Assembly: GCF_017808105.1 (NCBI RefSeq)
Contig: NZ_JADBHF010000001.1
Location: forward strand, 1 to 64,000
Length of the DNA: 64,000 nucleotides
DNA from: Brevibacterium renqingii
GTDB taxonomy: Bacteria > Actinomycetota > Actinomycetes > Actinomycetales > Brevibacteriaceae
Direction of reading: 5' to 3'
Under the pieces are notes generated by a model. It ran no database searches and was not told the origin of the DNA. It was given only the letters and a program-made list of their open reading frames with translations. Position 1 is the first letter of the stretch; each line of letters opens with the position of its first letter. Shown piece after piece: positions 1 through 64,000 of the stretch. The translations under genes were made by a program, and so were the position numbers.

Positions 1-11
1 GACCGGATGAG

Positions 12-73
12 TTTCGCGGGCAAAACCATGTGAGGCATCGACTACTTTTCGCGGGCATATTGACATGAGGCAT
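12..73. repeat. Two direct repeats, 35-bp period, at window edge
   Basis: Two 27-bp units at 12-38 and 47-73 share an identical first 11 bases (TTTCGCGGGCA) and identical last 8 bases (TGAGGCAT), while the 8 bases between them differ. The units are 35 bp apart. They lie just beyond the stop codon of the ABC ATPase that ends at 92, so they are downstream of that gene. The array may continue to the left of the window. I do not recognise the family. It could be tandem protein-binding sites, a processed transcript end, or a short repeat family. Confidence 0.6.
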
Positions 74-91
74 TACGTGGCGGTCGCCGCC

Positions 92-925
92 TCAGCCCAC
101 CGCCGCAGTCTGCCGGATGGCGCGGGCCGACCAGCGCCGGTCGGCGTATCCGACCTCGATCGGGTGGTCGAAGGCGGCGGAGACCTGCTCCGAGGTGAGC
201 ACCTCGTCGATGGCCCCTGCTGCGGTCAGCCGCCCCTGGCAGATGAGCGCGGCGTGCGAGGTCGTCTCCGGAATCTCCTCGAGGTGGTGGGTGACCAGCA
301 GCGTCGCGAGCTGGGGCGAACGCACGGACAGGGAGTCGATGGTCTCGAGGAGCTGTTCGCGGGCGGCCACGTCGAGGCCGGTGGTCGGTTCGTCGAAGAG
401 CAGCAGCTGCGGATCGGCGATGAGCGCGCGGGCCACGAGCGCCCGACCCCGCTCCCCCTGGGACAGCACTTTCCAGCCCGCTTCGGCACGGGAGTTCAGC
501 CCCACCTCGGCGATGAGAGCGTCGGCCTGCGCGATCTCGGCGGGCTCGGGTTCCCAGCGCAGCGGACGTTCGATGGTGCCGGTCAGTCCGGTGAGGACGA
601 CCTCGCGCACGCTCAGATCCGACCGCAGCGGATGACGCGGATTCACATGCCCGATGAGTCGTCGCAGCGCGGCGAGTTCGACCCGTCCCATCCGCTGTCC
701 GAGGACATCGACGGTCCCCGAGGTCGGAAACACCTGCGCCGAGGCGAAGCTGAGCAGGGTCGACTTCCCCGCACCGTTGGGACCGATGAGCACCCAGTGC
801 TCGCCGGCTCGCACATGCAGGTCGATGCCATGGAGGATCTGCGTCTGCCCGCGCCGGAATGTCACATCGCTGATCTCCAGGACCGCTTCGCCCACCTTGC
901 CCGTCTCCGTTCTCGAGTCGATCAC
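92..925 (-). CDS. ABC transporter ATP-binding protein
   Basis: This is a 277-residue ATP-hydrolysing subunit of an ABC system. The Walker A motif GPNGAGKST is at residues 48-56, the signature LSQGE at 154-158, Walker B LLLFDEP at 174-180 and the switch histidines at VTHH near 211-214. The arrangement is that of metal-chelate or molybdate-type importer ATPases of the ModF/YlmA kind. No permease or binding protein lies next to it, so the substrate is unknown and a soluble non-transport role is possible. The start is GTG at 925 and no strong ribosome binding site precedes it, so the first residues are uncertain. The divergent neighbour is an IclR regulator. Confidence 0.85.
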   Translation of the reverse strand: MIDSRTETGKVGEAVLEISDVTFRRGQTQILHGIDLHVRAGEHWVLIGPNGAGKSTLLSFASAQVFPTSGTVDVLGQRMGRVELAALRRLIGHVNPRHPLRSDLSVREVVLTGLTGTIERPLRWEPEPAEIAQADALIAEVGLNSRAEAGWKVLSQGERGRALVARALIADPQLLLFDEPTTGLDVAAREQLLETIDSLSVRSPQLATLLVTHHLEEIPETTSHAALICQGRLTAAGAIDEVLTSEQVSAAFDHPIEVGYADRRWSARAIRQTAAVG

Positions 926-1040
926 GCTTCGAGTCTAGGAGCCGGAGCCGTCCTGCTCCCTCTCGTCCGGACACTGTCGTTCCACATCATGGATCAGCAC
1001 TGTGGATCAGCGGTCATTCGCCACGGTCCATAATGGAGTC

Positions 1041-1943
1041 ATGCACAACGGCGCCGACCCCGACGAGGACCTCCGCGAAGAGCATCGCATCAGGATGCGC
1101 GGGAGGATCCTGCGCCGCTCCGCCTCGTTCAACGTCGCTCATGCCGTCGATTCGCTCGAACCCGGCACCGGCGCCCAGAGCATCCAACGCGCACTGACGC
1201 TGCTCAACCTCGTCGGCCTCATCGCCGGCGAACGCCGCGAGGGCGCGAGTCTGTCCGAGCTCGCCTCGATCAGCGGCCGTCCCAAGGCCAGCGTCCACCG
1301 GATGCTGCAGGCACTCATCGCCATGGGCTATGTCGAACGCCTCGAAGAGGGCGGCTACCGGCTGGGCGTGCAGTCGCAGATCCTCGGTCAGCTCGCACAG
1401 AAGTCCGTCGACCCCCTGGTCACCGAGTCCGAGTCGAGCCTGCTGCGTCTGGCCGAGCTCAGCCAGGACACCGTGTTCCTCACCCTGCGCACGGGCAGCT
1501 ATTCGATCTGCGCCCGCCGCGAGGAGGGCTTCGGCGAGATCTTCAACAACGCCCTGTCCGTCGGCGACCGCCATCCGCTGGGCATCGGAGCAGGTTCTCT
1601 GGCGATCCTGTCCGAACTCTCCCCCGCCGAGGTGGACGCGCAGTTCGCCGCCAACGCTGAGATCCTGGCCGAACGGTACCCGAAGGTCTCGATCGAAGCG
1701 CTGCGCGACATCATCGAGCAGGCCCGCATCGACGGCTTCGTCCATAATCCCGGCCTGTTCGCCCAGGGCTCGTGGGCGGTGGCCGTGCCCCTGCGGATCC
1801 GCGGGTCCCGTCCTCGCGCGGCCCTGTCGATCGCCTCGATCGCCGACCGGGTCACCGGGCCCCGGGTCGAGCGCCTCGTAGCGCTGCTGCGGCGTGAGGC
1901 CAAGGCCATCGCCGAGGCGCTGAGCGAACACCCGAACCCCTGA
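1041..1943 (+). CDS. IclR-family transcriptional regulator
   Basis: The product is a 300-residue regulator. The N-terminal winged helix-turn-helix covers roughly residues 35-95 (AQSIQRALTLLNLVG, then LSELASISGRPKASVHRML). It is followed by the GAF-like IclR effector domain with the typical HPLGIGAGSLAIL and GFVHNPGLFAQGSWAVAVPL stretches. I start it at the ATG at 1041, which has GGAG 4 bp upstream, rather than at the in-frame ATG at 1002, which adds 13 unlikely residues. IclR proteins usually bind small organic acids and control degradation genes nearby. The target is not evident here, because the divergent neighbour is only an orphan ABC ATPase. It is convergent with the GntR gene, with a gap of only 5 bp. 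Confidence 0.88.
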   Translation: MHNGADPDEDLREEHRIRMRGRILRRSASFNVAHAVDSLEPGTGAQSIQRALTLLNLVGLIAGERREGASLSELASISGRPKASVHRMLQALIAMGYVERLEEGGYRLGVQSQILGQLAQKSVDPLVTESESSLLRLAELSQDTVFLTLRTGSYSICARREEGFGEIFNNALSVGDRHPLGIGAGSLAILSELSPAEVDAQFAANAEILAERYPKVSIEALRDIIEQARIDGFVHNPGLFAQGSWAVAVPLRIRGSRPRAALSIASIADRVTGPRVERLVALLRREAKAIAEALSEHPNP

Positions 1944-1948
1944 TGTCC

Positions 1949-2617
1949 CTAGGCGTCCAGACCGGCGCGGATCCGGCGGAGCGCATCGTCGAATGAGTCC
2001 TCGGTGGCTTCGGCGGCCGCTGACGCGTCTTCTGCGTCCACGGCTTCAATGAGTCGGCGCTGGTGCTTGAGCAGAGGAGCCTGGGCGTCGGCGGCGATCT
2101 CCTGCCTGGCGCCGACGAGTTTGTAAGCGCGGCAGCGCAGCCACAGGGTGCGGATCGTCTCGACGAGGACGGGATTTCCGGAGGCGGAGTAGATCGTCGC
2201 CAGCAGCTCCTCGTCGTGATCGAGGTAGCCTGCAGCATCTCCCGCCGCGAGGGCAGTCTCCATGGCCGCGAACTCTTCGTCCAGCCTGACCCGTCCTGCA
2301 GCGTCGAGCTTCTGCACGCCGTGCACGGTCGCTTCGACTTCGAGGATGCGGCGCACCGAATAGATCTGCAGCAGCTCCGCGGCGGTGAACGTCTTGACGA
2401 CGGCGCCGCGGTGCGGACTGGTCTCGACGAGTCCGACCTCCTCGAGCCGGGCGAGCGATTCACGGACGGGCATGACACTCGTGCCCAGGGATGCGGCGAG
2501 CTGACGGATCCGCAGCCGCTGTCCGCTGGGGTACTCACCATTGAGGATGCTCGCCTGCATCGCCTCGAACACCTGGTCGCCGATGCGCGGGCCGACCTCC
2601 GCCTGGGTCTCGCTCAT
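1949..2617 (-). CDS. GntR-family (FCD) transcriptional regulator
   Basis: This 222-residue regulator belongs to the FadR/FCD branch of GntR. The wHTH is near residues 10-75 (QVFEAMQASILNGEYPSGQRLRIRQLAASLGTS with PVRESLARLEEVGLV). An all-helical FCD ligand domain follows, with the metal-binding-type acidic and histidine residues around YLDHDEELLATIYSASGNP. I place the start at the ATG at 2617; the open frame extends further upstream but that part is not conserved-looking. Ligands of this branch are usually small carboxylates. Its target cannot be told from the sequence. The next gene upstream is the ETF/cytochrome operon, separated by a strong hairpin. Confidence 0.85.
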   Translation of the reverse strand: MSETQAEVGPRIGDQVFEAMQASILNGEYPSGQRLRIRQLAASLGTSVMPVRESLARLEEVGLVETSPHRGAVVKTFTAAELLQIYSVRRILEVEATVHGVQKLDAAGRVRLDEEFAAMETALAAGDAAGYLDHDEELLATIYSASGNPVLVETIRTLWLRCRAYKLVGARQEIAADAQAPLLKHQRRLIEAVDAEDASAAAEATEDSFDDALRRIRAGLDA

Positions 2618-2764
2618 GACCGTCAGTCTAGCCTCGCGCCTGCGCTGGCTCCGGTGTGCGCTCCGCCCCGTAACCGGGATCAGCCCACCGCGGGCCGGCC
2701 TCGCAATCGCGGCACTCAGCGCAGCACGACCGTCCTCTTGCCGGAACGGGACCTGAATGTAACG

Positions 2765-2818
2765 CAGGGGCGGATCCACCTCGATATCGCGGACGATTTC
2801 GAGGTGGATCCGCCCCTG
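2765..2818 (-). terminator. Perfect 20-bp stem hairpin after the etf-cytochrome operon
   Basis: Two perfectly complementary 20-base arms (2765-2784 and 2799-2818, starting CAGGGGCGGATCC) enclose a 14-base loop. The structure begins 40 bp past the stop codon of the cytochrome gene (2858, minus strand) and before the GntR start. It lacks a T-run, which is common for actinobacterial terminators, so its strength is inferred from the stem alone. It would also slow transcription from the opposite direction. Confidence 0.7.
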
Positions 2819-2857
2819 GGAGACGCGGCTCGGAAGTTCACGGCCGCGCGGTCTCGC

Positions 2858-5149
2858 CTACCTGCTCGAGACGCGTCCGAACAGGTTCGCGATCGGTGCC
2901 AGCAGCAGCGGCCTGGCGGCGAACCAGCCGGCCACCACCACGACCATCGCCACGAGGAACCAGATGAGACCGGCCCATCCCAGCGCATTCGTCCCGGCGA
3001 ACATATAGCCGAGGTTCTGCCGCATCCCGGTCGCGAATACGAGGAACACATGGACGAGGATGAACATGACGAAGAACAGCATCGTCGGGAAGTGGAGCGC
3101 CCGAGCCAAGGGAGCCGGGTAGAACTTGTTGAGCTTGGCGGCGTCCTTCGGCCACCACTCGCTCATCCGCAGTCCCGTGATCGCAGCCACAGGGGCGGCG
3201 ATGAACACGATGATGAAGTACATCAGCTGCTGCAGCGAGTTGTAATTCACCCACGCATCTTCCATCGGCCATTCGAGCGTCATGTACTGCAGCATCGCCG
3301 AGGCCGCGTTCGGGAAGACCTCCCAGCTGGTCGGCACGATGCGCGCCCAGTGCCCGGAGACGAAGAGCAGCACCACGAACACCACACCGTTGGCCAGCCA
3401 CAGCAGGTCGAGCCCGGTATGCAGCCAGAGGTTGATGCTGACCTTCTTCCCGCCCTTCTTCGGGGTGTAGAACGCCGGCGGCTTCTGCTGGTGTCTCACC
3501 TGCAGACCCGAACGGATGATGAGCACCATGAAGAAGATGTTGAGGAAGTGCGTCCACCTCGCCCAGGCCGGGAATCCGGGGTCGACGAAGTCGGGCTGCT
3601 CATACTCGCCCGGGTAGCGTTCGAGGAACTCCGGAACGCCCGGCAGCGTCGTCACCCCACGTGCGGCGAGCACGATGATCCCGGCTGCGACGATGAGGCC
3701 GCCCAGGGACAGACCGACGAGCTTGGACCACTGGCCCAGCGACTTCGAACCGATCATGACCGGTTCCTTCTTCGCTGCGGGCTTCGCCGAGGCGGCTCCG
3801 CCCGAGCTCGTCGGCGCGGCCTTCGCGGCCGGTGCCGATTTCGCAGCCGGCTTGTCCGCGGTTCGGGCCGCTGGCTTCTCCGCTTCCTTTGCGGCGGGCT
3901 TGGCCATCGGCTTGCGCTGAGCGGGCCTGTCGGTGGCCTTGGCTGCGGGCTTGCCCATGGGCTTGCGCTGCGCGGGCTTCTTCTGCGCGTCGTCGGGCTT
4001 CTTCTCCGAGCTCGCGGCAGCGGCAGCACCTGCACCGGCTGCGACACCGGCACCTGCGGCTGCCGCTCCGGCTCCGACGCCGCCGATTCCGGTGCGCCGT
4101 CCCTGCGGCTTCTTCTCAGCTGCTGAGCTGCCGGAGGTCGTGGCTGCGGGCTTGGTGCCGTCAGTCGGTTCGGCGGTATCGGCTGGCTTGCCTGCGTCGG
4201 ATGATGCGGTTTCAGCCGCTGGCTCGGAGGCCTGCGCACCGGTTGCCCCAACCGTGGAGGGCTTGACAGCCGATGCCGGGGCGAACCCTTCCGGCGGCCA
4301 GGGGTCACCGCCGGCCACACGCGGAAGACCACGGCGCAGCGGGACATCGGACAGCTCACCCGATCCGCTCGCGGCGACGGCCGCGGAGGGAGCGGCGGGC
4401 TCCTCAGCGGCAGATGCAGCGGAGGCCTCCCCTCCGCTCGTCTCGACAGGAGCAGATTCGGCAGAGACCGCAGCGGAAGTGCCCGGCGCCTTGGCTCCGG
4501 CGGGTGCGAAGCCCTCCGGCGGCCAGGGCTCTCCGCCGGCCACGCGCGGAAGTCCACGGCGCAGCGGAACCTCGCTCGCGGCCGAGGGCGCGGCCGCTGC
4601 GGCAGGTTCGGCTGCGGCAGCCGACTCGTCTTCGTCTGCGGCGGCACCTGCAGCGGCGCCGACGGCGACTCCCGCCCCGGCGGCTGCGGCAACCGGTGCA
4701 GCGGACGACGAGTCCTCGACCGCGCCCTCCGCTTCGGAAGAGTCTTCTGCCTCGACGGCAGGTGCCTCCGCCGATCCGCTCTCGGACGGTGCGGGAGCGC
4801 CGGCAGTCGCGCCGACGGCTTTCACTCCGGCGGGCGCGAGGCCCTCCGGCGGCCACGGCTCTCCGCCCTCCACACGCGGCAGACCACGGCGCAGAGGCAC
4901 CTCGGCAGCGGCGGGCTCAGCGAATTCGACAGGCTCAGCGGAGTCCGCGATGTCCTCGGTCACATCAGGGGCGACGGTCTCCGTCGGCCCCTCGTCGACG
5001 ACCTCGGCGGAGGAACCTGCATCCAGTTCCTCCGTGCCCGGCGAGGCACCCTCTTCCAAGGGTTCGCCGATGGTGCCCTCTGCCGGCCAGGGATCACCAC
5101 CTGCGACCCGGGGCAGACCCGAGCGCAGTGAACTGGAATAGGTGGCCAT
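2858..5149 (-). CDS. Cytochrome b561-like membrane protein with long repeat-bearing N-terminal tail
   Basis: The product has 763 residues. Residues 470-763 form a membrane cytochrome b domain with about five hydrophobic helices. Candidate haem-ligand histidines are at 534, 553, 577, 687 and 700 (WTHFLN, QVRHQQ, WLHTGL, LHFPTM, ILVHVF). Residues 1-465 are a low-complexity Ala/Pro/Glu/Ser tail, unusual for this family. The tail contains four copies of an [18 protein letters not shown]-type motif at 8-25, 86-103, 196-213 and 271-288, then a Lys/Ala/Pro-rich stretch at 389-461. The gene follows etfA with one base between stop and start, so it is very likely the last gene of the etf operon. A role as electron acceptor from ETF into the quinone pool is inferred from that position. 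No canonical ETF:quinone oxidoreductase is present in the window. Confidence 0.8.
4286..5128 (-). repeat. Four copies of an 18-residue RGLPRV...PWPPEG coding repeat
   Basis: Coding repeats lie at 5075-5128, 4841-4894, 4511-4564 and 4286-4339 on the minus strand. Each encodes a version of LRxGLPRVxGGxPWPxEG. Copies 2 to 4 also share a following segment close to LAPAG/FAPAG. The spacers (60-110 residues) are unrelated Ala/Glu/Ser-rich sequence. So the motif is kept while the linkers vary, which suggests a short docking or binding motif rather than a folded domain. Confidence 0.85.
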
Positions 5150-5150
5150 A

Positions 5151-6131
5151 TCAGGACTTGTTCTCTCTCAGGGACTCGATCGCCTGCGGAACGACCTTGA
5201 ACAGGTCTCCCACGACACCGAAGTCGGCGATATCGAAGATCGGGGCCTCGCCGTCCTTGTTGACCGCGACGATGGTCTTCGAGGTCTGCATGCCGGCCTT
5301 GTGCTGGATGGCACCGGAGATGCCGAGTGCCACGTACAGCTGCGGGGAGACCGACACACCGGTCTGTCCGACCTGATGCGACTGGGCGATGTAGCCGGCA
5401 TCGACTGCCGCGCGCGAGGCACCGAGGGCGGCACCGAGGACATCGGCGAACTCGCCCACGAGCTCGAAGGATTCCTCCGAGCCGACGCCGCGGCCGCCGG
5501 AGACGACCTTCTGCGCGCCGCGCAGCTCGGGCCGCGAGGAGGTCTCGACGATGGCCTCGAACGAATCGACCGATGCCGCGCGCTTGCCGGAGTCAGCGAC
5601 CTCGAGGGCCTGGACGTTCGCCGTCTGCGCCTGAGCGCGGGTCTCGATCGAACCGAGGCGCACCGTGACGACGGGGGCGCCGAAGGTCGGGGCCGAGGAG
5701 GCTGTGTAGCCACCGCCGTAGACGGAATGATCGGCCACGATGCCTTCGGAGTCACGCTCGACGCCGACGGCGTCGACGCACACGGCCGAACCGCTGCGCA
5801 CGGCGAAGCGGCCGGCGATGTCACGGCCGTCGAGGGTGTTGGGCACGAGCACGGCGTCGGGAGCGGTGAGTTCGGCGGCGGCGGCCACGGCGTCGACGGC
5901 GGAGGTGCCGAGGTTGTCCCCGGCCGACTCGACGGTCAGCGACGCGACGGCGCCGAGTTCGGCGGCCTTCTGCCCCGCGACATCGGCACCGCCGGAAGCG
6001 GCGAGCACGAGAGCGACGGGCGAGCCGATCTCCGAGGCGCCGCCGAGCAGCTCGGCGGCCGGCTTCTCCAGCTGACCTTCGGCATCGGCGGTGAGGACGA
6101 CGAGAATGGAGTCCTGTGGGAATTCTGACAT
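5151..6131 (-). CDS. etfA: Electron transfer flavoprotein subunit alpha
   Basis: This 326-residue alpha subunit holds the FAD in the ETF heterodimer, which takes electrons from acyl-CoA and related dehydrogenases. The C-terminal FAD-binding domain is plain: [10 protein letters not shown], then [29 protein letters not shown] and a closing [23 protein letters not shown]. Length is normal for the family. The ATG at 6131 has AAGGAG 7 bp upstream, overlapping the etfB stop region, so the two are translationally linked. The gene is followed with a one-base gap by the cytochrome b gene. Confidence 0.95.
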
Positions 6132-6142
6132 GACGATTCTCC

Positions 6143-6919
6143 TTAGGCCAGACGGTTCTTGGTGAGGTATTCGGCGAGTTCGACTCCGCCATTGCCTTCG
6201 TCGACGACCTTCTCGCCGGCCTCGCGCGGCGGCTTCTCGGCGACGGTGACCATGATCGAGCGAGCCACGGACTGGTCCTCGGCGTCGATGCCCAGATCGC
6301 TGAGAGAAATAACTTCGAAGGGCTTCTTCTTCGCGGCCATGATGCCCTTGAAGTTCGGGAAGCGAGCCTCGGGCAGGGCTTCGGTGATCGAGATGACGGC
6401 GGGCAGTTCGGCCGAGACCTGCTGCTGGCCGCCTTCGATCGGACGCGTGCCGGCGACCTTGCCGTCGGACAGCTCCACTGTCGACAGTCCGGTCACATGC
6501 GGGTAGTCGAGGTGCTCGGCGAGCATCGCCGGCATCATGCCGCCGTTGCCGTCGGTGGAGACGTTGCCGGTGACGATGAGATCGAATCCGCTGCGGCGGA
6601 GGGCCGCGGCCAGCACCTCGGCGGTGAGTCCGAGGTCCGCACCGGCCAGTGACTCATCGGCCACGTGCACGGCATCGTCGGCCCCCATTGCCAGACCCTT
6701 ACGGATCGTGGCTGTCGCGGTGTCGGGCGACATCGAGATGACGGTCACCTCGGTCCCGCTGTCGCTGTCCTTGTGGGCCAGCGCGACTTCGAGCGCGCGC
6801 TCACCGATCTCATCGAGGACGGCTTCCGAGGCGCCGCGATCGGCCAGCCCGGTTTCCAAGTTCAGTTTCCGGTCACCGTAGGTATCCGGGACCTCTTTGA
6901 CCAACACCGCGATCTTCAA
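6143..6919 (-). CDS. etfB: Electron transfer flavoprotein subunit beta
   Basis: The 258-residue beta subunit pairs with EtfA and carries the AMP site. The N-terminus [19 protein letters not shown] and the ETF-beta signature [17 protein letters not shown] near residue 185 identify it. I choose the TTG at 6919 as start because AAGGAG lies 6 bp upstream and the family usually starts one residue before KIAVLVK. The open frame to 7045 adds 42 residues with no counterpart in the family. It is the first gene of the etfB-etfA-cytochrome operon and is divergent from an AsnC-type regulator. Confidence 0.95.
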
Positions 6920-6957
6920 GGATGACTCCTTAGTTTCGTGAAGCAGCTGCACCTGCA

Positions 6958-6975
6958 ATGAGACTTCCGTCTCAT
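6958..6975. promoter_or_regulatory. Palindromic operator candidate upstream of etfB
   Basis: ATGAGAC-TTCC-GTCTCAT is a perfect inverted repeat with 7-bp arms, 39 bp upstream of the etfB start. A second, weaker dyad (GTGGT-ATGC-ACCAC) is at 7052-7065. Together they are the only structure I see in the 335-bp divergent region 6920-7254, apart from a short lower-GC stretch around 7000-7110. The binding protein is unknown; the divergent AsnC-type protein or a distant regulator could use them. Confidence 0.5.
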
Positions 6976-7254
6976 AATCTACAGGTGGCTGATTGTCGTC
7001 CGTTAACCGGGTCCGTCTGAATCCGGCCATGTATCCAGTCACCAATGGTACGTGGTATGCACCACAGACATCTTCGCTACTTTACGAACGATCGACAGAA
7101 TTTGTCCAATGCTCCGGATCCTCTCCCCGCGCCGCGTCCCGGATGGCTCCCCGCGCCGAGGCGGGGCCCTAGAATGGAGGCCAACCGACCGACCCTCCCG
7201 GCACACTGCGTCCGGGCAGGCAGGACGCCGACATCAACGATGAAGGAGCGCCCC

Positions 7255-7710
7255 GTGGCATTCGACCTCGACGACATCGACCGCAGCATCATCGCTGCCC
7301 TCGTCGAGGATTCCCGGCTGAGCGTGCGCCAGCTGGCCGAGCGCGTCCACATCTCCCGGTCGGCCGCGCACAAGCGCTTCACCGCTCTCATCGAATCCGG
7401 GGCGATCAGGAAATTCACCGCCGAGGTCGACCGTGAGGCGCTCGGCATGAGCGTGACCGCGGTCGTCGTCGTCAAAATCGGTGAACGCCCCTGGCCTCAG
7501 GTCCGCGATGATCTGGCCGCGCTGCCCTTCGTCGAGAAGGTGCAGGCCGTCAGCGGCGACATCGATGCGCTGGTGACGGTGAATGCGCCGGACAATACAG
7601 CCCTGTCGCAGGTGATCCTCCGGCGGATCCACGAGGTGCCGGGAGTCGTGTCCTCCCGTTCGCTGCTCATCCTCGACGAGGCCGAGGGCCACCGTCCCGG
7701 CGCCGGCTGA
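7255..7710 (+). CDS. Lrp/AsnC-family transcriptional regulator
   Basis: This 151-residue Lrp/AsnC-type regulator has an N-terminal helix-turn-helix (FDLDDIDRSIIAALVEDSRLSVRQLAERVHIS) at residues 2-50. A C-terminal RAM ligand-binding domain follows (MSVTAVVVVKIGERPW, VEKVQAVSGDIDALVTV). The GTG at 7255 is taken as start because a perfect AAGGAG sits 6 bp upstream; the longer frame is not conserved in character. Such proteins respond to amino acids. Its divergent placement from the etf operon suggests, but does not prove, that it controls that operon. It converges on the iron lipoprotein gene with an 8-bp gap. Confidence 0.9.
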   Translation: MAFDLDDIDRSIIAALVEDSRLSVRQLAERVHISRSAAHKRFTALIESGAIRKFTAEVDREALGMSVTAVVVVKIGERPWPQVRDDLAALPFVEKVQAVSGDIDALVTVNAPDNTALSQVILRRIHEVPGVVSSRSLLILDEAEGHRPGAG

Positions 7711-7718
7711 GGCCCGGC

Positions 7719-8732
7719 TCAGCCCTCCTGGTATTCGGTGATCGCCTTCTCGGCGAGGTCGAGCCCGTATTCCGCGTCCGCGTAGCCGGCGATCGTGGCC
7801 TTGCCGATGGGGTACACGTGCCCTTCCTTCACGGCAGGCAGCTCCTTGAATACGGCCGAGTCGAGGAGCGCCTTCGTCAGTTTGTCGTAGTCCCCCCGCA
7901 GATCCGAATTGACGAAGATGATGTCGGCATCGGACAGGCTCTTGTCGAGCACCTCGAGTGAGATCTGAGCTTCGGGTTCGACGGTGTCGGACTTGTTCCC
8001 GCCCTGATCGGCCTTGCCGTACTTCTTCACCATGGCGTCTTCGTCGGCCGACCAGTCGAAGCCGAGCGGCGACAGGACGGTGCCGAGCATGTTCTCGCTG
8101 CCCCACAGGTAGGCGGAGTTCTCCTCGAAAGAGGACACGACTCCGATCGTCGTCCCCTCGGTGACCTCCGCATACTTCTCGGCGAGCTTCTTCTGCCGGG
8201 CATGGAAGCCGCTGTCGCGCTCATCGAGCTCATCGGTTCTGTTGACGGCGTCGGCGACCTCCTTCACACGCTGCTGCCAGTTGGCGCGGTCGCCGCCGCG
8301 CAGGGTGAATTGGTAGACCGGGGCGATCTCCTCGAGCTGCTCGACCATCTCGGGCTCGAAGATGTTCGGGGACAGGATGAGATCCGGCTCCGCCTCGGCG
8401 AGCTTCTCCAGGTCGGGCTCCTGCTGGCTGACGACCGGGATGTCTTCGAGTTCATCGAGCCATTCCTCGGGCACCGCCGGGTCCTGGTACTCCCCCTGGA
8501 CGATGGGAGGCGCATCGAGATCCATGAGGGTCTCGGTGGCGGCGTAGTGAAGGGTCGCGACGGCCTTCGGGTCCTCGGGCACCTCGACCTTCGCACCGGT
8601 GGCATCGGCTACGGTGCGGGTCTCGGAGGCATTTCCCGAGGCCGCTTCCTCGGAGACGCCTGCGCAGCCGGCGAGGAGGGCGAGGCCGGCGGTTGCGGCG
8701 ATGACGGCTGTGCTCAGGCGTGTCAATGGCAT
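7719..8732 (-). CDS. Iron-siderophore ABC transporter substrate-binding lipoprotein
   Basis: The 337-residue product is a surface lipoprotein. A signal peptide ends in the lipobox LLAGC, with the lipid-anchor cysteine at residue 23. The rest is a FepB/FecB-type periplasmic-binding fold (VADATGAKVEVPEDPKAVATL, EPDLILSPN, ADIIFVNSDL). I start it at the ATG at 8732, which has AAGGA 5 bp upstream; another ATG at 8750 is possible. It follows the siderophore-interacting protein on the same strand, 77 bp downstream, and probably shares its iron-box control. No permease or ATPase for the same system is adjacent, so it must work with components encoded elsewhere. Confidence 0.88.
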   Translation of the reverse strand: MPLTRLSTAVIAATAGLALLAGCAGVSEEAASGNASETRTVADATGAKVEVPEDPKAVATLHYAATETLMDLDAPPIVQGEYQDPAVPEEWLDELEDIPVVSQQEPDLEKLAEAEPDLILSPNIFEPEMVEQLEEIAPVYQFTLRGGDRANWQQRVKEVADAVNRTDELDERDSGFHARQKKLAEKYAEVTEGTTIGVVSSFEENSAYLWGSENMLGTVLSPLGFDWSADEDAMVKKYGKADQGGNKSDTVEPEAQISLEVLDKSLSDADIIFVNSDLRGDYDKLTKALLDSAVFKELPAVKEGHVYPIGKATIAGYADAEYGLDLAEKAITEYQEG

Positions 8733-8809
8733 GGTCTTCCTTATTCTCATCCTGCGTATTCAGTTCTGGGCGGGTCTTCGGACGGCTGCCGGGCGGGCTG
8801 GGGTCGGGT

Positions 8810-10672
8810 TCAGGAACGTGCGGCGATCACGGCCGAGCGGAAACGGCCGAAGCCCCATCCGATGTCCCTGATCTCGACGCGTGCGGCACCGAGTCCGCGC
8901 AGAGCCGCGGCGAGGCCGCCGGTGGTCAGGGACGGGTTCCCGGTGGTGGCCAGGGTCGTGATGAGCTCCTCCGCCTGATGGTCGTCGCTCTCGGCGTCAT
9001 CGGTGAACGCTTCGACGAGGACCAGCGTCCGGCTCGCGGCGAGCATCCGACGAAGCAGTGAGTCCACCTCCGGTCGGGACCGTCCGGACAGACCGGCGAT
9101 GACGAGGGTGCAGTCGACGCTCGGCCAGGCTCGTCGCCCGGCCAGGGCCTCCGAGCCGGGAGTGTGAACCGTCCGCCCGGCATCCGGGGCCTTCCGTGTC
9201 AGGGCGGCCGCCGTCTCGGCGTCGACGTCGCCGGCTACGGCGAGGTCCGCGGCCGTGGCCACGGGTTCGAGGTCGAGGATGGGGTCGAGGACGTACTGGA
9301 GGTGGTCGAGGCTGTGTCTGCGATGGGCGGCGTCGAGCTCGGGGTCGGCAGCACGCTGGGCATGCCAGGTGGAAGCCTCGATCGCCGAGGCCCGGGAGGT
9401 GCGGGCGGCGAATCCGCCGCGGAGTACGTCGACGAGATCGACGAGGGAGAAGAGGTCGAGCAGCGCCGGATCGCTCAGGTCGAGCCCGTCGGCGGCGCCG
9501 TCGCCGGTGAGGACCGCTCCGGTCGGGGTGTTGCGATAGGTGTCGTCCTTGCGGGCGAGGAGCCCGAGGGAGCACATGGCCGTCAGCACCGCCTGTGCGC
9601 GTTCGGAGTCGATGCCGAGTTCGGCGGCGATCGCCTCGGTGGTGGACGCTCCCCCGGCGACGAGGTCGTTGATGCCGAGGGTGACGGCGGTCCGGGTGAT
9701 GATCGCGGGGAGCAGTTCGGTCATTTCGTGGACCTGATGGACGACATCGCGGGTGCTGGTCGGCTCGGCGGAGTCCTCGGCATCGGAGGCGGTCGCCGCG
9801 ATCGGACTCGTCTCGGCGGGGCGCGCTTCGGCGGGTGTCTCCTCGGCAGGAGCGACGGGGCGCGTCGGCATCTTCCGCCAGTAGCCGACGACCTCGACGT
9901 CCTCCTTCGGCAGGCCGAGGTCACGTCGCAGGAAGCGGCGGATGGGCGCGATGGTCAGGGTCTCGCCCGCGCACCAGGCGAAGGTGCGGCCTGCGGGCAG
10001 CCTGAGGCTCTTCACGGCTTCGCGCATGAGGCGCGACTCGCCCGGAGCCGCAGAGCCGCGGACGAGCCAGTCGATCTCGACGTCGGCCTTCGTGGGGATT
10101 TCCTGGATGTCATCGGCGGTTGGGACCTCGACGATGATGTGGCCCCGGGTGCCGGCGGGCACCTCTTCGAGCCAGCGTCCGACCGCAGGCAGGGCCGTCT
10201 CGTCGGCGATGAGCAGATGGAAGTCGATTCCCTCGGCCAGGCCCGCGCAGGTCTTCGGTCCCGCGAAGCTGATGCGATCGCCGACCGCGACGTCGCAGGC
10301 CCAGTCGGAGGCGAGGCCGGAATCGTGGCGGACGACGTCGACGGCGAAGGAGTTCGTCGCAGGGTCGACGCTCCGGACGGTGTAATCACGGGCGCGGTCG
10401 AGCGCTTCGCGGTTCCACTTGAAGCGGAACTCCTCCTGCTCGCCGATGTCGAGGGAGGCGCCGTCGGACGGCGGGATCACGAGTTTCACATGATCGTCGA
10501 AACCCTCGGAGCGGAATGCAGGCCGTGGCATCCCGTCGACCTCACCGGCCGCCAGCTGATCGCCTGAGAGCGTCAGGCGTCGCATGTTCGGGGTGATGTC
10601 CGCGATGCCGGTGACTTCCGCCTCACGCAGGATGATCGGCAGCACCTGCATGGGCCTGGAAGTTCGCGGCAT
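8810..10672 (-). CDS. Siderophore-interacting protein fused to a methyltransferase-like domain
   Basis: The protein is 620 residues, about twice the usual size. Residues 1-268 are a complete siderophore-interacting (ViuB-type) ferric-siderophore reductase, with the flavin motif RDYTVR at 95-100 and the NAD(P)H-side FAWCAGE at 231-237. After a Pro/Ala/Glu linker (270-305), residues 310-395 look like the dimerisation winged helix of plant-type O-methyltransferases (TLGINDLVAGGASTTEAIAAELG). Residues 400-620 resemble the catalytic fold, but the glycine-rich SAM loop is replaced by AADLAVAGDVD near 473. The second half is probably not an active methyltransferase. Start: ATG with GGAG 8 bp upstream. 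An iron box lies 118 bp upstream. Confidence 0.85.
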   Translation of the reverse strand: MPRTSRPMQVLPIILREAEVTGIADITPNMRRLTLSGDQLAAGEVDGMPRPAFRSEGFDDHVKLVIPPSDGASLDIGEQEEFRFKWNREALDRARDYTVRSVDPATNSFAVDVVRHDSGLASDWACDVAVGDRISFAGPKTCAGLAEGIDFHLLIADETALPAVGRWLEEVPAGTRGHIIVEVPTADDIQEIPTKADVEIDWLVRGSAAPGESRLMREAVKSLRLPAGRTFAWCAGETLTIAPIRRFLRRDLGLPKEDVEVVGYWRKMPTRPVAPAEETPAEARPAETSPIAATASDAEDSAEPTSTRDVVHQVHEMTELLPAIITRTAVTLGINDLVAGGASTTEAIAAELGIDSERAQAVLTAMCSLGLLARKDDTYRNTPTGAVLTGDGAADGLDLSDPALLDLFSLVDLVDVLRGGFAARTSRASAIEASTWHAQRAADPELDAAHRRHSLDHLQYVLDPILDLEPVATAADLAVAGDVDAETAAALTRKAPDAGRTVHTPGSEALAGRRAWPSVDCTLVIAGLSGRSRPEVDSLLRRMLAASRTLVLVEAFTDDAESDDHQAEELITTLATTGNPSLTTGGLAAALRGLGAARVEIRDIGWGFGRFRSAVIAARS

Positions 10673-10789
10673 GGATTCAGCTCCGAGGATCTCTTGACGT
10701 ATGAAACAGCGAGAAACAGAGAAGCCGGACCAGCCACTTCAAGCAGGTGTGTCAACTGCCTTAGGCAAGACCGATGTTCCCTATATCTC

Positions 10790-10808
10790 ATAGGTGAGCC
10801 TAACCTGA
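10790..10808 (-). promoter_or_regulatory. IdeR/DtxR-type iron box
   Basis: The 19-mer ATAGGTGAGCCTAACCTGA matches the DtxR/IdeR consensus palindrome (TTAGGTTAGGCTAACCTAA) at 15 of 19 positions. It lies 118 bp upstream of the siderophore-interacting protein gene, which is exactly the kind of gene this repressor controls. A partial second half-site (TTAGGCAAG) is at 10761-10769. I infer iron-dependent repression of the two downstream genes. Confidence 0.75.
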
Positions 10809-10897
10809 TATTCGAGACGGCGCAACAGATCCGCGCGATCTCTCCCGATACCGCCTCGGGCCGGCAGCCGCCTCATCAGCCAGGCGCGCACGCGCCG

Positions 10898-11554
10898 TCA
10901 GTCGTCGGCCTCAGCGGCGAGCGTCCTCCGTACCGCACGGAGAGTCAGCTCGAGTCCGTGCCGCCGCGGATCAGAGTCGGAGCCCTCTCCGACGACGCCG
11001 AAGAGGTGGCCCGATCCGATGGTGAGGAAGACGTACATCGCCGCCCACGTCAATGGCACCTCATTCGTGATCGAACCATCGGACTGCCCTCGGGCGATGA
11101 TCCTCTCGAGGACGTCGTCGCCTCCCCTCTCCGCGGGTCCGCCCTCTGCCGGTGCGCCCTCCGCAGACTCGGCCCCCGCGGGTTCGGCCCGGCTCTCGCG
11201 ACCCACCTCGGCGAAGACGTCATCGGTGATGATCGGTTCGTCCGCGAACATCAGGGTGAGGACCTCGGGGACCGTGAACAGCCGCTCGCACACCCGCTCG
11301 ACGGCCTCGAGGCCCGAACCGACATCGGGGCGGGCGTCCATGACGGCCGCACCGAACATGCGCGCACCGAGGCGGGCCACCTCGGCGACGAGGGCCTCCC
11401 GATCCCCGAAGTGACGATAGAGAGTCGTCCGCCCGACGCCGATCGCCCGGGCGATCTCGAGCATCGAGGCCTGCGAGTTCTCGGCGAGGACCGACAGCGA
11501 CTCCCTGAGCAGAGCCTCCCGACCGAGTCTCCGCATACCGGCGGCTTCGGACAC
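10898..11554 (-). CDS. TetR-family transcriptional regulator
   Basis: The N-terminal TetR helix-turn-helix is clear (ESLSVLAENSQASMLEIARAIGVGRTTLYRHFGDREALVAEV, about residues 15-57). The C-terminal ligand domain is typical in length, with a Glu/Ala/Gly-rich insertion around residues 125-145. The GTG at 11554 is preferred as start because GGGAG lies upstream, though the spacing (about 11 bp) is long; the ATG at 11536 is the alternative. It is divergent from the YqeB-like membrane protein gene, and a perfect dyad lies between them, so the pair is probably a regulator and its target. Confidence 0.85.
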   Translation of the reverse strand: MSEAAGMRRLGREALLRESLSVLAENSQASMLEIARAIGVGRTTLYRHFGDREALVAEVARLGARMFGAAVMDARPDVGSGLEAVERVCERLFTVPEVLTLMFADEPIITDDVFAEVGRESRAEPAGAESAEGAPAEGGPAERGGDDVLERIIARGQSDGSITNEVPLTWAAMYVFLTIGSGHLFGVVGEGSDSDPRRHGLELTLRAVRRTLAAEADD

Positions 11555-11604
11555 GCGCGAATCATCTCCCTCATCAGCGAATACGCATCTAATGGAACAG
11601 TCAT

Positions 11605-11619
11605 GTACCAGTTTGGTAC
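11605..11619. promoter_or_regulatory. TetR operator candidate
   Basis: GTACCA-GTT-TGGTAC is a perfect inverted repeat with 6-bp arms in the 98-bp space between the divergent TetR gene and the YqeB-like gene. This placement is the normal one for a TetR autoregulatory operator. Confidence 0.6.
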
Positions 11620-11652
11620 GATTGTATCCCAGTCTCGGAAGCGAGGATCGAC

Positions 11653-12156
11653 GTGAGCACGGACAATCATCACTCCGGCGCATCTGCCGGGCCCGCCGTC
11701 TTCAAACTCACCCGCACTGACGTCATCGTCATCGGCGTCGTCTGCGTGGGCCTGGGGATCGCCCTCGGCTTCCTCCTGCCCGCACTGGGCTCCTTGGCCG
11801 CGAAGTTCCCCATCCCCTTCGGCGATCCGATCGAGAAGCTCAGCAGCTTCGACCAGCCCTGGGTGGTGACCATCAGGCCGATCGTCGGGGCGGCCCTCGG
11901 AGTCATCGCCACCGCCGTCATCGCCGGCTCGAACACTCCCGTTCTCGTCGACGATGACGAGATCGTCATCGGCCGCGAGAACGACCACCCGCTGCGCATC
12001 TCCCGCACCTCCTTCTCCACCGCGTACTTCGCCGACGGCAAGCTGACCATCCTCACCGAGGGCGGCCATCAGGCCTTCAGAGGCGAGGTCGAGGGCAAGA
12101 AGGACTCGGTCGCCGCGGCCTTCACCTCGCGCGGGTATCGCTGGGGCGAGATCTGA
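11653..12156 (+). CDS. YqeB-like conserved membrane protein
   Basis: The 167-residue protein has two membrane helices (about residues 23-46 and 74-92) separated by a short external-looking loop. A C-terminal soluble beta-rich domain follows (VLVDDDEIVIGRENDHPLRISRTSFSTAYF), which resembles the PH-like tail of YqeB-type proteins. Function is not known. The GTG start at 11653 has GAGGA 5 bp upstream. It is divergent from a TetR regulator and likely controlled by it. The 177 bp after it (12157-12333) hold the dyad described next. Confidence 0.65.
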   Translation: MSTDNHHSGASAGPAVFKLTRTDVIVIGVVCVGLGIALGFLLPALGSLAAKFPIPFGDPIEKLSSFDQPWVVTIRPIVGAALGVIATAVIAGSNTPVLVDDDEIVIGRENDHPLRISRTSFSTAYFADGKLTILTEGGHQAFRGEVEGKKDSVAAAFTSRGYRWGEI

Positions 12157-12305
12157 AGGAGCCGGGAAACAACGCACCCGCGTCCGACAGCGCCCCTCAC
12201 GCACCCGGGCCAAACGTCCATGCGACCCGCCTGAACCTGCCCCTTCGTCCCGAGTTGACGGCACGAATGGCCGCCCGTCCTCGACTGGCGCGCAGCCATG
12301 GATCA

Positions 12306-12324
12306 GTGACGTGCCTCACGTCAC
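12306..12324. promoter_or_regulatory. Perfect dyad at the E1 alpha start
   Basis: GTGACGTG-CCT-CACGTCAC has perfect 8-bp arms and ends 9 bp before the ATG of the 2-oxoacid dehydrogenase E1 alpha gene. It could be an operator downstream of, or overlapping, the promoter, or a hairpin hiding the translation start, since no good ribosome binding site is otherwise visible here. Confidence 0.6.
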
Positions 12325-12333
12325 CATGGGGTC

Positions 12334-13440
12334 ATGACCATCGACGTTCCCACCACAGGCCGCTCACTGCCCCAGCTGCAGCCGATCAGCTTCATCGACG
12401 CGGATGGCCGGCTCACCGACACTCCGACGGCAGGGCTGCGGATTCCCGGCGACCGCACTCTGACCGGTCTCTACCGGCAGATGGTCTTCGTCCGACGGTT
12501 CGAAGCGCAGGTCACGCACCTGACCCGACAGGGGCGGCTCGCGACCTACCCCTCGGCGGCCGGTCAGGAAGCCGCCGAGGTGGGGGCCACGACCGCGCTG
12601 GCCCCCGGCGATTGGCTCTTCCCCACCTACCGCGATTCGGCAGCGCTGCTGACCCGCGGTGTGCCGGTGGGCGAGATCCTCGCAGCCTTCCGCGGCGACT
12701 GGCACTGCGGCTTCGACCCGAACGAATACCACACCTCGCCAGCGGCGACACCGCTGGCGACGCAGACCCTGCACGCCACGGGCTTCGCCATGGCGGCGAA
12801 GCTGAAGGGAGCGGATGCGGCGACTCTGACCTTCCTCGGCGATGGTGCCAGCAGTGAGGGCGACGCCCACGAGGCCTTCAACTTCGCCTCCGTGTGGCAG
12901 ACGCCGACCGTGTTCGTCCTCCAGAACAACCAGTACGCTATCTCGACCCCGCTGCGGGAGCAGACCAACGCGACCATGCTCGCCGACCGGGCCGCGGGCT
13001 ACGGGATGCCGGGCCTGCGGGTCGACGGCAATGACGTCGCGGCCGTGTTCGCCGCCGTCACCGCCGCCCTCGAGCGCGGTCGCAACGGGGACGGGCCGAC
13101 CCTCATCGAGTGCCTGACCTACCGGATGGAGTCGCATACGAACTCCGATGATCCGACGAAGTACCGCGAGGCCGAGGAGGTCGAGCACTGGAGGCAGTTC
13201 GATCCCATCGACCGTCTCGAGAAGTATCTGCGGTCGACCGGCGCCGTCGACGACGCCGGCATCGAGGAGATCGCCGCGGCCGCCGAGGCCCTGGCCGAGT
13301 CCGTCCGCGACGCGATGAACCGCGAGGCCGAGATCGACCCGCTCGAGCTCTTCGCCCACGTGTACGCGCAGCCGCGCACCGATCTCGCCGAACAGCAGCA
13401 GGTCCTCGAAGCCGAACTCGCAGCGGCAGGTCGGGCATGA
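12334..13440 (+). CDS. 2-oxoacid dehydrogenase E1 alpha subunit (branched-chain or pyruvate)
   Basis: This 368-residue thiamine diphosphate enzyme subunit decarboxylates a 2-oxoacid as part of a multienzyme complex. The ThDP motif GDGASSEGDAHEAFNFA with QNNQYAIS spans residues 169-207, and FPTYRDSAALL and YRMESHTNSDDP are family hallmarks. It overlaps the E1 beta start by 4 bp, and E2 follows, so the three are co-translated. The substrate is not decidable from sequence. Actinobacteria normally oxidise pyruvate with a homodimeric AceE, so the heterotetrameric type here favours branched-chain 2-oxoacids. No E3 gene is adjacent. Confidence 0.9.
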   Translation: MTIDVPTTGRSLPQLQPISFIDADGRLTDTPTAGLRIPGDRTLTGLYRQMVFVRRFEAQVTHLTRQGRLATYPSAAGQEAAEVGATTALAPGDWLFPTYRDSAALLTRGVPVGEILAAFRGDWHCGFDPNEYHTSPAATPLATQTLHATGFAMAAKLKGADAATLTFLGDGASSEGDAHEAFNFASVWQTPTVFVLQNNQYAISTPLREQTNATMLADRAAGYGMPGLRVDGNDVAAVFAAVTAALERGRNGDGPTLIECLTYRMESHTNSDDPTKYREAEEVEHWRQFDPIDRLEKYLRSTGAVDDAGIEEIAAAAEALAESVRDAMNREAEIDPLELFAHVYAQPRTDLAEQQQVLEAELAAAGRA

Positions 13441-14462
13441 GCGTCGAAGTCGACACGAGCACTCGGACCCCTTCGGCCCCCGCCGCGGAAGCGGTGACGA
13501 TGGCGAAGGCGCTGAACCGGGCCCTGCGCGACAGCCTCGCCGAGGACGACACCGTGCTCATCTTCGGCGAGGACGTCGGCCGCCTCGGCGGGGTCTTCCG
13601 CGTCACCGAAGGTCTGCGGGCCGAATTCGGTTCGACCCGGGTGTGGGATTCGCCCCTGGCCGAGTCCGGGATCATCGGCACCGCCATCGGCATGGCCATG
13701 AACGGGATGCGCCCGGTCGTCGAGATGCAGTTCGACGCCTACGCCTACCCCGCGTTCGAGCAGATCGTGTCGCATGTGGCGAAGATGCGCAACCGGACGA
13801 AGGGCAGGGTCGCCCTGCCGATCACGATCCGGATCCCCTACGCCGGCGACATCGGCGGCGTCGAACACCACTCGGACTCCTCCGAGGCCTACTGGACCTC
13901 GACGCCAGGGCTGACCGTCGTCACCCCATCGAATCCGGCCGATGCCTATGCGCTGCTGCGCGAGTCGATCGCCTCCGACGATCCCGTGGTGTTCATGGAG
14001 CCGAAGTCGCGGTACTGGATGAAGGAGACCGTGAGCCTGCCCGTGGCCACGGGGCCGATGCACCGGGCACAGGTGCTCCGCGAAGGCACCGATGCCACGC
14101 TGCTCGCCTACGGTCCGACCGTGCGCACCGCGCTGGACTCCGCGGAAGCAGGCGCCGAGCACGGCCTGTCCGTCGAGGTCATCGACCTGCGCACGCTCTC
14201 ACCGTTCGACGACGAGACCGTGTCCGCCTCGGTGCGCAAAACCTCGCGGGCGGCGATCATCCACGAGGCCGCCCGGTTCGGCGGCTACGGCGCCGAGGTG
14301 GCCGCCCGCCTCACCGAACGCAACTTCACCCATCTGTCGGCCCCGATCCTGCGGATCACCGGGTTCGACGTGCCCTACCCGTCCCCCAAGCTCGAGGAGT
14401 ACTTCTTGCCCACCGTCGAACGCGTGCTCGATGCGCTCGAGTCCTGGGACTGGGAGCTGTGA
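13437..14462 (+). CDS. 2-oxoacid dehydrogenase E1 beta subunit
   Basis: The 341-residue beta subunit completes the E1 active site. Recognisable segments are LIFGEDVGRLGGVFRVTEGL, PLAESGIIGTAIGMAMNGM, the region around EMQFDAYAYPAFEQIVSH and the C-terminal EVIDLRTLSPFDDETV. The ATG overlaps the E1 alpha stop (ATGA), and the stop overlaps the E2 start by one base (TGATG). That implies tight stoichiometric coupling of the three products. Confidence 0.93.
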   Translation: MSVEVDTSTRTPSAPAAEAVTMAKALNRALRDSLAEDDTVLIFGEDVGRLGGVFRVTEGLRAEFGSTRVWDSPLAESGIIGTAIGMAMNGMRPVVEMQFDAYAYPAFEQIVSHVAKMRNRTKGRVALPITIRIPYAGDIGGVEHHSDSSEAYWTSTPGLTVVTPSNPADAYALLRESIASDDPVVFMEPKSRYWMKETVSLPVATGPMHRAQVLREGTDATLLAYGPTVRTALDSAEAGAEHGLSVEVIDLRTLSPFDDETVSASVRKTSRAAIIHEAARFGGYGAEVAARLTERNFTHLSAPILRITGFDVPYPSPKLEEYFLPTVERVLDALESWDWEL

Positions 14463-15721
14463 TGAGTGCGGATCTGGGCACCGGCACGCGCGAGTTCATC
14501 CTCCCCGACCTCGGCGAGGGGCTGACCGAGGCCGAACTGATCTCGTGGAAGGTCGCCGTCGGCGACGAGGTCCACGTCGATCAGATGGTCGTCGAGGTCG
14601 AATCCGCCAAGTCCGTCGTCGAACTCCCCTGCCCCTACGCCGGACGCATCATCAGCCTCCACGCCGCGGCCGGTGACACCGTCACCGCCGGTCAGGTCCT
14701 GTTCTCCGTCGCCGAGGCGGAGGCAGAGTCCGGCGGCGCGAACCTCATCGGCTACGGCACTTCCGAACCGAAGACCAGGTCGACGAGGAACCGCTCGTTC
14801 GGCGCGAAGAGAGCCCCCGAGCTTGTCTCCCCCGTGTCATCGCCTCTCGTGCGCAGGCTCGCGAAGGACCACGGGATCAGCGCCAAGCACCTGCCCGGCA
14901 GCGGTCCCGGCGGAGTCGTGACGAGGGCCGATGTCCTCGCCGCCATCGAATCCGGGACCTCCCAACCGCAGATGCCCACCGGATCGGGAACCGCCCCGGC
15001 GGGGGAGCCTGCAGCAGCAGTGGCCGGCGACCGCGACACCCGCACCCCGATCACGGGGCTGCGGAAGGTCGTCTCCGAACGCCTGGCGAAGTCGCGGCAG
15101 GAGATCCCCGAGGCGACGATCTGGCTCGACGTCGACGCCACCGAACTGCTGGCCACGAACCGCGTCCTCGAAGAGCGCACGGGCGAGAAGTACTCGCTGC
15201 TGTCCCTCGTCGCCCGCTTCGTCATCGCCGGCCTCAGGAAGTTCCCGATCCTCAACTCCTCGATCGACACCGCAGCCGGTGAGATCGTCACCCACGGCGA
15301 CATCAACCTCGGCTTAGCCGCGCAGACGCCGCGCGGTCTCATGGTCCCCGTCGTCCACGGAGCCGATGGGATGAGCCTGCGGCAGCTGCGGGACTCCGTG
15401 GCCGCGACCGTGGACAAGGCCGGCACCGGCAGGTTCGATCCGGCCGAGCTGACCGGCGGCACGTTCACGCTCAACAACTACGGCGTCTTCGGCGTCGACG
15501 GATCCGCGCCGATCATCAACCTGCCCGAGGTCGCCATGCTCGGCCTGGGGCGGATCAAGGAGCGCCCGTGGGTCGTCGACGGTGAGCTCACCGTCCGCAG
15601 GGTCATGTACTTGAGCTTCGTCTTCGATCACCGCGCCTGCGACGGCGCCGAGCCGAGCGAGTTCCTCACCTTCGTCGCCGACTGCATCGAGAACCCGATC
15701 TCTCTGCTGCCCGAGCTCTGA
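14462..15721 (+). CDS. Dihydrolipoamide acyltransferase (E2)
   Basis: The 419-residue core enzyme transfers the acyl group to CoA. Residues 10-85 form one lipoyl domain with the lipoylated lysine in VESAKSVVE. A peripheral subunit-binding domain is near 125-165 (SPLVRRLAKDHGISAKHLPGSGPGGVVTRADV). The rest is the catalytic domain, ending in the active-site motif DHRACDG. Only one lipoyl domain is present, as in branched-chain complexes. The last 56 bp overlap the 3' end of the convergent FUSC-type gene. Confidence 0.93.
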   Translation: MSADLGTGTREFILPDLGEGLTEAELISWKVAVGDEVHVDQMVVEVESAKSVVELPCPYAGRIISLHAAAGDTVTAGQVLFSVAEAEAESGGANLIGYGTSEPKTRSTRNRSFGAKRAPELVSPVSSPLVRRLAKDHGISAKHLPGSGPGGVVTRADVLAAIESGTSQPQMPTGSGTAPAGEPAAAVAGDRDTRTPITGLRKVVSERLAKSRQEIPEATIWLDVDATELLATNRVLEERTGEKYSLLSLVARFVIAGLRKFPILNSSIDTAAGEIVTHGDINLGLAAQTPRGLMVPVVHGADGMSLRQLRDSVAATVDKAGTGRFDPAELTGGTFTLNNYGVFGVDGSAPIINLPEVAMLGLGRIKERPWVVDGELTVRRVMYLSFVFDHRACDGAEPSEFLTFVADCIENPISLLPEL

Positions 15722-16859
15722 TCCGCTTCCGCAGCCCTCGGAAGCGGAACGGGAACCGTGATGCGCGAGGCGGCTCGGTGACGTCCACCTCGGCGTCGTG
15801 CTCGTCCATCAGGGTCACCGCCTGTCCGGATTCGACTCCGGCGAAGGTCATGAGGTCGATCGCGGCCATGCGCACGGCCAGATGAGTCTGTCTCCACATC
15901 GTCGCCTCGTCCTCCCCGGGGTCGAAATCGCGGAACGCGGCGAGCGCCCCCTCAGCCGCGTGCTGCCGGTTCTCCCGATCGCCGGGGTCGTGGGCAAGCT
16001 GCCTGATGACCTCGGCGATCCGGGTGACGACCGGGACGCAGTCGCTTCGCTTCTCAGCAGGCACGGCGAGCGCGGATCGAACGAGCAGGAGGACGCTGTT
16101 GTTGAGCAGGTCGAGCTGTCCGGCGTTCTCGCTCTCCTGCACGATCGGTTCCGAACGCCACCACCAGACCGGGGCGCGGCGCGCGGTGCGGCTGCTGTAC
16201 TTGCGGGTGTCAGAGAGCTCGGTGAGTTTGTCCCGCAGGGAGCGCAGACCGCCGATCGCATCCTCGGCGGCACGGTCATCATCGTCCTCGAGTGCCTGGG
16301 ACGCGCGTTCGACGGCTTCTGCCATCGCATCGAGCACATCGCGTTCGGCACGTCTGAGCAGGTCGAGGGGTTGGGCGGGGAACAGGAGCTGGCTGAAGAC
16401 GAGGGCGATTCCTGCGCCGATGAGCGCATCGACGACGCGTTCGGGCCCGAACTCCGGTTTGCCTCCGGCGACCGTGAGGATCGCACCCACGGCTCCCTGC
16501 GCGATGACGAGTCGGCTTCCGTCGCCGGCCAGGGCGATCGTCGTCGCCACCAAGATGCCGATTCCCATGGCGGCGAAGCCGGTGCCGAGGACCTGCAGGG
16601 CGGTCTCACCGACGACGATGCCCAGCAGCACCCCGAAGACCAGATTCACTGCATTCGTGCCTCGCTTGCCCTGGTTCGCGTTGAGCGCGATGAAAGCTGC
16701 GATGGGGGCGAAGAAGGGATTGGGGTGACCCGCCAGATTCAATGCGATCCACCACGCGATGGTCGCCGCCAGCGCCCCTTGGAACAGCGGCCAGAAGGCC
16801 CGGCGCACGCGCGAGAGGGCCTGAGCACCGGCCCTGCGCAGCTGCTGCCAGGTCGACAC
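15666..16859 (-). CDS. FUSC/aromatic-acid-exporter-type membrane protein
   Basis: The 397-residue protein has an N-terminal block of about five or six membrane helices (residues 20-160), with NPFFAPIAAFIALNANQGKRGTNAVNLVFGV typical of FUSC/ArAE proteins. A long helical cytoplasmic part and a very basic C-terminus (RFRGLRKRIRARAAERSGSR) follow. Members move aromatic acids or other organic anions outward, but the substrate here is not known. It starts with GTG at 16859, 11 bp after the MFS sugar-porter gene, so the two probably form an operon. Its basic C-terminal codons overlap the E2 gene tail to tail by 56 bp. Confidence 0.8.
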   Translation of the reverse strand: MSTWQQLRRAGAQALSRVRRAFWPLFQGALAATIAWWIALNLAGHPNPFFAPIAAFIALNANQGKRGTNAVNLVFGVLLGIVVGETALQVLGTGFAAMGIGILVATTIALAGDGSRLVIAQGAVGAILTVAGGKPEFGPERVVDALIGAGIALVFSQLLFPAQPLDLLRRAERDVLDAMAEAVERASQALEDDDDRAAEDAIGGLRSLRDKLTELSDTRKYSSRTARRAPVWWWRSEPIVQESENAGQLDLLNNSVLLLVRSALAVPAEKRSDCVPVVTRIAEVIRQLAHDPGDRENRQHAAEGALAAFRDFDPGEDEATMWRQTHLAVRMAAIDLMTFAGVESGQAVTLMDEHDAEVDVTEPPRASRFPFRFRGLRKRIRARAAERSGSRCSRRRR

Positions 16860-16870
16860 GGGCGTGCCCC

Positions 16871-18409
16871 TTACTCTTGCCCGGACTTCTTCTGACCCGA
16901 AGCCTTCTGCCGCGACTTCGTCTTCTCGCCGGTCTCGGGGTCATGGCGGAAGCGTCTGAGCAGAGCCGCATCGACCTCTTCGAATTCGCGGTCCTTGGTC
17001 TCGGGCACATAGCGTCCGACGAACCACAGGCCGAAGGCGCAGATGATGCCGAAGATCCAGAACGTCTGCCCCTGTCCGATGGCATCGGCGACGCTGAGGA
17101 AGACCAGGCTGACGAAGAAGTTCGAACCCCAGTTGACGGCGGTCGAGACTCCCGAACCGTGGGCACGGGCGTCGGAGGGGAAGATCTCACCCACCAGCGT
17201 CCAGAAGATCGGACCGAGGCCGATGGCGAAGGCGGCGATGTAGATGACCATGAACACGAGCGAGATCAGCGGGGACCAGCCGAGAACGAATGACAGGCCG
17301 AGCAGACCCAAGGTCACCGCCATCGCCGACAGCGACACGATGAGCAGCTTGCGCCGCCCGCTGCGGTCGATGAGCCGATTGGCCACGATGGTCATGATCA
17401 AGTTGATCGCCCCGATGGCGATGGAGTAGAAGATCGCCTTCGAGGCGGTGAGCCCGGTGGACTCGATGATGGACGGGGCGTAGTAGATGATCGTGTTGAT
17501 GCCCCCGAACTGCTGGATCGCGGCCAAGGTGAGTCCGACGACGAGAGCGGGCCTGACCCGTGAGAGCAGCAGGACCTTCCAGCCCTTGTCCACCTGTTCC
17601 TCGGACCGCTCACCGGAATCCTCACCGGATCCCTGCGCCTCGGCCGCGTCGCGCTTCTCGTTCTCCTCCTTCTCCTCTTCCTGCTGCTTCCGCTGCTCGG
17701 CGATCACGGCGTCGGCAGTCTCCTCATCGGAGATCGACACATAGAACCTGCGCGCTTCGTCCTCGCGTCCGTGGACGAGCTGCCATATCGGCGATTCGGG
17801 AAGGAACCACAGGGCCCCGGCGAGGAGGATCAGGGACGGAATCGCTCCGACGCCGATCATCGCCCGCCAGCCTTCGAATCCGGAGAAGGCGAGGTTGGTG
17901 AAGTAAGCGATGAGTATGCCGATGGTGATGAGCAGCTGATTGAGCGTGAGCATGCGACCGCGAATGGCCGTCGGTGCCACCTCCGAGAGATAGATCGGCA
18001 CGGTCGCCGAGGCGGCCCCGACCGCAAGTCCGAGGATCAGCCGCGCGATCAGCAGCATCCAGTATCCGGTCGCGAGGACGGCGATCACGGTGCCGACGAG
18101 GAAGACGACGCCCTGGATCCCGAGGGCCTTCCGCCGCCCGAGCGGATCGGAGATGCGCCCGGCGCTCAGGGCACCGACCAGCGCACCGAGCAGCAGGATG
18201 CTCACGACCGAACCCTGTTCGAAGGAGCTGAGGGAGAAGTCCTTCTTGATGAACAGCAGGGCCCCGGAGATGACTCCCGTGTCGAAGCCGAACAGGAAGC
18301 CCCCGACCGCGATGACCACGCACCAGCGTCGGACCCTGCGCAGCCCTGCGGCGGGGACCTCGTCCAATGGTCCCGACGATTCGGTCGAAGTGGAATTGTC
18401 CTCTGCCAC
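16871..18409 (-). CDS. Sugar-porter family MFS transporter
   Basis: This 512-residue, 12-helix permease carries the sugar porter signatures: GGFLFGFDTGVISGAL in helix 1, GRISDPLGRRKAL, YLSEVAPTAIRGRM after helix 4, PESPIWQLVHGR and QQFGGINTIIYYAP in helix 7, and VPETKDREFEEV at the end. Such carriers import hexoses, pentoses or polyols with protons. The central cytoplasmic loop (about residues 228-275) is unusually long and rich in Glu/Lys/Gln. The GTG start has GGAGG 6 bp upstream. Confidence 0.9.
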   Translation of the reverse strand: MAEDNSTSTESSGPLDEVPAAGLRRVRRWCVVIAVGGFLFGFDTGVISGALLFIKKDFSLSSFEQGSVVSILLLGALVGALSAGRISDPLGRRKALGIQGVVFLVGTVIAVLATGYWMLLIARLILGLAVGAASATVPIYLSEVAPTAIRGRMLTLNQLLITIGILIAYFTNLAFSGFEGWRAMIGVGAIPSLILLAGALWFLPESPIWQLVHGREDEARRFYVSISDEETADAVIAEQRKQQEEEKEENEKRDAAEAQGSGEDSGERSEEQVDKGWKVLLLSRVRPALVVGLTLAAIQQFGGINTIIYYAPSIIESTGLTASKAIFYSIAIGAINLIMTIVANRLIDRSGRRKLLIVSLSAMAVTLGLLGLSFVLGWSPLISLVFMVIYIAAFAIGLGPIFWTLVGEIFPSDARAHGSGVSTAVNWGSNFFVSLVFLSVADAIGQGQTFWIFGIICAFGLWFVGRYVPETKDREFEEVDAALLRRFRHDPETGEKTKSRQKASGQKKSGQE

Positions 18410-18664
18410 TGTTCTCCTCCGATCCTGCAGAGATCCGGCCGGATGTCGGATGCTTCGTGCCGTCGAGACTAACGAAGGCCCACGCCGAGCGACAGCATGT
18501 GTGGTGAATCAAGGGTGAGGTCCGCGGGTTCCGTTCCCATTCCACGATCCGGACCGTCCTGTACGGGGGCTGAGGCCCGTCGCTAGCCTGGCCCGGTCCG
18601 CTGACCGACCGGCAGGTGCCGGTGTGAACTGACCGGCGCTCTGCCGGTGTGAAAGAGGTTGTGC

Positions 18665-19006
18665 ATGTCGCGCGCTCATGATCCGGCACCGCCGTCGAGT
18701 CCGCCTCGGCGGCGGTTCTCGCTTCTCCTCCTCATCGTCCCCGTCGTTCTCTACGTCCTCACGCCGGTCGTGGCGAACTCGGTCGAACCGCGCCTCTTCG
18801 GTCTGCCGTTCGTCATCACCTACACGATCATCGTCACGATCCTCACCTGGTTCTTCGTGTGGATGGCCGCTCGCGGCGATCGCTTCTACCGCCGGAATGC
18901 GCCCGAGCACATCCCCGCCGACATCGCTTTCGGCGAGGACCATGAGATCGAAGGCGATGAGAGCCGAGGGGCCTCCTCAGCGTTGGGAGAGGAGGCCGAC
19001 ACGTGA
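18665..19006 (+). CDS. DUF3311-type small membrane subunit
   Basis: The 113-residue protein has two membrane helices (about residues 19-40 and 46-68) and the DUF3311 pattern (PVVANSVEPRLFGLPF, TWFFVWMAARGDRFYRR). These small proteins are encoded directly before sodium:solute symporters and are thought to assist them. Its stop overlaps the symporter GTG start. I use the ATG at 18665 with AGAGG upstream. The 255-bp region before it holds an imperfect tandem repeat with GCCGGTGTGAA at 18618-18628 and 18643-18653. Confidence 0.85.
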   Translation: MSRAHDPAPPSSPPRRRFSLLLLIVPVVLYVLTPVVANSVEPRLFGLPFVITYTIIVTILTWFFVWMAARGDRFYRRNAPEHIPADIAFGEDHEIEGDESRGASSALGEEADT

Positions 19007-20520
19007 GCACTTCCGCGGTCATCGCCTGCATCATCTTCGGCCTCGCCATGCTCGCGACCATCGCCATCGGCGTCTGGTCCGGTCGCGGTCGCGAGAAGTC
19101 CCTCGACGAGTGGTCGGTCTCCGGGCGCGGGCTCGGCTTCGTCTTCATCCTCCTGCTCATGGCCGGTGAGACGTACACGTCCTTCTCGTTCCTCGGCACC
19201 GCCGGCTGGTCCTACTCCTACGGCGTGCCGATCCTCTACCTCATCGGCTACCTGAGCATCGGCCTCGTCGTCGCCTACCTCGTCGGTCCCCTGTTCTGGA
19301 CCTATGCCGCCCGGCACAAGCTCGTCAGCCTCTCCGACATCGTCGAGCACCGGTTCCGCTCCCGTGGGCTGGCGATCCTCGTCGCCGTGCTCGCGACGAT
19401 CTTCATCGTCCCCTACATCCAGCTGCAGATCCAGGGCATGGGCGCCGTGGTCAACGCGATGAGCTACGGAGCGATCGATCTCAAGCTCGCCGCGATCATC
19501 TCCTTCATCGTCGCCGAGGCTTTCATCCTGGTCTCGGGCCTGCGCGGTTCGGCATGGGTGAGCGTATTCAAGGACGGCCTCGTCATCCTCGCCGTCGCCT
19601 TCCTCGCGGTCTACGTGCCGCTGCACTACTTCGACGGGCTCGCTCCCCTGCTCGACCGGCTGGTGACCGAGAAGTCCGAGTGGCTGACGTTCCCCGGCGC
19701 CGGCGAGGGGATCTACGGCGGCGCCTGGTTCATTTCGACGATCGTCCTCAACGGCATCACGATCACGGTGTTCCCGACCTCGATCGCCGGTTACCTCTCG
19801 GGCACCTCGGCGAACGCCCTGCGTCGGAACTCGATCCTGCTGCCCTGGTATCAGCTGCTGCTGCTCGTGCCGATGATGGTCGGAGTGGCCGCGCTCTTCG
19901 TCGTCCCGGCCCTCAAGGACGCCGATCTCGCTCTGTTCTCCGTGGTCATCGACTCCCTGCCGGCGCCGATCGTCGCGCTCATCGGCGTCGCCGGTGCCCT
20001 GTCGGCGATCGTGCCGATGAGCGTGTACATGCTCTCGATCGGGTCGATGTGGGGACGGACCGTCCTCGGCGGCGGGCTCGCCGGACCGAAGAACGCGGCC
20101 TCGATGACGACCGACCAGCTGACTGCGCGGGGGCTGCGGCAGAAGACGCTGTCCCAGTGGGTGTGCCTGGCCGTCGGGGTGATTGCGCTGGTCATGAGTC
20201 TGCTCATGCCCGATGCGCTCGTCGAGCTCTCCGTGCTCAGTTATGAGGGCCTGGCGCAGGTCGTTCCTGCAGCCCTGCTCTCCCTCTACTGGCCGCGGAT
20301 GTCCAAGCAGGCCGCGGCCGCCGGACTCATCACCGGCTCCGTGGTCATGGTCGGCCTCCACTACACGGGCCACGACCCGCTGCTGGGCGTCAATGGCGGC
20401 CTGTGGGCGATCGCGGCGAACCTCCTCGTCGTCGCCATCGTCACTCTGGCCAAGCCGGATCCCCGCTGGGTCCCGGTCGCGAAGCGGCGAGGCCACGCCG
20501 AGGTCCAGCACGTCGGCTGA
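19003..20520 (+). CDS. Sodium:solute symporter
   Basis: The 505-residue protein has 13 or so helices and belongs to the SSS family. Typical stretches are WSVSGRGLGFVFILLLMAGETYTSFSFLGTAGW near the N-terminus and YIQLQIQGMGAVVNAMSYG, followed by SGLRGSAWVSVFKDGLVI. Together with DUF3311 it matches the monocarboxylate/pantothenate-like branch, so an organic acid is the likely substrate. GTG start with GGAGG 7 bp upstream, overlapping the DUF3311 stop. It converges on the acyl-CoA dehydrogenase-like gene with a 10-bp gap. Confidence 0.9.
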   Translation: MSTSAVIACIIFGLAMLATIAIGVWSGRGREKSLDEWSVSGRGLGFVFILLLMAGETYTSFSFLGTAGWSYSYGVPILYLIGYLSIGLVVAYLVGPLFWTYAARHKLVSLSDIVEHRFRSRGLAILVAVLATIFIVPYIQLQIQGMGAVVNAMSYGAIDLKLAAIISFIVAEAFILVSGLRGSAWVSVFKDGLVILAVAFLAVYVPLHYFDGLAPLLDRLVTEKSEWLTFPGAGEGIYGGAWFISTIVLNGITITVFPTSIAGYLSGTSANALRRNSILLPWYQLLLLVPMMVGVAALFVVPALKDADLALFSVVIDSLPAPIVALIGVAGALSAIVPMSVYMLSIGSMWGRTVLGGGLAGPKNAASMTTDQLTARGLRQKTLSQWVCLAVGVIALVMSLLMPDALVELSVLSYEGLAQVVPAALLSLYWPRMSKQAAAAGLITGSVVMVGLHYTGHDPLLGVNGGLWAIAANLLVVAIVTLAKPDPRWVPVAKRRGHAEVQHVG

Positions 20521-20530
20521 GCGCCGCGTA

Positions 20531-21736
20531 TCACCCGTCGAGCAGGGCCGCTGCGTACATCGGGCGAGCGGCATCGGCGCTCGGCGGGTGGAACAGGCCG
20601 GCCGCGGCGTCACGGTAGAGGCGGGAGAGTTCGTGTCTGTTGCCGAACCCGCCGCCGCTGGTGCACATGAGCGCGGTCTCCGCGTTCCGGCGAGCCGCCT
20701 CGGCGGCCTTGATCCTCGCTCCCACCAGCCGCAGCGGCCACCCGGCGCCGTGATCGACGAGCTCGTCGAAGTCGCGCGAATAGGCATCGATCATCGCGGT
20801 CACGGGCATGAAGTCGAGGTGGGCGTCGGCCAGACGCGTGCGGGCCTCGGGCACCTCGGCGAAGCTCGTGCCCGACTTCGCGGACTTCCGCCTGTGCAGT
20901 CCGGCGGCCCCGAGCTCGAGGGCACGGGCGGCGACTCCGGCGTAGACGGCGGCGATGAGCAGCTGGAAGTTCGATGTGATGGCGAAGGTGAGCAGATCGG
21001 GGTGCTTGCCGGCGGGAATGATGCGCGAGACCCGCTCGGGTCGCATCACCACTCCGTCGAGGACGGTGGCCCGTGACTGCGAGGCGCGCATGCCCAGCAC
21101 ATCCCACTCATCGGAGACGGTGATGCCCGCGGCGTCGCGGTCGATGAACCCGTAGACGAGTTCCCCTTCCGCCGGTTCGTCGGCGTCGGGCCCGGCGATC
21201 CCGTCGTCATCGGCAGTGATCGCGCCGTGGACGATGAGCCTGGTCCACACCGGGGACAGGGAGGTGAAGATCTTCACGCCGGTGAGTTCGAATCCCCCGT
21301 CGGCGGTGGGCACGGCCTCGGTGTTCGATCCCTGCAGCACCCAGTCATTGGACGGTTCGGAGATCCCGAAGGCGAAGATCTCTCCGGCCATGACCTCGTC
21401 GAAGACCCAGTTCAGCGAGTCGTCACCGCGGTCGTTCATGGCTTTGACGACGCCGGTGCACATGAGGTGCATGTTGATCGCCAGAGCCGTGGCCGGGGCG
21501 GCGGAGGCCAAACGCTGCTGCAGCCGAGAGACCTCGAAGAGGCTCAGCCCCGGTCCGCCGTGGGATTCGGGCACGAACAGCTCGAGGTAGCCGAGCGCCT
21601 TGAGCTCAGCGAGGTCCTCATCGAAGAACCGATTCTCACGATCAAAGATGTCGGCGCGCTCACGGAAGCGCTCGAGCACCTCGGCGGGCAGGTACGTCTC
21701 CCCCAGTTCATGCAGCTGGGTCTCACGGTCGGTCAT
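20531..21736 (-). CDS. Acyl-CoA dehydrogenase-like flavoprotein
   Basis: The 401-residue protein has the acyl-CoA dehydrogenase fold: FVPESHGGPGLSL near residue 55, FGISEPSNDW at 123 and WDVLGMRASQSRATVLDG at 207. The C-terminal region reads GGGFGNRHELSRLYRDAAAGLFHPP instead of the usual EIYEG arrangement. That places it among the divergent members, which include flavin monooxygenases and enzymes acting on carrier-bound acyl groups. The ATG at 21736 has AAGGAG 5 bp upstream. It lies 64 bp after the ketosynthase gene and is the last of three genes that look like one pathway. Confidence 0.85.
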   Translation of the reverse strand: MTDRETQLHELGETYLPAEVLERFRERADIFDRENRFFDEDLAELKALGYLELFVPESHGGPGLSLFEVSRLQQRLASAAPATALAINMHLMCTGVVKAMNDRGDDSLNWVFDEVMAGEIFAFGISEPSNDWVLQGSNTEAVPTADGGFELTGVKIFTSLSPVWTRLIVHGAITADDDGIAGPDADEPAEGELVYGFIDRDAAGITVSDEWDVLGMRASQSRATVLDGVVMRPERVSRIIPAGKHPDLLTFAITSNFQLLIAAVYAGVAARALELGAAGLHRRKSAKSGTSFAEVPEARTRLADAHLDFMPVTAMIDAYSRDFDELVDHGAGWPLRLVGARIKAAEAARRNAETALMCTSGGGFGNRHELSRLYRDAAAGLFHPPSADAARPMYAAALLDG

Positions 21737-21800
21737 GATGTCTCCTTCGGTGCGGGGTTAGGGTCGCAGGGGTGCGAGGATACAGGGCCTCGGCCGGGCA

Positions 21801-23111
21801 TCAGGGCTTCGGCCGGCGCAGGACGAGGGCGCCGTTGTGTCCACCGAAGCCGAACGAAGTCGACAGCACGGTGTCGACCGTCAGCGAGGATCCCGGGCCG
21901 GAAGCGGTGCCGGTCAGTTCGCGGGCCTGGCCGGAGACGATGTCCCAGCCGTCGAATTCGCAGGTCTCGAGGTTGAGTGTCGGGGGCAGTGTCCGGTCCC
22001 TCATGCTCAGGCTCGCGATGATCGCCTCGACGACTCCCGAGGCGCCGAGGAGGTGCCCGGTGCTCGACTTCGTCGCGCTGATCGGGATCGTCCGGGCAGC
22101 CGCACCCAGGGAGGCGTCGAAGGCCGCGAGTTCGGCGGCGTCACCGGCGAGGGTGCCTGTCGCGTGGGCGTTGATGTGATCGATGTCGGCCGGTCCGAGC
22201 CCCGCATCGGCGAGCGCTTCGCGTACGGCCGCTGCCGCTCCACGGCCGTCAGGATGCGGGTTCGTCGGATGGTGGGCGTCGCTCGCGGCGCCGAAGCCGG
22301 CGAGTTCGACCAGCGGGACGGCGCCGCGGGCGGCGGCTCCGGCCTCGGATTCGAGGAGGATCGCCGCCGCTCCCTGGCTCATGACGAACCCGGAGCGCGA
22401 CCGGTCGAAGGGGCGGCTCGCCGCGGTCGGATGGTCTTCGAACCCGGCGGCGAGTGCGCGCATGTTCGCGTTCGAGGAGAGGTTGACAGGGTTGAGGCAG
22501 TCCTCCATCCCGACGACGAGCACGGCGTCGGCGTAGCCGTGTCGGATCCTCCGCAGGCCCTCGCCGAGGCCGATCGCCCCGGAGGCGCAGGTCGCGGATA
22601 CGCCTTGGGCGGGGCCGCGGAAGTCCCACCGCTGACTGAGCAGGGCGGCCGCGGAATCGGGGGCGCCGTGGATGGACAGCGTGAGCGGAACCGAGCGCGG
22701 TCCATCGGCGAGAAGGGAACGCGTCGCCGCCTGCATGGCGTCGACCGGTCCGGACCCGGTGGCGGCGATGACTCCGACGCGTTCGCGCTCCCACGGCAGG
22801 GCCTCGGCTCCATCTTCGCGTGCCCCGGACTCACGGATTCCGGCCTGCGCGAGCGCCTGATCCGCAGCCGCGATGGCCCAATGCTGGATCGGGCTGAGAC
22901 GGCGGGCGAGCGCCCGAGGCAGCACGGCCTCGGCGTCGAAGCCTCTCACCTGACCGCCGATCCGCACGGCCAGATCGGCGAACTCCTCGCCTGAGAGCAC
23001 ATCGATGCCGCTGCGGCCGGAGCGCACCGCCTCCCACAGGGCCTCGGGGTCGTGACCGTTCGGAGTGATCGCCCCCATCCCGGTGATGACCACGCGTCGT
23101 TCTTCTCTCAC
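21801..23111 (-). CDS. Beta-ketoacyl-ACP synthase (FabF type)
   Basis: The 436-residue ketosynthase condenses acyl chains with malonyl-carrier units. The Cys-His-His triad is visible: VSATCASGAIGLGEG with the nucleophile, HINAHATGTLAGD, and ATKSSTGHLLGASG. The N-terminus VVITGMGAITPNG is standard. The GTG start at 23111 overlaps the stop of the AMP-ligase gene by 4 bp and has GGGGAG upstream, so the two are translated together. No malonyl transferase, ketoreductase or carrier protein gene is next to it, so it must use carriers from elsewhere. Confidence 0.9.
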   Translation of the reverse strand: MREERRVVITGMGAITPNGHDPEALWEAVRSGRSGIDVLSGEEFADLAVRIGGQVRGFDAEAVLPRALARRLSPIQHWAIAAADQALAQAGIRESGAREDGAEALPWERERVGVIAATGSGPVDAMQAATRSLLADGPRSVPLTLSIHGAPDSAAALLSQRWDFRGPAQGVSATCASGAIGLGEGLRRIRHGYADAVLVVGMEDCLNPVNLSSNANMRALAAGFEDHPTAASRPFDRSRSGFVMSQGAAAILLESEAGAAARGAVPLVELAGFGAASDAHHPTNPHPDGRGAAAAVREALADAGLGPADIDHINAHATGTLAGDAAELAAFDASLGAAARTIPISATKSSTGHLLGASGVVEAIIASLSMRDRTLPPTLNLETCEFDGWDIVSGQARELTGTASGPGSSLTVDTVLSTSFGFGGHNGALVLRRPKP

Positions 23112-24670
23112 AGTCGCTCCCCTTGTCCGTCCATGATGAGCCGGGCGGTTTCGGCGCGGCGGATCTTCCCACCCACCGTCCGCGGCAGCCGCTCGAGCAC
23201 ATAGATGCGTCGGGGCACGAACTGCGGCGCCAGCCGGGTCCTCGCGTGTTCGAGCAACGCCGCCTTGTCCGCGAGTGGTCCGGACGTGCCGTCCGCAGCC
23301 GGCTCTGCCTCGGCGCCGCCCTCTTCGATGACGAGGGCGATCAGGCTGCCGAGGTTCGCATCGTCGACCGCGACCGCGACCACCTCGCCGAGGCGGGGAA
23401 ACGTGTCGAAGGCCCGTTCGACCTCCGGCAGCGACACCTTGTGGCCGCCGGTGACCGCGATATCGCCGGCTCGACCGGCGAGCTGGAGGAGTCCGTCGAC
23501 GATGCGGCCCTGGTCGTCGACCGTCGCCCAGCCGTCGGGTCCGCGGAGCACGGCGTCGGTGGTGCCGGCGACGTAGCCGTCCGAGCAGGCGGCGGCGTCG
23601 ATCCACAGCGTGCCGAGCTCGCCTTCGGCCACCTCGGCGCCGGTTTCGTCGCGGATCTGCGCACCGATCGTCGGGTAGATGCGGATCCAGGTGCCGTCGC
23701 CGTCGCGGCTGTCTCCGATGAAGCCGATCTCGGCGGCGCCGTAGTAGCTGATGAGGCGGGTGTCGGGGAGGACTGCGGCGAGCGCCGAGCGGATGCTCGC
23801 GGGAAGGTTGGCCCCGCCGGTGACGACGAGCTGAAGTCCGCGGAACCTCTCCGGGCTGCGTCCGGCCGCCTCGGCGAGGGCTCTGACGACGGCGGGGACG
23901 GCGACGATGCGGGTGATGGCCTCGGCGGCGATCCGGGAGCCGATCGCAAAGGGGTCGAACTCATCGGCGAGATGGACGCTGCCGCCGGTGGCGAGGCTTT
24001 CGATGACCGCGTAGAGCGTGAGGCTGTAGGAGACCGGGCCGGGGGCCAGGGACGCGACGCCCGGGAGGGGTTCGAGGTGCGCGGACGAGACGGCGACGTT
24101 GTCCCGGTACTGCTGCCGGGTCTTGATGAAGGCCTTCGGATTGCTCGTCGTGCCCGAGGAGAAGAGCATGAGGAAGGGTTCGGACCCGTCGCGGACGGTG
24201 GGGGCCGGGGCCTGGGCGCCTGCGCCGCGGATCTGCGACTCCCGTGCGGCGAATTCGGCCGGGGTGATCACGGTCCCGGTCCATCCGGTGGCGGCGAGCG
24301 CCTCGGAGAGGACAGGCGAATCGCTGATGACGAGGCCGATCCCCGTCGTGCGGATGACACCGATCTGATGGTCGAGCGGCCAGCGCGGATCAATCGTCGC
24401 GGAGACGGCACGATAGCCGGCGAGGCCGGCGATGAGGCGGGCGGTGAAGAACGCCGAGGTGGTGCTCACAGCCGTGATCGGGATCCCCTGCGCCTCGGCG
24501 GCCGGTGCCGGCGGCGCGGGCTGCGCCCGGTGGAGGGCGTCGACGACGGCGAACGCGACGCGGGAGTCCTCGACGAGCTCCCCATAGCTCAGCCGGGCCC
24601 CGTCCCCGACGAGCGCGAGCTGATCGGGACGTTCGAGTGCCACATCGAGGATCGTCGCAGTGATCGGCAA
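23108..24670 (-). CDS. AMP-forming acyl-CoA/acyl-acid ligase
   Basis: This 520-residue ANL-family enzyme activates a carboxylic acid as acyl-AMP and passes it to CoA or a carrier. Visible motifs are LMLFSSGTTSNPKAF (the usual glycine after SGTT is Ser), SYYGAAEIGF, then WATVDDQGRI, LAGRAGD, GGHKVSLPEVE and the late lysine in VGGKIRR. I start it at the TTG at 24670, which has GGAGG 6 bp upstream; the GTG at 24718 would add 16 poorly conserved residues. It is the first gene of the ligase-ketosynthase-dehydrogenase operon, divergent from a TetR gene. Confidence 0.88.
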   Translation of the reverse strand: MPITATILDVALERPDQLALVGDGARLSYGELVEDSRVAFAVVDALHRAQPAPPAPAAEAQGIPITAVSTTSAFFTARLIAGLAGYRAVSATIDPRWPLDHQIGVIRTTGIGLVISDSPVLSEALAATGWTGTVITPAEFAARESQIRGAGAQAPAPTVRDGSEPFLMLFSSGTTSNPKAFIKTRQQYRDNVAVSSAHLEPLPGVASLAPGPVSYSLTLYAVIESLATGGSVHLADEFDPFAIGSRIAAEAITRIVAVPAVVRALAEAAGRSPERFRGLQLVVTGGANLPASIRSALAAVLPDTRLISYYGAAEIGFIGDSRDGDGTWIRIYPTIGAQIRDETGAEVAEGELGTLWIDAAACSDGYVAGTTDAVLRGPDGWATVDDQGRIVDGLLQLAGRAGDIAVTGGHKVSLPEVERAFDTFPRLGEVVAVAVDDANLGSLIALVIEEGGAEAEPAADGTSGPLADKAALLEHARTRLAPQFVPRRIYVLERLPRTVGGKIRRAETARLIMDGQGERL

Positions 24671-24746
24671 TTCAGACCTCCAGGGTGTCGACCGTTCCCA
24701 CAGTACAACGTCGTCCACGCCGTCTCACTGCCGCCCTCGGATTGAA

Positions 24747-24780
24747 ATACTTTGGAGTATTCGGATACTTCAATGTATCC
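24747..24780. promoter_or_regulatory. Two tandem operator-like dyads between ligase and TetR genes
   Basis: ATAC-N6-GTAT occurs twice, at 24747-24760 and 24765-24778, with centres 18 bp apart. The second extends to a perfect GGATAC-TTCAAT-GTATCC (24763-24780). They fill the short divergent region just before the TetR ATG at 24788. This is the layout of a TetR-family autoregulator that represses both directions, possibly as two cooperating dimers. Confidence 0.7.
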
Positions 24781-24787
24781 TGGATTC

Positions 24788-25396
24788 ATGAGCGAAACAC
24801 CCATCCCCCGCTTGACGCGCCAGGAGAGCCAGGAGCTCACGCGTCAGCGCCTCATCGAATCGGCGGCGAAGCTCTTCGCCGAACACGGGGTGCGCGGCAC
24901 CACCCTCATCGCGGTTGCGGAGAACGCCGGATTCAGCCGCGGCGCAGTACATGGGAACTTCTCCGACAAGGACGAACTCGCCGCGGCGGTCGTGCAGTTC
25001 GTCGTCGAGGATCTCGGACCGGAGCTCGACGGGGCGCTGAGCTCGGCCGGGTCCGCGAACGACCGGCTAGCGGCCTACATCTCCACACACATCGACTACT
25101 GTCGCCGCGAACCCGCTCGGGCCGCAGCCATCATCGCAGCGGTGGGCTACCTCAGCCGGCCCGCTGCAGCGGCGCAGTCCTACGGCCAGCGTTCCGCCGA
25201 TTCCATCGCCGATCTCGTGGCGCTCTTCGAGGACGGCCAGCGCCGAGGCGAAATGCGCAGCTTCGATCCCGCCACGATGGCTCTGTCGCTGCGCTCCGTC
25301 CTCGACGCGGCGGTGCCGACCCACCCCATCATCGAGGCGAGCGAGATCATCGCCCTGTTCGACCATGCCACCCGAGCCGAGGAGGCCCCACAATGA
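24788..25396 (+). CDS. TetR-family transcriptional regulator
   Basis: The 202-residue repressor has the helix-turn-helix at residues 20-65 (RLIESAAKLFAEHGVRGTTLIAVAENAGFSRGAVHGNFSDKDEL) and an all-helical ligand domain. The ATG at 24788 has no clear ribosome binding site and lies 7 bp past a perfect dyad, so a leaderless transcript is possible. Its divergent position makes the acyl ligase operon its likely target, with an acyl-CoA-type ligand by analogy with other TetR proteins of lipid pathways. It overlaps the next gene by 4 bp. Confidence 0.88.
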   Translation: MSETPIPRLTRQESQELTRQRLIESAAKLFAEHGVRGTTLIAVAENAGFSRGAVHGNFSDKDELAAAVVQFVVEDLGPELDGALSSAGSANDRLAAYISTHIDYCRREPARAAAIIAAVGYLSRPAAAAQSYGQRSADSIADLVALFEDGQRRGEMRSFDPATMALSLRSVLDAAVPTHPIIEASEIIALFDHATRAEEAPQ

Positions 25397-25734
25397 CTTG
25401 GAATTTCCGCATCACCGTCCGCGGCCGCTTCACCGGACTCGACGCGGAACAGCGCCGCAGCCTCCGCGCGGCACAGGACGAGCACGACATGCTCTCCGCG
25501 CGCTTCTCCCCCGAGGGGACGTTCCTCTACACGCCCGAACTCGTGAACTATCAGCATCGATTCCTCATCACCAGCGACGAGGCGGACCGCGACGATGCCG
25601 AGACTCTGGCGAGCATCCGAGCCGAGGAGCTCTCCGCTGCCGACCTCGCCTCACGCGGTCTCGGCGGCAGGACCATGAACGTCTCGGCAGTCTGCGTCGA
25701 AGAGGTCAAGGTGCGTCCGAGGACACGCTCATGA
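25393..25734 (+). CDS. DUF6204-type small protein
   Basis: The 113-residue soluble protein has the pattern FRITVRGRFTGLDAEQRRSLRAAQDEHDML followed by FSPEGTFLYTPELVNYQHRF. I recognise this as the DUF6204 family, whose function is not known. The ATG overlaps the TetR stop (ATGA) and the stop overlaps the next ATG, so the three genes are co-translated. Co-occurrence with a TetR regulator of an acyl pathway is the only functional hint. Confidence 0.75.
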   Translation: MTWNFRITVRGRFTGLDAEQRRSLRAAQDEHDMLSARFSPEGTFLYTPELVNYQHRFLITSDEADRDDAETLASIRAEELSAADLASRGLGGRTMNVSAVCVEEVKVRPRTRS

Positions 25735-26189
25735 ACCGCGACACGACCGTCGGCCCCGGCCCTGACGCCGACTCCTGCGCCGCACCGAACCTCGAGGCCG
25801 CACTGGCTCTGGCCCGGGCGAAGAGTTCTCTTGACACCGCGATCGGCACTGCACTCTCGCGCGTGGGGCTCAGCCTGGACGACCTCCGCCGACTGCGCCT
25901 CATCGGTGTCCAGCCGCAGGGTTTGAACCGGGAGAACCTCGCCGAGGCGATGGGCGAGCCCCGGTCGCACGCGGTGCGCTCCAGCCTCCCGCTGGTCAAG
26001 CTCGGCTGGCTCTCGCGCGCGGAGTCCGGCGAGTTCGTCCTCACCGACAGCGGCCGGGCCCTCATCGACCAGGCCGAAGGTCTTGCCGAGAAGGCGGCGC
26101 ATCGCTGGTTCAGCGACTCCGGACTCAGTCCGACAGAGGTGCTCGCGACCCTGGGATCGGGCCGCTCCCCTCACTCCCGGCCGAGGTGA
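25731..26189 (+). CDS. MarR-like winged-helix protein
   Basis: The 152-residue product has a winged-helix pattern: LDTAIGTALSRVGLSLDDLRRLRLIGVQ, ENLAEAMGEPRSHAVRSSLPLVKLGWLSRAESGEFVLTDSGRALI. The order matches a MarR-type domain of helix, recognition helix and wing. It is the third gene of the TetR operon and starts within the stop of the DUF6204 gene. A second regulator in one short operon is unusual; its target is unknown. It converges on the FAD oxidase gene with 54 bp between them. Confidence 0.7.
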   Translation: MNRDTTVGPGPDADSCAAPNLEAALALARAKSSLDTAIGTALSRVGLSLDDLRRLRLIGVQPQGLNRENLAEAMGEPRSHAVRSSLPLVKLGWLSRAESGEFVLTDSGRALIDQAEGLAEKAAHRWFSDSGLSPTEVLATLGSGRSPHSRPR

Positions 26190-26243
26190 AGCGCATGGAC
26201 GAGTCCTGACTCCTCCCTCACAGACCGACCTCGTCGCCCGAGC

Positions 26244-27428
26244 TCAGACCGTCGCTGAGACCCTGTCGACGCCCCATGATTCGAAGGTCCGAGAGGCGAT
26301 CCCGAAGCTCATCGTCATGCCGATGCCGGAAGTCACGGATACTGCCCGCGTGTGTTCGTCGATGTCTTCCATGAGCAGCGAGGTCTGCGGACTCGAGGCA
26401 TACACTCCCTGCCACCTCTGCTGCAGGTGCAGGCGGGCACCGAGGATCCCTGAGATCTCCTCGATGATCCTGTCAGTGATCCATTCCTCCTGGAACGGCG
26501 GCATTGTGATGTCGTAGCTGTGGCTGTCGCCGAGGAGCACCGTGCCGTCCGGACGGAGAGTGAACATGATGTTCGCTCCGAGCTCGAGCAGCTCGGGACT
26601 CGTCCGGCTCAGCGCTTCGGTGAGCTGTTCGTGGCCCGGCATCGCCGTGAAACCGTCGTACCGGGTCAGGGAGGTTCCGGTCAGCACTGCCGCAGCGGTG
26701 GTGAATGTCCGCGGAGATGGCGCCATCGCCATCTGCAGCGAGCAGCGCGTCACCTCGTAACGACCGGCCACCTCGGGGTAGAGATAGTCGAGGTCGTGGC
26801 CGACGCAGACGACGATCTTCTCCGCGTCGAAGTCTCCCGCCGTCGTGTGCACACGACCGTCGCTGATGGCCCCGACCGTGACCCCGAAGCGGACATCGGC
26901 CCGGGGCTGGGCTGCGATCCACTCTGCGATCGATCCCACCGCTGTCCGGGGATCGACGCGCAGATCAGCAGGGAGGAACGCCCCGCCGAGGAATTCCGGT
27001 CCGCTGGCCCGGCCCAGGCGGGAGGCGACGGCCTCTCCGGTGAGCATCTCAACAGCCTCCGTGCCGCGTTCATCACGGAACTGTTCGACGACAGCCATCT
27101 CTTCGGGACTGCGCGCGACGACGACGGCCCCGGCCTCCGGTGCCCAGAACCCCACGTCCGCGGCGCAGTCGAGCCACCCGCTGCGCGAAGCGTAGGACAT
27201 ATCGATGATGTCGTTTCCCTGCCCGGTGATGCAGCAATGGCCGAAATTGCGGATCGACGCTCCGTTGGCTCGGTGATCACGTTCGATCACGCGCACGCTC
27301 AGGCCGCGACGGAGTGCCTCGTAAGCGTGGGCGAGACCGACGACGCCCGCACCGACCACGAGGAGGTCAGTGGCCGCGGCCTGGGCACGGGTGGAGTTCA
27401 CGATGGTGGTATCGGCGATGGTGGTCAT
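26244..27428 (-). CDS. FAD-dependent amine oxidase of phosphonate clusters (TIGR03364 type)
   Basis: The 394-residue DAAO-like flavoenzyme has the dinucleotide fold LLVVGAGVVGLAHAYEALRRG at residues 21-41 and the segment ERDHRANGASIRNFGHCC. These match the family found beside phosphonate-degradation genes. Members oxidise aminoethylphosphonate or its N-methyl derivative to phosphonoacetaldehyde. Here it sits in one operon with the aldehyde dehydrogenase that would use that product. ATG at 27428 with AAAGGA upstream. No PhnW-type transaminase is present, so an oxidase entry step is the likely design. The exact substrate is inferred. Confidence 0.8.
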   Translation of the reverse strand: MTTIADTTIVNSTRAQAAATDLLVVGAGVVGLAHAYEALRRGLSVRVIERDHRANGASIRNFGHCCITGQGNDIIDMSYASRSGWLDCAADVGFWAPEAGAVVVARSPEEMAVVEQFRDERGTEAVEMLTGEAVASRLGRASGPEFLGGAFLPADLRVDPRTAVGSIAEWIAAQPRADVRFGVTVGAISDGRVHTTAGDFDAEKIVVCVGHDLDYLYPEVAGRYEVTRCSLQMAMAPSPRTFTTAAAVLTGTSLTRYDGFTAMPGHEQLTEALSRTSPELLELGANIMFTLRPDGTVLLGDSHSYDITMPPFQEEWITDRIIEEISGILGARLHLQQRWQGVYASSPQTSLLMEDIDEHTRAVSVTSGIGMTMSFGIASRTFESWGVDRVSATV

Positions 27429-27489
27429 GGCTTCCTTTCTCGCTCCGCATCCTCACTGATGCGGATCCGCGGCTTCCGTGCCCGGCAGT

Positions 27490-28401
27490 TCAGGACGGCC
27501 AGCCGTCGAGTACTTTCAGATGTCGGCGGAACTCGAGTTCCAGCCTGCTGTGGACGAATCCCTTGGCGCTGAGCAGATAGACCTCTCGGGGCTCTGGGCG
27601 GGGGAAGACATGGACCTCTGCGAGGCTGCCGTTGTGCAGCTCCCGTCCGACCACGTGCTCGGAGATCAGTGTGATTCCGAGGCCCGCCCACACCCCTTCC
27701 TTGGCGGCTTCCGCCGTCCAGATCGTGCAGCGGGGAGCGTCGGCGATTCCCCAGGCCGCGAGCGCGCGCTCCTGGCCTTCCCGAGTCGACGAACCATGCT
27801 CGCGGACGAGGAAACGGCTCTTCGCCAGTTCCTGTGGTTCGATCTGTCGTCCCGCCAGAGGGTGATCGGGACTGACGACGATCCGCAGCCGTTCCGACAG
27901 CAGAGGCGTCACGTCGATCTCTTCGACGTCGACATCTCCGAAAGTCAGTCCCAAACCCGTCTGCCCCTCGATGATCCACTCGAGAACCTGTTCCGAATTT
28001 CCCACGAGCAGCTCGGTCTGCGCTTCGCGTTCGCGGCCCAGGAAGTCTCCGATCACCCGAGGAAGCAGATGCGAGCCGAGAGTCGTCGTTCCGGCCACCG
28101 AGAGCCGCCGGTCCATCGACCCCTTGACCGCCGCCATCTCGTCGTTGATTCCCGACAGCGTCTGCATGAGCTCCCGAGCCCGATGGGCGAAGAGCCGACC
28201 CGCCTCGGTGACATCCGCCCCCTGCGGGCCCCTCTCCAGGAGTCGGACGTCGAGAGAGCGTTCGAGGTTCCGGATGTGCGAGGACACCGAGGGCTGTGAG
28301 ATGAAGAGGCTGCGCGCCGTCTTCGACAGCGAACCGGTCTCCACGACGGAGAGGTAGATCCGCAGACTGAGGACGTTGAGATCGATAGCCACGATCGCCA
28401 T
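27490..28401 (-). CDS. LysR-family transcriptional regulator (phosphonate operon)
   Basis: The 303-residue regulator has an N-terminal winged HTH (LRIYLSVVETGSLSKTARSLFISQPSVSSHIRNLERSLDVRLLER) and a substrate-binding co-inducer domain. It is encoded inside the phosphonate operon, between the aldehyde dehydrogenase (37 bp upstream) and the FAD oxidase (62 bp downstream), on the same strand. LysR proteins normally stand divergent from their targets, so this internal position is atypical but does occur in phosphonate clusters. The likely inducer is a pathway phosphonate. Confidence 0.87.
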   Translation of the reverse strand: MAIVAIDLNVLSLRIYLSVVETGSLSKTARSLFISQPSVSSHIRNLERSLDVRLLERGPQGADVTEAGRLFAHRARELMQTLSGINDEMAAVKGSMDRRLSVAGTTTLGSHLLPRVIGDFLGREREAQTELLVGNSEQVLEWIIEGQTGLGLTFGDVDVEEIDVTPLLSERLRIVVSPDHPLAGRQIEPQELAKSRFLVREHGSSTREGQERALAAWGIADAPRCTIWTAEAAKEGVWAGLGITLISEHVVGRELHNGSLAEVHVFPRPEPREVYLLSAKGFVHSRLELEFRRHLKVLDGWPS

Positions 28402-28437
28402 TGTGCCCGAGGACCGTCTTGGAGGGAGCCGCCGTCC

Positions 28438-29943
28438 TCAGAACGATATGCATGCCGATCTCAGCTCAGTGTAGAACTCCCAGGTGTCGGCCGAGCACTC
28501 CGGTGCACCGTACTGCGAGAGCTTCGCACCCATATGCGGCAGATGGGGCCAGGCGCCGACCCCGGGGCGATTGACGTGCAGCATCCCCGCTTCGAAGCGT
28601 TCGAGCGCATCGAAGATGTGCGGGCGGTTCTCGGTGAAGATCGTTCCCGACATGCCGTAGCGAACCGAGTTCGAAATCGCCATCGCATCATCGAAGTCCT
28701 CGGCATCGATGACAGACAGAACCGGCCCGAAGACCTCTTCCGTCGCGATCTCCGAATCCGCCGGCACCTCGCTGAGCACGGTCGGTTCCATATAGTGACC
28801 GCCGTGGGGATTCGCCGAATCCGCAACGGCATGTCCGCCGACGCGCACCCTGGCCCCGACGGCAAGTGCCCCTTCGACTCCCCTGATGCACGCGTCGAGG
28901 CGGCTCGAGTCGACGACCGGACCGAGATCGGTCTGCGCGTCGAACGGATCACCGAGCACCATATCGGACACTCGATCGACGATCCTGCTCACGAGATCCT
29001 CTCTCACGGCAGATTCGACGACGACTCTGCTCGTCGCGCTGCACCGCTGCCCCGCTTGGCCGAAGGCACCGTGCACGATCGCGTCGGCTGCCGCATCGAG
29101 ATCGGCATCCGCGAGGACGATGACGGCGTTCTTTCCCCCGAGCTCGAGCTGAGTCCTCGCCAATCGGGGTGCCGCCGCCTGCTGGATGCTCCGGCCCACA
29201 GGGAGCGAACCCGTGAAGGAGATGCCCCTGACCTCGGGATTGGCGCTCAGCTCCTCGCCCGGTTCCCGATCGCCCTGCACGAGGTTGATCGCCCCGGGCG
29301 CGACCCCAGCCTCATTGAGGATGTCGACCATGATCGCCGTGCTCAGTGGTGCCAATGGAGATGGTTTGATCACCGCGGTGCAGCCCGAGAGCAGCGCCGG
29401 AGCCGCCTTCCACACGGGAATCGCCAGCGGGAAGTTCCATGGGGTGATCAATGCGACGACGCCGAGCGGGCGGTGCCAGGTCAGTGCCATCGAACGTGGC
29501 TCGTCAGCGGGCAGCGTCGATCCGGAGAGTCTGCGCCCCTCTCCGGCGATGAAGCGCAGGATCTCGATCGCCCGGCCGACCTCGGACCGGGCCTCGGTGA
29601 GCTTCTTGCCCTGTTCGGCAGTGATGACTCTCGCGAGCTCCTCCGTTCTGCGCTCCATCACCTCGGCGGCACGGAAGAGGATCTTTCCGCGTTCGATGCT
29701 GCCGAGCGCCTCCCACCCGGGAGCGGCCCGACCTGCCGCCGCGATGGCCGCTGCCGCGTCATCGGCTCCGGAATCGGCCACCTCGGCGATGATCTGGTCC
29801 GGATGGGCGGGATTGGCATTGGAGAAGGTCCGACCGCTTCGCGCCTCGACCCATTCGCCTGCGATGCAGTTCCTGCCCACGTGCGGCGGGAGCGAGAGGT
29901 CAGTGGGAACAGTGAGTCGACTGTCATCAGTCAGTGTTGTCAT
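28438..29943 (-). CDS. phnY: Phosphonoacetaldehyde dehydrogenase-type aldehyde dehydrogenase
   Basis: The 501-residue NAD(P)-dependent aldehyde dehydrogenase shows ITPWNFPLAIPVWK, the catalytic glutamate in QLELGGKNAV and the nucleophile cysteine in FGQAGQRCSATSR. Its setting between an OPA-type transporter, a LysR gene and the aminophosphonate oxidase, next to the phosphonoacetate hydrolase remnant, assigns it to the phosphonoacetaldehyde to phosphonoacetate step. Sequence alone would also allow a succinate-semialdehyde-like substrate. The ATG at 29943 follows the transporter stop by 18 bp. Confidence 0.78.
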   Translation of the reverse strand: MTTLTDDSRLTVPTDLSLPPHVGRNCIAGEWVEARSGRTFSNANPAHPDQIIAEVADSGADDAAAAIAAAGRAAPGWEALGSIERGKILFRAAEVMERRTEELARVITAEQGKKLTEARSEVGRAIEILRFIAGEGRRLSGSTLPADEPRSMALTWHRPLGVVALITPWNFPLAIPVWKAAPALLSGCTAVIKPSPLAPLSTAIMVDILNEAGVAPGAINLVQGDREPGEELSANPEVRGISFTGSLPVGRSIQQAAAPRLARTQLELGGKNAVIVLADADLDAAADAIVHGAFGQAGQRCSATSRVVVESAVREDLVSRIVDRVSDMVLGDPFDAQTDLGPVVDSSRLDACIRGVEGALAVGARVRVGGHAVADSANPHGGHYMEPTVLSEVPADSEIATEEVFGPVLSVIDAEDFDDAMAISNSVRYGMSGTIFTENRPHIFDALERFEAGMLHVNRPGVGAWPHLPHMGAKLSQYGAPECSADTWEFYTELRSACISF

Positions 29944-29960
29944 TGTGAGGCCTTTCTCAA

Positions 29961-31352
29961 TCAAGTGGTTGCGGGACGCTTGTTCCAGGACGGGATGAGG
30001 ATGATTGCGGCGATGAGTGCGGTGCCGGCGAAGATGTAGAAGACTGCCGCGCCGGGGATGAGACCGGGCAGAAGACCCCCGAGGATCGCGCCGATCGAGC
30101 CGCAGCCGTTGATGAAACCGGTGGCTCCGGCAGCGTACTTGCTCGTACCGAAGGCGACTGCGGCGATGCCGGACATCATCGCGTCGGCCGCATAGGCCGT
30201 GAGCCCGACCACGCCGAGGAGGATTGCGATCACCGTGATCGATCCCAGGGAGGTGGCCGGCTGCCACAGGGCCAGAGCGACTACGAGGCTGAGGAGGCTG
30301 ATCACGCTCGGCGGGACGCGCCTGGCTTTGAAGATCGTGTCCGAGAGCCAGCCGATGGCGATAGGGGCGACGACCCCGGCGAGGCCGAATGTCACAGGCA
30401 CCATGATCGCGGTGATCTTGTCGACACCGGGCATCGCATCGACGACCATGACCGGCCCCCAGAGGAGGATGGCGTAGCGAGCGGGTTTGATCATGAAGTA
30501 GACGATGCCCAGACGCAGCACCATCGAATCATGCCGTGCCGCCGCCAGCAGATCGCGGAAGCGGAATTTCTCCGCGGGAACCTTGACCACCGGCACCGGT
30601 GCCCTTGTGCCGGAGGGACGATGACGGTACTTCTCGTCGAAGCGGCACTGATCCTCGTCGATTCCGGGAAGCCCCACCTCTTCGGGTCTGTTCCTCTGGA
30701 AGATGAGGAAGAGAATGAGCGCGACGAACATCACGGCGGCCCCGGAGAAGAACGCCCACCGCCAGGATTCGAAGACCGTATAGGCGACCCATCCCATGAA
30801 GGGGACCGCGATGAGGCCGCCGAAGGCGTAGCTCGTGGAGAAGAAGCCCATTGCGCGACCGCGTTTGCCGACGGTGAAGAACGAGGCGATGTTCTTGCAC
30901 AGCGACGACCAGCCTGTCGATTGGGCGAGACCCTGAACGATCATCAGAGGCATGAACAGCCAGAGCGCCGGGATGATGCCCATGACCAGCGCGGCGACGG
31001 CGGCGAAGAACATGCCGCCGGTGACGACCACGCGTTGGCCGTACCTCTCCGCCATGGCCCCCCAGATGAACTGGCCGACGGCATAGGCCGCCAAATAGGC
31101 GGAATCGAGGTAGCCGAGGCCCGCCCGGCTGATCACTCCGTCGTCGAGGATGCCCACCTTGGCAGCGGAGATCGCATTGCGAGGGAAGTAGTAGGCCGCA
31201 TAGGCGAGCCAGCTGAGGGCGAATATGCGGATCTGCCATTTCAGCAGCACCTGCCGGTTCGTGGTCGCTCCTGCCGGGGCCGGCGATTCCGGCGGGAGCA
31301 CGTCGGTGGTCTCTTGGGTCAGATTCTGTGGATCATTGGTCATTCGCGCCAT
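29961..31352 (-). CDS. OPA-family (GlpT-like) MFS transporter
   Basis: This 463-residue, 12-helix carrier shows the organophosphate:phosphate antiporter pattern: WLAYAAYYFPRNAISAAKVGIL in helix 1, LGYLDSAYLAAYAVGQFIWGAMAERYG, and a long central loop after helix 6. The paired arginine/lysine residues typical of phosphate-ester binding are plausible. In this operon it probably brings in an aminophosphonate or phosphonoacetate. ATG at 31352 with AGGAG 6 bp upstream. It starts 74 bp after the end of the broken phosphonoacetate hydrolase gene. Confidence 0.85.
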   Translation of the reverse strand: MARMTNDPQNLTQETTDVLPPESPAPAGATTNRQVLLKWQIRIFALSWLAYAAYYFPRNAISAAKVGILDDGVISRAGLGYLDSAYLAAYAVGQFIWGAMAERYGQRVVVTGGMFFAAVAALVMGIIPALWLFMPLMIVQGLAQSTGWSSLCKNIASFFTVGKRGRAMGFFSTSYAFGGLIAVPFMGWVAYTVFESWRWAFFSGAAVMFVALILFLIFQRNRPEEVGLPGIDEDQCRFDEKYRHRPSGTRAPVPVVKVPAEKFRFRDLLAAARHDSMVLRLGIVYFMIKPARYAILLWGPVMVVDAMPGVDKITAIMVPVTFGLAGVVAPIAIGWLSDTIFKARRVPPSVISLLSLVVALALWQPATSLGSITVIAILLGVVGLTAYAADAMMSGIAAVAFGTSKYAAGATGFINGCGSIGAILGGLLPGLIPGAAVFYIFAGTALIAAIILIPSWNKRPATT

Positions 31353-31425
31353 TGCGATCTCCTGATGCCTGTCGTCTCCTGAGTGCGTATGGGGATGCGC
31401 GGAGATTGCTCGAGGGTGTGTCCGA

Positions 31426-32574
31426 TCAGGCTCCGGTGGCGGCCGCGCTGGCCACGGGCGCGTGTGCGCTCACGTGTGTGGTCGCGATCCAGAAGGCGTC
31501 GTAGTTGTGCAGTGCGGCCTCCTCACCGTTCGGACCTCGGCTCTTCGTCTCCTCGGGGGTGGGGACTGCGCGGTTGATGAGGAACGGAATGTCGAGCTCC
31601 CCGAGGCCGCCGTGGGACCGCAGCGGCACGTCGAGGTTCTTCAGATCGTGCCATTCCGGGTATCTGCCGATCGCCGAGAACTTATCGGACAGAACCGTGA
31701 TGTCCCCCATCCGGTCCAGTGGCATCGAGTAGAGCTCGGCTGCATCCTCCGAACGCAGGATCGCTGTCAGCCCTTCCTTGTCGGCCAGCCCCGCGATGAC
31801 CTTCTCCCGGTCAGCTCCTTCGGGAAGATAGACATTGGCGAAGGAGCCCAGCGCACCGTGATGGACGGTGTAGGGATCCGTGATGGGAAGGATGACACGG
31901 CTTCCGGTCTCCCCCGCGCCGATTCCCAGAATGGAGTCGACTTCGCTCTCGAGGTAGACGACCCGTGGCGTTCCGTCGTCCTTGTGCTTGGGACTCATGC
32001 CATGGTCGGCGGTGATGGCGACGACGGCACCGAGTTCGTCCAGCTGTGCGGCGTAGGAGTCGAGCATCGCATAGAAGTCGTCGGCGACATCGGTGCCAGG
32101 AGCGTTCTTGTGCTGGATGTAGTCGGTCAGCGTGAGGTACATGATGTCCGGACGGCGATCGGCAAGGAGCCGGACACCGGCGGCGAGGACGAATTCGCTC
32201 AGTTCGGCCGAATAGACATCCGGCAGCGGCATGCCCACGTAATCGAGGACGCCGTCGATTCCATTGGCCTCCTTCGTCGCGGTGTCGGCCTTCTGCGCGG
32301 AGAAGCAGATGCCCGTCCGCCGTGGGCTGACCATCTCTCCGGATCCTGCAGGGTCGAGTGCGGGCTCGGTGACCCCACTGGCCAGCAGGGCCCGCAGCTT
32401 GTCCTTGGCGGTGACGACGGCGACATCGAGCCCGGCATCGACGGCGGCGGCGAATACTGTCGGGGCACGCAGGTACGAGCCCGAGATCGAACTCGAAGTT
32501 CCTGCAGTTCTCAGTCTTGGCTCGATCGTCGCCGGGAAGAAGCCCCGAAAGGCTGATATGGCTATCGAGTATTC
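31426..32574 (-). pseudogene. phnA: Phosphonoacetate hydrolase, 5'-truncated
   Basis: The frame is open from a stop at 32575-32577 to 31426 but has no ATG, GTG or TTG before an internal ATG at 32334. Similarity to PhnA begins near 32480 (YLRAPTVFAAAVDAGLDVAV, then VTAKDKLRALL) and runs to the end, including metal-ligand segments LTLTDYIQHK, ITADHGM and RSHGGLGE. The first 100 or so codons of the family, which carry the N-terminal aspartate and the catalytic threonine, are absent. The 200 bp upstream contain only palindromes and short repeats. Protein started at 32334 would be 302 residues and lack the nucleophile. It would normally split phosphonoacetate into acetate and phosphate. Confidence 0.85.
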
Positions 32575-32660
32575 CTATAATGCGAGGTCAGAAGGCGATT
32601 GAGCGGCAACCGCCCGGGGTCTGTGTCTGCCAAGGAGTGGCATCTGTCAAGAGCGTCCAA

Positions 32661-32720
32661 ACGACTGTGGAGCGCCGAAACAACGGTGCGCACACCGTTG
32701 CCTCGACGCTCCACAGTTGT
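32661..32720. repeat. Nested palindromic hairpin element
   Basis: An outer stem pairs 32661-32674 with 32707-32720 (core CTGTGGAGCG/CGCTCCACAG, 14 pairs with one G-T). Inside it a second perfect stem, CAACGGTG-CGCA-CACCGTTG, spans 32681-32700. It lies 58 bp after the gabD stop on the minus strand and directly before the truncated phnA. It can act as a gabD terminator, and its shape also fits a small dispersed palindromic (REP/MITE-like) repeat. Confidence 0.75.
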
Positions 32721-32724
32721 CTCG

Positions 32725-32768
32725 GCGAAAGCCGGGCAAAAGCTAAGCGAAAGCCGAGCGAAAGCCAG
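32725..32768. repeat. Four 11-bp tandem repeats
   Basis: Four consecutive 11-mers, GCGAAAGCCGG, GCAAAAGCTAA, GCGAAAGCCGA and GCGAAAGCCAG, fill the space between the palindromic hairpin and the end of the succinate-semialdehyde dehydrogenase gene. The periodicity is exact. No function is evident; such runs often arise by slippage. Confidence 0.75.
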
Positions 32769-32777
32769 GCGGCCGAA

Positions 32778-34172
32778 TCAGTCAGCCACGTAGTACATGC
32801 GCTTGTTGACGAACTCGTCCATGCCGTAGGGGCCGAGCTCGCGGCCGAAGCCCGAGCGCTTGGTGCCGCCGAACGGGATCTCCGCACCCTCACCCGCAGG
32901 GGTGTTGACGTTGGACATGCCGACGTCGAGGCGCTGCGCGAGCTTCGCGGCCCGGTCCTGATCCTTGGCGAACACGGCGCCGCCGAGGCCGAAGCGCGTG
33001 TCATTGGCGAGCTTGAGCGCTTCGTCGTCGCTGGTCACCTTGTACACGGTGGCGACGGGACCGAAGAGCTCCTCGCGGTAGGCGTCCATCTCCGAGGTGA
33101 CTCCGGTCAGCACCGCCGGCGAGACGTAGGCCGAGCCGTCGGAGGCCAGCTCGCCGCCGACGAGGGTCGCACCCTGCTCGACCGCGCGGTCGAGCTGCTT
33201 GCGCAGGTTCTCGGCCGCCCCGCGAGAGGACAGCGGCGAGTACTTGCCGTCGCCCGCCTCGGCGGGGGTGCCCTTCTCCCATTCCTGGGCGCGCTTGGTC
33301 AGTCCGGACACGAAGTCGTCGTAGATGTCGTCCATGACGATCATGCGCTTGTTGGCATTGCAGACCTGGCCGGTGTTGTACAGGCGGGTGCCCCATGCGG
33401 TGTCGACGGCCTCGTCCATGTTCTCCGTGTCGAGGACGATGTAGGGATCGGAGCCGCCGAGCTCGAGCACGGCCTTCTTGAGGTTCTTGCCGGCGGTGGC
33501 GGCCACGGCCGAGCCCGCACGCTCGGAGCCGGTGAGCGAGACGCCCTCGATCCGGTCATCGGCGATGATGGTCTCGATCTGCTCATGCGTGGCGTAGACG
33601 TTGTTGTACACGCCCTCGGGAATTCCGGCTTCCTTCATGAGTTCGGCGATCTTCGCCGAGGAGCGGGGGCAGATCTCGGCGTGCTTGAGGATGATCGTGT
33701 TGCCGAGGACGAGGTTCGGTGCGGCGAAGCGTGCGACCTGGTAGTAGGGGAAGTTCCACGGCATGATGCCCAGCAGCGCGCCGACGGGACGGCGCTGGAT
33801 GAAGGCCTTGCCGCCCGACATCGACTTGATGGGCTCATCGGCGGCGAACTCCGGACCGTTGTCGGCGTAGTAGTTGAAGATCTCCTCGCAGAATTCCGCT
33901 TCCTCGATGCCCTCGGCGACGGGCTTGCCCATCTCCTCGGCGATGATCTTCGCGAGCTCTTCCTTGTGCTCGCCGAAGAGGGAGGCGACCTTGTTGACGA
34001 CGGCCGCGCGCTCTTCGATGGTCTTCTCGCGCCAGGTCAGGAAGCCCTGATGAGCGGCCTCGAGGACCTCCTCGATCTGCGCGTCGGTGGCGTTGTCGAA
34101 CTTCTCGACGATTTCACCGGTGGCCGGATTCTCGACGCGGTAACCGCCTGCAGCACTGCCTACGTTGCTCAT
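32778..34172 (-). CDS. gabD: NAD(P)-dependent succinate-semialdehyde dehydrogenase-type enzyme
   Basis: The 464-residue aldehyde dehydrogenase starts with YRVENPATGEIVEKFDNATDAQIEEVL. The catalytic glutamate is in AVLELGGSDPYIVL and the nucleophilic cysteine in YNTGQVCNANKRM. The short form and the GKPVAEGIEEAEFCEEIFNYYADN region match the Sad/GabD2-like group that oxidises succinate semialdehyde in GABA breakdown; other aldehydes remain possible. I start it at the ATG at 34172, with AAGGAG 6 bp upstream, not at 34223. The promoter region behind it has two palindromes. No GABA transaminase is adjacent. Confidence 0.85.
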   Translation of the reverse strand: MSNVGSAAGGYRVENPATGEIVEKFDNATDAQIEEVLEAAHQGFLTWREKTIEERAAVVNKVASLFGEHKEELAKIIAEEMGKPVAEGIEEAEFCEEIFNYYADNGPEFAADEPIKSMSGGKAFIQRRPVGALLGIMPWNFPYYQVARFAAPNLVLGNTIILKHAEICPRSSAKIAELMKEAGIPEGVYNNVYATHEQIETIIADDRIEGVSLTGSERAGSAVAATAGKNLKKAVLELGGSDPYIVLDTENMDEAVDTAWGTRLYNTGQVCNANKRMIVMDDIYDDFVSGLTKRAQEWEKGTPAEAGDGKYSPLSSRGAAENLRKQLDRAVEQGATLVGGELASDGSAYVSPAVLTGVTSEMDAYREELFGPVATVYKVTSDDEALKLANDTRFGLGGAVFAKDQDRAAKLAQRLDVGMSNVNTPAGEGAEIPFGGTKRSGFGRELGPYGMDEFVNKRMYYVAD

Positions 34173-34277
34173 TCCAGACTCCTTCGACTCGGGCACCTGT
34201 TGGCGCCGGTTAAGCAATTGCACACCTGATCACCGCCTCAATCGACGGATTGCGTATGCCTGCATCACACGCTATCA

Positions 34278-34290
34278 ACACGTGACGTGT
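34278..34290. promoter_or_regulatory. Palindromes upstream of the semialdehyde dehydrogenase gene
   Basis: ACACGT-G-ACGTGT (34278-34290) is a perfect 13-bp dyad. A perfect GCAATTGC is at 34214-34221, and the octamer TTGCACAC (34219-34226) recurs inverted as GTGTGCAA (34287-34294). All fall in the 240-bp region before the dehydrogenase, which is also downstream of the AGCS symporter gene. They are good operator candidates, with possible looping between the two sites. Confidence 0.5.
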
Positions 34291-34412
34291 GCAACAAGTG
34301 CCGGAACCTGGGGGAATCATCAGTACGAAGCGGCGATCGCCGGCCACACCGAAGCTGTGCGGATTCCGAAGCACATCCGACTGAATCCGCACAGGTGACT
34401 CTGCCGGAGCGC

Positions 34413-35891
34413 TCAGTCGAAGCGGCGCGAGGAGCCGATCTCGTCGCCTGCCTTCCATTCTGCCCAGCCGGGCTGATCGACCATGAACGACTCGATCGTG
34501 TCCTTGTCCGCGCGCAGCTGCGGATCGTGTTTGAGATAGTGCTTCGTCTCCCGTGCGATGAGACCGGAGAGGATGAGGATGCCGAGCAGGTTCGGCAGGG
34601 CCATGAGGCCGTTCATCACGTCCGAGAAGTTCCAGATCGGTTCGAGCTCGGTGGTGCAGCCGACGAACACGACGAGGGAGAAGAAGATCCGGAACGGCAG
34701 CACGCCGCGACGGCCGACGAGGCGTTCGACGTTGCGGTCGCCGTAGTACGACCAGCCGAGCAGGGTGGAGAAGGCGAAGAGGACGATGCCGAGGGTCACG
34801 ACCCAGTGGCCCCAGTGCCCCGGCAGGCCGTGGGAGAAGGCCTCACCGGTCATCAGGGCCGCACTGATCTGCTCTCCGGTCTCCGGGTCGATCTCGTCCC
34901 AGGTGCCGGTGGCGATGATCGTCAGGCCCGTGAAGCTGACGACGATGATCGTGTCGATGAAGGTCTGCGTCATCGACACGAGCCCCTGGCGGACCGGATG
35001 CGAGGTCTTCGCGGCGGCCGCCGCGATCGGAGCCGAGCCGAGACCCGATTCGTTCGAGAACAGGCCGCGGGCGACGCCCATCTGGACGACGACGATGATC
35101 GCCGAGCCCGCGAACCCGCCCACCGCCGAGGTGCCGGTGAAGGCTTCGGTGAAGATCTGCGCGAAGGCCGCCGGCAGGGCGCCGATGTTCGCGATGAGGA
35201 TGTAGATCGCGCCGAGGACGTAGAAGACGATCATGATCGGCACCAGGCCGGCCGTGACCCGACCGATGGATTTGATGCCGCCGACGAGCACGATGAGGGT
35301 GAGCACCGTGAGCACCGCGCCGGTGACCCAGGCGGGGATCGACCAGCTCGACTCCACATTCGCCGCGATCGAGTTGCCCTGCGTCATATTGCCGATGCCG
35401 AAGCAGGCGAGGACCGCGAAGATCGCGAACATCAGGCCCAGGACCTTGCCGAAGGGCCCCTTGATCCCCCGCTCGAGGTAGTACTGCGGGCCGCCGGACT
35501 TCTCACCGGCGTCATCGGTGCCGCGGAAGCGCACGGCGAGGAATCCCTCGGCGTACTTCGTGACCATGCCGAGCAGACCGGTCATCCACATCCAGAACAG
35601 CGCACCGGGCCCGCCGATGCCGATCGCGGTGGCCACACCGACGATGTTGCCGGTGCCGACCGTCGCCGCCAACGCCGTCGTCAGAGCCTGGAACTGCGAG
35701 ATGTCACCCTCGGAACCGGCGTCCTTGCGCTTGAGGATGCCGAGGTTCAGCGCCGGCAGCAGCTTGGTGAACTGCAGACCGCCGAGGCGGATCGTCAGAT
35801 AGAGGCCCGTGCCCAGCAGCAGGGGGATGAGCAGGAACGGACCCCAGACGAATCCGCTGATCGTATCGAAGAACTCGGCGACCGCATCCAT
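34413..35891 (-). CDS. AGCS-family sodium:alanine/glycine symporter
   Basis: The 492-residue symporter has about eleven helices. AGCS hallmarks are FQALTTALAATVGTGNIVGVATAIGIGGPGALFWMW, GGPQYYLERGIKG and FSNESGLGSAPIAAAAAKT. It imports alanine, glycine or a related small amino acid with sodium. The C-terminus is short and hydrophilic. It stands alone, with 151 bp separating it from the AceE-like gene upstream, and no co-transcribed enzyme is evident. A second AGCS protein is encoded at 42680-44332. Confidence 0.92.
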   Translation of the reverse strand: MDAVAEFFDTISGFVWGPFLLIPLLLGTGLYLTIRLGGLQFTKLLPALNLGILKRKDAGSEGDISQFQALTTALAATVGTGNIVGVATAIGIGGPGALFWMWMTGLLGMVTKYAEGFLAVRFRGTDDAGEKSGGPQYYLERGIKGPFGKVLGLMFAIFAVLACFGIGNMTQGNSIAANVESSWSIPAWVTGAVLTVLTLIVLVGGIKSIGRVTAGLVPIMIVFYVLGAIYILIANIGALPAAFAQIFTEAFTGTSAVGGFAGSAIIVVVQMGVARGLFSNESGLGSAPIAAAAAKTSHPVRQGLVSMTQTFIDTIIVVSFTGLTIIATGTWDEIDPETGEQISAALMTGEAFSHGLPGHWGHWVVTLGIVLFAFSTLLGWSYYGDRNVERLVGRRGVLPFRIFFSLVVFVGCTTELEPIWNFSDVMNGLMALPNLLGILILSGLIARETKHYLKHDPQLRADKDTIESFMVDQPGWAEWKAGDEIGSSRRFD

Positions 35892-36042
35892 GTCGTCACT
35901 TCACTTTCCAACGCCGGCGCACGACGTGACTCAGATCATTGTTCGGAACGTTTTCTGACTGTACCCCATGAATGTGCTGAGAGGACCCGGTACATGCTGC
36001 GTCTGTCGTCCGAAATCTCCCAGCACCACCGGGGGAGCATGC

Positions 36043-38463
36043 TCAGCGGCCCACGAGGTCGAGCGCATTGCCGACGATCGAGGCCGAATCGATCCCGTGG
36101 ATCGCATAGGCCTCACTCACCGAGGAGGCCTGACCGAAATCGCTGACCCCGAGGTTGCGGGTGCGGTCCCCACGGATCCCGGCGAGGAACGCCAGGGTGT
36201 GCGGGTGCCCGTCGAGCACGGTCACCAGCGGGGCCGGATGCGCGGCCGGCAGCAGCTCCTCGGCGATCGCCGAGCGGCTGCTCGCACTCACCTTCGACCG
36301 CTCCTGGACGGCCCGGAAGATCTTCGACGGCGAGCTCAGGCACACGATCCCCGCGCGCACCCCGAAGGCCTCGAGCCGCGCCGCGGCCTCGATGACCTCG
36401 GTCATGATCGCCCCCGCGCCGACGAGCGTGACCTCGTCTTCGGCGGCCGGATGCCCGCTGAGCCGGTAGCCGCCGGCGATGACCTGCTCCCGGCGCCGGG
36501 ATCGCAGCAGCGCATCCTCGGGCACCGCCGCGAGCTCCTGCCTCACCGGTCGCGTCGTCAGCCGGAAGTATGCGGAATCGCCGTCCGGATCGGCGAGTTC
36601 GCGCAGCGCTTCGAGCAGGGTCCATTCGAGGTCCTGCGCGAAGGCCGGCTCCCAGCTCGTCAGTCCCGGGATCTCGAGGGTCACCGAGGGCGTGTTGAAG
36701 GACTGGTGCGCCCCTCCCTCGGGAGCCAGCGTCACTCCGGAGGGCGTGCCGACCATGATCGAGCGCCCGCCCGCATAGAGGCCGAAGGTCCAGGGCTCGA
36801 GCGCGCGGTTGATGAACGGATCGTAGATCGTCGCGATCGGCAGCAGCGGCTGTCCCCAGCGCGACCCCGTCGCACCGAGCTCCCCAGCCAGGGAGACGAG
36901 GTTGACCTCGGCGATGCCGAGTTCGATGTGCTGTCCGCCCGCGCCCTCCTGCCAGCGCAGCACCCGCTCCCGATCGTCGGAGAACCAGTCCTCGCGCCCG
37001 GCCGGAGACCAGATCCCGGTCTTGTTGATCCACCCGCCGAGGTTGGTCGACGTCGCGACGTCCGGGGAGACGGTGACGACCCGGTGGGCCACCTCGGGGG
37101 CGACGTGCTTGAGGTCGGAGAGGAACCGGCCCAGCGCCGCCTGGGTGGAGATCACTGACTTCGGGGTGAAGCCGAGCTCGGCGGGCACCTCGGCGACGGC
37201 GTGGGTCTCGAAGTCCTCGCGCCGCAGGCGCTGCGCGGTCTCGGCGCACAGCCTCCCGGCGGCGGTGTCGGGGTCGAAGGCGACCCAGGGATTCTCGAGT
37301 TCCATCCCCGAGGCGGCCGCCAGGTCGCGCATCTGCGCTTCGGTCAGCTGCGCGGCATGGTTGCCCGGATGCCCTTCGGTGGCCAGTCCCTTGCCCTTGA
37401 TCGTATAGGCGAAGACGACGCTCGGCCGCGAGTCGTCGATCGCCTCGAAGGTCGAGATGAGCTGGCCGAGGTCGTGGCCGCCGAGGTCGCGGATGAGGGT
37501 GGCGAGACCATCGGCGTCGAAGTCGTCGATGACGGTCCGCAGCGCGGCCGCCTCGGTCTCGGACAGGCCGGCGAGCAGGCGGTCGTGGACCTCGCTCGGA
37601 TGAGCGCGCAGCAGCCGCTGGTACTCGGGGTTGGGCATCGAGACGAGCCGGTCCTCAAGCGCCTGTCCCCCGGGGGCGGCGAACACGGCCTCGAGCCGGC
37701 GGCCCCAGGGGCAGGTGAGCACCTGCCACCCGGCCGCGTCGAACATACCCTGGAGGCGCTTGATCTGCACATCGGGGATGACCCGGTCGAGCGACTGCCG
37801 GTTGAGGTCGACTATCCACACGATCTCTCCGAGCGTGCGCACCTCGGGATCGATGATCGCCTCCCACACGGCCCCCTCGTCCATCTCCGCATCCCCGAGC
37901 AGGGAGTAGAAGCGTCCGGCCTCGGGTGTCTCGGGGAAGCGATCGGAGACGTAGCGGTGGGACAGCGCGGCCCAGATCGGCGCGGTCGCGCCGATGCCCA
38001 CGGATCCGGTGGAGAAGTCCACGGTGTCCGGGTCCTTCGTCCGCGACGGGTAGGGCTGGAGCCCGCCGCGCGAGCGCAGCGTATCGAGGTGGCCGACCTC
38101 GAGGTCGCCGAGGAGGTAGTTGATCGCGTGGAGCACCGGCGAGGCGTGCGGCTTGACCGAGACGCGATCATGCGAGCGCAGAGCCGTGAACCACAGCGCG
38201 GTCATGATGCCGGTCATCGACGCCGACGAGGACTGGTGCCCGCCGACCTTGACCCCGTCGGGGTTCGTCCGGCCGCGGTTGGCCCGATCGATGATCGACG
38301 TCGCCAGCCACAGCACCCGCTGCGCGATCTCGTCGAGGACCTCGTCCGTCCCCGAGGCCGATGCCCGCAGCGGACGATCGTTCCGTCCGGGCGGGCTGAC
38401 CTGGGTCGACGTCTCGAACTGATGGAGCTCCTCATCCTCGGCGGGCTCGGTGTTGATCGTCAT
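36043..38463 (-). CDS. AceE/transketolase-like thiamine diphosphate enzyme
   Basis: The 806-residue protein is laid out like the homodimeric pyruvate dehydrogenase E1. It has GGHQSSSASM near 74, the ThDP motif LLGDAEMDEGAVWEAI near 189 with DLNRQSLD, then AYTIKGKGLATEGHPGNHA near 357, HIELGIAEVNLVSLAGELGA and GTPSGVTLAPEGGAHQS. It lacks the N-terminal part of AceE that binds E2, and is about 80 residues shorter than E. coli AceE. The gene begins 12 bp after the ACC deaminase gene. I infer that it takes the 2-oxobutyrate made by that enzyme, either by oxidative decarboxylation or by a carboligase reaction. A true transketolase role is not excluded. Confidence 0.82.
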   Translation of the reverse strand: MTINTEPAEDEELHQFETSTQVSPPGRNDRPLRASASGTDEVLDEIAQRVLWLATSIIDRANRGRTNPDGVKVGGHQSSSASMTGIMTALWFTALRSHDRVSVKPHASPVLHAINYLLGDLEVGHLDTLRSRGGLQPYPSRTKDPDTVDFSTGSVGIGATAPIWAALSHRYVSDRFPETPEAGRFYSLLGDAEMDEGAVWEAIIDPEVRTLGEIVWIVDLNRQSLDRVIPDVQIKRLQGMFDAAGWQVLTCPWGRRLEAVFAAPGGQALEDRLVSMPNPEYQRLLRAHPSEVHDRLLAGLSETEAAALRTVIDDFDADGLATLIRDLGGHDLGQLISTFEAIDDSRPSVVFAYTIKGKGLATEGHPGNHAAQLTEAQMRDLAAASGMELENPWVAFDPDTAAGRLCAETAQRLRREDFETHAVAEVPAELGFTPKSVISTQAALGRFLSDLKHVAPEVAHRVVTVSPDVATSTNLGGWINKTGIWSPAGREDWFSDDRERVLRWQEGAGGQHIELGIAEVNLVSLAGELGATGSRWGQPLLPIATIYDPFINRALEPWTFGLYAGGRSIMVGTPSGVTLAPEGGAHQSFNTPSVTLEIPGLTSWEPAFAQDLEWTLLEALRELADPDGDSAYFRLTTRPVRQELAAVPEDALLRSRRREQVIAGGYRLSGHPAAEDEVTLVGAGAIMTEVIEAAARLEAFGVRAGIVCLSSPSKIFRAVQERSKVSASSRSAIAEELLPAAHPAPLVTVLDGHPHTLAFLAGIRGDRTRNLGVSDFGQASSVSEAYAIHGIDSASIVGNALDLVGR

Positions 38464-38475
38464 CGGTCCCTGCTC

Positions 38476-39492
38476 TCAGAAGATCGAGGAGTAGGCGTTG
38501 AGCGCGAGCTGTCCGCCGAGGTGGGCGTAGAGGACCGTGGAGTCCTTGTCGATCGTGCCGTCGCCGACGAGGTCGAGCAGACCGGCCATCGATTTGCCCT
38601 CGTAGACGGGGTCGAGGATGACGCCCTCGATCTGTGCGGTGGTGCGGATGGCGTTCACCGTCGACTCATCCGGGATGCCGTAGGCCGGGCCCTCCCAGCC
38701 CGAGCGGATGTCGACGTCGGCGTCGGTGATCTCGCGGCCGAGTCCGATGAGTTCGGCGGTGGTGTTCGCGATCCGCTTGACCTGGTCGCGGGTCTTGTCG
38801 ATCGTCGCGGAGGCGTCGATGCCGATGACCTTGCGCTTGGGGCCCCCGGCCGCCTCGAGTGCGGCGAAGCCGGCGATCATGCCCGCATGGGTCGAACCCG
38901 TCACCGTGCACACGACGATGGTGTCGAAGAAGACGCCGAGCTCCTTCTCCTGGTCGGCGACCTCATAGGCCCAGTTCGCGAAGCCGAGGCCGCCGAATCT
39001 GTGCTCCGAGGCTCCGGCCGGGATCGGGTACGGCTTGCCTCCGGCTTCCTCGACCTCGGCCAGGGCGTTCTCCCAGCTCGAGCGGATGCCGATGTCGAAT
39101 CCCGCCGAGTCGAGGCGGACGTCGGCCCCCATGATGCGCGAGAGCTCGATGTTGCCGACCTTGTCGTTGCCCGGGTCCTCCCAGTCGACCCAGCGCTCCT
39201 GCACGAGGCGGGCCTTGAGCCCGAGGTGGGCCGCCACGGCCGCGACCTGCCGGGTGTGGTTGGACTGGTAGCCGCCGATCGAGACGAGCGTGTCCGCCCC
39301 CGAGGCGAGGATGTCCGGAACGATGTACTCGAGTTTGCGCGTCTTGTTTCCGCCGAAGGCGAGACCGGAGTTGACGTCCTCGCGCTTGGCCCAGACCCGG
39401 GCCCCGCCGAGGTGGTCGCCCAGTCGCTTGAGTTCGTGCACGGGGCTGGGTCCGAAGGTGAGTGGGTAGCGCTCGAAGTCCGTGATGGCCAT
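38476..39492 (-). CDS. acdS: 1-aminocyclopropane-1-carboxylate deaminase
   Basis: This 338-residue PLP enzyme has exactly the usual family length. The PLP lysine lies in [10 protein letters not shown]. The residues that separate true ACC deaminase from D-cysteine desulfhydrase are the deaminase type: glutamate in DPVYEGKSM and leucine in LYAHLGG. It opens the cyclopropane ring to give 2-oxobutyrate and ammonia, which lets the cell use the plant ethylene precursor. The start is the ATG at 39492 with AGAGGA upstream; the frame extends further but without similarity. It is divergent from a GntR regulator and forms an operon with the AceE-like gene. Confidence 0.9.
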
Positions 39493-39584
39493 GGGGTCCT
39501 CTGTTCTCTTGACGATGTGGGTGGTTCTCAACGATGTGGGTGCCGGGGCAGGAGCGAAATCATGCTCTGGATCACTCCCTGCGA

Positions 39585-39602
39585 TATGCAATATATTACA
39601 TA
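39585..39602. promoter_or_regulatory. GntR operator candidate for the acdS operon
   Basis: TATGCAATATATTACATA is an 18-bp palindrome with a single mismatched pair. It lies between the divergent acdS operon and the GntR gene, 15 bp before the latter. The AT-rich core could also serve as a -10 region. The form resembles known FadR/FCD-type operators. Confidence 0.65.
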
Positions 39603-39617
39603 CCGGTGAGGACTACA

Positions 39618-40316
39618 ATGGGTTCGACGCCGCGTCCCGGGCTTCGGGACCGTTCGAGAAGAGAGGGGCCGAGTGTGCCGATTCCGACTGATGCCCCGGT
39701 CCCGCACCGCACCCTGCTGCGCGATGACGTGTACCGGGCGATCCGCGATGCCATCGTCCGCGGTCAGCTGGCTCCCGGGGAGCAGCTGCGGGACCAGGAG
39801 CTCGGGGCGTGGCTGCAGGTCTCGCGCACTCCTGTGCGCGAAGCGCTGCAGCGCCTGGCCCAGGCCGGACTCGTCGTCGCCCAGCCGGGGAAGATGACCC
39901 GGGTCGCTCCCGAGAACCCCGAGCTCATCCGCAGCGCGCGCCAGATCGCCGCCGAACTCCATGCGCTGGCGATGGATCTCGCCTTCGACCGGCTCGACGA
40001 GGAGGCCGCCGCCGAGATGGGAGCCGCGAATGCCCGCCTGCGGCGCGCCCTGGAGTCCGGCGACGCCGAGGCGGCCATCGCCGCCGATGACGATTTCCAC
40101 GAGACCGCCCTGGCCCGCAGCGGCAATCCGCTCATCCCCGATCACCTCGAGGTCGTCACCGCCACGCTGCGGCGCACCGAATATCTGCACTTCGATTCGG
40201 TCCGGGGCTCCGCCTCCCCCGACCAGCACGTCGACATCATCGCCGCCGTCCGCTCCGCGGATCGGGCTCGGGCCGTGGCGCTGACGAGGGAGAACTGGGC
40301 CGCCCTCGCCGGCTGA
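39618..40316 (+). CDS. GntR-family (FCD) regulator, likely of the acdS operon
   Basis: The 232-residue regulator has a GntR winged helix (RTLLRDDVYRAIRDAIVRGQLAPGEQLRDQELGAWLQVSRTPVREALQRL) and an FCD ligand domain with the segment AAIAADDDFHETALARSGNPLI that carries metal-binding residues. I use the ATG at 39618 with GAGGA 5 bp upstream; a GTG at 39675 with GAGAGGGG upstream is a credible alternative and would shorten it by 19 residues. Its position, divergent from acdS across a strong palindrome, makes it the probable ACC-responsive regulator, in place of the AcdR/Lrp protein known in proteobacteria. Confidence 0.85.
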   Translation: MGSTPRPGLRDRSRREGPSVPIPTDAPVPHRTLLRDDVYRAIRDAIVRGQLAPGEQLRDQELGAWLQVSRTPVREALQRLAQAGLVVAQPGKMTRVAPENPELIRSARQIAAELHALAMDLAFDRLDEEAAAEMGAANARLRRALESGDAEAAIAADDDFHETALARSGNPLIPDHLEVVTATLRRTEYLHFDSVRGSASPDQHVDIIAAVRSADRARAVALTRENWAALAG

Positions 40317-40323
40317 GCAGCGC

Positions 40324-41601
40324 TCAGGCGCTGAGCTCCCGCACCGCCGAGGCGAGGACCTCGATGCCCGCCCGGCAGTCCTCGGGGCTCGAGTACTCGC
40401 GGGGGTTGTGGCTGATGCCCTGATGCTGCCCGCGGACGAAGACCATGGCGGCCGGGGCGATCGCGGCGATCTCCTGGGCATCGTGTCCGGCTCCGGACAT
40501 GATCCGCATCGAGTCATGGCCGCGCTCCTTGGCCGCGGCCTCGAGGGTGTCCTGCACGGCCTCACTGAAGGGCACGGCCTTCGTCCTGGCCATCCGTGCG
40601 GTCTCGATCCGCAGTCCGGGCTGGGTCCCGGGCAGGGTGTCGATGAAGGCGGCGAGGTCCGCTTCGGCGCGGGCCATGTCCTCATCATCGGGATTGCGCA
40701 GGTCGACGGTGATCTCGGCCCGGTCCGGGACGACGCTCGGCAGGCCCGGGGAGGTCTCGATGCGTCCGACGGTCGCACGCAGGCGTCCGTAGGCTCCGGA
40801 GTCGACCATGCGACGGGCCTCGACGACGATCTGTGCGGCGGCGAGACCGGCGTCGACGCGCAGCTCGGTGGGCGTGGTGCCGGCATGGGCGGCGCGGCCG
40901 TGGAGAGTGACCTTCTGCCAGGAGATCGACTGGACGCCGGTGACGATGCCGATTGGCCGATCCTCCTGAGCCAGCACGGGTCCCTGTTCGATATGGCATT
41001 CGACATAGGCGTGCGGCGGGTCGAGGCGCACGGGGCGCTCACCCTTGAATCCGATGCGGGCGAGCTCGTCGCCGAGACTGCGCCCCTCGGCATCGGTGAG
41101 TCCGTAGGCGTGGTCGAGGCTCAGCCGGCCGGCGGCGACGGCCGATCCGAGCATGTCAGTGCCGAACCGCACCCCTTCCTCCTCCGTCCAGGCCGCCACG
41201 ACGATCGGACGGCGGGTGCGCAGCCCGATCGCGTCGAAGGCCCGCAGAACGGCGAGGCCGCCGAGCACGCCGAGGCAGCCGTCGAAGGCTCCTGCGGTGG
41301 CGACCGTGTCGATGTGCGAACCGATGAGCACCGGGGCGAGGCCGGGATCGGTGCCTTCCCGCCTGCCGAAGACGCTGCCCATCTCATCGATGGTGACCTC
41401 GAGTGCGAGCTCGGCCATCCACGAGATGAGCAGCTGCCTGCCCGCCCTGTCCGCATCTGTCAGGGACTGCCGGTCGACGCCTCTGAGCCCCGTGGCTTCG
41501 TCGTCATAGGCTCCGATCGTCGCGAGCTCCATGAGATCGGCCCACAGGCGGTCTCCGTCGATGCTCAGCTCTGCTGTCGGGGCGGTGGTCTCCGCGTCCA
41601 T
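40324..41601 (-). CDS. M20-family N-carbamoyl-amino-acid hydrolase or allantoate amidohydrolase
   Basis: The 425-residue zinc hydrolase has the M20/HyuC arrangement: IGSHIDTVATAGAFDGCLGVL with metal-binding His and Asp, WTEEEGVRFGTDMLGS with the catalytic and bridging acids, ECHIEQGPVL, the dimer-domain segment HGRAAHAGTTP, and SGAGHDAQEI. It cleaves carbamoyl or ureido groups from amino acids or allantoate; the two cannot be separated by eye. The start is the ATG at 41601 with GGAGG upstream. It is divergent from a LysR regulator and converges on the GntR gene with a 7-bp gap. Confidence 0.85.
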   Translation of the reverse strand: MDAETTAPTAELSIDGDRLWADLMELATIGAYDDEATGLRGVDRQSLTDADRAGRQLLISWMAELALEVTIDEMGSVFGRREGTDPGLAPVLIGSHIDTVATAGAFDGCLGVLGGLAVLRAFDAIGLRTRRPIVVAAWTEEEGVRFGTDMLGSAVAAGRLSLDHAYGLTDAEGRSLGDELARIGFKGERPVRLDPPHAYVECHIEQGPVLAQEDRPIGIVTGVQSISWQKVTLHGRAAHAGTTPTELRVDAGLAAAQIVVEARRMVDSGAYGRLRATVGRIETSPGLPSVVPDRAEITVDLRNPDDEDMARAEADLAAFIDTLPGTQPGLRIETARMARTKAVPFSEAVQDTLEAAAKERGHDSMRIMSGAGHDAQEIAAIAPAAMVFVRGQHQGISHNPREYSSPEDCRAGIEVLASAVRELSA

Positions 41602-41699
41602 GAGTTCCTCTCCTCCGTACTGATCCTTCCGTGCCCCTGCGGCACCGGCCGTATGGCCTCGGATCGAGACTAGGGCGAGAAACACATGTGATCGATAGT

Positions 41700-41720
41700 A
41701 TGAGAGTCATCATCACTCAT
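41700..41720. promoter_or_regulatory. LysR-type dyad between hydrolase and LysR genes
   Basis: ATGAG...CTCAT at 41700-41720 is a dyad with 5-bp arms and further symmetry inside, in the 162-bp divergent region. The spacing and position fit a LysR recognition site that would act on both genes. Confidence 0.45.
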
Positions 41721-41763
41721 GAATTTCCACCATGAGTCGGTTCGTCTGAACGATCGGAGTACG

Positions 41764-42672
41764 ATGCTCAGCCTCACTCGGCTCCGCCTGCTGCGCGAGG
41801 TCAGTGTGCGCGGCAGCCTCGCGGCGGCCGCGGCTGCACTCGGCAATGACCCGTCCTCGGTCTCCCACCAGCTCAAAGCCCTCGAGTCGGAGGTCGGCGC
41901 ACCTCTGCTCGAGCGGGTGGGCCGCGGTGTGCGGCTGACCGAGCAGGCGAAGATCCTCGTCGCCCACACCGAGAGGGTGCTCGGCGAGCTCGAGGCCGCA
42001 GAGGCCGAGATCGCCGCGGCCGGGCGGAAGGTCGTGGGCACGGTGCGCATCGCGGCCTTCCAGACGGCGCTGCATACGATCGTTCCCGGCGCCCTGGCGG
42101 CTCTGGCCCGCGACTGTCCCGAGCTGCGGGTGGAGACCTCCCACATCCCGGTCGAGGACGGCGTTCCCGCTCTGCTGGCACGCGACTTCGACCTCGTCCT
42201 CCTCGAGGACTATCCCGCTCGCCCGGGCGTCCGGACCGAAGGCGTCCAGGTCGAGCACCTCGGCGACGACGAGCTGTGCCTGATCACCCCGCAGGAAACG
42301 AGCGCAGGCATCGACCTCGGCCGGTGCGCCGACCACGTCTGGGCGATGGAGGCTCCCGGCACTCCCGCCCGGCAGTGGTCGCTGGCGGAGTGCCGGCGGG
42401 CCAGCTTCGAACCCGCCATCGAGTTCGAATCCTCCGATGTCCTCCTCCTCGTCCGCCTCGTCTCACTCGGACTCGCCTCGGCGCTGGTCCCGGACCTGGC
42501 CCTGCGTGCGGCGCGGGGCAGCACAGGCGCCCTGGCACCGCGGAGGACCCCGCTGCCGGGTTCCCCGTGCCGCCGGATCTCGACAGCGATCCGCACCGGC
42601 AGCGCCCGAACACCGAGCATCATCGCCGTCCGACACGCCCTGCGCGCGGAGTTCGAGCGTCTGCGCGGCTGA
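41764..42672 (+). CDS. LysR-family transcriptional regulator
   Basis: The 302-residue regulator has the N-terminal winged HTH LSLTRLRLLREVSVRGSLAAAAAALGNDPSSVSHQLKALESEVGAPLLER and a co-inducer-binding domain. I start it at the ATG at 41764 with GGAG 4 bp upstream, because the helix-turn-helix then begins at its usual place; the ATG at 41719 lies in the candidate operator. The divergent M20 hydrolase is its probable target. It ends 7 bp before the convergent AGCS symporter gene. Confidence 0.88.
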   Translation: MLSLTRLRLLREVSVRGSLAAAAAALGNDPSSVSHQLKALESEVGAPLLERVGRGVRLTEQAKILVAHTERVLGELEAAEAEIAAAGRKVVGTVRIAAFQTALHTIVPGALAALARDCPELRVETSHIPVEDGVPALLARDFDLVLLEDYPARPGVRTEGVQVEHLGDDELCLITPQETSAGIDLGRCADHVWAMEAPGTPARQWSLAECRRASFEPAIEFESSDVLLLVRLVSLGLASALVPDLALRAARGSTGALAPRRTPLPGSPCRRISTAIRTGSARTPSIIAVRHALRAEFERLRG

Positions 42673-42679
42673 GGGCCGC

Positions 42680-44332
42680 TCAGTCCTCGACCTTCTCGCG
42701 ATCCAGCTTCTTCCTCCGCAGCGCATCCCGCACCTCACGGAGCTTGTCGCGCTTGCGCTTCCGGCCCGCCTCGGCGGCCTTGATCTGCTCCAGGGTCGGC
42801 TCGTGGTCGCCCATGCCGACCTGGAGCTCGGCGGGGGTGATCTCCTTCATCACGCCGACATCGATCCTCTTGCGCAGGCGCAGGATCTCGAGGCGGAGGA
42901 TGCGGGAGAGGAAATAGATGCCGAGCAGATTCGGGAAGGCCATGAGGAAGAAGATCGCATCGGAGAAGGCGATGACCGAGTCCAGCGACATCGACGCGCC
43001 GATGACCACGGCCACGATCCAGAAGATCTGATACGCCTTGTCCGCCTTCTTCGAATTCCCCGTCAGATACCCCAGGGCCTGCTGACCGTAGTAGCCGTAG
43101 GCGAGGATCGTCGAGAACGCCAAGAGGACGACGGCGATGGTGAGCAGGATCGGGAACCAGCCCGCGACGGTGGCGAAGGCCTCGGAGGTCAGGCCGATGC
43201 CGTCCTCGGTGCTCTCGCCGTAGAGGCCTGTGGTGATGATCGCCAGCGAGGTGAGGGTGCAGATGATGACGGAGTCGATGAGCGGCTCCCACATCGCGAC
43301 GAACCCCTCGGTCGCGGGCTTCGTCGTCTTCGAAGCCGCATGCGCCATGCCTGCGGAGCCGACGCCGGCGGCATTGGAGAACAGGGCGCGCTGGATGCCG
43401 ACGATGGCCACGCCCACGGCTCCGCCGGCGACGCCGCTGGGACTGAAGGCGCCTGCGAACATGAGTGCGAAGGCGTGCGGGATCTGATCGACGTTCATCA
43501 CGAGGATGACGATGACGGAGAGGAAGTAGAGGACCGCCATCATCGGAGTCAGCTTCGACGTCCACTGGCCGATTTTCTTGATCCCGCCGAGGATGACCAG
43601 CGCGGTCAGCGCCGCGATGACCACACCGATGAGCCAGAGCTTGTCGGCGAAGAAGCTCGAGTCACCGCCCGTGGCGCTGACGAGGATCGCGGCGGCCTGG
43701 TTGGCCTGGAACAGATTGCCGGCGCCGATGACGCCGAGCACGGTGGTCAGAGCGTAGAAGACCGCGAGGAACCTGCCGAGCTTCGGGCGGCCGATCTCGG
43801 CGAGGCCGTCGCGCAGGTAGTACATCGGGCCGCCGGCGACGCTGCCGTCGGCGTTGATCTGCCGATACTTCACACCCAGCGTCGCCTCGGCCATCTTCAC
43901 GGTCATCGCGAAGAAGCCGAAGATGATGATCCACAGGGCCGCGCCCGGCCCGCCGATCGTGATCGCCACGGCGACGCCGGCGATGTTGCCGAGTCCGACC
44001 GTGCCCGAGAGCTCGGTGGCGAGCGCCTGGAAGCTCGAGACCTCGCCGGGGTCGGTCTTGCGGGTGAAGCGCCCGCGGATGATTCCGACCGAGTACTTGA
44101 GGCCGGTGAGCGGCTGGAAGCGCAGATAGAAGGTGAGGAAGACCGCTGCGGCCATGAGCCACACGACGATGAGAGGGATTCCGAGCTCGCCGATCTGGAG
44201 CTCGAAGAAGACGATGTTGCTGAAGGCCTGGGCCGCGGGCCCGAGGAACGACTCGATGGCCGCATCGACGCCGGCGGCTCTGAGGCCCGCCTCGGCGGTG
44301 GTCTGGGCGAGATGTTCGGTTATGGGATTCAT
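42680..44332 (-). CDS. AGCS-family sodium:amino-acid symporter, second copy
   Basis: This second AGCS symporter has about eleven helices and the family stretches FQALATELSGTVGLGNIAGVAVAITIGGPGAALWI, GGPMYYLRDGLAE and FSNAAGVGSAGMAHAASKT. Unlike the copy at 34413-35891, it has a 50-residue basic, Lys/Arg-rich cytoplasmic tail after residue 500 (GRKRKRDKLREVRDALRRKKLD). The two are far from identical, so they are old paralogues and not a recent duplication. The ATG at 44332 is preferred but has no clear ribosome binding site; the ATG at 44395 is possible. Confidence 0.88.
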   Translation of the reverse strand: MNPITEHLAQTTAEAGLRAAGVDAAIESFLGPAAQAFSNIVFFELQIGELGIPLIVVWLMAAAVFLTFYLRFQPLTGLKYSVGIIRGRFTRKTDPGEVSSFQALATELSGTVGLGNIAGVAVAITIGGPGAALWIIIFGFFAMTVKMAEATLGVKYRQINADGSVAGGPMYYLRDGLAEIGRPKLGRFLAVFYALTTVLGVIGAGNLFQANQAAAILVSATGGDSSFFADKLWLIGVVIAALTALVILGGIKKIGQWTSKLTPMMAVLYFLSVIVILVMNVDQIPHAFALMFAGAFSPSGVAGGAVGVAIVGIQRALFSNAAGVGSAGMAHAASKTTKPATEGFVAMWEPLIDSVIICTLTSLAIITTGLYGESTEDGIGLTSEAFATVAGWFPILLTIAVVLLAFSTILAYGYYGQQALGYLTGNSKKADKAYQIFWIVAVVIGASMSLDSVIAFSDAIFFLMAFPNLLGIYFLSRILRLEILRLRKRIDVGVMKEITPAELQVGMGDHEPTLEQIKAAEAGRKRKRDKLREVRDALRRKKLDREKVED

Positions 44333-44546
44333 ATCAGCAGGCGCAAGATAGCCATTCGTCCGGAGGGTTGGTCCGGGACCGGCACCTGTGATCAACCTAA
44401 CAATTACCCAGGGGCTTGTCAGCTCCCGCTCAGTCGCCGTGGGAGTCGGTGAAGGTCCTGGTCACAAGGTGCCTTATGCCCCATTCGCAGGCGATCACAG
44501 CGCCTGCGGAGGGTCGGAACACTACAGCTTCAGTTGTGCGAAACTG

Positions 44547-44576
44547 TTGACGCGAAAACGCCGAAGCAGGTACTGT
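44547..44576 (+). promoter_or_regulatory. Housekeeping-type promoter for the DUF6230 operon
   Basis: TTGACG (44547-44552) and TACTGT (44571-44576) are separated by 18 bp, close to the main sigma factor consensus, 72 bp before the DUF6230 start. The wider 316-bp region 44333-44648 also has three GTAAC/GTTAC elements between 44580 and 44616 and a GTGA...TCAC dyad, which may be regulator sites. The rest shows nothing I can name. Confidence 0.6.
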
Positions 44577-44648
44577 CCAGTAACACCCGTGAGTAACATA
44601 AGTCACAGCAGTTACGTCGACGCAGCAGTCGGCACCACAGGAGGATCA

Positions 44649-45263
44649 ATGAAGTTCCCGAAGCTCAGCGGCATCCGCAAGCTCACCTCGTCCCATGCCG
44701 GGCGCATCGCCCTGGTGGCCATTCCCACCGGCATCGTCTCCGCCGGGCTCATGGGCGGAGTTGCTCAGGGTGCGGTGCCGGTCTCGTTCGCCGTGTCCGG
44801 CACTCAGTTCCAGATCACCTCCTCGCAGCTCGAGGGGACCGGCTTCTCCCAGTACAGCGGCATCGCCAAGGACGCCGAGGGCGGCAAGCACTCCGTCGTC
44901 ACCGCCAACATCAAGGACGCCACACTCGAGAACCTCTGCCAGTCGGCCGTCACGGACACCCCCTTGGGCAAGGTCGGCGTTCTCATCAAGGCGGGCGGCA
45001 AGGGCACTCCCGCCTCCGCCAAGGACCTGCAGATCGGCATGACGGGGCTCAAGGGCGACGCGGAGTTCAAGAACATCCGGATCGGCGTCGACGCCTCCGA
45101 CGTCAACACCAAGGCCAAGGGCTCCAAGGGCGACTTCGCTCAGGACTCCGACACGATTTCGATCAAGGACCTGGAACAGGACTCGTGGACGACCACGGCT
45201 TCGGTCTTCACCCTCAAGGACATGTCGCTGAAGCTCACTGACGGATCCGAGTCGTGCTTCTGA
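44649..45263 (+). CDS. DUF6230-type exported protein
   Basis: The 204-residue protein has one N-terminal hydrophobic segment (residues 19-42, GRIALVAIPTGIVSAGLMGGVAQG) that serves as signal or anchor. The remainder is extracellular and rich in Gly, Lys and Asp, with two cysteines (LCQSAV and the C-terminal SCF) that could form a disulfide. The family occurs in streptomycetes and relatives, often with misleading enzyme names; its function is unknown. The ATG at 44649 has AGGAGG upstream. It is the first gene of a three-gene overlapping operon of surface proteins. Confidence 0.8.
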   Translation: MKFPKLSGIRKLTSSHAGRIALVAIPTGIVSAGLMGGVAQGAVPVSFAVSGTQFQITSSQLEGTGFSQYSGIAKDAEGGKHSVVTANIKDATLENLCQSAVTDTPLGKVGVLIKAGGKGTPASAKDLQIGMTGLKGDAEFKNIRIGVDASDVNTKAKGSKGDFAQDSDTISIKDLEQDSWTTTASVFTLKDMSLKLTDGSESCF

Positions 45264-45925
45264 TGAAGGACGCAGCAGCCAACGCGCAAGCGACGGGCGA
45301 AGCGGGAACCGCCGAACAGGGGGCCACCGTGGAGCAGACGAGCCTGCTCGCGCTGTCGCGGCGAAGCCGTCGGGCCAGCGAGCAGAAGAAGCACCGCGAA
45401 TCGGACGCTGAGATGACAGGAGCCGATGCTGAGCCGACAGGAACCGACGCTGAGATGACCGAATCCGACGCCGAACCGACCGGCAGCGTCGAGCCCGGGA
45501 AGCGCCGCGCCTTCCGGCACTGGCGTCGGCAGCGCCCCTTCATCGGCGGAGTGCTGGTCGTGCTCGGAGGAATCGAACTCTTCTTCTCCGGACAGCTCGA
45601 CACCGGGAACATGCAGATCCAGTTCGGCATCGAGGGGCTGCAGGCGACGGTCGTTCCGATCGCGCTCGCGGTACTCGGCCTCTCCGTGATCTTCCGCCCC
45701 ACGCACCATATCTTCTATGGGATCATCGCCCTCGTTCTTTCGGTTTATTCGCTCATCGGGGTCAACCTCGGCGGGTTCATCCTCGGGATGCTGCTGTCGA
45801 CCATCGGGGCGATCCTCGTGGTCGCGTGGATGGGGCCGCGGGGACCGAAGACCGGTGCTTCGGGCGCTCAGGCACCGCCTGCCGAGCGGAGGGGAGACTC
45901 GACAGGCGACGAGGAGACTGCATGA
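45263..45925 (+). CDS. DUF6114-type membrane protein with heptad-repeat tail
   Basis: The 220-residue protein has an 85-residue hydrophilic N-terminus, followed by four helices (FIGGVLVVLGGIELFFSG, VVPIALAVLGLSVIF, IFYGIIALVLSVYSLIGV, GFILGMLLSTIGAILVVAW) that match DUF6114. The N-terminus carries four 7-residue units of the form DAEMTGA/DAEPTGT, encoded by 21-bp repeats at 45404-45487. The ATG overlaps the DUF6230 stop by one base (TGATG), so they are coupled. Function is unknown; constant pairing with DUF6230 suggests a membrane partner. Confidence 0.8.
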   Translation: MKDAAANAQATGEAGTAEQGATVEQTSLLALSRRSRRASEQKKHRESDAEMTGADAEPTGTDAEMTESDAEPTGSVEPGKRRAFRHWRRQRPFIGGVLVVLGGIELFFSGQLDTGNMQIQFGIEGLQATVVPIALAVLGLSVIFRPTHHIFYGIIALVLSVYSLIGVNLGGFILGMLLSTIGAILVVAWMGPRGPKTGASGAQAPPAERRGDSTGDEETA

Positions 45926-46752
45926 GGGCGCCCAGCCGCCGCACGGCGTCCCTCCTGGCGGCAGCTGTCCTCATCGTTCCCTCGACTCTCGGCGCAGCCA
46001 CGACGACGGCCGCTCATTCGTCTCCGCTGTGCTCGACGACGGCCGGATGCGGCGATGCCGACGAGCCCGAGGCTCTCAGCACCCCCGGTCCCGCGGCGAC
46101 GGTCTCACCCGACGTTCCCACGAAGCCGACGGATCCTCCTTCGCCCGGGCCCACGGATGAGCCGTCCGAGGAGCCCACGGATGAGCCCTCCGAGGAGCCT
46201 TCAGAGGAGCCGACGGAGCCGGCATCGCCGGAGCCGACCGAACCCGGAGGACTGGGGACCGAAGAGCCGAGCGACGAACCGACCGAGAAGCCCAACGGCA
46301 AGTTCCCGAAGGACGCTCAGCGTGATGAGAACGCGCCGATCTTCACGGAGAATCCGGCGGCCATGGGCTCCGACTCGCTGTCGTTCAAGGGCCTCAGCGG
46401 AATCTCTTTCGTCTCCGTGCCCACTGCTGACGGCGGCTCGATCGTCACGCTGAAGATCCAGGCCGAGGAGATCAAGATCTCCGGTTTCTCGCTCACCGTG
46501 CGTCCGCCCGAGGAGGACCACGGACTGGTGACCAAAGCCGACACGATGACGCTCAAGGGCGATGTCACGGTCTACATCGGTTCGATCACGGCGACGACGA
46601 AGGACGGGAAGTCGCTGACCCTCGGTCCGGAGACGCCGCCGCCCATGGACGACGTCGAGCCGGGACTGCTGAGAGTCACGATGGGATTGGTCGGCACCAC
46701 GGCCGATTCGATCAACTACACGAACACGGATCAGAAGCTCAAGGAGGCCTGA
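45922..46752 (+). CDS. Secreted protein with Pro/Glu/Thr linker, third member of the DUF6230/6114 operon
   Basis: The 276-residue product begins with a signal peptide (RRTASLLAAAVLIVPSTLGAA). A linker of about 75 residues rich in Pro, Glu, Ser and Thr follows (repeats such as EPSEEPTDEPSEEP). Its C-terminal domain of about 130 residues (SLSFKGLSGISFVSVPTADGG, VTVYIGSITATTKDGKSLTL) is predicted to be beta-rich. Similar third genes accompany DUF6114 in streptomycetes as far as I recall. ATGA overlap with the DUF6114 gene. It is probably an extracellular, wall-spanning partner. No enzymatic motif is visible. Confidence 0.75.
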   Translation: MRAPSRRTASLLAAAVLIVPSTLGAATTTAAHSSPLCSTTAGCGDADEPEALSTPGPAATVSPDVPTKPTDPPSPGPTDEPSEEPTDEPSEEPSEEPTEPASPEPTEPGGLGTEEPSDEPTEKPNGKFPKDAQRDENAPIFTENPAAMGSDSLSFKGLSGISFVSVPTADGGSIVTLKIQAEEIKISGFSLTVRPPEEDHGLVTKADTMTLKGDVTVYIGSITATTKDGKSLTLGPETPPPMDDVEPGLLRVTMGLVGTTADSINYTNTDQKLKEA

Positions 46753-46815
46753 TCACCCGGCGACGCCCGCGTCGCGCAGGCACCGATACGGCCCGCCAGG
46801 AAATGCTGTGTTCCA

Positions 46816-47571
46816 TCAGGAAGCGCTGCGCCCGGTTCCGCGCCGCGTCCGCAGGAAGTCCACGAAGCTGTGCGCGAGTCGCCGGTTGGTCTCCACCAGC
46901 TCTGCATCCGCCGCGGCGACTTCCGCCCGGATCGAGTCCTCGGTCTTTCCCTCCGGCAGCCGCAGCGGATCGGAGGCCAGCCACCGCTCGATCTGAGCGG
47001 CGTCGGTCTCGGGGTGGAACTGAGTGCCCCAAGCGAATTCGCCGAGGCGGAACGCCTGGACCGGGGCGTCCGAACCCGTGACCAGGAGTGCGGCATCGGT
47101 CGGAAGCGCCATCTCCTCCTGGTGGAAGAGCACCGCCGGGATCTCTGCGCCCGCGAGTGCGGAGAAGACCGGATCGCGCTCCCCCGCCGAGGTGGCCCGC
47201 AGCCCGTAGACCCCGATCTGCGGGCGCGTCCGGCGTGAGATCGCGGCACCGGCGGCCGCAGCGAGCAGCTCCCCGCCGAGGCAGATGTTGAGGCTCGGGA
47301 ATCCGCCGGCCGCTGAACGTGTGAGCAGGTCCCTGACCGCGGGGAACCACGGGTTGTCGATGTCGTCGAGGGGGCCGGCTGAGCCGCCGAGGACGATGAG
47401 GGCATCGAACACTCCGTCACCCTCGAGTCCGGCGAAGCTCTCGGCCAGGTCCTCGCCCCGATAGGGCCTGACGACCTCCACCTCGGCGCCGGCCTCGGCC
47501 AGCCAAGTGCCGAAGCGCTCCGGGCCGGTTCCGTGTTCGTGCTCGACGGCGAGGATCCTCACACTGCTCAT
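46816..47571 (-). CDS. Class I glutamine amidotransferase-like protein
   Basis: The 251-residue stand-alone GATase has the nucleophile elbow NICLGGELLA and the catalytic His/Glu pair in QFHPET. It also has the oxyanion-side segment VLGGSAGPLDD near residue 60. The group is the GMP-synthase-like amidotransferases, which release ammonia or hydrolyse gamma-glutamyl compounds; the acceptor partner is unknown. The start overlaps the stop of the DUF2871 gene by 4 bp, so the two are co-translated. Confidence 0.85.
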   Translation of the reverse strand: MSSVRILAVEHEHGTGPERFGTWLAEAGAEVEVVRPYRGEDLAESFAGLEGDGVFDALIVLGGSAGPLDDIDNPWFPAVRDLLTRSAAGGFPSLNICLGGELLAAAAGAAISRRTRPQIGVYGLRATSAGERDPVFSALAGAEIPAVLFHQEEMALPTDAALLVTGSDAPVQAFRLGEFAWGTQFHPETDAAQIERWLASDPLRLPEGKTEDSIRAEVAAADAELVETNRRLAHSFVDFLRTRRGTGRSAS

Positions 47572-48014
47572 GACACCATTCTCACCGATTCATCGCCATG
47601 TGCTCGGCCGGTCACGACCTTCCGGCGCAGGGCGAGGAAGAACAGGACGAGACTGATGCTCAGAGCGATGTGGCCGAGACCCGCGATGCCGGCGATCATG
47701 GCATTCGACTCCTGGCCGAGGACGGTGAGCGAGCCGTGCCAGACCATCATGCCCGCGGTGAGGACGACGCCGATGTTGTAGGTGATGAAGAACCACGAGA
47801 AGAGTCCGGTCCCGGACAGTCCGAACACCTTGTCCAGCGCCAGGACGACGAGGAGGACGATGAAGCCGAGGGTGAGCAAGTGCGTGTGGACGACCGCGAG
47901 CTGGGTGAACTCCCCCTCCGGGAAGTCGTTGGCCTTGGTGAACTCCCGGTAGAACAGTCCGGCGAGGACGCCGATGATCATATATGCGAATGCCGCGTTG
48001 AATATCTTCTTCAT
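47568..48014 (-). CDS. DUF2871-type membrane protein
   Basis: The 148-residue protein has four helices and conserved histidines (VVHTHLLTLGFIVLL and MMVWHGSLTVLG), matching DUF2871. The fold and histidine placement recall haem-binding or quinone-linked membrane proteins, but no activity is established to my knowledge. ATG at 48014 with GAGGTGG upstream. It is the first gene of the pair with the glutamine amidotransferase. Confidence 0.78.
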   Translation of the reverse strand: MKKIFNAAFAYMIIGVLAGLFYREFTKANDFPEGEFTQLAVVHTHLLTLGFIVLLVVLALDKVFGLSGTGLFSWFFITYNIGVVLTAGMMVWHGSLTVLGQESNAMIAGIAGLGHIALSISLVLFFLALRRKVVTGRAHGDESVRMVS

Positions 48015-48123
48015 GGTTCCACCTCATCAGGATCGACGTCTGAGTTCCTGACCCACAGGATTGAAGTCCGAACCCGACTTTCGATTGATGTCCGCCCCCC
48101 GCATCCGGGGCTAGCCTGAGGTC

Positions 48124-48609
48124 ATGGCAATGGAGAAGCTGTTCTCAAGGATCGACCGTCTCGCGGGAGGCGGCAAGGCCGGCATCCTCGTGCCGTCCGC
48201 CGGCCTCGAGCTGCCGAAGACGAAGCGGGCCTTCACGTGGATCGCCTGGCTGCTCGTGATCGAACTCGCGCTCGGATTCGGTGCCGTGGTCTACGCCTTC
48301 GTCATCGCTCGAGCGGGCGAGCCCGTGCCCTTCGCCGTGTGGATGCGCACGGTCGTCGTCCTCTGCATGACCGCGACCCTGTTCTACTTCTTCTGGCGCG
48401 CGACGAAGGGCTTCTACTGGGGCTATCAGCGCCTGCGGCTCTTCACCCAGATCTTCCCCGTCATCACCCTCGTCATGGCGGCGATCCCCGGCCTCTACCC
48501 GGTATGGATGATCACCGAGCAGATCGTCTTCAGCCTCGTGATGATCGGCGTCGGCGACTTCCTCACCGGCGACCATATGCGCGAGGTCTTCCGGAAGCCG
48601 GAGAGCTGA
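48124..48609 (+). CDS. Hypothetical four-helix membrane protein
   Basis: I do not recognise this 161-residue protein. A short cytoplasmic N-terminus (LFSRIDRLAGGGKAGILVPSAGLELPKTKR) is followed by four hydrophobic segments at about 37-62, 70-90, 108-128 and 133-148. It ends in a charged tail. It is divergent from the DUF2871 gene with 109 bp between them and converges on the 8-oxoguanine deaminase gene. An ATG at 48130 is an alternative start. Codon use is like the neighbours, so it is probably a real gene. Confidence 0.65.
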   Translation: MAMEKLFSRIDRLAGGGKAGILVPSAGLELPKTKRAFTWIAWLLVIELALGFGAVVYAFVIARAGEPVPFAVWMRTVVVLCMTATLFYFFWRATKGFYWGYQRLRLFTQIFPVITLVMAAIPGLYPVWMITEQIVFSLVMIGVGDFLTGDHMREVFRKPES

Positions 48610-48634
48610 GACCCCGGCACGCGACCGGCCTCCC

Positions 48635-50098
48635 TCACCCGGCGACGAGGCGGCGCGCCTCCTCCTGATGGGCCGCGATGAGGGCCTCCTTGTCGAGTTC
48701 GACTCCGTCCGCGCCGATGGCGTGGCCGTCCATGACCCGCCACTGGCCGCCGACCATCACCCTGTCGGCCTTCTCCGCTCCGCAGAGGACGAGGGCGGGA
48801 ATCGGATCGTGCGAGCCGGAGAAGGACAGCCCGTCGAGGCGGAACATCGCCAGGTCCGCCTGCCGCCCGACCTCGATGGTGCCGATGTCGTCGCGGCCGA
48901 GCGCGGCCGCCGAACCCTTGGTCGCCCAGTCGAGGACGCGAGCACAGGTGACCGCCTCGGCGCCGTAGCGCAGGCGTTGGATGTAGAGGGCCTGCCTGAC
49001 CTCCCGAATGATGTTCGAGGCGTCGTTCGAGGCCGAACCGTCGACGCCGAGGCCCACGTTCACGCCGGCGTCCTCGAGCTCGACGGCACGGGCGATGCCC
49101 GAGGCCAGGCGCATGTTCGAGGTCGGGCAGTGGGCCACCGAGACGCCCGCCTCGCCGAGGCGGCGGACCTCGTCATCGTCGAAGTGGACCCCGTGGGCCA
49201 GCCAGGCACGATCGCCCAGCCAGCCGACGGATTCGAGGTAGTCCACGGTGCGCAGGCCGAAGCGCTCGCGGCAGAAGTGCTCCTCATCGATGGTCTCGGC
49301 CAGGTGGGTGTGGAGTCGGACGTCGAGCTCATCGGCCAGGACAGCGCTCTCCCGCATGAGCTCGGTGGTCACGGAGAACGGGGAGCACGGGGCGAAGGCG
49401 ATCTGCACCTGCGCTCCCGCACCACGCTCGTGGTAGGCCTCGACGAGGCGGCGGGAGTCGGCGAGGATCACCTCGGCGTCCTGCACGGTCCGCTGCGGCG
49501 GCAGACCTCCGTCCTTCTCCCCCAGCGACATCGACCCGCGGGTGAGCATCGCCCGCATGCCGAGCCGGCGGACGACGTCGACCTGGACGTCGATGGCCTC
49601 GTCCATCCCTGTCGGGAACAGGTAGTGGTGGTCGGCGGCCGTCGTGCACCCGGATTCGAGCAGCTCGGCCATGGCGACGGTCGTGGCGAGCTCGAGCGCC
49701 TGCGGGGTCAGACGCGCCCAGACCGGGTACAGGTTGATCAACCAGCCGAAAAGCGGCATATCCGCCACGGGCGCCCACGCGCGGGTGAGAGTCTGGTAGA
49801 AGTGATGGTGCGTGTTGACCAGGCCAGGAGTGATCACGTGCGCCGAAGCATCGACGACGGTCATCGCCTGCGCGGCCCGCGCGGTCTGCGCGCCGCCGGC
49901 CGCATCGCCGCCGGCCGCATCGCTGCCGCTCGGTTCTCCTCCTGCGGGGACGAGTTCGACGATGGTACCCGAGTCCCGGTCGATGACGATCCCCCGCGCC
50001 GCCGCTGCCGGATCGGCCCCGGCTCCGAGGTGGACTGCCAAGGGATCTTTGAGCCAGAGCCTGTTCGAGGCCGGGGTGGGTGTGGATGCCTGGGACAT
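48635..50098 (-). CDS. 8-oxoguanine deaminase-type amidohydrolase
   Basis: The 487-residue metal-dependent deaminase shows NTHHHFYQTLTRAW (metal HxH near residue 98), the metal histidine of THLAE, SVAHCPTSNMRLASG, and LGVDGSASND with the catalytic aspartate. This set is the 8-oxoguanine deaminase subgroup of the TrzN/AtzA-like amidohydrolases, producing urate from damaged guanine; related substrates are possible. The Ala/Gly-rich segment at residues 55-75 is a local insertion. It is divergent from a nucleobase permease, fitting a purine-salvage unit. Confidence 0.85.
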   Translation of the reverse strand: MSQASTPTPASNRLWLKDPLAVHLGAGADPAAAARGIVIDRDSGTIVELVPAGGEPSGSDAAGGDAAGGAQTARAAQAMTVVDASAHVITPGLVNTHHHFYQTLTRAWAPVADMPLFGWLINLYPVWARLTPQALELATTVAMAELLESGCTTAADHHYLFPTGMDEAIDVQVDVVRRLGMRAMLTRGSMSLGEKDGGLPPQRTVQDAEVILADSRRLVEAYHERGAGAQVQIAFAPCSPFSVTTELMRESAVLADELDVRLHTHLAETIDEEHFCRERFGLRTVDYLESVGWLGDRAWLAHGVHFDDDEVRRLGEAGVSVAHCPTSNMRLASGIARAVELEDAGVNVGLGVDGSASNDASNIIREVRQALYIQRLRYGAEAVTCARVLDWATKGSAAALGRDDIGTIEVGRQADLAMFRLDGLSFSGSHDPIPALVLCGAEKADRVMVGGQWRVMDGHAIGADGVELDKEALIAAHQEEARRLVAG

Positions 50099-50355
50099 GT
50101 CGTCGCCTTTCTGATCGCGAACCTGTGACCGGTTCGGTCTTCGGTGAGTGACGACAGCGCTGGGGCCGACGCCACCAGCTCAGGTTTTTCGGCGTCTGCT
50201 GCTCCGCCGCCCGGTGACCTGCGACACAGACTCGAGTCGTCGGCACGGAAGATCCAAATGTACGATGGATCCGGAGCACTCAACTGAGCGAACGATCAGT
50301 AGATAAGAATTGCGTCTGACGAGCACACCGGCAGGACTGAACTCTAACATGTGGG

Positions 50356-50429
50356 GTGAGTCACGAAACCGGCTTGCAAGCCAAATGTGATTCACCTACT
50401 ATTTTGCGATAAGGAAATTGCATTTCGCA
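50356..50429. promoter_or_regulatory. Structured intergenic region between purine deaminase and permease
   Basis: In the 440-bp divergent gap 50099-50538 I see two structures. At 50356-50397 an outer inverted repeat (GGTGAGTCAC/GTGATTCACC, one mismatch) surrounds a perfect GGCTTGCAAGCC. At 50405-50429 TGCGA...TCGCA encloses a perfect GAAAT-TGC-ATTTC (50414-50426). The second stretch is AT-rich and could overlap the permease promoter. Operators for a purine-responsive regulator, or a folded leader RNA, are both possible. The remainder of the gap shows nothing clear. Confidence 0.5.
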
Positions 50430-50538
50430 TGTCGGAAAAATAGAAACCGATTCCTCGGTCGAAGTGGAGCCTGCTCACTACCCATCTGGGGCGTCTGTGA
50501 GGGGCCGTCGCTCGGGGACGAGCTCAACGGAGAGATAG

Positions 50539-52146
50539 ATGTCGGTATCCAAGCAATCACCACAGAACGATGCGCTGCGCGAAACGAAGAAGACGCAGCG
50601 TCCGGAGGACGAGCGACTGCCGATCGGCAGCTCATTCGCCTACGGTCTGCAGCATGTGCTGACCATGTACGGCGGCATCATCGCCGTACCGCTCATCATC
50701 GGCAAGGCCGCCGGACTCGATGACGGCGGGATCAGCGTGCTCATCGCCTCCTGTCTGTTCATGGGCGGTCTGGCGACCATCCTGCAGACGGTGGGCGTTC
50801 CCTTCTTCGGTTCGCAGCTCCCGCTGGTCCAGGGCGTGTCCTTCGCCGGCGTGGCGACGATGACGTCGATCCTCGCCGGCGGTGACGGCCTGCCCGAAGT
50901 CTTCGGCGCGGTGCTCGTGGCCTCGGCCATCGGCCTCCTCGTCGCTCCCGCCTTCGCGCTCATCGTGAAGTTCTTCCCACCTGTGGTCACCGGCACGGTG
51001 ATCACGACGATCGGCCTCTCGCTCATGCCGGTCGCGGCCGGCTGGGCCATGGGCGGAGACGCCGAGGCCGCCGATTACGGCAGCATCCGCAACATCCTCA
51101 TCACCGTTGCCACCCTCGCCATCGTCCTCATCCTCAGCCGCATCCCGGTCGCCATGGTCTCGCGTCTGTCGATCCTGCTGGCCATTGTGATCGGCACCGT
51201 CGGCTGCCTCATCTTCGGCTGGGCCGATTTCTCCCATGTCCTCGACCGCGGGATCTTCGCCATCCCCGAGCCCTTCGCGTTCGGCATGCCGACGTTCTCG
51301 GCCGCAGCGATCATCTCGATGTTCATCGTCGTCATCGTCACCTTCGCCGAGACCACCGCGGACATCATCGCCGTCGGCGAGATCGCTCGCACGAAGGTCG
51401 ACTCCAAGCGGATCGCAGCCGGTCTGCGCGCGGACATGCTGTCCTCGGCGGTGTCTCCGATCTTCAACTCCTTCACGCAGTCGGCCTTCGCCCAGAACGT
51501 CGGTCTGGTCGCGATCACCGGTGTGAAGTCGCGCTTCGTCGTCACCGCCGGCGGTGCGATCCTCGTTGTCCTCGGCCTGCTGCCGGTCATGGGCGGAGTC
51601 GTAGCCGCCATTCCCATGCCGGTGCTCGGCGGTGCGGGCATCGTGCTCTTCGGCACGGTCGCCGCGTCCGGCATCCGCACCCTTTCGAAGGTCGAGTACG
51701 AGGGCAACCTCAACATGATCATCGTCGCGGTCTCGCTGGCCTTCGGCATCATCCCGGTCATCGAGCCCGACTTCTACAACGCCTTCCCCTCGTGGGTCGG
51801 CATCATCCTCCACTCGGGGATCTCCTCGGCCACGCTCATGGCCGTGCTGCTCAACCTCGTCTTCAACCACATCGGGGCCAACACCAAGGACCGCACGGAT
51901 CGCTCGGTCTTCGTCGCCGGCACCGGACGGGTCATCCGCAAGGAGGAGCTGCAGCGCCTCATCGACCACGAGGCCATCCTCACCGAGGGCGATACCGTCA
52001 AGGACGGCAAAATCGTCGACTCCAACGGCGACGAGATTCCGGTCGTCACCGAGGAACAGCACGTCAAGGTCGTCGAGGCGGCCAAGAAGGGCGAGGTCAA
52101 GTGCCAGGAGGACATCCGCCGGATGATCCAGGAGGACGAGGTCTAG
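50539..52146 (+). CDS. NCS2-family nucleobase (xanthine/uracil/urate-type) permease
   Basis: This 535-residue permease has about 14 segments in the UraA fold. Family features are FAYGLQHVLTMYGGIIAVPLIIG, the region QTVGVPFFGSQLPLVQGVSF and FAETTADIIAVGEI with the substrate-binding glutamate. It likely brings in a purine with protons. The C-terminal 80 residues form a long, charged cytoplasmic extension (RVIRKEELQRLIDHEAILTEGD onward), longer than usual. ATG with GGAG 6 bp upstream. The divergent deaminase makes a purine substrate most likely. Confidence 0.9.
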   Translation: MSVSKQSPQNDALRETKKTQRPEDERLPIGSSFAYGLQHVLTMYGGIIAVPLIIGKAAGLDDGGISVLIASCLFMGGLATILQTVGVPFFGSQLPLVQGVSFAGVATMTSILAGGDGLPEVFGAVLVASAIGLLVAPAFALIVKFFPPVVTGTVITTIGLSLMPVAAGWAMGGDAEAADYGSIRNILITVATLAIVLILSRIPVAMVSRLSILLAIVIGTVGCLIFGWADFSHVLDRGIFAIPEPFAFGMPTFSAAAIISMFIVVIVTFAETTADIIAVGEIARTKVDSKRIAAGLRADMLSSAVSPIFNSFTQSAFAQNVGLVAITGVKSRFVVTAGGAILVVLGLLPVMGGVVAAIPMPVLGGAGIVLFGTVAASGIRTLSKVEYEGNLNMIIVAVSLAFGIIPVIEPDFYNAFPSWVGIILHSGISSATLMAVLLNLVFNHIGANTKDRTDRSVFVAGTGRVIRKEELQRLIDHEAILTEGDTVKDGKIVDSNGDEIPVVTEEQHVKVVEAAKKGEVKCQEDIRRMIQEDEV

Positions 52147-52179
52147 CCGCTGCCGGGTTCGGCCCGGCTGACGAGGTGA

Positions 52180-54234
<2,055 letters not shown>

Positions 54235-54398
54235 CGCCCTTCACGTCGATGTGAATGCCTCAACACAATTGTACATCTGAAGAGACTCAAAGAATGTAAC
54301 AATTCGATTACAAACAGAATGTGTTTGCATTGCGCTGCCATTTGATTATGTTTGCTGGTCAGAGGTGTTCTCCGAAAATTGAAACGGTCCCCCGAGAC

Positions 54399-55076
54399 CT
54401 ACTCCACGAGCAGATCCGGCAGCCGGTCCATTGCCGTGAAGGTCTCGGCGGCCCCGGCGGCCAGCAGCGTTTCGGCGCTCTGGTGCACCGGAGAGTCCGG
54501 GCAGAAACCGAGCACATGGGATCGTGCGGCGGCGCCGGCGATCACTCCGGTCGGCGAATCCTCGATCACGGCCGCCTCGGCGGGGTCGGCCCCCAGGAAA
54601 TCGGCTGCGGCCAGGTAGACGTCTGGGGCGGGCTTCGAGCTCGGCTGTTCCATTCCGGAGAAGATGCGGTCGGCGAAGACGTCGAAGAGCCCGATCTTCT
54701 TCAGCTGGAGTTCGATCTTCGGCCGATCCGCGCCCGAGGCGCAGGCGATCCTACCGGGATAGAGCTCGGCGGTGCGGCGGACGGCGTCGACGACACCGGG
54801 GATCGCCTGCAGGGAGGACTCGAGCTCGGCGTTGCGGCGGCGCCGGAATTCGTTCATCCACTCCTCGTCGATGCGGAATCCGGTGTGCTCCTCGATGACA
54901 TCGGCCTCGTCACGGAGCATCTTGCCGACGAATCGCGCGATGGATTCCTCGGGCGTCAGCTGCCAGCCCAGCTCCCGCAGCATCAGATGCAGGACGCCGT
55001 TCGTGATGCTCTCGGAGTCAACGAGGACTCCATCGCAGTCGAAGAGAACAGCGGAGAACTTCGGATGCGCAGCCAT
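54399..55076 (-). CDS. HAD-superfamily phosphatase (beta-phosphoglucomutase-like)
   Basis: The 225-residue HAD enzyme shows motif I DCDGVLVDSE with the nucleophile Asp at residue 13, motif II in CASGADRPKIE, motif III KPAPDVYLAAA and motif IV VIEDSPTGVIAGAAA. The alpha-helical cap of about 65 residues puts it in the phosphatase/phosphoglucomutase subgroup. The substrate is a small phosphorylated metabolite, not predictable. The 164 bp between it and the DUF222 gene are clearly AT-richer than the rest of the window and hold no recognisable gene. Confidence 0.85.
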   Translation of the reverse strand: MAAHPKFSAVLFDCDGVLVDSESITNGVLHLMLRELGWQLTPEESIARFVGKMLRDEADVIEEHTGFRIDEEWMNEFRRRRNAELESSLQAIPGVVDAVRRTAELYPGRIACASGADRPKIELQLKKIGLFDVFADRIFSGMEQPSSKPAPDVYLAAADFLGADPAEAAVIEDSPTGVIAGAAARSHVLGFCPDSPVHQSAETLLAAGAAETFTAMDRLPDLLVE

Positions 55077-55172
55077 GGTTCGATTCTGCCATCCGCCGCT
55101 GACACGAGAGCACAGCAGTACGGCCGACGAACCAGCAGGGCGGCGGGAACCGTCCTGGTCCCAGCCTCCCGG

Positions 55173-55922
55173 TCAGACCGCTCCGAGCGACACCGCCGTG
55201 TACAGGACGCGCGCCGAGGCGAGCGCGCAGGAGATGATCACCAGCGCGAACAGCGTCAGCCAGGCTCCGGAGGGCAGACTCGAGCCCTGAGCGAGGATAT
55301 AGGCGTCGGACTGCTGCACGTGACGTCGGCGCGTGTGGACGCGGATGACCTTGACGAGGTCCTTGAGGGAGCCGATCGCCAGCCCCGTGCCGAGTGCGGC
55401 GACGAAGACCGAGATCCACTCGAGCGGGAGGAACACGACGATGAGCTGGGCCGCGACCGCTGTGACCACGGCGATGACCGCACCCGCAAGGTTCCGGATG
55501 AAGAGGAGAGCGACCAGCAGGACGAGTGCTCCCACCGACAGCGCCAAAGGCGCCCAGCCGAAGACCGCCGAGGTGATGAGCACGAGTCCGAGCAGGCCCG
55601 GTGCCGGGTACCCCCAGAATCCCGCCCAGGTGGCAGAGAAGCCGACCCTGCCGAAGGAGTTCATCTGCCCCGAATGGTCGAAGTTCAGTGAGATGCCCTT
55701 GACCACCCGTCCCGTCGTGAGGGCGGCGAAAGCGTGGCCGAGCTCGTGGACGAAGGTCACGAAGAGACCGAAGAAGCGCCAGATTCCCGGGGTCAGCGTC
55801 ACGACCAGGGGCACCCCGAAGACGAGCACGAGCCGGAGGGCATCGAGCTCCAGGCCGTCCTGCCGTCCGAATCCCGAGGTGATCGCGTCCCACCACGTCG
55901 CCGTTGCCTGCTTGAAGTCCAT
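55173..55922 (-). CDS. M50-type membrane metallopeptidase
   Basis: This 249-residue integral membrane protein carries the zinc motif HELGH in VTFVHELGHAFAAL near residue 40. About six hydrophobic segments follow, with internal repeats that resemble a site-2 protease core (M50B-like, without PDZ). Such proteins cut membrane-bound substrates, but many in this subgroup have no known target. Start: ATG at 55922, weak ribosome binding site. It stands 68 bp from the Gfo/Idh gene upstream. Confidence 0.8.
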   Translation of the reverse strand: MDFKQATATWWDAITSGFGRQDGLELDALRLVLVFGVPLVVTLTPGIWRFFGLFVTFVHELGHAFAALTTGRVVKGISLNFDHSGQMNSFGRVGFSATWAGFWGYPAPGLLGLVLITSAVFGWAPLALSVGALVLLVALLFIRNLAGAVIAVVTAVAAQLIVVFLPLEWISVFVAALGTGLAIGSLKDLVKVIRVHTRRRHVQQSDAYILAQGSSLPSGAWLTLFALVIISCALASARVLYTAVSLGAV

Positions 55923-55990
55923 AGCCGCTCAGTCTACGAACCGAGCCTGAGCCACGTCCTCAGACGATCGTCAGCCTCCGTCACGATCGA

Positions 55991-57091
55991 TCACAGCGCT
56001 TCGACCTCGACCCAGGTTCTCTGCTCCGCCGAGCGGAGGACGGCCTCGGTGACGAGTGCGGCGCGGAGACCGTCGGCGAGCATCGGCACACCTTCGCGTC
56101 TCTGCCCGGCGAAGACCGCATAGGAGTCGGCGATGAAGGCGTTGAAGGCGTCCTGGTAGCCCTGCGGATGCCCGGCCGGGACCTCGCAGAGGCGGGCCGC
56201 ATCGGGTGCGAGGACGTCAGGGTCGCGGACGAGGAGCTGGCTGCCGCTGCGGCGGCCGACCCACAGCTCCTCCGGCTGCTCCTGGGCGAATCGCAGACTC
56301 TCCTCGGACCCCGCCACCTCGACGACGAGGTTGTTCTTGCGCCCCGGCGCCAGCTGGGAGACGAGGATCGACCCGATCCCGCCGCCGCTCATCTCGACCG
56401 TCATCGCGACGGTGTCCTCCGTCGTCACCGCGCCACCGCCTCGGCGGGGGTGGACCGTCCGCGTCGCTGCCGACAGGGCGACGATGCGTTCGTCGGTGAT
56501 GAACTCGATGAGATCGACGAGGTGGGAGCCGATGTCGGCGAACGCACGAGAGGGGCCGCCGGATGCGGAGTCCACGCGCCAGTTGTCGTCCTCGGCGTCC
56601 AGCAGCCAGTCCTGGAGATAGCGGGCGTCGACGGTGAGCACGGCCCCGGCGTCCCCGCGTCGGATCCGTGCCCGCGCCTCACGCACCATCGGGTGGTACC
56701 GGTACACGAAGGGAACGGTCCCGCCCAGGCCTCTGGCCTCCGCCCTGTCGAGGATGGCCCGTGCGGCGGATGAATCGGTGGCCAGCGGCTTCTCGCAGAT
56801 GATGTGGGAGCCGGAGTCCAGCGCATTGAGACAGTGGTCGAGGTGCGTGCTGTTCGGCGAGCAGACATGGACGACGTCGAGCCGTTCTTCGAAGAAGTCC
56901 GCCCCGACCGCGGAGGTCTCGTAACCGAGTTCGGCCGCGGCCGTCCGGCTGCTCGCCGGCCCCGATGTCCCGACCACGCCGAGCACGGCTCCGGCGAGAC
57001 GAGCGGCCCGCGTGTGGGTGCGAGCCATGAATCCACCGCCCAACATGCCGATGCGCGGCGGTGGGCTGATGACCTGGGCGACTGTGTCCAT
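55991..57091 (-). CDS. Gfo/Idh/MocA-family NAD(P)-dependent oxidoreductase
   Basis: The 366-residue enzyme has an N-terminal Rossmann fold (IGMLGGGFMARTHTRAA at 13-30) and the substrate-side motif ICEKPLATDSSAARAIL near residue 94. The C-terminal alpha/beta domain includes DIGSHLVDLIEF. The family oxidises sugars, inositols and related polyols, or reduces the ketones. No sugar transporter is adjacent, so the substrate is open. It is divergent from the PhzF gene, with 191 bp between the two starts that show no obvious operator. Confidence 0.88.
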   Translation of the reverse strand: MDTVAQVISPPPRIGMLGGGFMARTHTRAARLAGAVLGVVGTSGPASSRTAAAELGYETSAVGADFFEERLDVVHVCSPNSTHLDHCLNALDSGSHIICEKPLATDSSAARAILDRAEARGLGGTVPFVYRYHPMVREARARIRRGDAGAVLTVDARYLQDWLLDAEDDNWRVDSASGGPSRAFADIGSHLVDLIEFITDERIVALSAATRTVHPRRGGGAVTTEDTVAMTVEMSGGGIGSILVSQLAPGRKNNLVVEVAGSEESLRFAQEQPEELWVGRRSGSQLLVRDPDVLAPDAARLCEVPAGHPQGYQDAFNAFIADSYAVFAGQRREGVPMLADGLRAALVTEAVLRSAEQRTWVEVEAL

Positions 57092-57282
57092 GACCTATTC
57101 TGATGCCGACCTGCTCACTTCAGTCAATATTCCTTCGACTGCCCGCAGCCCTCGCCCGCCGGCAGCACTCCTGAACTCTGCGACGCGGCGCGCCCTCGTC
57201 CCGGCATCGGCGCCGCATCCCTTTACCATAGGAAGAGCGCACCCCTCAAAGAACGGCGCCCTTTCAACGAAGGAGTCCCCTC

Positions 57283-58122
57283 TTGCCCCGTGATCGAGCA
57301 TTCGCCCAAGTCGACGTCTTCTCCAGCGAGCCCTACCGCGGCAATCCCGTCGCCGTCGTCCTCGACGCCGAAGGGCTCAGCGACACAGAGATGGCCGCAA
57401 TCGCGAACTGGACGAATCTGTCGGAGACGACGTTCGTCCTCCCTCCCACCGACCCGGGCGCCGATTACCGCCTGCGCATCTTCACCCCGTCCCGGGAGCT
57501 CCCCTTCGCCGGCCACCCCACGCTCGGTTCGGCGGCGGCCTGGCTCGATGCCGGCGGAGTGCCGCTGAGCGACGGCGAGATCGTCCAGGAGTGCGGGGCC
57601 GGACTCGTCCGCCTGCGCCGAGGCGGGGCCACCCTCTCCTTCGCCGCTCCCGAACGGCTGCGCACAGGTGACCTCGACGAGGCCTACGTGAGTGAGATCG
57701 CCGACGCACTCGGGGTCGAGCGCACGGACATCCTCGGCCACCAATGGGTCGACAACGGCCCCGGATGGGCCGCTGTGCGGCTGGCCAGCGCAGCCCAGGT
57801 CCTGGCTCTCGAACCGGATTTCTCCGCCATCGCCGACACGAAGCTCGGCGTCCTCGGCGCCCACCCCGACGGCTCCGAACACGAATACGAGATCCGCGCC
57901 TTCGTGCCCGGAGTCGGCGTCGCCGAGGACCCGGTCACCGGCAGCCTCAACGCCTCTGTGGCCCAGTGGCTCATCGGAGCCGGCCTCGCCCCGACCTCCT
58001 ACACTGCCACCCAGGGCACCGCGCTGGGCCGGTGCGGAGTCGTCTCGATCTCGGCCGAGGAGGACGAGATCTGGGTCGGCGGCGCCACGACCGTGTGCTT
58101 CCGCGGGACGGCGTTCGCATGA
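57283..58122 (+). CDS. PhzF-family isomerase
   Basis: The 279-residue protein has the diaminopimelate-epimerase-like fold of PhzF: FAQVDVFSSEPYRGNPVAVVLDAEGLSD, then ANWTNLSETTFVLPP, FTPSRELPFAGHPTLGSA and GVAEDPVTGSLNASV. The glutamate in NLSETTF is the presumed catalytic residue. No phenazine genes are nearby, so this is a housekeeping PhzF relative of unknown substrate. The TTG start at 57283 is supported by AAGGAG 7 bp upstream. Its stop overlaps the next start by 4 bp. Confidence 0.87.
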   Translation: MPRDRAFAQVDVFSSEPYRGNPVAVVLDAEGLSDTEMAAIANWTNLSETTFVLPPTDPGADYRLRIFTPSRELPFAGHPTLGSAAAWLDAGGVPLSDGEIVQECGAGLVRLRRGGATLSFAAPERLRTGDLDEAYVSEIADALGVERTDILGHQWVDNGPGWAAVRLASAAQVLALEPDFSAIADTKLGVLGAHPDGSEHEYEIRAFVPGVGVAEDPVTGSLNASVAQWLIGAGLAPTSYTATQGTALGRCGVVSISAEEDEIWVGGATTVCFRGTAFA

Positions 58123-59060
58123 GCCGGCATGTGACGAGCGTGAACAAGCCCAAGAAGCGGCTGCGGATCTTCCACGGCCGCATGTACTTCGCACTCCAGG
58201 CCCTCGCGGGAGCCGCCTGGTGGCTCGGCATCAGCACGATTCCCGCGCTGCAGACGGCCACGCTGGGCGGCATCGACCCGCTGCTCATCGCGTTCGTCGA
58301 CATCCCGCTCTTCGTCATCGCCTCGGCGCTGGCCGCCCTCGACCTCCGCTGGGCCGTGTGGATCGCCACGGGCTGGACAGTGCTCGTCGCGCTCGGCATG
58401 GTCATCTACGCCACCGCCACCACGGAGGCCGGTCTCGGGGCCGTGCTCATGGTGCTCGCCGCCGTCGGCAGCGTCCTCTTCGGCGCTCTCGTGCTGCTCG
58501 GGCGCATCCCCTCCGAGTGGATCCTCATCGGCCCCTTCGCCTTCCACAGCTCGAACACGCGTGTGCGCTCCCACCTCCTGCTGCGCACGACGATCCAGGT
58601 CGTCATCTTCTGGGGCGTGTTCCTCATCATCGTGCCCGTGATCATCAATGCCTTCGAGGACCGGTGGAACCTCTCCTACAAGTTCCCGATCCTGCTGGCC
58701 GTCGCGGGCTTCGCCCTGCTCGCCTTCTCCAGCGTGATCGGCGTGTGGTCGGCCCGGACGATCGCGAACTTCGGCTCCGGCACCCCGCTGCCCGCGCAGA
58801 TGGCCCACCATCTGGTCTCCCGCGGCCCCTACGCCTTCGTCCGCAATCCCATGGCCGTCGCCGGCCTCGCCCAGGGCGTCTCGATGGGTCTGCTCATCGG
58901 CTCCTGGCTGGTCGTCGTCTATGCGCTCATCGGTTCGCTGCTGTGGAACTGGCTCATCCGCCCCCACGAGGAGGCCGATCTGCTCGAACGCTTCGGCGAG
59001 GAGTACCGGGAGTACGCCGGGAGCGTGGGCTGCTGGTGGCCGCGACTGGCCCGTTCCTGA
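58119..59060 (+). CDS. Isoprenylcysteine carboxyl methyltransferase-like membrane protein
   Basis: The 313-residue protein has about eight membrane segments. The C-terminal third carries the ICMT/PEMT pattern SRGPYAFVRNPMAVAGL and RPHEEADLLERFGEEYREYAGSV, which forms the SAM site in family members. The N-terminal half is an added membrane region. It is translated together with the PhzF gene (ATGA overlap). A methyl transfer to a lipid or prenyl compound is likely; the exact acceptor is not known. Confidence 0.8.
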   Translation: MSRHVTSVNKPKKRLRIFHGRMYFALQALAGAAWWLGISTIPALQTATLGGIDPLLIAFVDIPLFVIASALAALDLRWAVWIATGWTVLVALGMVIYATATTEAGLGAVLMVLAAVGSVLFGALVLLGRIPSEWILIGPFAFHSSNTRVRSHLLLRTTIQVVIFWGVFLIIVPVIINAFEDRWNLSYKFPILLAVAGFALLAFSSVIGVWSARTIANFGSGTPLPAQMAHHLVSRGPYAFVRNPMAVAGLAQGVSMGLLIGSWLVVVYALIGSLLWNWLIRPHEEADLLERFGEEYREYAGSVGCWWPRLARS

Positions 59061-59076
59061 CGGCCCACCTGACGAC

Positions 59077-59544
59077 TCACCTGACGACGCGGTCGGCCGA
59101 GCCCGCATCCTCGCGCGGCGGGAAGGCCGCCATGACGAGCAGGGCGAGAACCGCGCCCAGGCCCGCACCGATCGTGTTCGTCACGAAATCGCTGAGAGTG
59201 GCGAAGCGCGTCTGCGTGAACACGGTGCCCTGGACGCCTTCGATGACGCCGGAGAAGGCGGACCCGATGACCCAGCCCCACCACCAGCGCTTTCTGCCCA
59301 GGTGCAGGGCGAGCAGCAGCCCGAAGGGGACGAACATGCCGACATTGGCCAGCATCTCGACCCGCTCATAGCTCAGCCACTGGGTGAGCCGGTGGGAGGC
59401 GAGGAAGGCCAGCAGCCGACCGATGAAGCTCTCGGGGCTCGTGTCGAGCTGCCGCGGCGTCAGCGTCACGAGGCCGATGAAGATCGTGTAGAAGATCAGC
59501 AGCACGAGCGGAGCGTCGCCGAAGCGGTGATCATGCTCCCTCAT
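59077..59544 (-). CDS. VanZ-family membrane protein
   Basis: The 155-residue protein has four helices and the VanZ pattern (LLIFYTIFIGLVTLTPRQLD, VEMLANVGMFVPFGLLLAL, FSGVIEGVQGTVFTQTRFATLSDFVTNTIGAGLG). VanZ proteins can lower teicoplanin sensitivity, but most chromosomal members have no known role. The ATG at 59544 has AAGGAG 5 bp upstream, so I reject the longer frame to 59658. It converges on the ICMT-like gene with a 16-bp gap. Confidence 0.82.
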   Translation of the reverse strand: MREHDHRFGDAPLVLLIFYTIFIGLVTLTPRQLDTSPESFIGRLLAFLASHRLTQWLSYERVEMLANVGMFVPFGLLLALHLGRKRWWWGWVIGSAFSGVIEGVQGTVFTQTRFATLSDFVTNTIGAGLGAVLALLVMAAFPPREDAGSADRVVR

Positions 59545-59635
59545 AGGATCTCCTTGTGCTCGAACTCGGAAGGCCGGGCCGCATCGTCCAGCAGGCCAGT
59601 CTATTCCATGCGCGCTGCCGCATGCGCGTACGAGT

Positions 59636-61432
59636 TCAGCCCTTGATCGCCCTCTCACCGATGCTCAGATCGAGCGGGAAGTCGACAGGGGCGTTCCCGA
59701 AGAGGAGCCTGCCCGCCGAGGCGGCCGCCTCCCTGATCGCGGCGGCCGCCTCCTCGGCCTGTTCGGCCGGAGCATGGACGATGACCTCGTCGTGGAGGAA
59801 GAAGACGAGATGCGCCCGCGAAGAGAACACCGGCCCCGAGGCGGTCGCCGGCCGGGCATCGACGGCGGGCAGTCGGGCCAGGCGCAGCCGCAGATCGGCC
59901 AACCAGGCCAGCGCCCATTCGGCCGCGGTGCCCTGGACGACGAAATTGCGGGTGAATCGTCCCTGGTCTCCGGCGGCACGTCGGGCCCTCTGCTCATCGG
60001 CGCCGCTCGCATCGAAGCGGTTCGCCGCCCTCTGCAGGCGCTGCCAGCCCTCGCTCGGCACCGGGGAGGTCCGCCCCAGCCAGGTGGACACGACTCCCCC
60101 GCGCAGGCCCACCTCGGCGGCGGAGTCGACCAGCTGCATGGCAGCGGGGAAGTTCGTGCGCAGGCGGGGCACGAGCGCTCCGGCCTCACCGGTCGTCGAC
60201 CCGTACATCGCTGCGAGCACGGCGATCTTCGCCTCGGCCCGTGTGGCCACGATCCCGGCCTCGACGAGCCCCGAGTAGAGGTCTCGGCCGCGCCCGGCCG
60301 CCGCCATCGCCGAATCGCCGGACATGGCGGCGAGCGCCCGGGGTTCGAGCTGGGCGACATCGGCGGCCACGAGCCGCCAGCCTTCGTCGGCGCGCAGCGC
60401 CGGGCGCAGCTGCCGCGGGATCTGCAGGGCCCCGCCCCCGCTGGCCGCCCACCGTCCGGTGACGACCCCGCCGGGCACGTAGACGGGACGGTAGCGGCCG
60501 TCTGCAACCCATTCGTCGAGCCAGCGCCAGCCGTTGGCGAACAGCAGCCTCGCCATCTTCTTGTACTTAAGCAGCGGTGCGATCGCCGGATGATCGCTGC
60601 CGGCCAGCTCCCATTTCGAGGTCGAGGCGACGTTGATGCCGGCATTGCGCAGGGCCGCCAGCAGACGGTTCGGGGAATCGAGATCGGCCCGCGGGTCCTC
60701 GAGTGCGGCACGCACCTGTTCGGCCACGGCGAGCATCTTCGCCGGCTTCCCATCGCGCAGCGGCCGGGGACCGAGGGCGTCCGTGAGGATCCGGTCGTGT
60801 GCGACCTCGTCCCAGGGGACTCCGGCTGCGCGCATCTCAGCGGCCACGAGTCCGCCCGCCGATTCCGCGGCCAGCAGCAGCCGCAGCCGCCCGGGATCGC
60901 TCGCGGTGTCCACGGCGGCCCGCTGTCGAGCGGATTCGGCCAGCGCCGCCGCGATGTCATGCGGCACCTGCCGGACATGGCCGCGACCGGAATCGACCTC
61001 GAAGAGCGCAGCGGCCCCTGCGTCGGCGCTGTCGTCCGCGGGTGCCGCGTCCCACTCCTCGGCGGCGCGGATCGGCCCGGGAGCGGTGACGAGTTCGGAG
61101 CGAGCGAGGATCGCGTGCGCCAGCCGCAGGTCATGGCAGCGTCCGATGCTCACCCCCGCCGCCAGCAGAGTCGGATACCACTTCGGGGTGTCGCTGAAGA
61201 TCCACCTCGGCCCGGAGGCATTCGCCCGGCCTCCCCCAGCCCCGACGCTCGCGGCCGCATCCTCACGGTCACAGGCGAACTCGGGCAGGTCCGCCTCGGC
61301 GAGGTCGAATCGACCGATCTCCGCACCTGTCCTATCGAGGTCGACGATGCCGATCCGAGACCCCTCGATCCCGGAGCCGGGAATGGTCCCGAGCACGCAG
61401 GCGGCGGGCGGCTGGTCGGGGGCGACGGTCAT
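59636..61432 (-). CDS. Family A DNA polymerase-like protein without 5' nuclease domain
   Basis: The 598-residue protein matches the polymerase half of Pol I: motif A in VAADVAQLEPRALAAMSGD, the fingers motif in RAEAKIAVLAAMYG, FVVQGTAAEWALAW, and motif C HDEVIVHAP. The N-terminal part has the position of the 3'-5' exonuclease, but I do not see its DxE metal motif (VDLDRTGAEIG and DLRLAHAIL remain), so proofreading is probably lost. There is no 5' nuclease domain. This type, annotated as bifunctional exonuclease/polymerase, occurs in actinobacteria beside the normal PolA; its role is likely repair. Confidence 0.8.
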   Translation of the reverse strand: MTVAPDQPPAACVLGTIPGSGIEGSRIGIVDLDRTGAEIGRFDLAEADLPEFACDREDAAASVGAGGGRANASGPRWIFSDTPKWYPTLLAAGVSIGRCHDLRLAHAILARSELVTAPGPIRAAEEWDAAPADDSADAGAAALFEVDSGRGHVRQVPHDIAAALAESARQRAAVDTASDPGRLRLLLAAESAGGLVAAEMRAAGVPWDEVAHDRILTDALGPRPLRDGKPAKMLAVAEQVRAALEDPRADLDSPNRLLAALRNAGINVASTSKWELAGSDHPAIAPLLKYKKMARLLFANGWRWLDEWVADGRYRPVYVPGGVVTGRWAASGGGALQIPRQLRPALRADEGWRLVAADVAQLEPRALAAMSGDSAMAAAGRGRDLYSGLVEAGIVATRAEAKIAVLAAMYGSTTGEAGALVPRLRTNFPAAMQLVDSAAEVGLRGGVVSTWLGRTSPVPSEGWQRLQRAANRFDASGADEQRARRAAGDQGRFTRNFVVQGTAAEWALAWLADLRLRLARLPAVDARPATASGPVFSSRAHLVFFLHDEVIVHAPAEQAEEAAAAIREAAASAGRLLFGNAPVDFPLDLSIGERAIKG

Positions 61433-61523
61433 GAGTTCAGACTACGCCGTGAGCTCCCGAGGGCTGGTAATGTCGGGAGCGGACTCCGGGTGCCGAACTC
61501 CGCGCGAAAGGCTCGATCACAAC

Positions 61524-62894
61524 ATGGATGTTGTCTCCTCCCTCACCTCCGCCCTGCCGGCCTCGGCAGTCATCACCGATCCCGATTCGATGGACGCCTA
61601 CCGCTGGGATCGGGCGAACGATCCCGACGCCGGAGTGCCGCTGGCGGTGGTCCGAGCGAATTCGACCGAAGAGGTGCAGACGGTGGTCCGCATCGCCGCC
61701 GAGGCGAAGGTTCCGATCGTGCCCCGCGGAGCCGGCTCCGGACTCTCGGGCGGCAGCTCGGCGATCTCCGGGGGCATCGTGCTCTCCCTCGATCGGATGC
61801 GCGAGATCAGCATCGATCCGATCACCCGGATGGCCGTCGTCCAGCCCGGCGCGTTCAACGCCGAGGTCAAGGCCGCCGCGGCCGAGCACGGCCTGTGGTA
61901 CCCGCCGGACCCCTCCTCCTTCGAGTTCTGCTCGATCGGCGGCAACATCGCCACGAACGCGGGCGGCCTGTGCTGCGTGAAATACGGGGTGACCACGGAC
62001 TATGTGCTCGGTATGACCGTCGTCCTCGCCGACGGCCGGGCGGTCGAGCTCGGCGGCCCCCGGCTCAAGGACGTTGCGGGCCTGCCCCTGACGAAGCTCT
62101 TCGTCGGCAGCGAGGGCACGCTCGGTGTGATCACCGAGGTGACCCTGCGCCTCATCCCCGCCCAGCTGCCGCCGACGACCGTGGTCGCGATGTTCCGCAG
62201 GCTCGACGACGCCACGAAGGCCGTGCTCGACATCGCCCGCGAGATGCGGCCCTCGATGCTCGAATTCATGGACCGCGCCTCGATCAACGCCGTCGAAGAC
62301 GAACTGCGCATGGGTCTCGACCGTGAGGCCGAGGCGATGCTCGTCATGCAGTCCGACGAGCCCGGCGAGCATTCGGGGGTGCAGGCGGCCCGGCTGCAGG
62401 AGATCTGCTCGCTCAACACGGCCTCCGAGTGCTATCTCACAGAGGACCCCGATGAGGGTGAGGCCTTCGTCACCGCCCGCCGCATCGCGATCCCCGCGGT
62501 GGAGAAGAAGGGCGCGCTGCTGCTCGAGGACGTCGGGGTGCCGCTGCCGAAGCTCGGCGACCTGGTGCTCGGCATCGAGAGGATCGCCGCCGAACGCGAG
62601 GTGACGATCGCCGTCATCGCCCATGCCGGCGACGGCAACACCCATCCCCTGCTCGTCCTCGATCCGAAGGACGAAGAGCAGCAGAAGCGTGCGCAGATCG
62701 CCTACGGCGAGGTCATGGACCTGGCCACCGGCCTCGGCGGCACGATCACCGGCGAGCACGGCGTCGGCCGACTCAAGGCCCCTTGGCTCGCGCCCTACCT
62801 CGGCGAGGACGTCATGGAGCTCAACCACCGGATCAAGCAGGCCCTCGATCCCGACAACATCTTCAACCCCGGGTCGGTGTACACAGGACTGTGA
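61524..62894 (+). CDS. FAD-binding oxidase, GlcD/D-lactate dehydrogenase type
   Basis: The 456-residue flavoprotein has the PCMH FAD domain (VPIVPRGAGSGLSGGSSAISGGIVLSLDRM, GGNIATNAGGLCCVKYG, LFVGSEGTLGVITEVTLRL) and the GlcD-type cap ending in HAGDGNTHPLL, GTITGEHGVG and DPDNIFNPGSVY. It oxidises a 2-hydroxyacid such as glycolate or D-lactate. The two partner subunits (GlcE, GlcF) are not nearby, so it may act alone. Start: ATG at 61524; the ribosome binding site is weak. Confidence 0.9.
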   Translation: MDVVSSLTSALPASAVITDPDSMDAYRWDRANDPDAGVPLAVVRANSTEEVQTVVRIAAEAKVPIVPRGAGSGLSGGSSAISGGIVLSLDRMREISIDPITRMAVVQPGAFNAEVKAAAAEHGLWYPPDPSSFEFCSIGGNIATNAGGLCCVKYGVTTDYVLGMTVVLADGRAVELGGPRLKDVAGLPLTKLFVGSEGTLGVITEVTLRLIPAQLPPTTVVAMFRRLDDATKAVLDIAREMRPSMLEFMDRASINAVEDELRMGLDREAEAMLVMQSDEPGEHSGVQAARLQEICSLNTASECYLTEDPDEGEAFVTARRIAIPAVEKKGALLLEDVGVPLPKLGDLVLGIERIAAEREVTIAVIAHAGDGNTHPLLVLDPKDEEQQKRAQIAYGEVMDLATGLGGTITGEHGVGRLKAPWLAPYLGEDVMELNHRIKQALDPDNIFNPGSVYTGL

Positions 62895-63002
62895 GAGAGC
62901 GTCCGCACCCGCAGATCATGTGATCTTCCTCGCCGCGCGGGGGTCCGAGCCGAGACCGAGGTCACCTCGTCTTCGGGATGGGCCGGGGTACGGCATATGA
63001 TG

Positions 63003-63017
63003 GTGGAATCATTCCAC
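63003..63017. promoter_or_regulatory. Perfect palindrome upstream of mevalonate kinase
   Basis: GTGGAAT-C-ATTCCAC is a perfect 15-bp palindrome ending 20 bp before the ATG of the mevalonate kinase gene. It could be an operator near the promoter or a short hairpin in the leader. Confidence 0.5.
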
Positions 63018-63037
63018 AGACCCCGAAACGCTTCTGC

Positions 63038-64000
63038 ATGCACAATTCCTCTCAGACCGATCCGCCTCCGACCGCTGCGGGCACCGCCCAGGGCTTCGCC
63101 CATGCGAAGGCGATCCTGTTCGGCGAACACGCAGTCGTCTACGGCTCGCCCGCCGTGGCCGTGCCGCTGCACGGGCTCGGGGTGCAGGCCGATATCCGCC
63201 GGTCACCCGCTCAGGAGACCCGGATCGAGAGCCAGCTCTTCTCCGGCACCGCCCAGACCGCACCCGAACCGATGGGGCCCGTCGTCGCGGGTCTGAGAGC
63301 CGCCCTCTCGGCCGTCGACGACCCCGACGCCGAGGTGGAGCTGCTCATCCGCTCAGCGATCCCGCACAGCCGGGGACTGGGGTCGAGCGCGGCCGTGGCC
63401 ACCGCCGTCGCCCGAGCCGTGGCGAACCTCGAAGCCACCGTCTTCGCCGAGGAGACCCTCCACGAGATCGTGCAGGCCGCCGAGGCCGTCGCGCACGGCC
63501 GGCCCAGCGGCATCGACGCCTGGGCCGTGGCCAAGCCCGCCCCGATCCGGTTCCAGACCGGGTGCGCCGAGACCATCGACGTGGGCGAGCGGCTCGTCTT
63601 CGTCCTCGCGGACTCCGGCCATCACGGCTCCACCGCCGAGGCGGTCGGAGGGGTCCGTGCCCGCCGCGATGCGGATCCCTCGCGCATCGGGGCGACCATC
63701 AGCCGGCTGGCCGAACTCACCGATGCCGCCGTCGACGACATCCGCTCCGGCGATCGGGTCACGATCGGCTCGCGCATGCTCGAGGCCCACGGTCTGCTCG
63801 GCGGCCTCGGGGTCTCGACCCCGACCTTGGACGCCCTCGTCGACGCAGCCACCGCGGCCGGAGCCCATGGTGCCAAGCTCACCGGCGGCGGCCTCGGCGG
63901 CTGCGTGCTGGCTCTGGCCGATGACGACGAAGCCGCCGAGGAGCTGGCGGAGGCGCTGCGCGCCGCGGGAGCACCGCGCACCTGGACGACGGAGGTCAGA
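63038..64000 (+). CDS. mvk: Mevalonate kinase, 3' end outside window
   Basis: This GHMP kinase is open for 321 codons to the window edge. AKAILFGEHAVVYGSPAVAVPL at residues 23-44 and the ATP-binding loop PHSRGLGSSAAVATAVARAV near 109 identify mevalonate kinase, as does the C-terminal GAKLTGGGLGGCVLAL. It makes mevalonate 5-phosphate for isoprenoids. Most actinobacteria use the MEP route, so a mevalonate pathway is informative; the rest of the operon (decarboxylase, phosphomevalonate kinase, isomerase) should follow to the right. Little of the gene should be missing. Confidence 0.9.
   Translation, partial: MHNSSQTDPPPTAAGTAQGFAHAKAILFGEHAVVYGSPAVAVPLHGLGVQADIRRSPAQETRIESQLFSGTAQTAPEPMGPVVAGLRAALSAVDDPDAEVELLIRSAIPHSRGLGSSAAVATAVARAVANLEATVFAEETLHEIVQAAEAVAHGRPSGIDAWAVAKPAPIRFQTGCAETIDVGERLVFVLADSGHHGSTAEAVGGVRARRDADPSRIGATISRLAELTDAAVDDIRSGDRVTIGSRMLEAHGLLGGLGVSTPTLDALVDAATAAGAHGAKLTGGGLGGCVLALADDDEAAEELAEALRAAGAPRTWTTEVR

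Follow-up and report, generated by a model that had tools for sequence, protein, structure and literature searches.

The acdS gene of Brevibacterium renqingii is followed, after a gap of 12 bp, by the gene for a homodimeric E1p/transketolase-like thiamine enzyme (TKL below), and the evidence leans toward TKL being an E1-type thiamine enzyme dedicated to 2-oxobutyrate in ACC catabolism. Both genes lie on the minus strand of the window, the whole 64,000-nucleotide stretch of DNA that was analysed; the initial annotation had called the two open reading frames, acdS and an 806-residue AceE/transketolase-like gene, with this spacing and without naming the strand, and both are confirmed. The features of the locus, from gene calls made with our own script and with predicted starts, are the following:

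32778..34172, minus strand: ALDH_A, an aldehyde dehydrogenase (under cut-off on each of the 25 ALDH models shown)
34413..35891, minus strand: AgcS-type sodium:amino-acid symporter (TIGR00835), candidate ACC importer
36043..38463, minus strand: TKL, 806 aa, homodimeric thiamine enzyme of E1p/transketolase-like type and proposed 2-oxobutyrate E1, without docking N-terminus
38464..38475, minus strand: 12-bp gap between acdS and TKL
38476..39492, minus strand: acdS, ACC deaminase, 338 aa, ATG at 39492 (TIGR01274, 1rqx)
39586..39601, no strand: near-palindrome ATGTAATATATTGCAT, likely (putative) operator of the divergent GntR regulator, from comparison with relatives
39675..40316, plus strand: GntR/FCD regulator of the acd-AR type, divergent from acdS (Pfam matches; script-predicted start)

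The AcdS protein scores 535.9 bits on the ACC deaminase model TIGR01274 (cut-off 392) and matches the solved ACC deaminases from end to end, with 433 bits to 1rqx over residues 3–338. It keeps the YEG motif (DPVYEGKSM, aligned with 1rqx and 1f2d) and with it Glu295, which is needed for ACC deaminase activity according to the relevant part of one published account (PMC4048297). Two other identities are ruled out: D-cysteate sulfo-lyase, with 296.1 against the CuyA cut-off of 450, and D-cysteine desulfhydrase, where the best-scoring desulfhydrase equivalog gives 217.5 against 429. The order and phylum searches return one acdS match in this genome (G000). The model score, the 1rqx match and the YEG motif uphold the gene identity behind the earlier proposal that an ACC deaminase supplies 2-oxobutyrate here; as a member of this family, AcdS would deaminate ACC to 2-oxobutyrate and ammonia.

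For the divergent regulator, the Pfam matches to GntR and FCD come from a longer open reading frame, 39534–40316. A GntR/FCD gene is also next to acdS in relatives, and a GntR gene adjoins actinobacterial acdS with acd-AR in the portion of PMC4048297 that treats this arrangement. The commonest form of the palindrome in relatives is ATGCAATATATTGCAT; this genome has one site at up to one mismatch in the 14-base core, and variants outside the search pattern are visible in loci L042, L055, L056, L059 and L111. By comparison with relatives, it is likely the operator of the GntR regulator, and the 12-bp gap and this one conserved palindrome suggest that TKL is probably carried on the acdS transcript under that regulator. 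The symporter, a candidate for ACC import by its family, scores 508.2 bits on TIGR00835 (cut-off 272.65) and is found in the equivalent place at L043 and L104.

The predicted fold of TKL ranks E. coli E1p above transketolase, as does its sequence (AceE structures 1l8a, 2g25 and 4qoy); TKL shares the AceE fold along the greater part of its chain and keeps most thiamine-site residues. It differs from AceE in its low identity (21–25%), its score of 219.8 bits on the aceE model TIGR00759 (cut-off 859.9), its missing docking segment (see below), and two positions whose labels we take to follow E. coli E1p: E522, presumably near the substrate, corresponds to Val in 16/16 TKLs of alignment A1, and no His of TKL aligns with H407. 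Transketolase has the domain layout and fold of TKL (Z 36–37 at best, over about 610 residues), but E1p is nearer in both sequence and fold, and the best TKL score on the NCBIfam transketolase models is 126.6 bits against cut-offs of 488 and more. The model scores and fold ranking rule out a true transketolase, and two other genes of this genome that exceed the AceE cut-off (at 1330.8 and 1303.4 bits) rule out TKL as the sole cellular pyruvate dehydrogenase E1, so that neither identity that the initial annotation had named as fatal to its proposal holds. The E1p-like fold would also suit a reserve pyruvate dehydrogenase E1 that sustains the supply of acetyl-CoA while ACC-derived 2-oxobutyrate inhibits the main enzyme, and this idea is in keeping with a study in E. 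coli in which 2-oxobutyrate toxicity was eased when an acetate bypass replaced pyruvate dehydrogenase (PMC7824062). It is nevertheless very improbable, as TKL lacks the segment that would dock it to the housekeeping E2 and has Val at the E522 position.

The absence of the usual E2-docking N-terminus, remarked in the initial annotation, is borne out. A query with residues 1–75 of one of this genome's AceE proteins recovered the four AceE proteins of the set, the weakest at E 1.2e-18 (the four include the query's own source, and one was entered twice), and gave nothing better than E 0.34 in the first 150 residues of 136 TKLs (predicted starts, duplicates included). The segment might have been lost because no E2 is needed, TKL being a stand-alone 2-oxobutyrate decarboxylase whose released propanal is converted by an aldehyde dehydrogenase to propionate. 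We consider such a decarboxylase unlikely, though it deserves real weight. In its favour, besides the missing segment, the 7 matches in this genome include no mini-E2 and belong to four genes that have other E2-type partners; of this genome's E2s, the three that were scanned all have the classical binding domain, and so no partner E2 can be named for TKL. In the window ALDH_A lies downstream of TKL, as it does in each of the 13 loci with 84–89% identity that extend far enough (L042–L053 and L104), ALDH genes are beside TKL in L086, L087, L113, L114 and L117, and an ALDH gene is directly upstream of TKL in genomes G424 and G608, both with acdS elsewhere (L195 and L196). On the other hand, the 72–76% TKL orthologues have no ALDH_A beside them, and ALDH_A does not follow TKL, since it has a conserved upstream region of its own and remains next to acdS in five genomes where TKL is missing from the locus; this weakens its case as an obligate partner. 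In L092–L096 no remnant of TKL was seen: over its first 400 bases, the DNA that follows acdS there aligns solely with the stretch leading up to ALDH_A and running into that gene. A decarboxylase also fits poorly with the lipoyl E2 that comes after sister TKLs: a mini-E2 match follows TKL in 9/9 Rhodococcus plasmid loci (L221 has only a fragment and L220 a partial match) and in L121, L123, L132 and L167, and the two mini-E2s scanned both lack PF02817, the classical binding domain.

In relatives (a locus set that includes the best 80 of 479 relatives and is no even sample) acdS adjoins TKL in 25 of the 26 close-orthologue genomes, and three distant TKL clades also have the two linked, in other gene layouts; the initial annotation would have been undermined had the two genes proved unlinked there, and they are not. 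The order is GntR-acdS-TKL in G051 and acdS-lipA-RidA-TKL-E2 in Rhodococcus R79, and acdS is divergent from TKL in L188, G346, G474 and G558. Linked TKLs fall in four parts of the tree. The linkage label changes 4 times on tree 1 (125 rows, 121 different; TKL matches below 650 residues and L061, L074, L075, L076, L077, L090 and L159 left out) and 6 times, at least 5 of them forced by starred branches, on tree 2, which has more genomes (131 rows; L045, L046, L048, L049, L050, L110, L112, L143 and L166 also left out, as near-duplicates, L110 and L112 not being counted apart from G005 and G030). Outside the Brevibacterium clade 3 linkages are seen among 100 loci, against 0.06 expected by chance if gene order is random and genomes are 4 Mb. 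TKL is under purifying selection (dN 0.07–0.11 and dS 0.49–0.65 against nine congeners), and this and the conserved linkage together argue that the pairing with acdS is more than chance. Co-occurrence, which the initial annotation had offered as a check on the coupling, exceeds expectation, with both genes in 8/396 phylum genomes against 1.6 expected (p 4e-5; 7/395 against 1.5, p 2e-4, without this genome), but acdS carriers do not generally show the linkage: TKL is missing from 32/53 acdS genomes of the order sample and 13/21 of the phylum sample. Within the order sample, six of 18 acdS loci from Brevibacterium, G311 among them, have no TKL beside acdS, which with the order figure argues against a general requirement for TKL, and acdS is present in only 1/9 Rhodococcus plasmid loci with TKL.

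The TKL genes are encoded beside two unrelated 2-oxobutyrate-making PLP enzymes, AcdS here and a methionine gamma-lyase-like protein, below its model's cut-off, whose gene immediately precedes TKL in L088 and L165. Methylmalonyl-CoA carboxytransferase genes are upstream of TKL in L085, and further neighbours include Lrp-type regulators, an aminotransferase, and HMG-CoA-lyase-like and CaiB-like genes; the last two indicate that the TKL family is not confined to 2-oxobutyrate. Such varied neighbours, and a fold also close to transketolase, could mean that the substrate of TKL is a different 2-oxo acid, or that TKL is a carboligase, its link to acdS reflecting shared amino acid use and not product-substrate coupling. 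This seems improbable to us in view of the recurrence of the two 2-oxobutyrate makers, the spread of linked TKLs over the tree, and the two AceE genes that already serve pyruvate.

A 2-oxobutyrate E1 is reportedly coupled to a PLP lyase in methionine use: the Pseudomonas putida mde operon is said (Inoue et al., 1997) to encode methionine gamma-lyase MdeA and the 2-oxobutyrate dehydrogenase E1 MdeB. Like mdeAB, acdS and TKL encode a 2-oxobutyrate-making PLP enzyme together with a thiamine enzyme, homodimeric and of E1 type, that consumes (for TKL, is proposed to consume) its product. The producer here is instead ACC deaminase and the regulator GntR/FCD, and TKL, without the N-terminal docking segment, reaches only 194.7 bits, against a cut-off of 1408.3, on TIGR03186, which we take to be the model tied to MdeB. 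What is new would then be the ACC version. Among open-licence papers no title was found that describes a 2-oxobutyrate E1 coupled to ACC deaminase, and, unlike the locus with its E1-like gene, the account of acdS and acd-AR is free of the word "dehydrogenase" in its main text (PMC4048297).

As TKL is neither the sole pyruvate dehydrogenase E1 nor a transketolase and is linked to acdS in relatives, the dedicated 2-oxobutyrate-consuming step of the initial annotation appears the best reading; it must be narrowed in that 6/18 Brevibacterium acdS loci do without TKL and that methionine offers a precedent. In such a step TKL would decarboxylate 2-oxobutyrate, and the propionyl group would most likely pass to a lipoyl E2 and on to propionyl-CoA, as the relatives with a dedicated E2 suggest, through an E1-E2 contact other than that of the classical E1 N-terminus and E2 binding domain. 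The methylcitrate route could take up the propionyl-CoA: this genome has prpB and prpC over cut-off and two sub-cut-off matches to prpD, one of which immediately precedes prpB, and methylmalonyl-CoA mutase has no match in it (a control search found the mutase in 8/14 genomes).

It is possible, and we suggest it tentatively, that TKL belongs to a distinct family of docking-free 2-oxo-acid E1s that use E2s without the classical binding domain, or none, and have been recruited several times to ACC deaminase. E1-E2 handover would then proceed through an undescribed contact, and a docking-less E1 family beside E2s without the binding domain makes how E1 and E2 meet a testable structural question. 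ACC is the plant ethylene precursor, and the deaminase that degrades it has been studied extensively as a trait of plant-growth-promoting bacteria. Its carbon product is named only as a potential carbon source in the pertinent part of PMC4048297. If our reading is true, ACC would be a full carbon source via propionyl-CoA in these bacteria, beyond its role as a nitrogen source; a recurring E1 partner would mean complete use of ACC and clearance of a toxic intermediate in some actinobacteria, and complete use could set the amount of ACC drawn from plants.

The acdS product exceeds the cut-off of the ACC deaminase model TIGR01274 (535.9 bits against 392), can be aligned over its whole length with ACC deaminases of solved structure and carries the DPVYEGKSM motif. 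Nascimento et al. (PMC4048297) give E295 and L322 as required residues of ACC deaminase, and describe GntR genes (acd-AR) adjoining acdS in many Actinobacteria. The initial annotation's reading of acdS followed 12 bp later by a second gene, TKL, was confirmed for both open reading frames, which are on the minus strand, and the genes of the locus are as follows:

32778-34172, minus strand, ALDH_A, an aldehyde dehydrogenase gene downstream of the AgcS symporter gene
34413-35891, minus strand, AgcS symporter gene downstream of TKL
36043-38463, minus strand, TKL, encoding an 806-residue AceE/transketolase-like protein, 12 bp after acdS
38476-39492, minus strand, acdS, ACC deaminase
39675-40316, divergent from acdS, GntR/FCD regulator gene

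The same-strand gaps downstream of TKL are 151 bp (to the AgcS symporter gene) and 240 bp (to ALDH_A). A single palindrome, ATGYAATATATTGCAT or a near variant, lies between the GntR gene and acdS across the Brevibacterium loci, and its core has one site in the B. renqingii genome (3.64 Mb, 50 contigs) when at most one mismatch is allowed. The 12-bp gap and the conserved palindrome suggest that acdS and TKL are one unit under the GntR protein. Just past the GntR gene, an M20-type amidase gene (40324-41601; TIGR01879, 369.7 bits, cut-off 204) could serve to release ACC from conjugates; PMC4048297 mentions M20 genes near acdS elsewhere. The window also carries a second AgcS symporter gene near acdS (42680-44332), a gene for a phosphonoacetate hydrolase PhnA-related protein that is below cut-off (31426-32334; 300.7 against 407.55) and, at 12334-15721, the genes of a further 2-oxo-acid dehydrogenase (E1-alpha-like, E1-beta-like and E2), branched-chain type by look, whose E2 has a classical binding domain.

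TKL orthologues of at least 72% identity were found in 26 genomes, B. renqingii included (23 plus G119, G160 and that of locus L111, which came from the best 80 of 479 relatives). The two genes adjoin in 25 of these. That count takes in G024, where TKL is spread across contigs, G017, which is a short contig, and L111, whose record carries the label of a Kocuria MAG. In the remaining genome, G008, just the 3' part of TKL is present, inside a long contig, and no acdS exceeds the threshold. Among the fetched loci of 84-89% identity, each of the 13 that extend far enough (L042-L053, L104) has ALDH_A after TKL; no ALDH_A is found beside the 72-76% orthologues. Six of the 18 Brevibacterium acdS genomes in the order sample have no adjoining TKL: five loci (L092-L096) retain GntR-acdS-ALDH_A with no trace of TKL between acdS and ALDH_A, and the sixth (L097, genome G311) has neither TKL nor ALDH_A beside acdS. 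Four of these six genomes (G029, G076, G187 and G311) carry a TKL of 58-59% identity elsewhere, and the other two (G022 and G146) have none over threshold.

Beyond the genus, GntR, acdS and TKL stand in that order in G051 (TKL 46-47%), whose acdS carries a single in-frame stop, and the Rhodococcus pseudokoreensis R79 plasmid has acdS followed by lipA, RidA, TKL and E2 genes; only one of nine Rhodococcus plasmid TKL loci has acdS. The two genes are divergent and 119-801 bp apart in L188 (an Acidimicrobiales MAG), G346, G474 and G558, and in G346 and G474 a gene resembling a GntR-like window protein (33% and 42%) is just upstream of TKL. The acdS label requires 4 changes on a tree of 125 TKLs and 6 on a second tree of 131, at least 5 of these forced by starred branches. 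Some changes may be losses; what can safely be stated is that acdS-linked TKLs occupy four separate parts of the tree.

A phylum sample of 396 genomes has TKL in 30 and acdS in 21; 8 genomes carry both, where 1.6 would be expected (Fisher p 4e-5; with B. renqingii left out, 7 where 1.5 would be expected, p 2e-4). As the genomes are related, these p values serve as guides only. The pair is adjacent in four of the 8 (B. renqingii, G346, G474, G558), 14.4 kb apart in G424, and on different contigs in G410, G608 and G616. The order sample of 297 genomes has TKL in 29, acdS in 53 and both in 21; by coordinates the two genes adjoin in 13 of the 21 (G051 and 12 genomes of the genus) and lie apart in the other 8. 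In two genomes, acdS without adjoining TKL is within a few kb of E1-alpha/E1-beta-like genes belonging to a different 2-oxo-acid dehydrogenase: G424 (L194:3978-9651, also with a small lipoyl protein) and G311 (L097:673-8956).

TKL residues 49-781 match E. coli E1p (154 bits), and its scores are far under the cut-offs of the aceE, TIGR03186 (MdeB-type) and transketolase models. The nearest fold to its AlphaFold model (19-sequence input, mean pLDDT 78.4, pTM 0.78) is E. coli E1p (Z about 39, about 718 residues), with transketolase second (Z 36-37 at best, about 610 residues). In E. coli E1p numbering, TKL keeps the residues aligned with H106, H142, Y177, D230, N260, D521, E571, Y599 and H640. 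The four TKLs compared have Val at the E522 position and Lys at the Q140 position, and they have no His in line with H407 (H369 is two places away); Val469 and Lys104 are invariant in all 19 aligned sequences. The predicted lack of the usual E2-docking N-terminus held: an AceE 1-75 query matched none of 136 TKLs better than E 0.34, and matched the AceE proteins of the set at 1.2e-18 or better. Against nine congeners dN is 0.07-0.11 and dS 0.49-0.65, values from which TKL is judged to be under purifying selection.

TKL was rejected as the housekeeping pyruvate dehydrogenase E1, as two other B. renqingii genes, at 1330.8 and 1303.4 bits, score above the cut-off for AceE. One is followed by genes resembling, by eye, a fatty-acid-synthesis set, and the second (L106:6800-9535) lies apart from it. 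One AceE gene is preceded, at a distance of about 2.5 kb, by a methionine gamma-lyase-like gene (L105:3403-4575; 333.2 bits, cut-off 549.7) and an Lrp-type gene divergent from it; this could be another source of 2-oxobutyrate close to an E1.

2-Oxobutyrate is the usual product of methionine gamma-lyase too, and in L088 and L165 the gene immediately upstream of TKL has the model of that enzyme as its best match, at a score under the cut-off. In the latter (L165:5781-9367, Streptomyces sp. SCUT-3) it overlaps the start of TKL; PMC7181669 reports an mdeA gene of this strain, which may be this one, as up 28.6-fold on feather. A PLP gene is a few genes ahead of a distant TKL relative in Tritonibacter. 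In L085, TKL follows genes for methylmalonyl-CoA carboxytransferase (5S subunit 925.1 bits, cut-off 827; 12S-like gene 790.6, below its cut-off), which acts in propionyl-CoA metabolism.

A match to a mini-E2, a lipoyl E2, follows TKL in all nine Rhodococcus plasmid loci (L035, L036, L215-L221; a fragment only in L221, partial in L220) and in L121, L123, L132 and L167. The two mini-E2s scanned have a lipoyl and a catalytic domain and lack E3_binding domain PF02817, which is present in the three B. renqingii E2s scanned; an E1 without docking segment thus co-occurs with E2s without docking domain. Because these sister TKLs have their own E2, we lean towards TKL being an E1 that acts through a lipoyl E2; it counts against this that E2 searches and scans named no partner in its own genome. 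Aldehyde dehydrogenase genes beside TKL (L086, L087, L113, L114, L117), or directly upstream (G424, G608), instead favour a stand-alone 2-oxobutyrate decarboxylase, which we hold less likely.

As an E1, TKL would work like P. putida MdeB, but it fails the TIGR03186 cut-off and is therefore kept out of MdeB-type membership. Searches of open-licence papers turned up no title on such a step together with ACC deaminase. The dedicated step of the initial annotation stands in part: linkage in relatives and the two other AceE genes speak for it. Against it, 32 of the 53 order-sample genomes with acdS lack a TKL over threshold (13 of 21 in the phylum sample), and so do the six Brevibacterium loci without an adjoining TKL and the rarity of acdS at the Rhodococcus plasmid loci (one of nine) speak against it.

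HMG-CoA-lyase-like and CaiB-like genes lie near TKL in L037, L089/L166, L113 and L114, and CaiB in L117; since other members keep such company, the family as a whole is judged broader than 2-oxobutyrate, and these neighbours, with aldehyde dehydrogenases, suggest another oxo-acid pathway for those TKLs. TKL of B. renqingii is best read as an enzyme that consumes 2-oxobutyrate. As prpB (417.2 bits, cut-off 354.4) and prpC (630.1, cut-off 479) are neighbours in its genome, with a prpD-like match that scores under its cut-off just ahead of them, and a search there for methylmalonyl-CoA mutase gave no match, propionyl-CoA would likely take the methylcitrate route.
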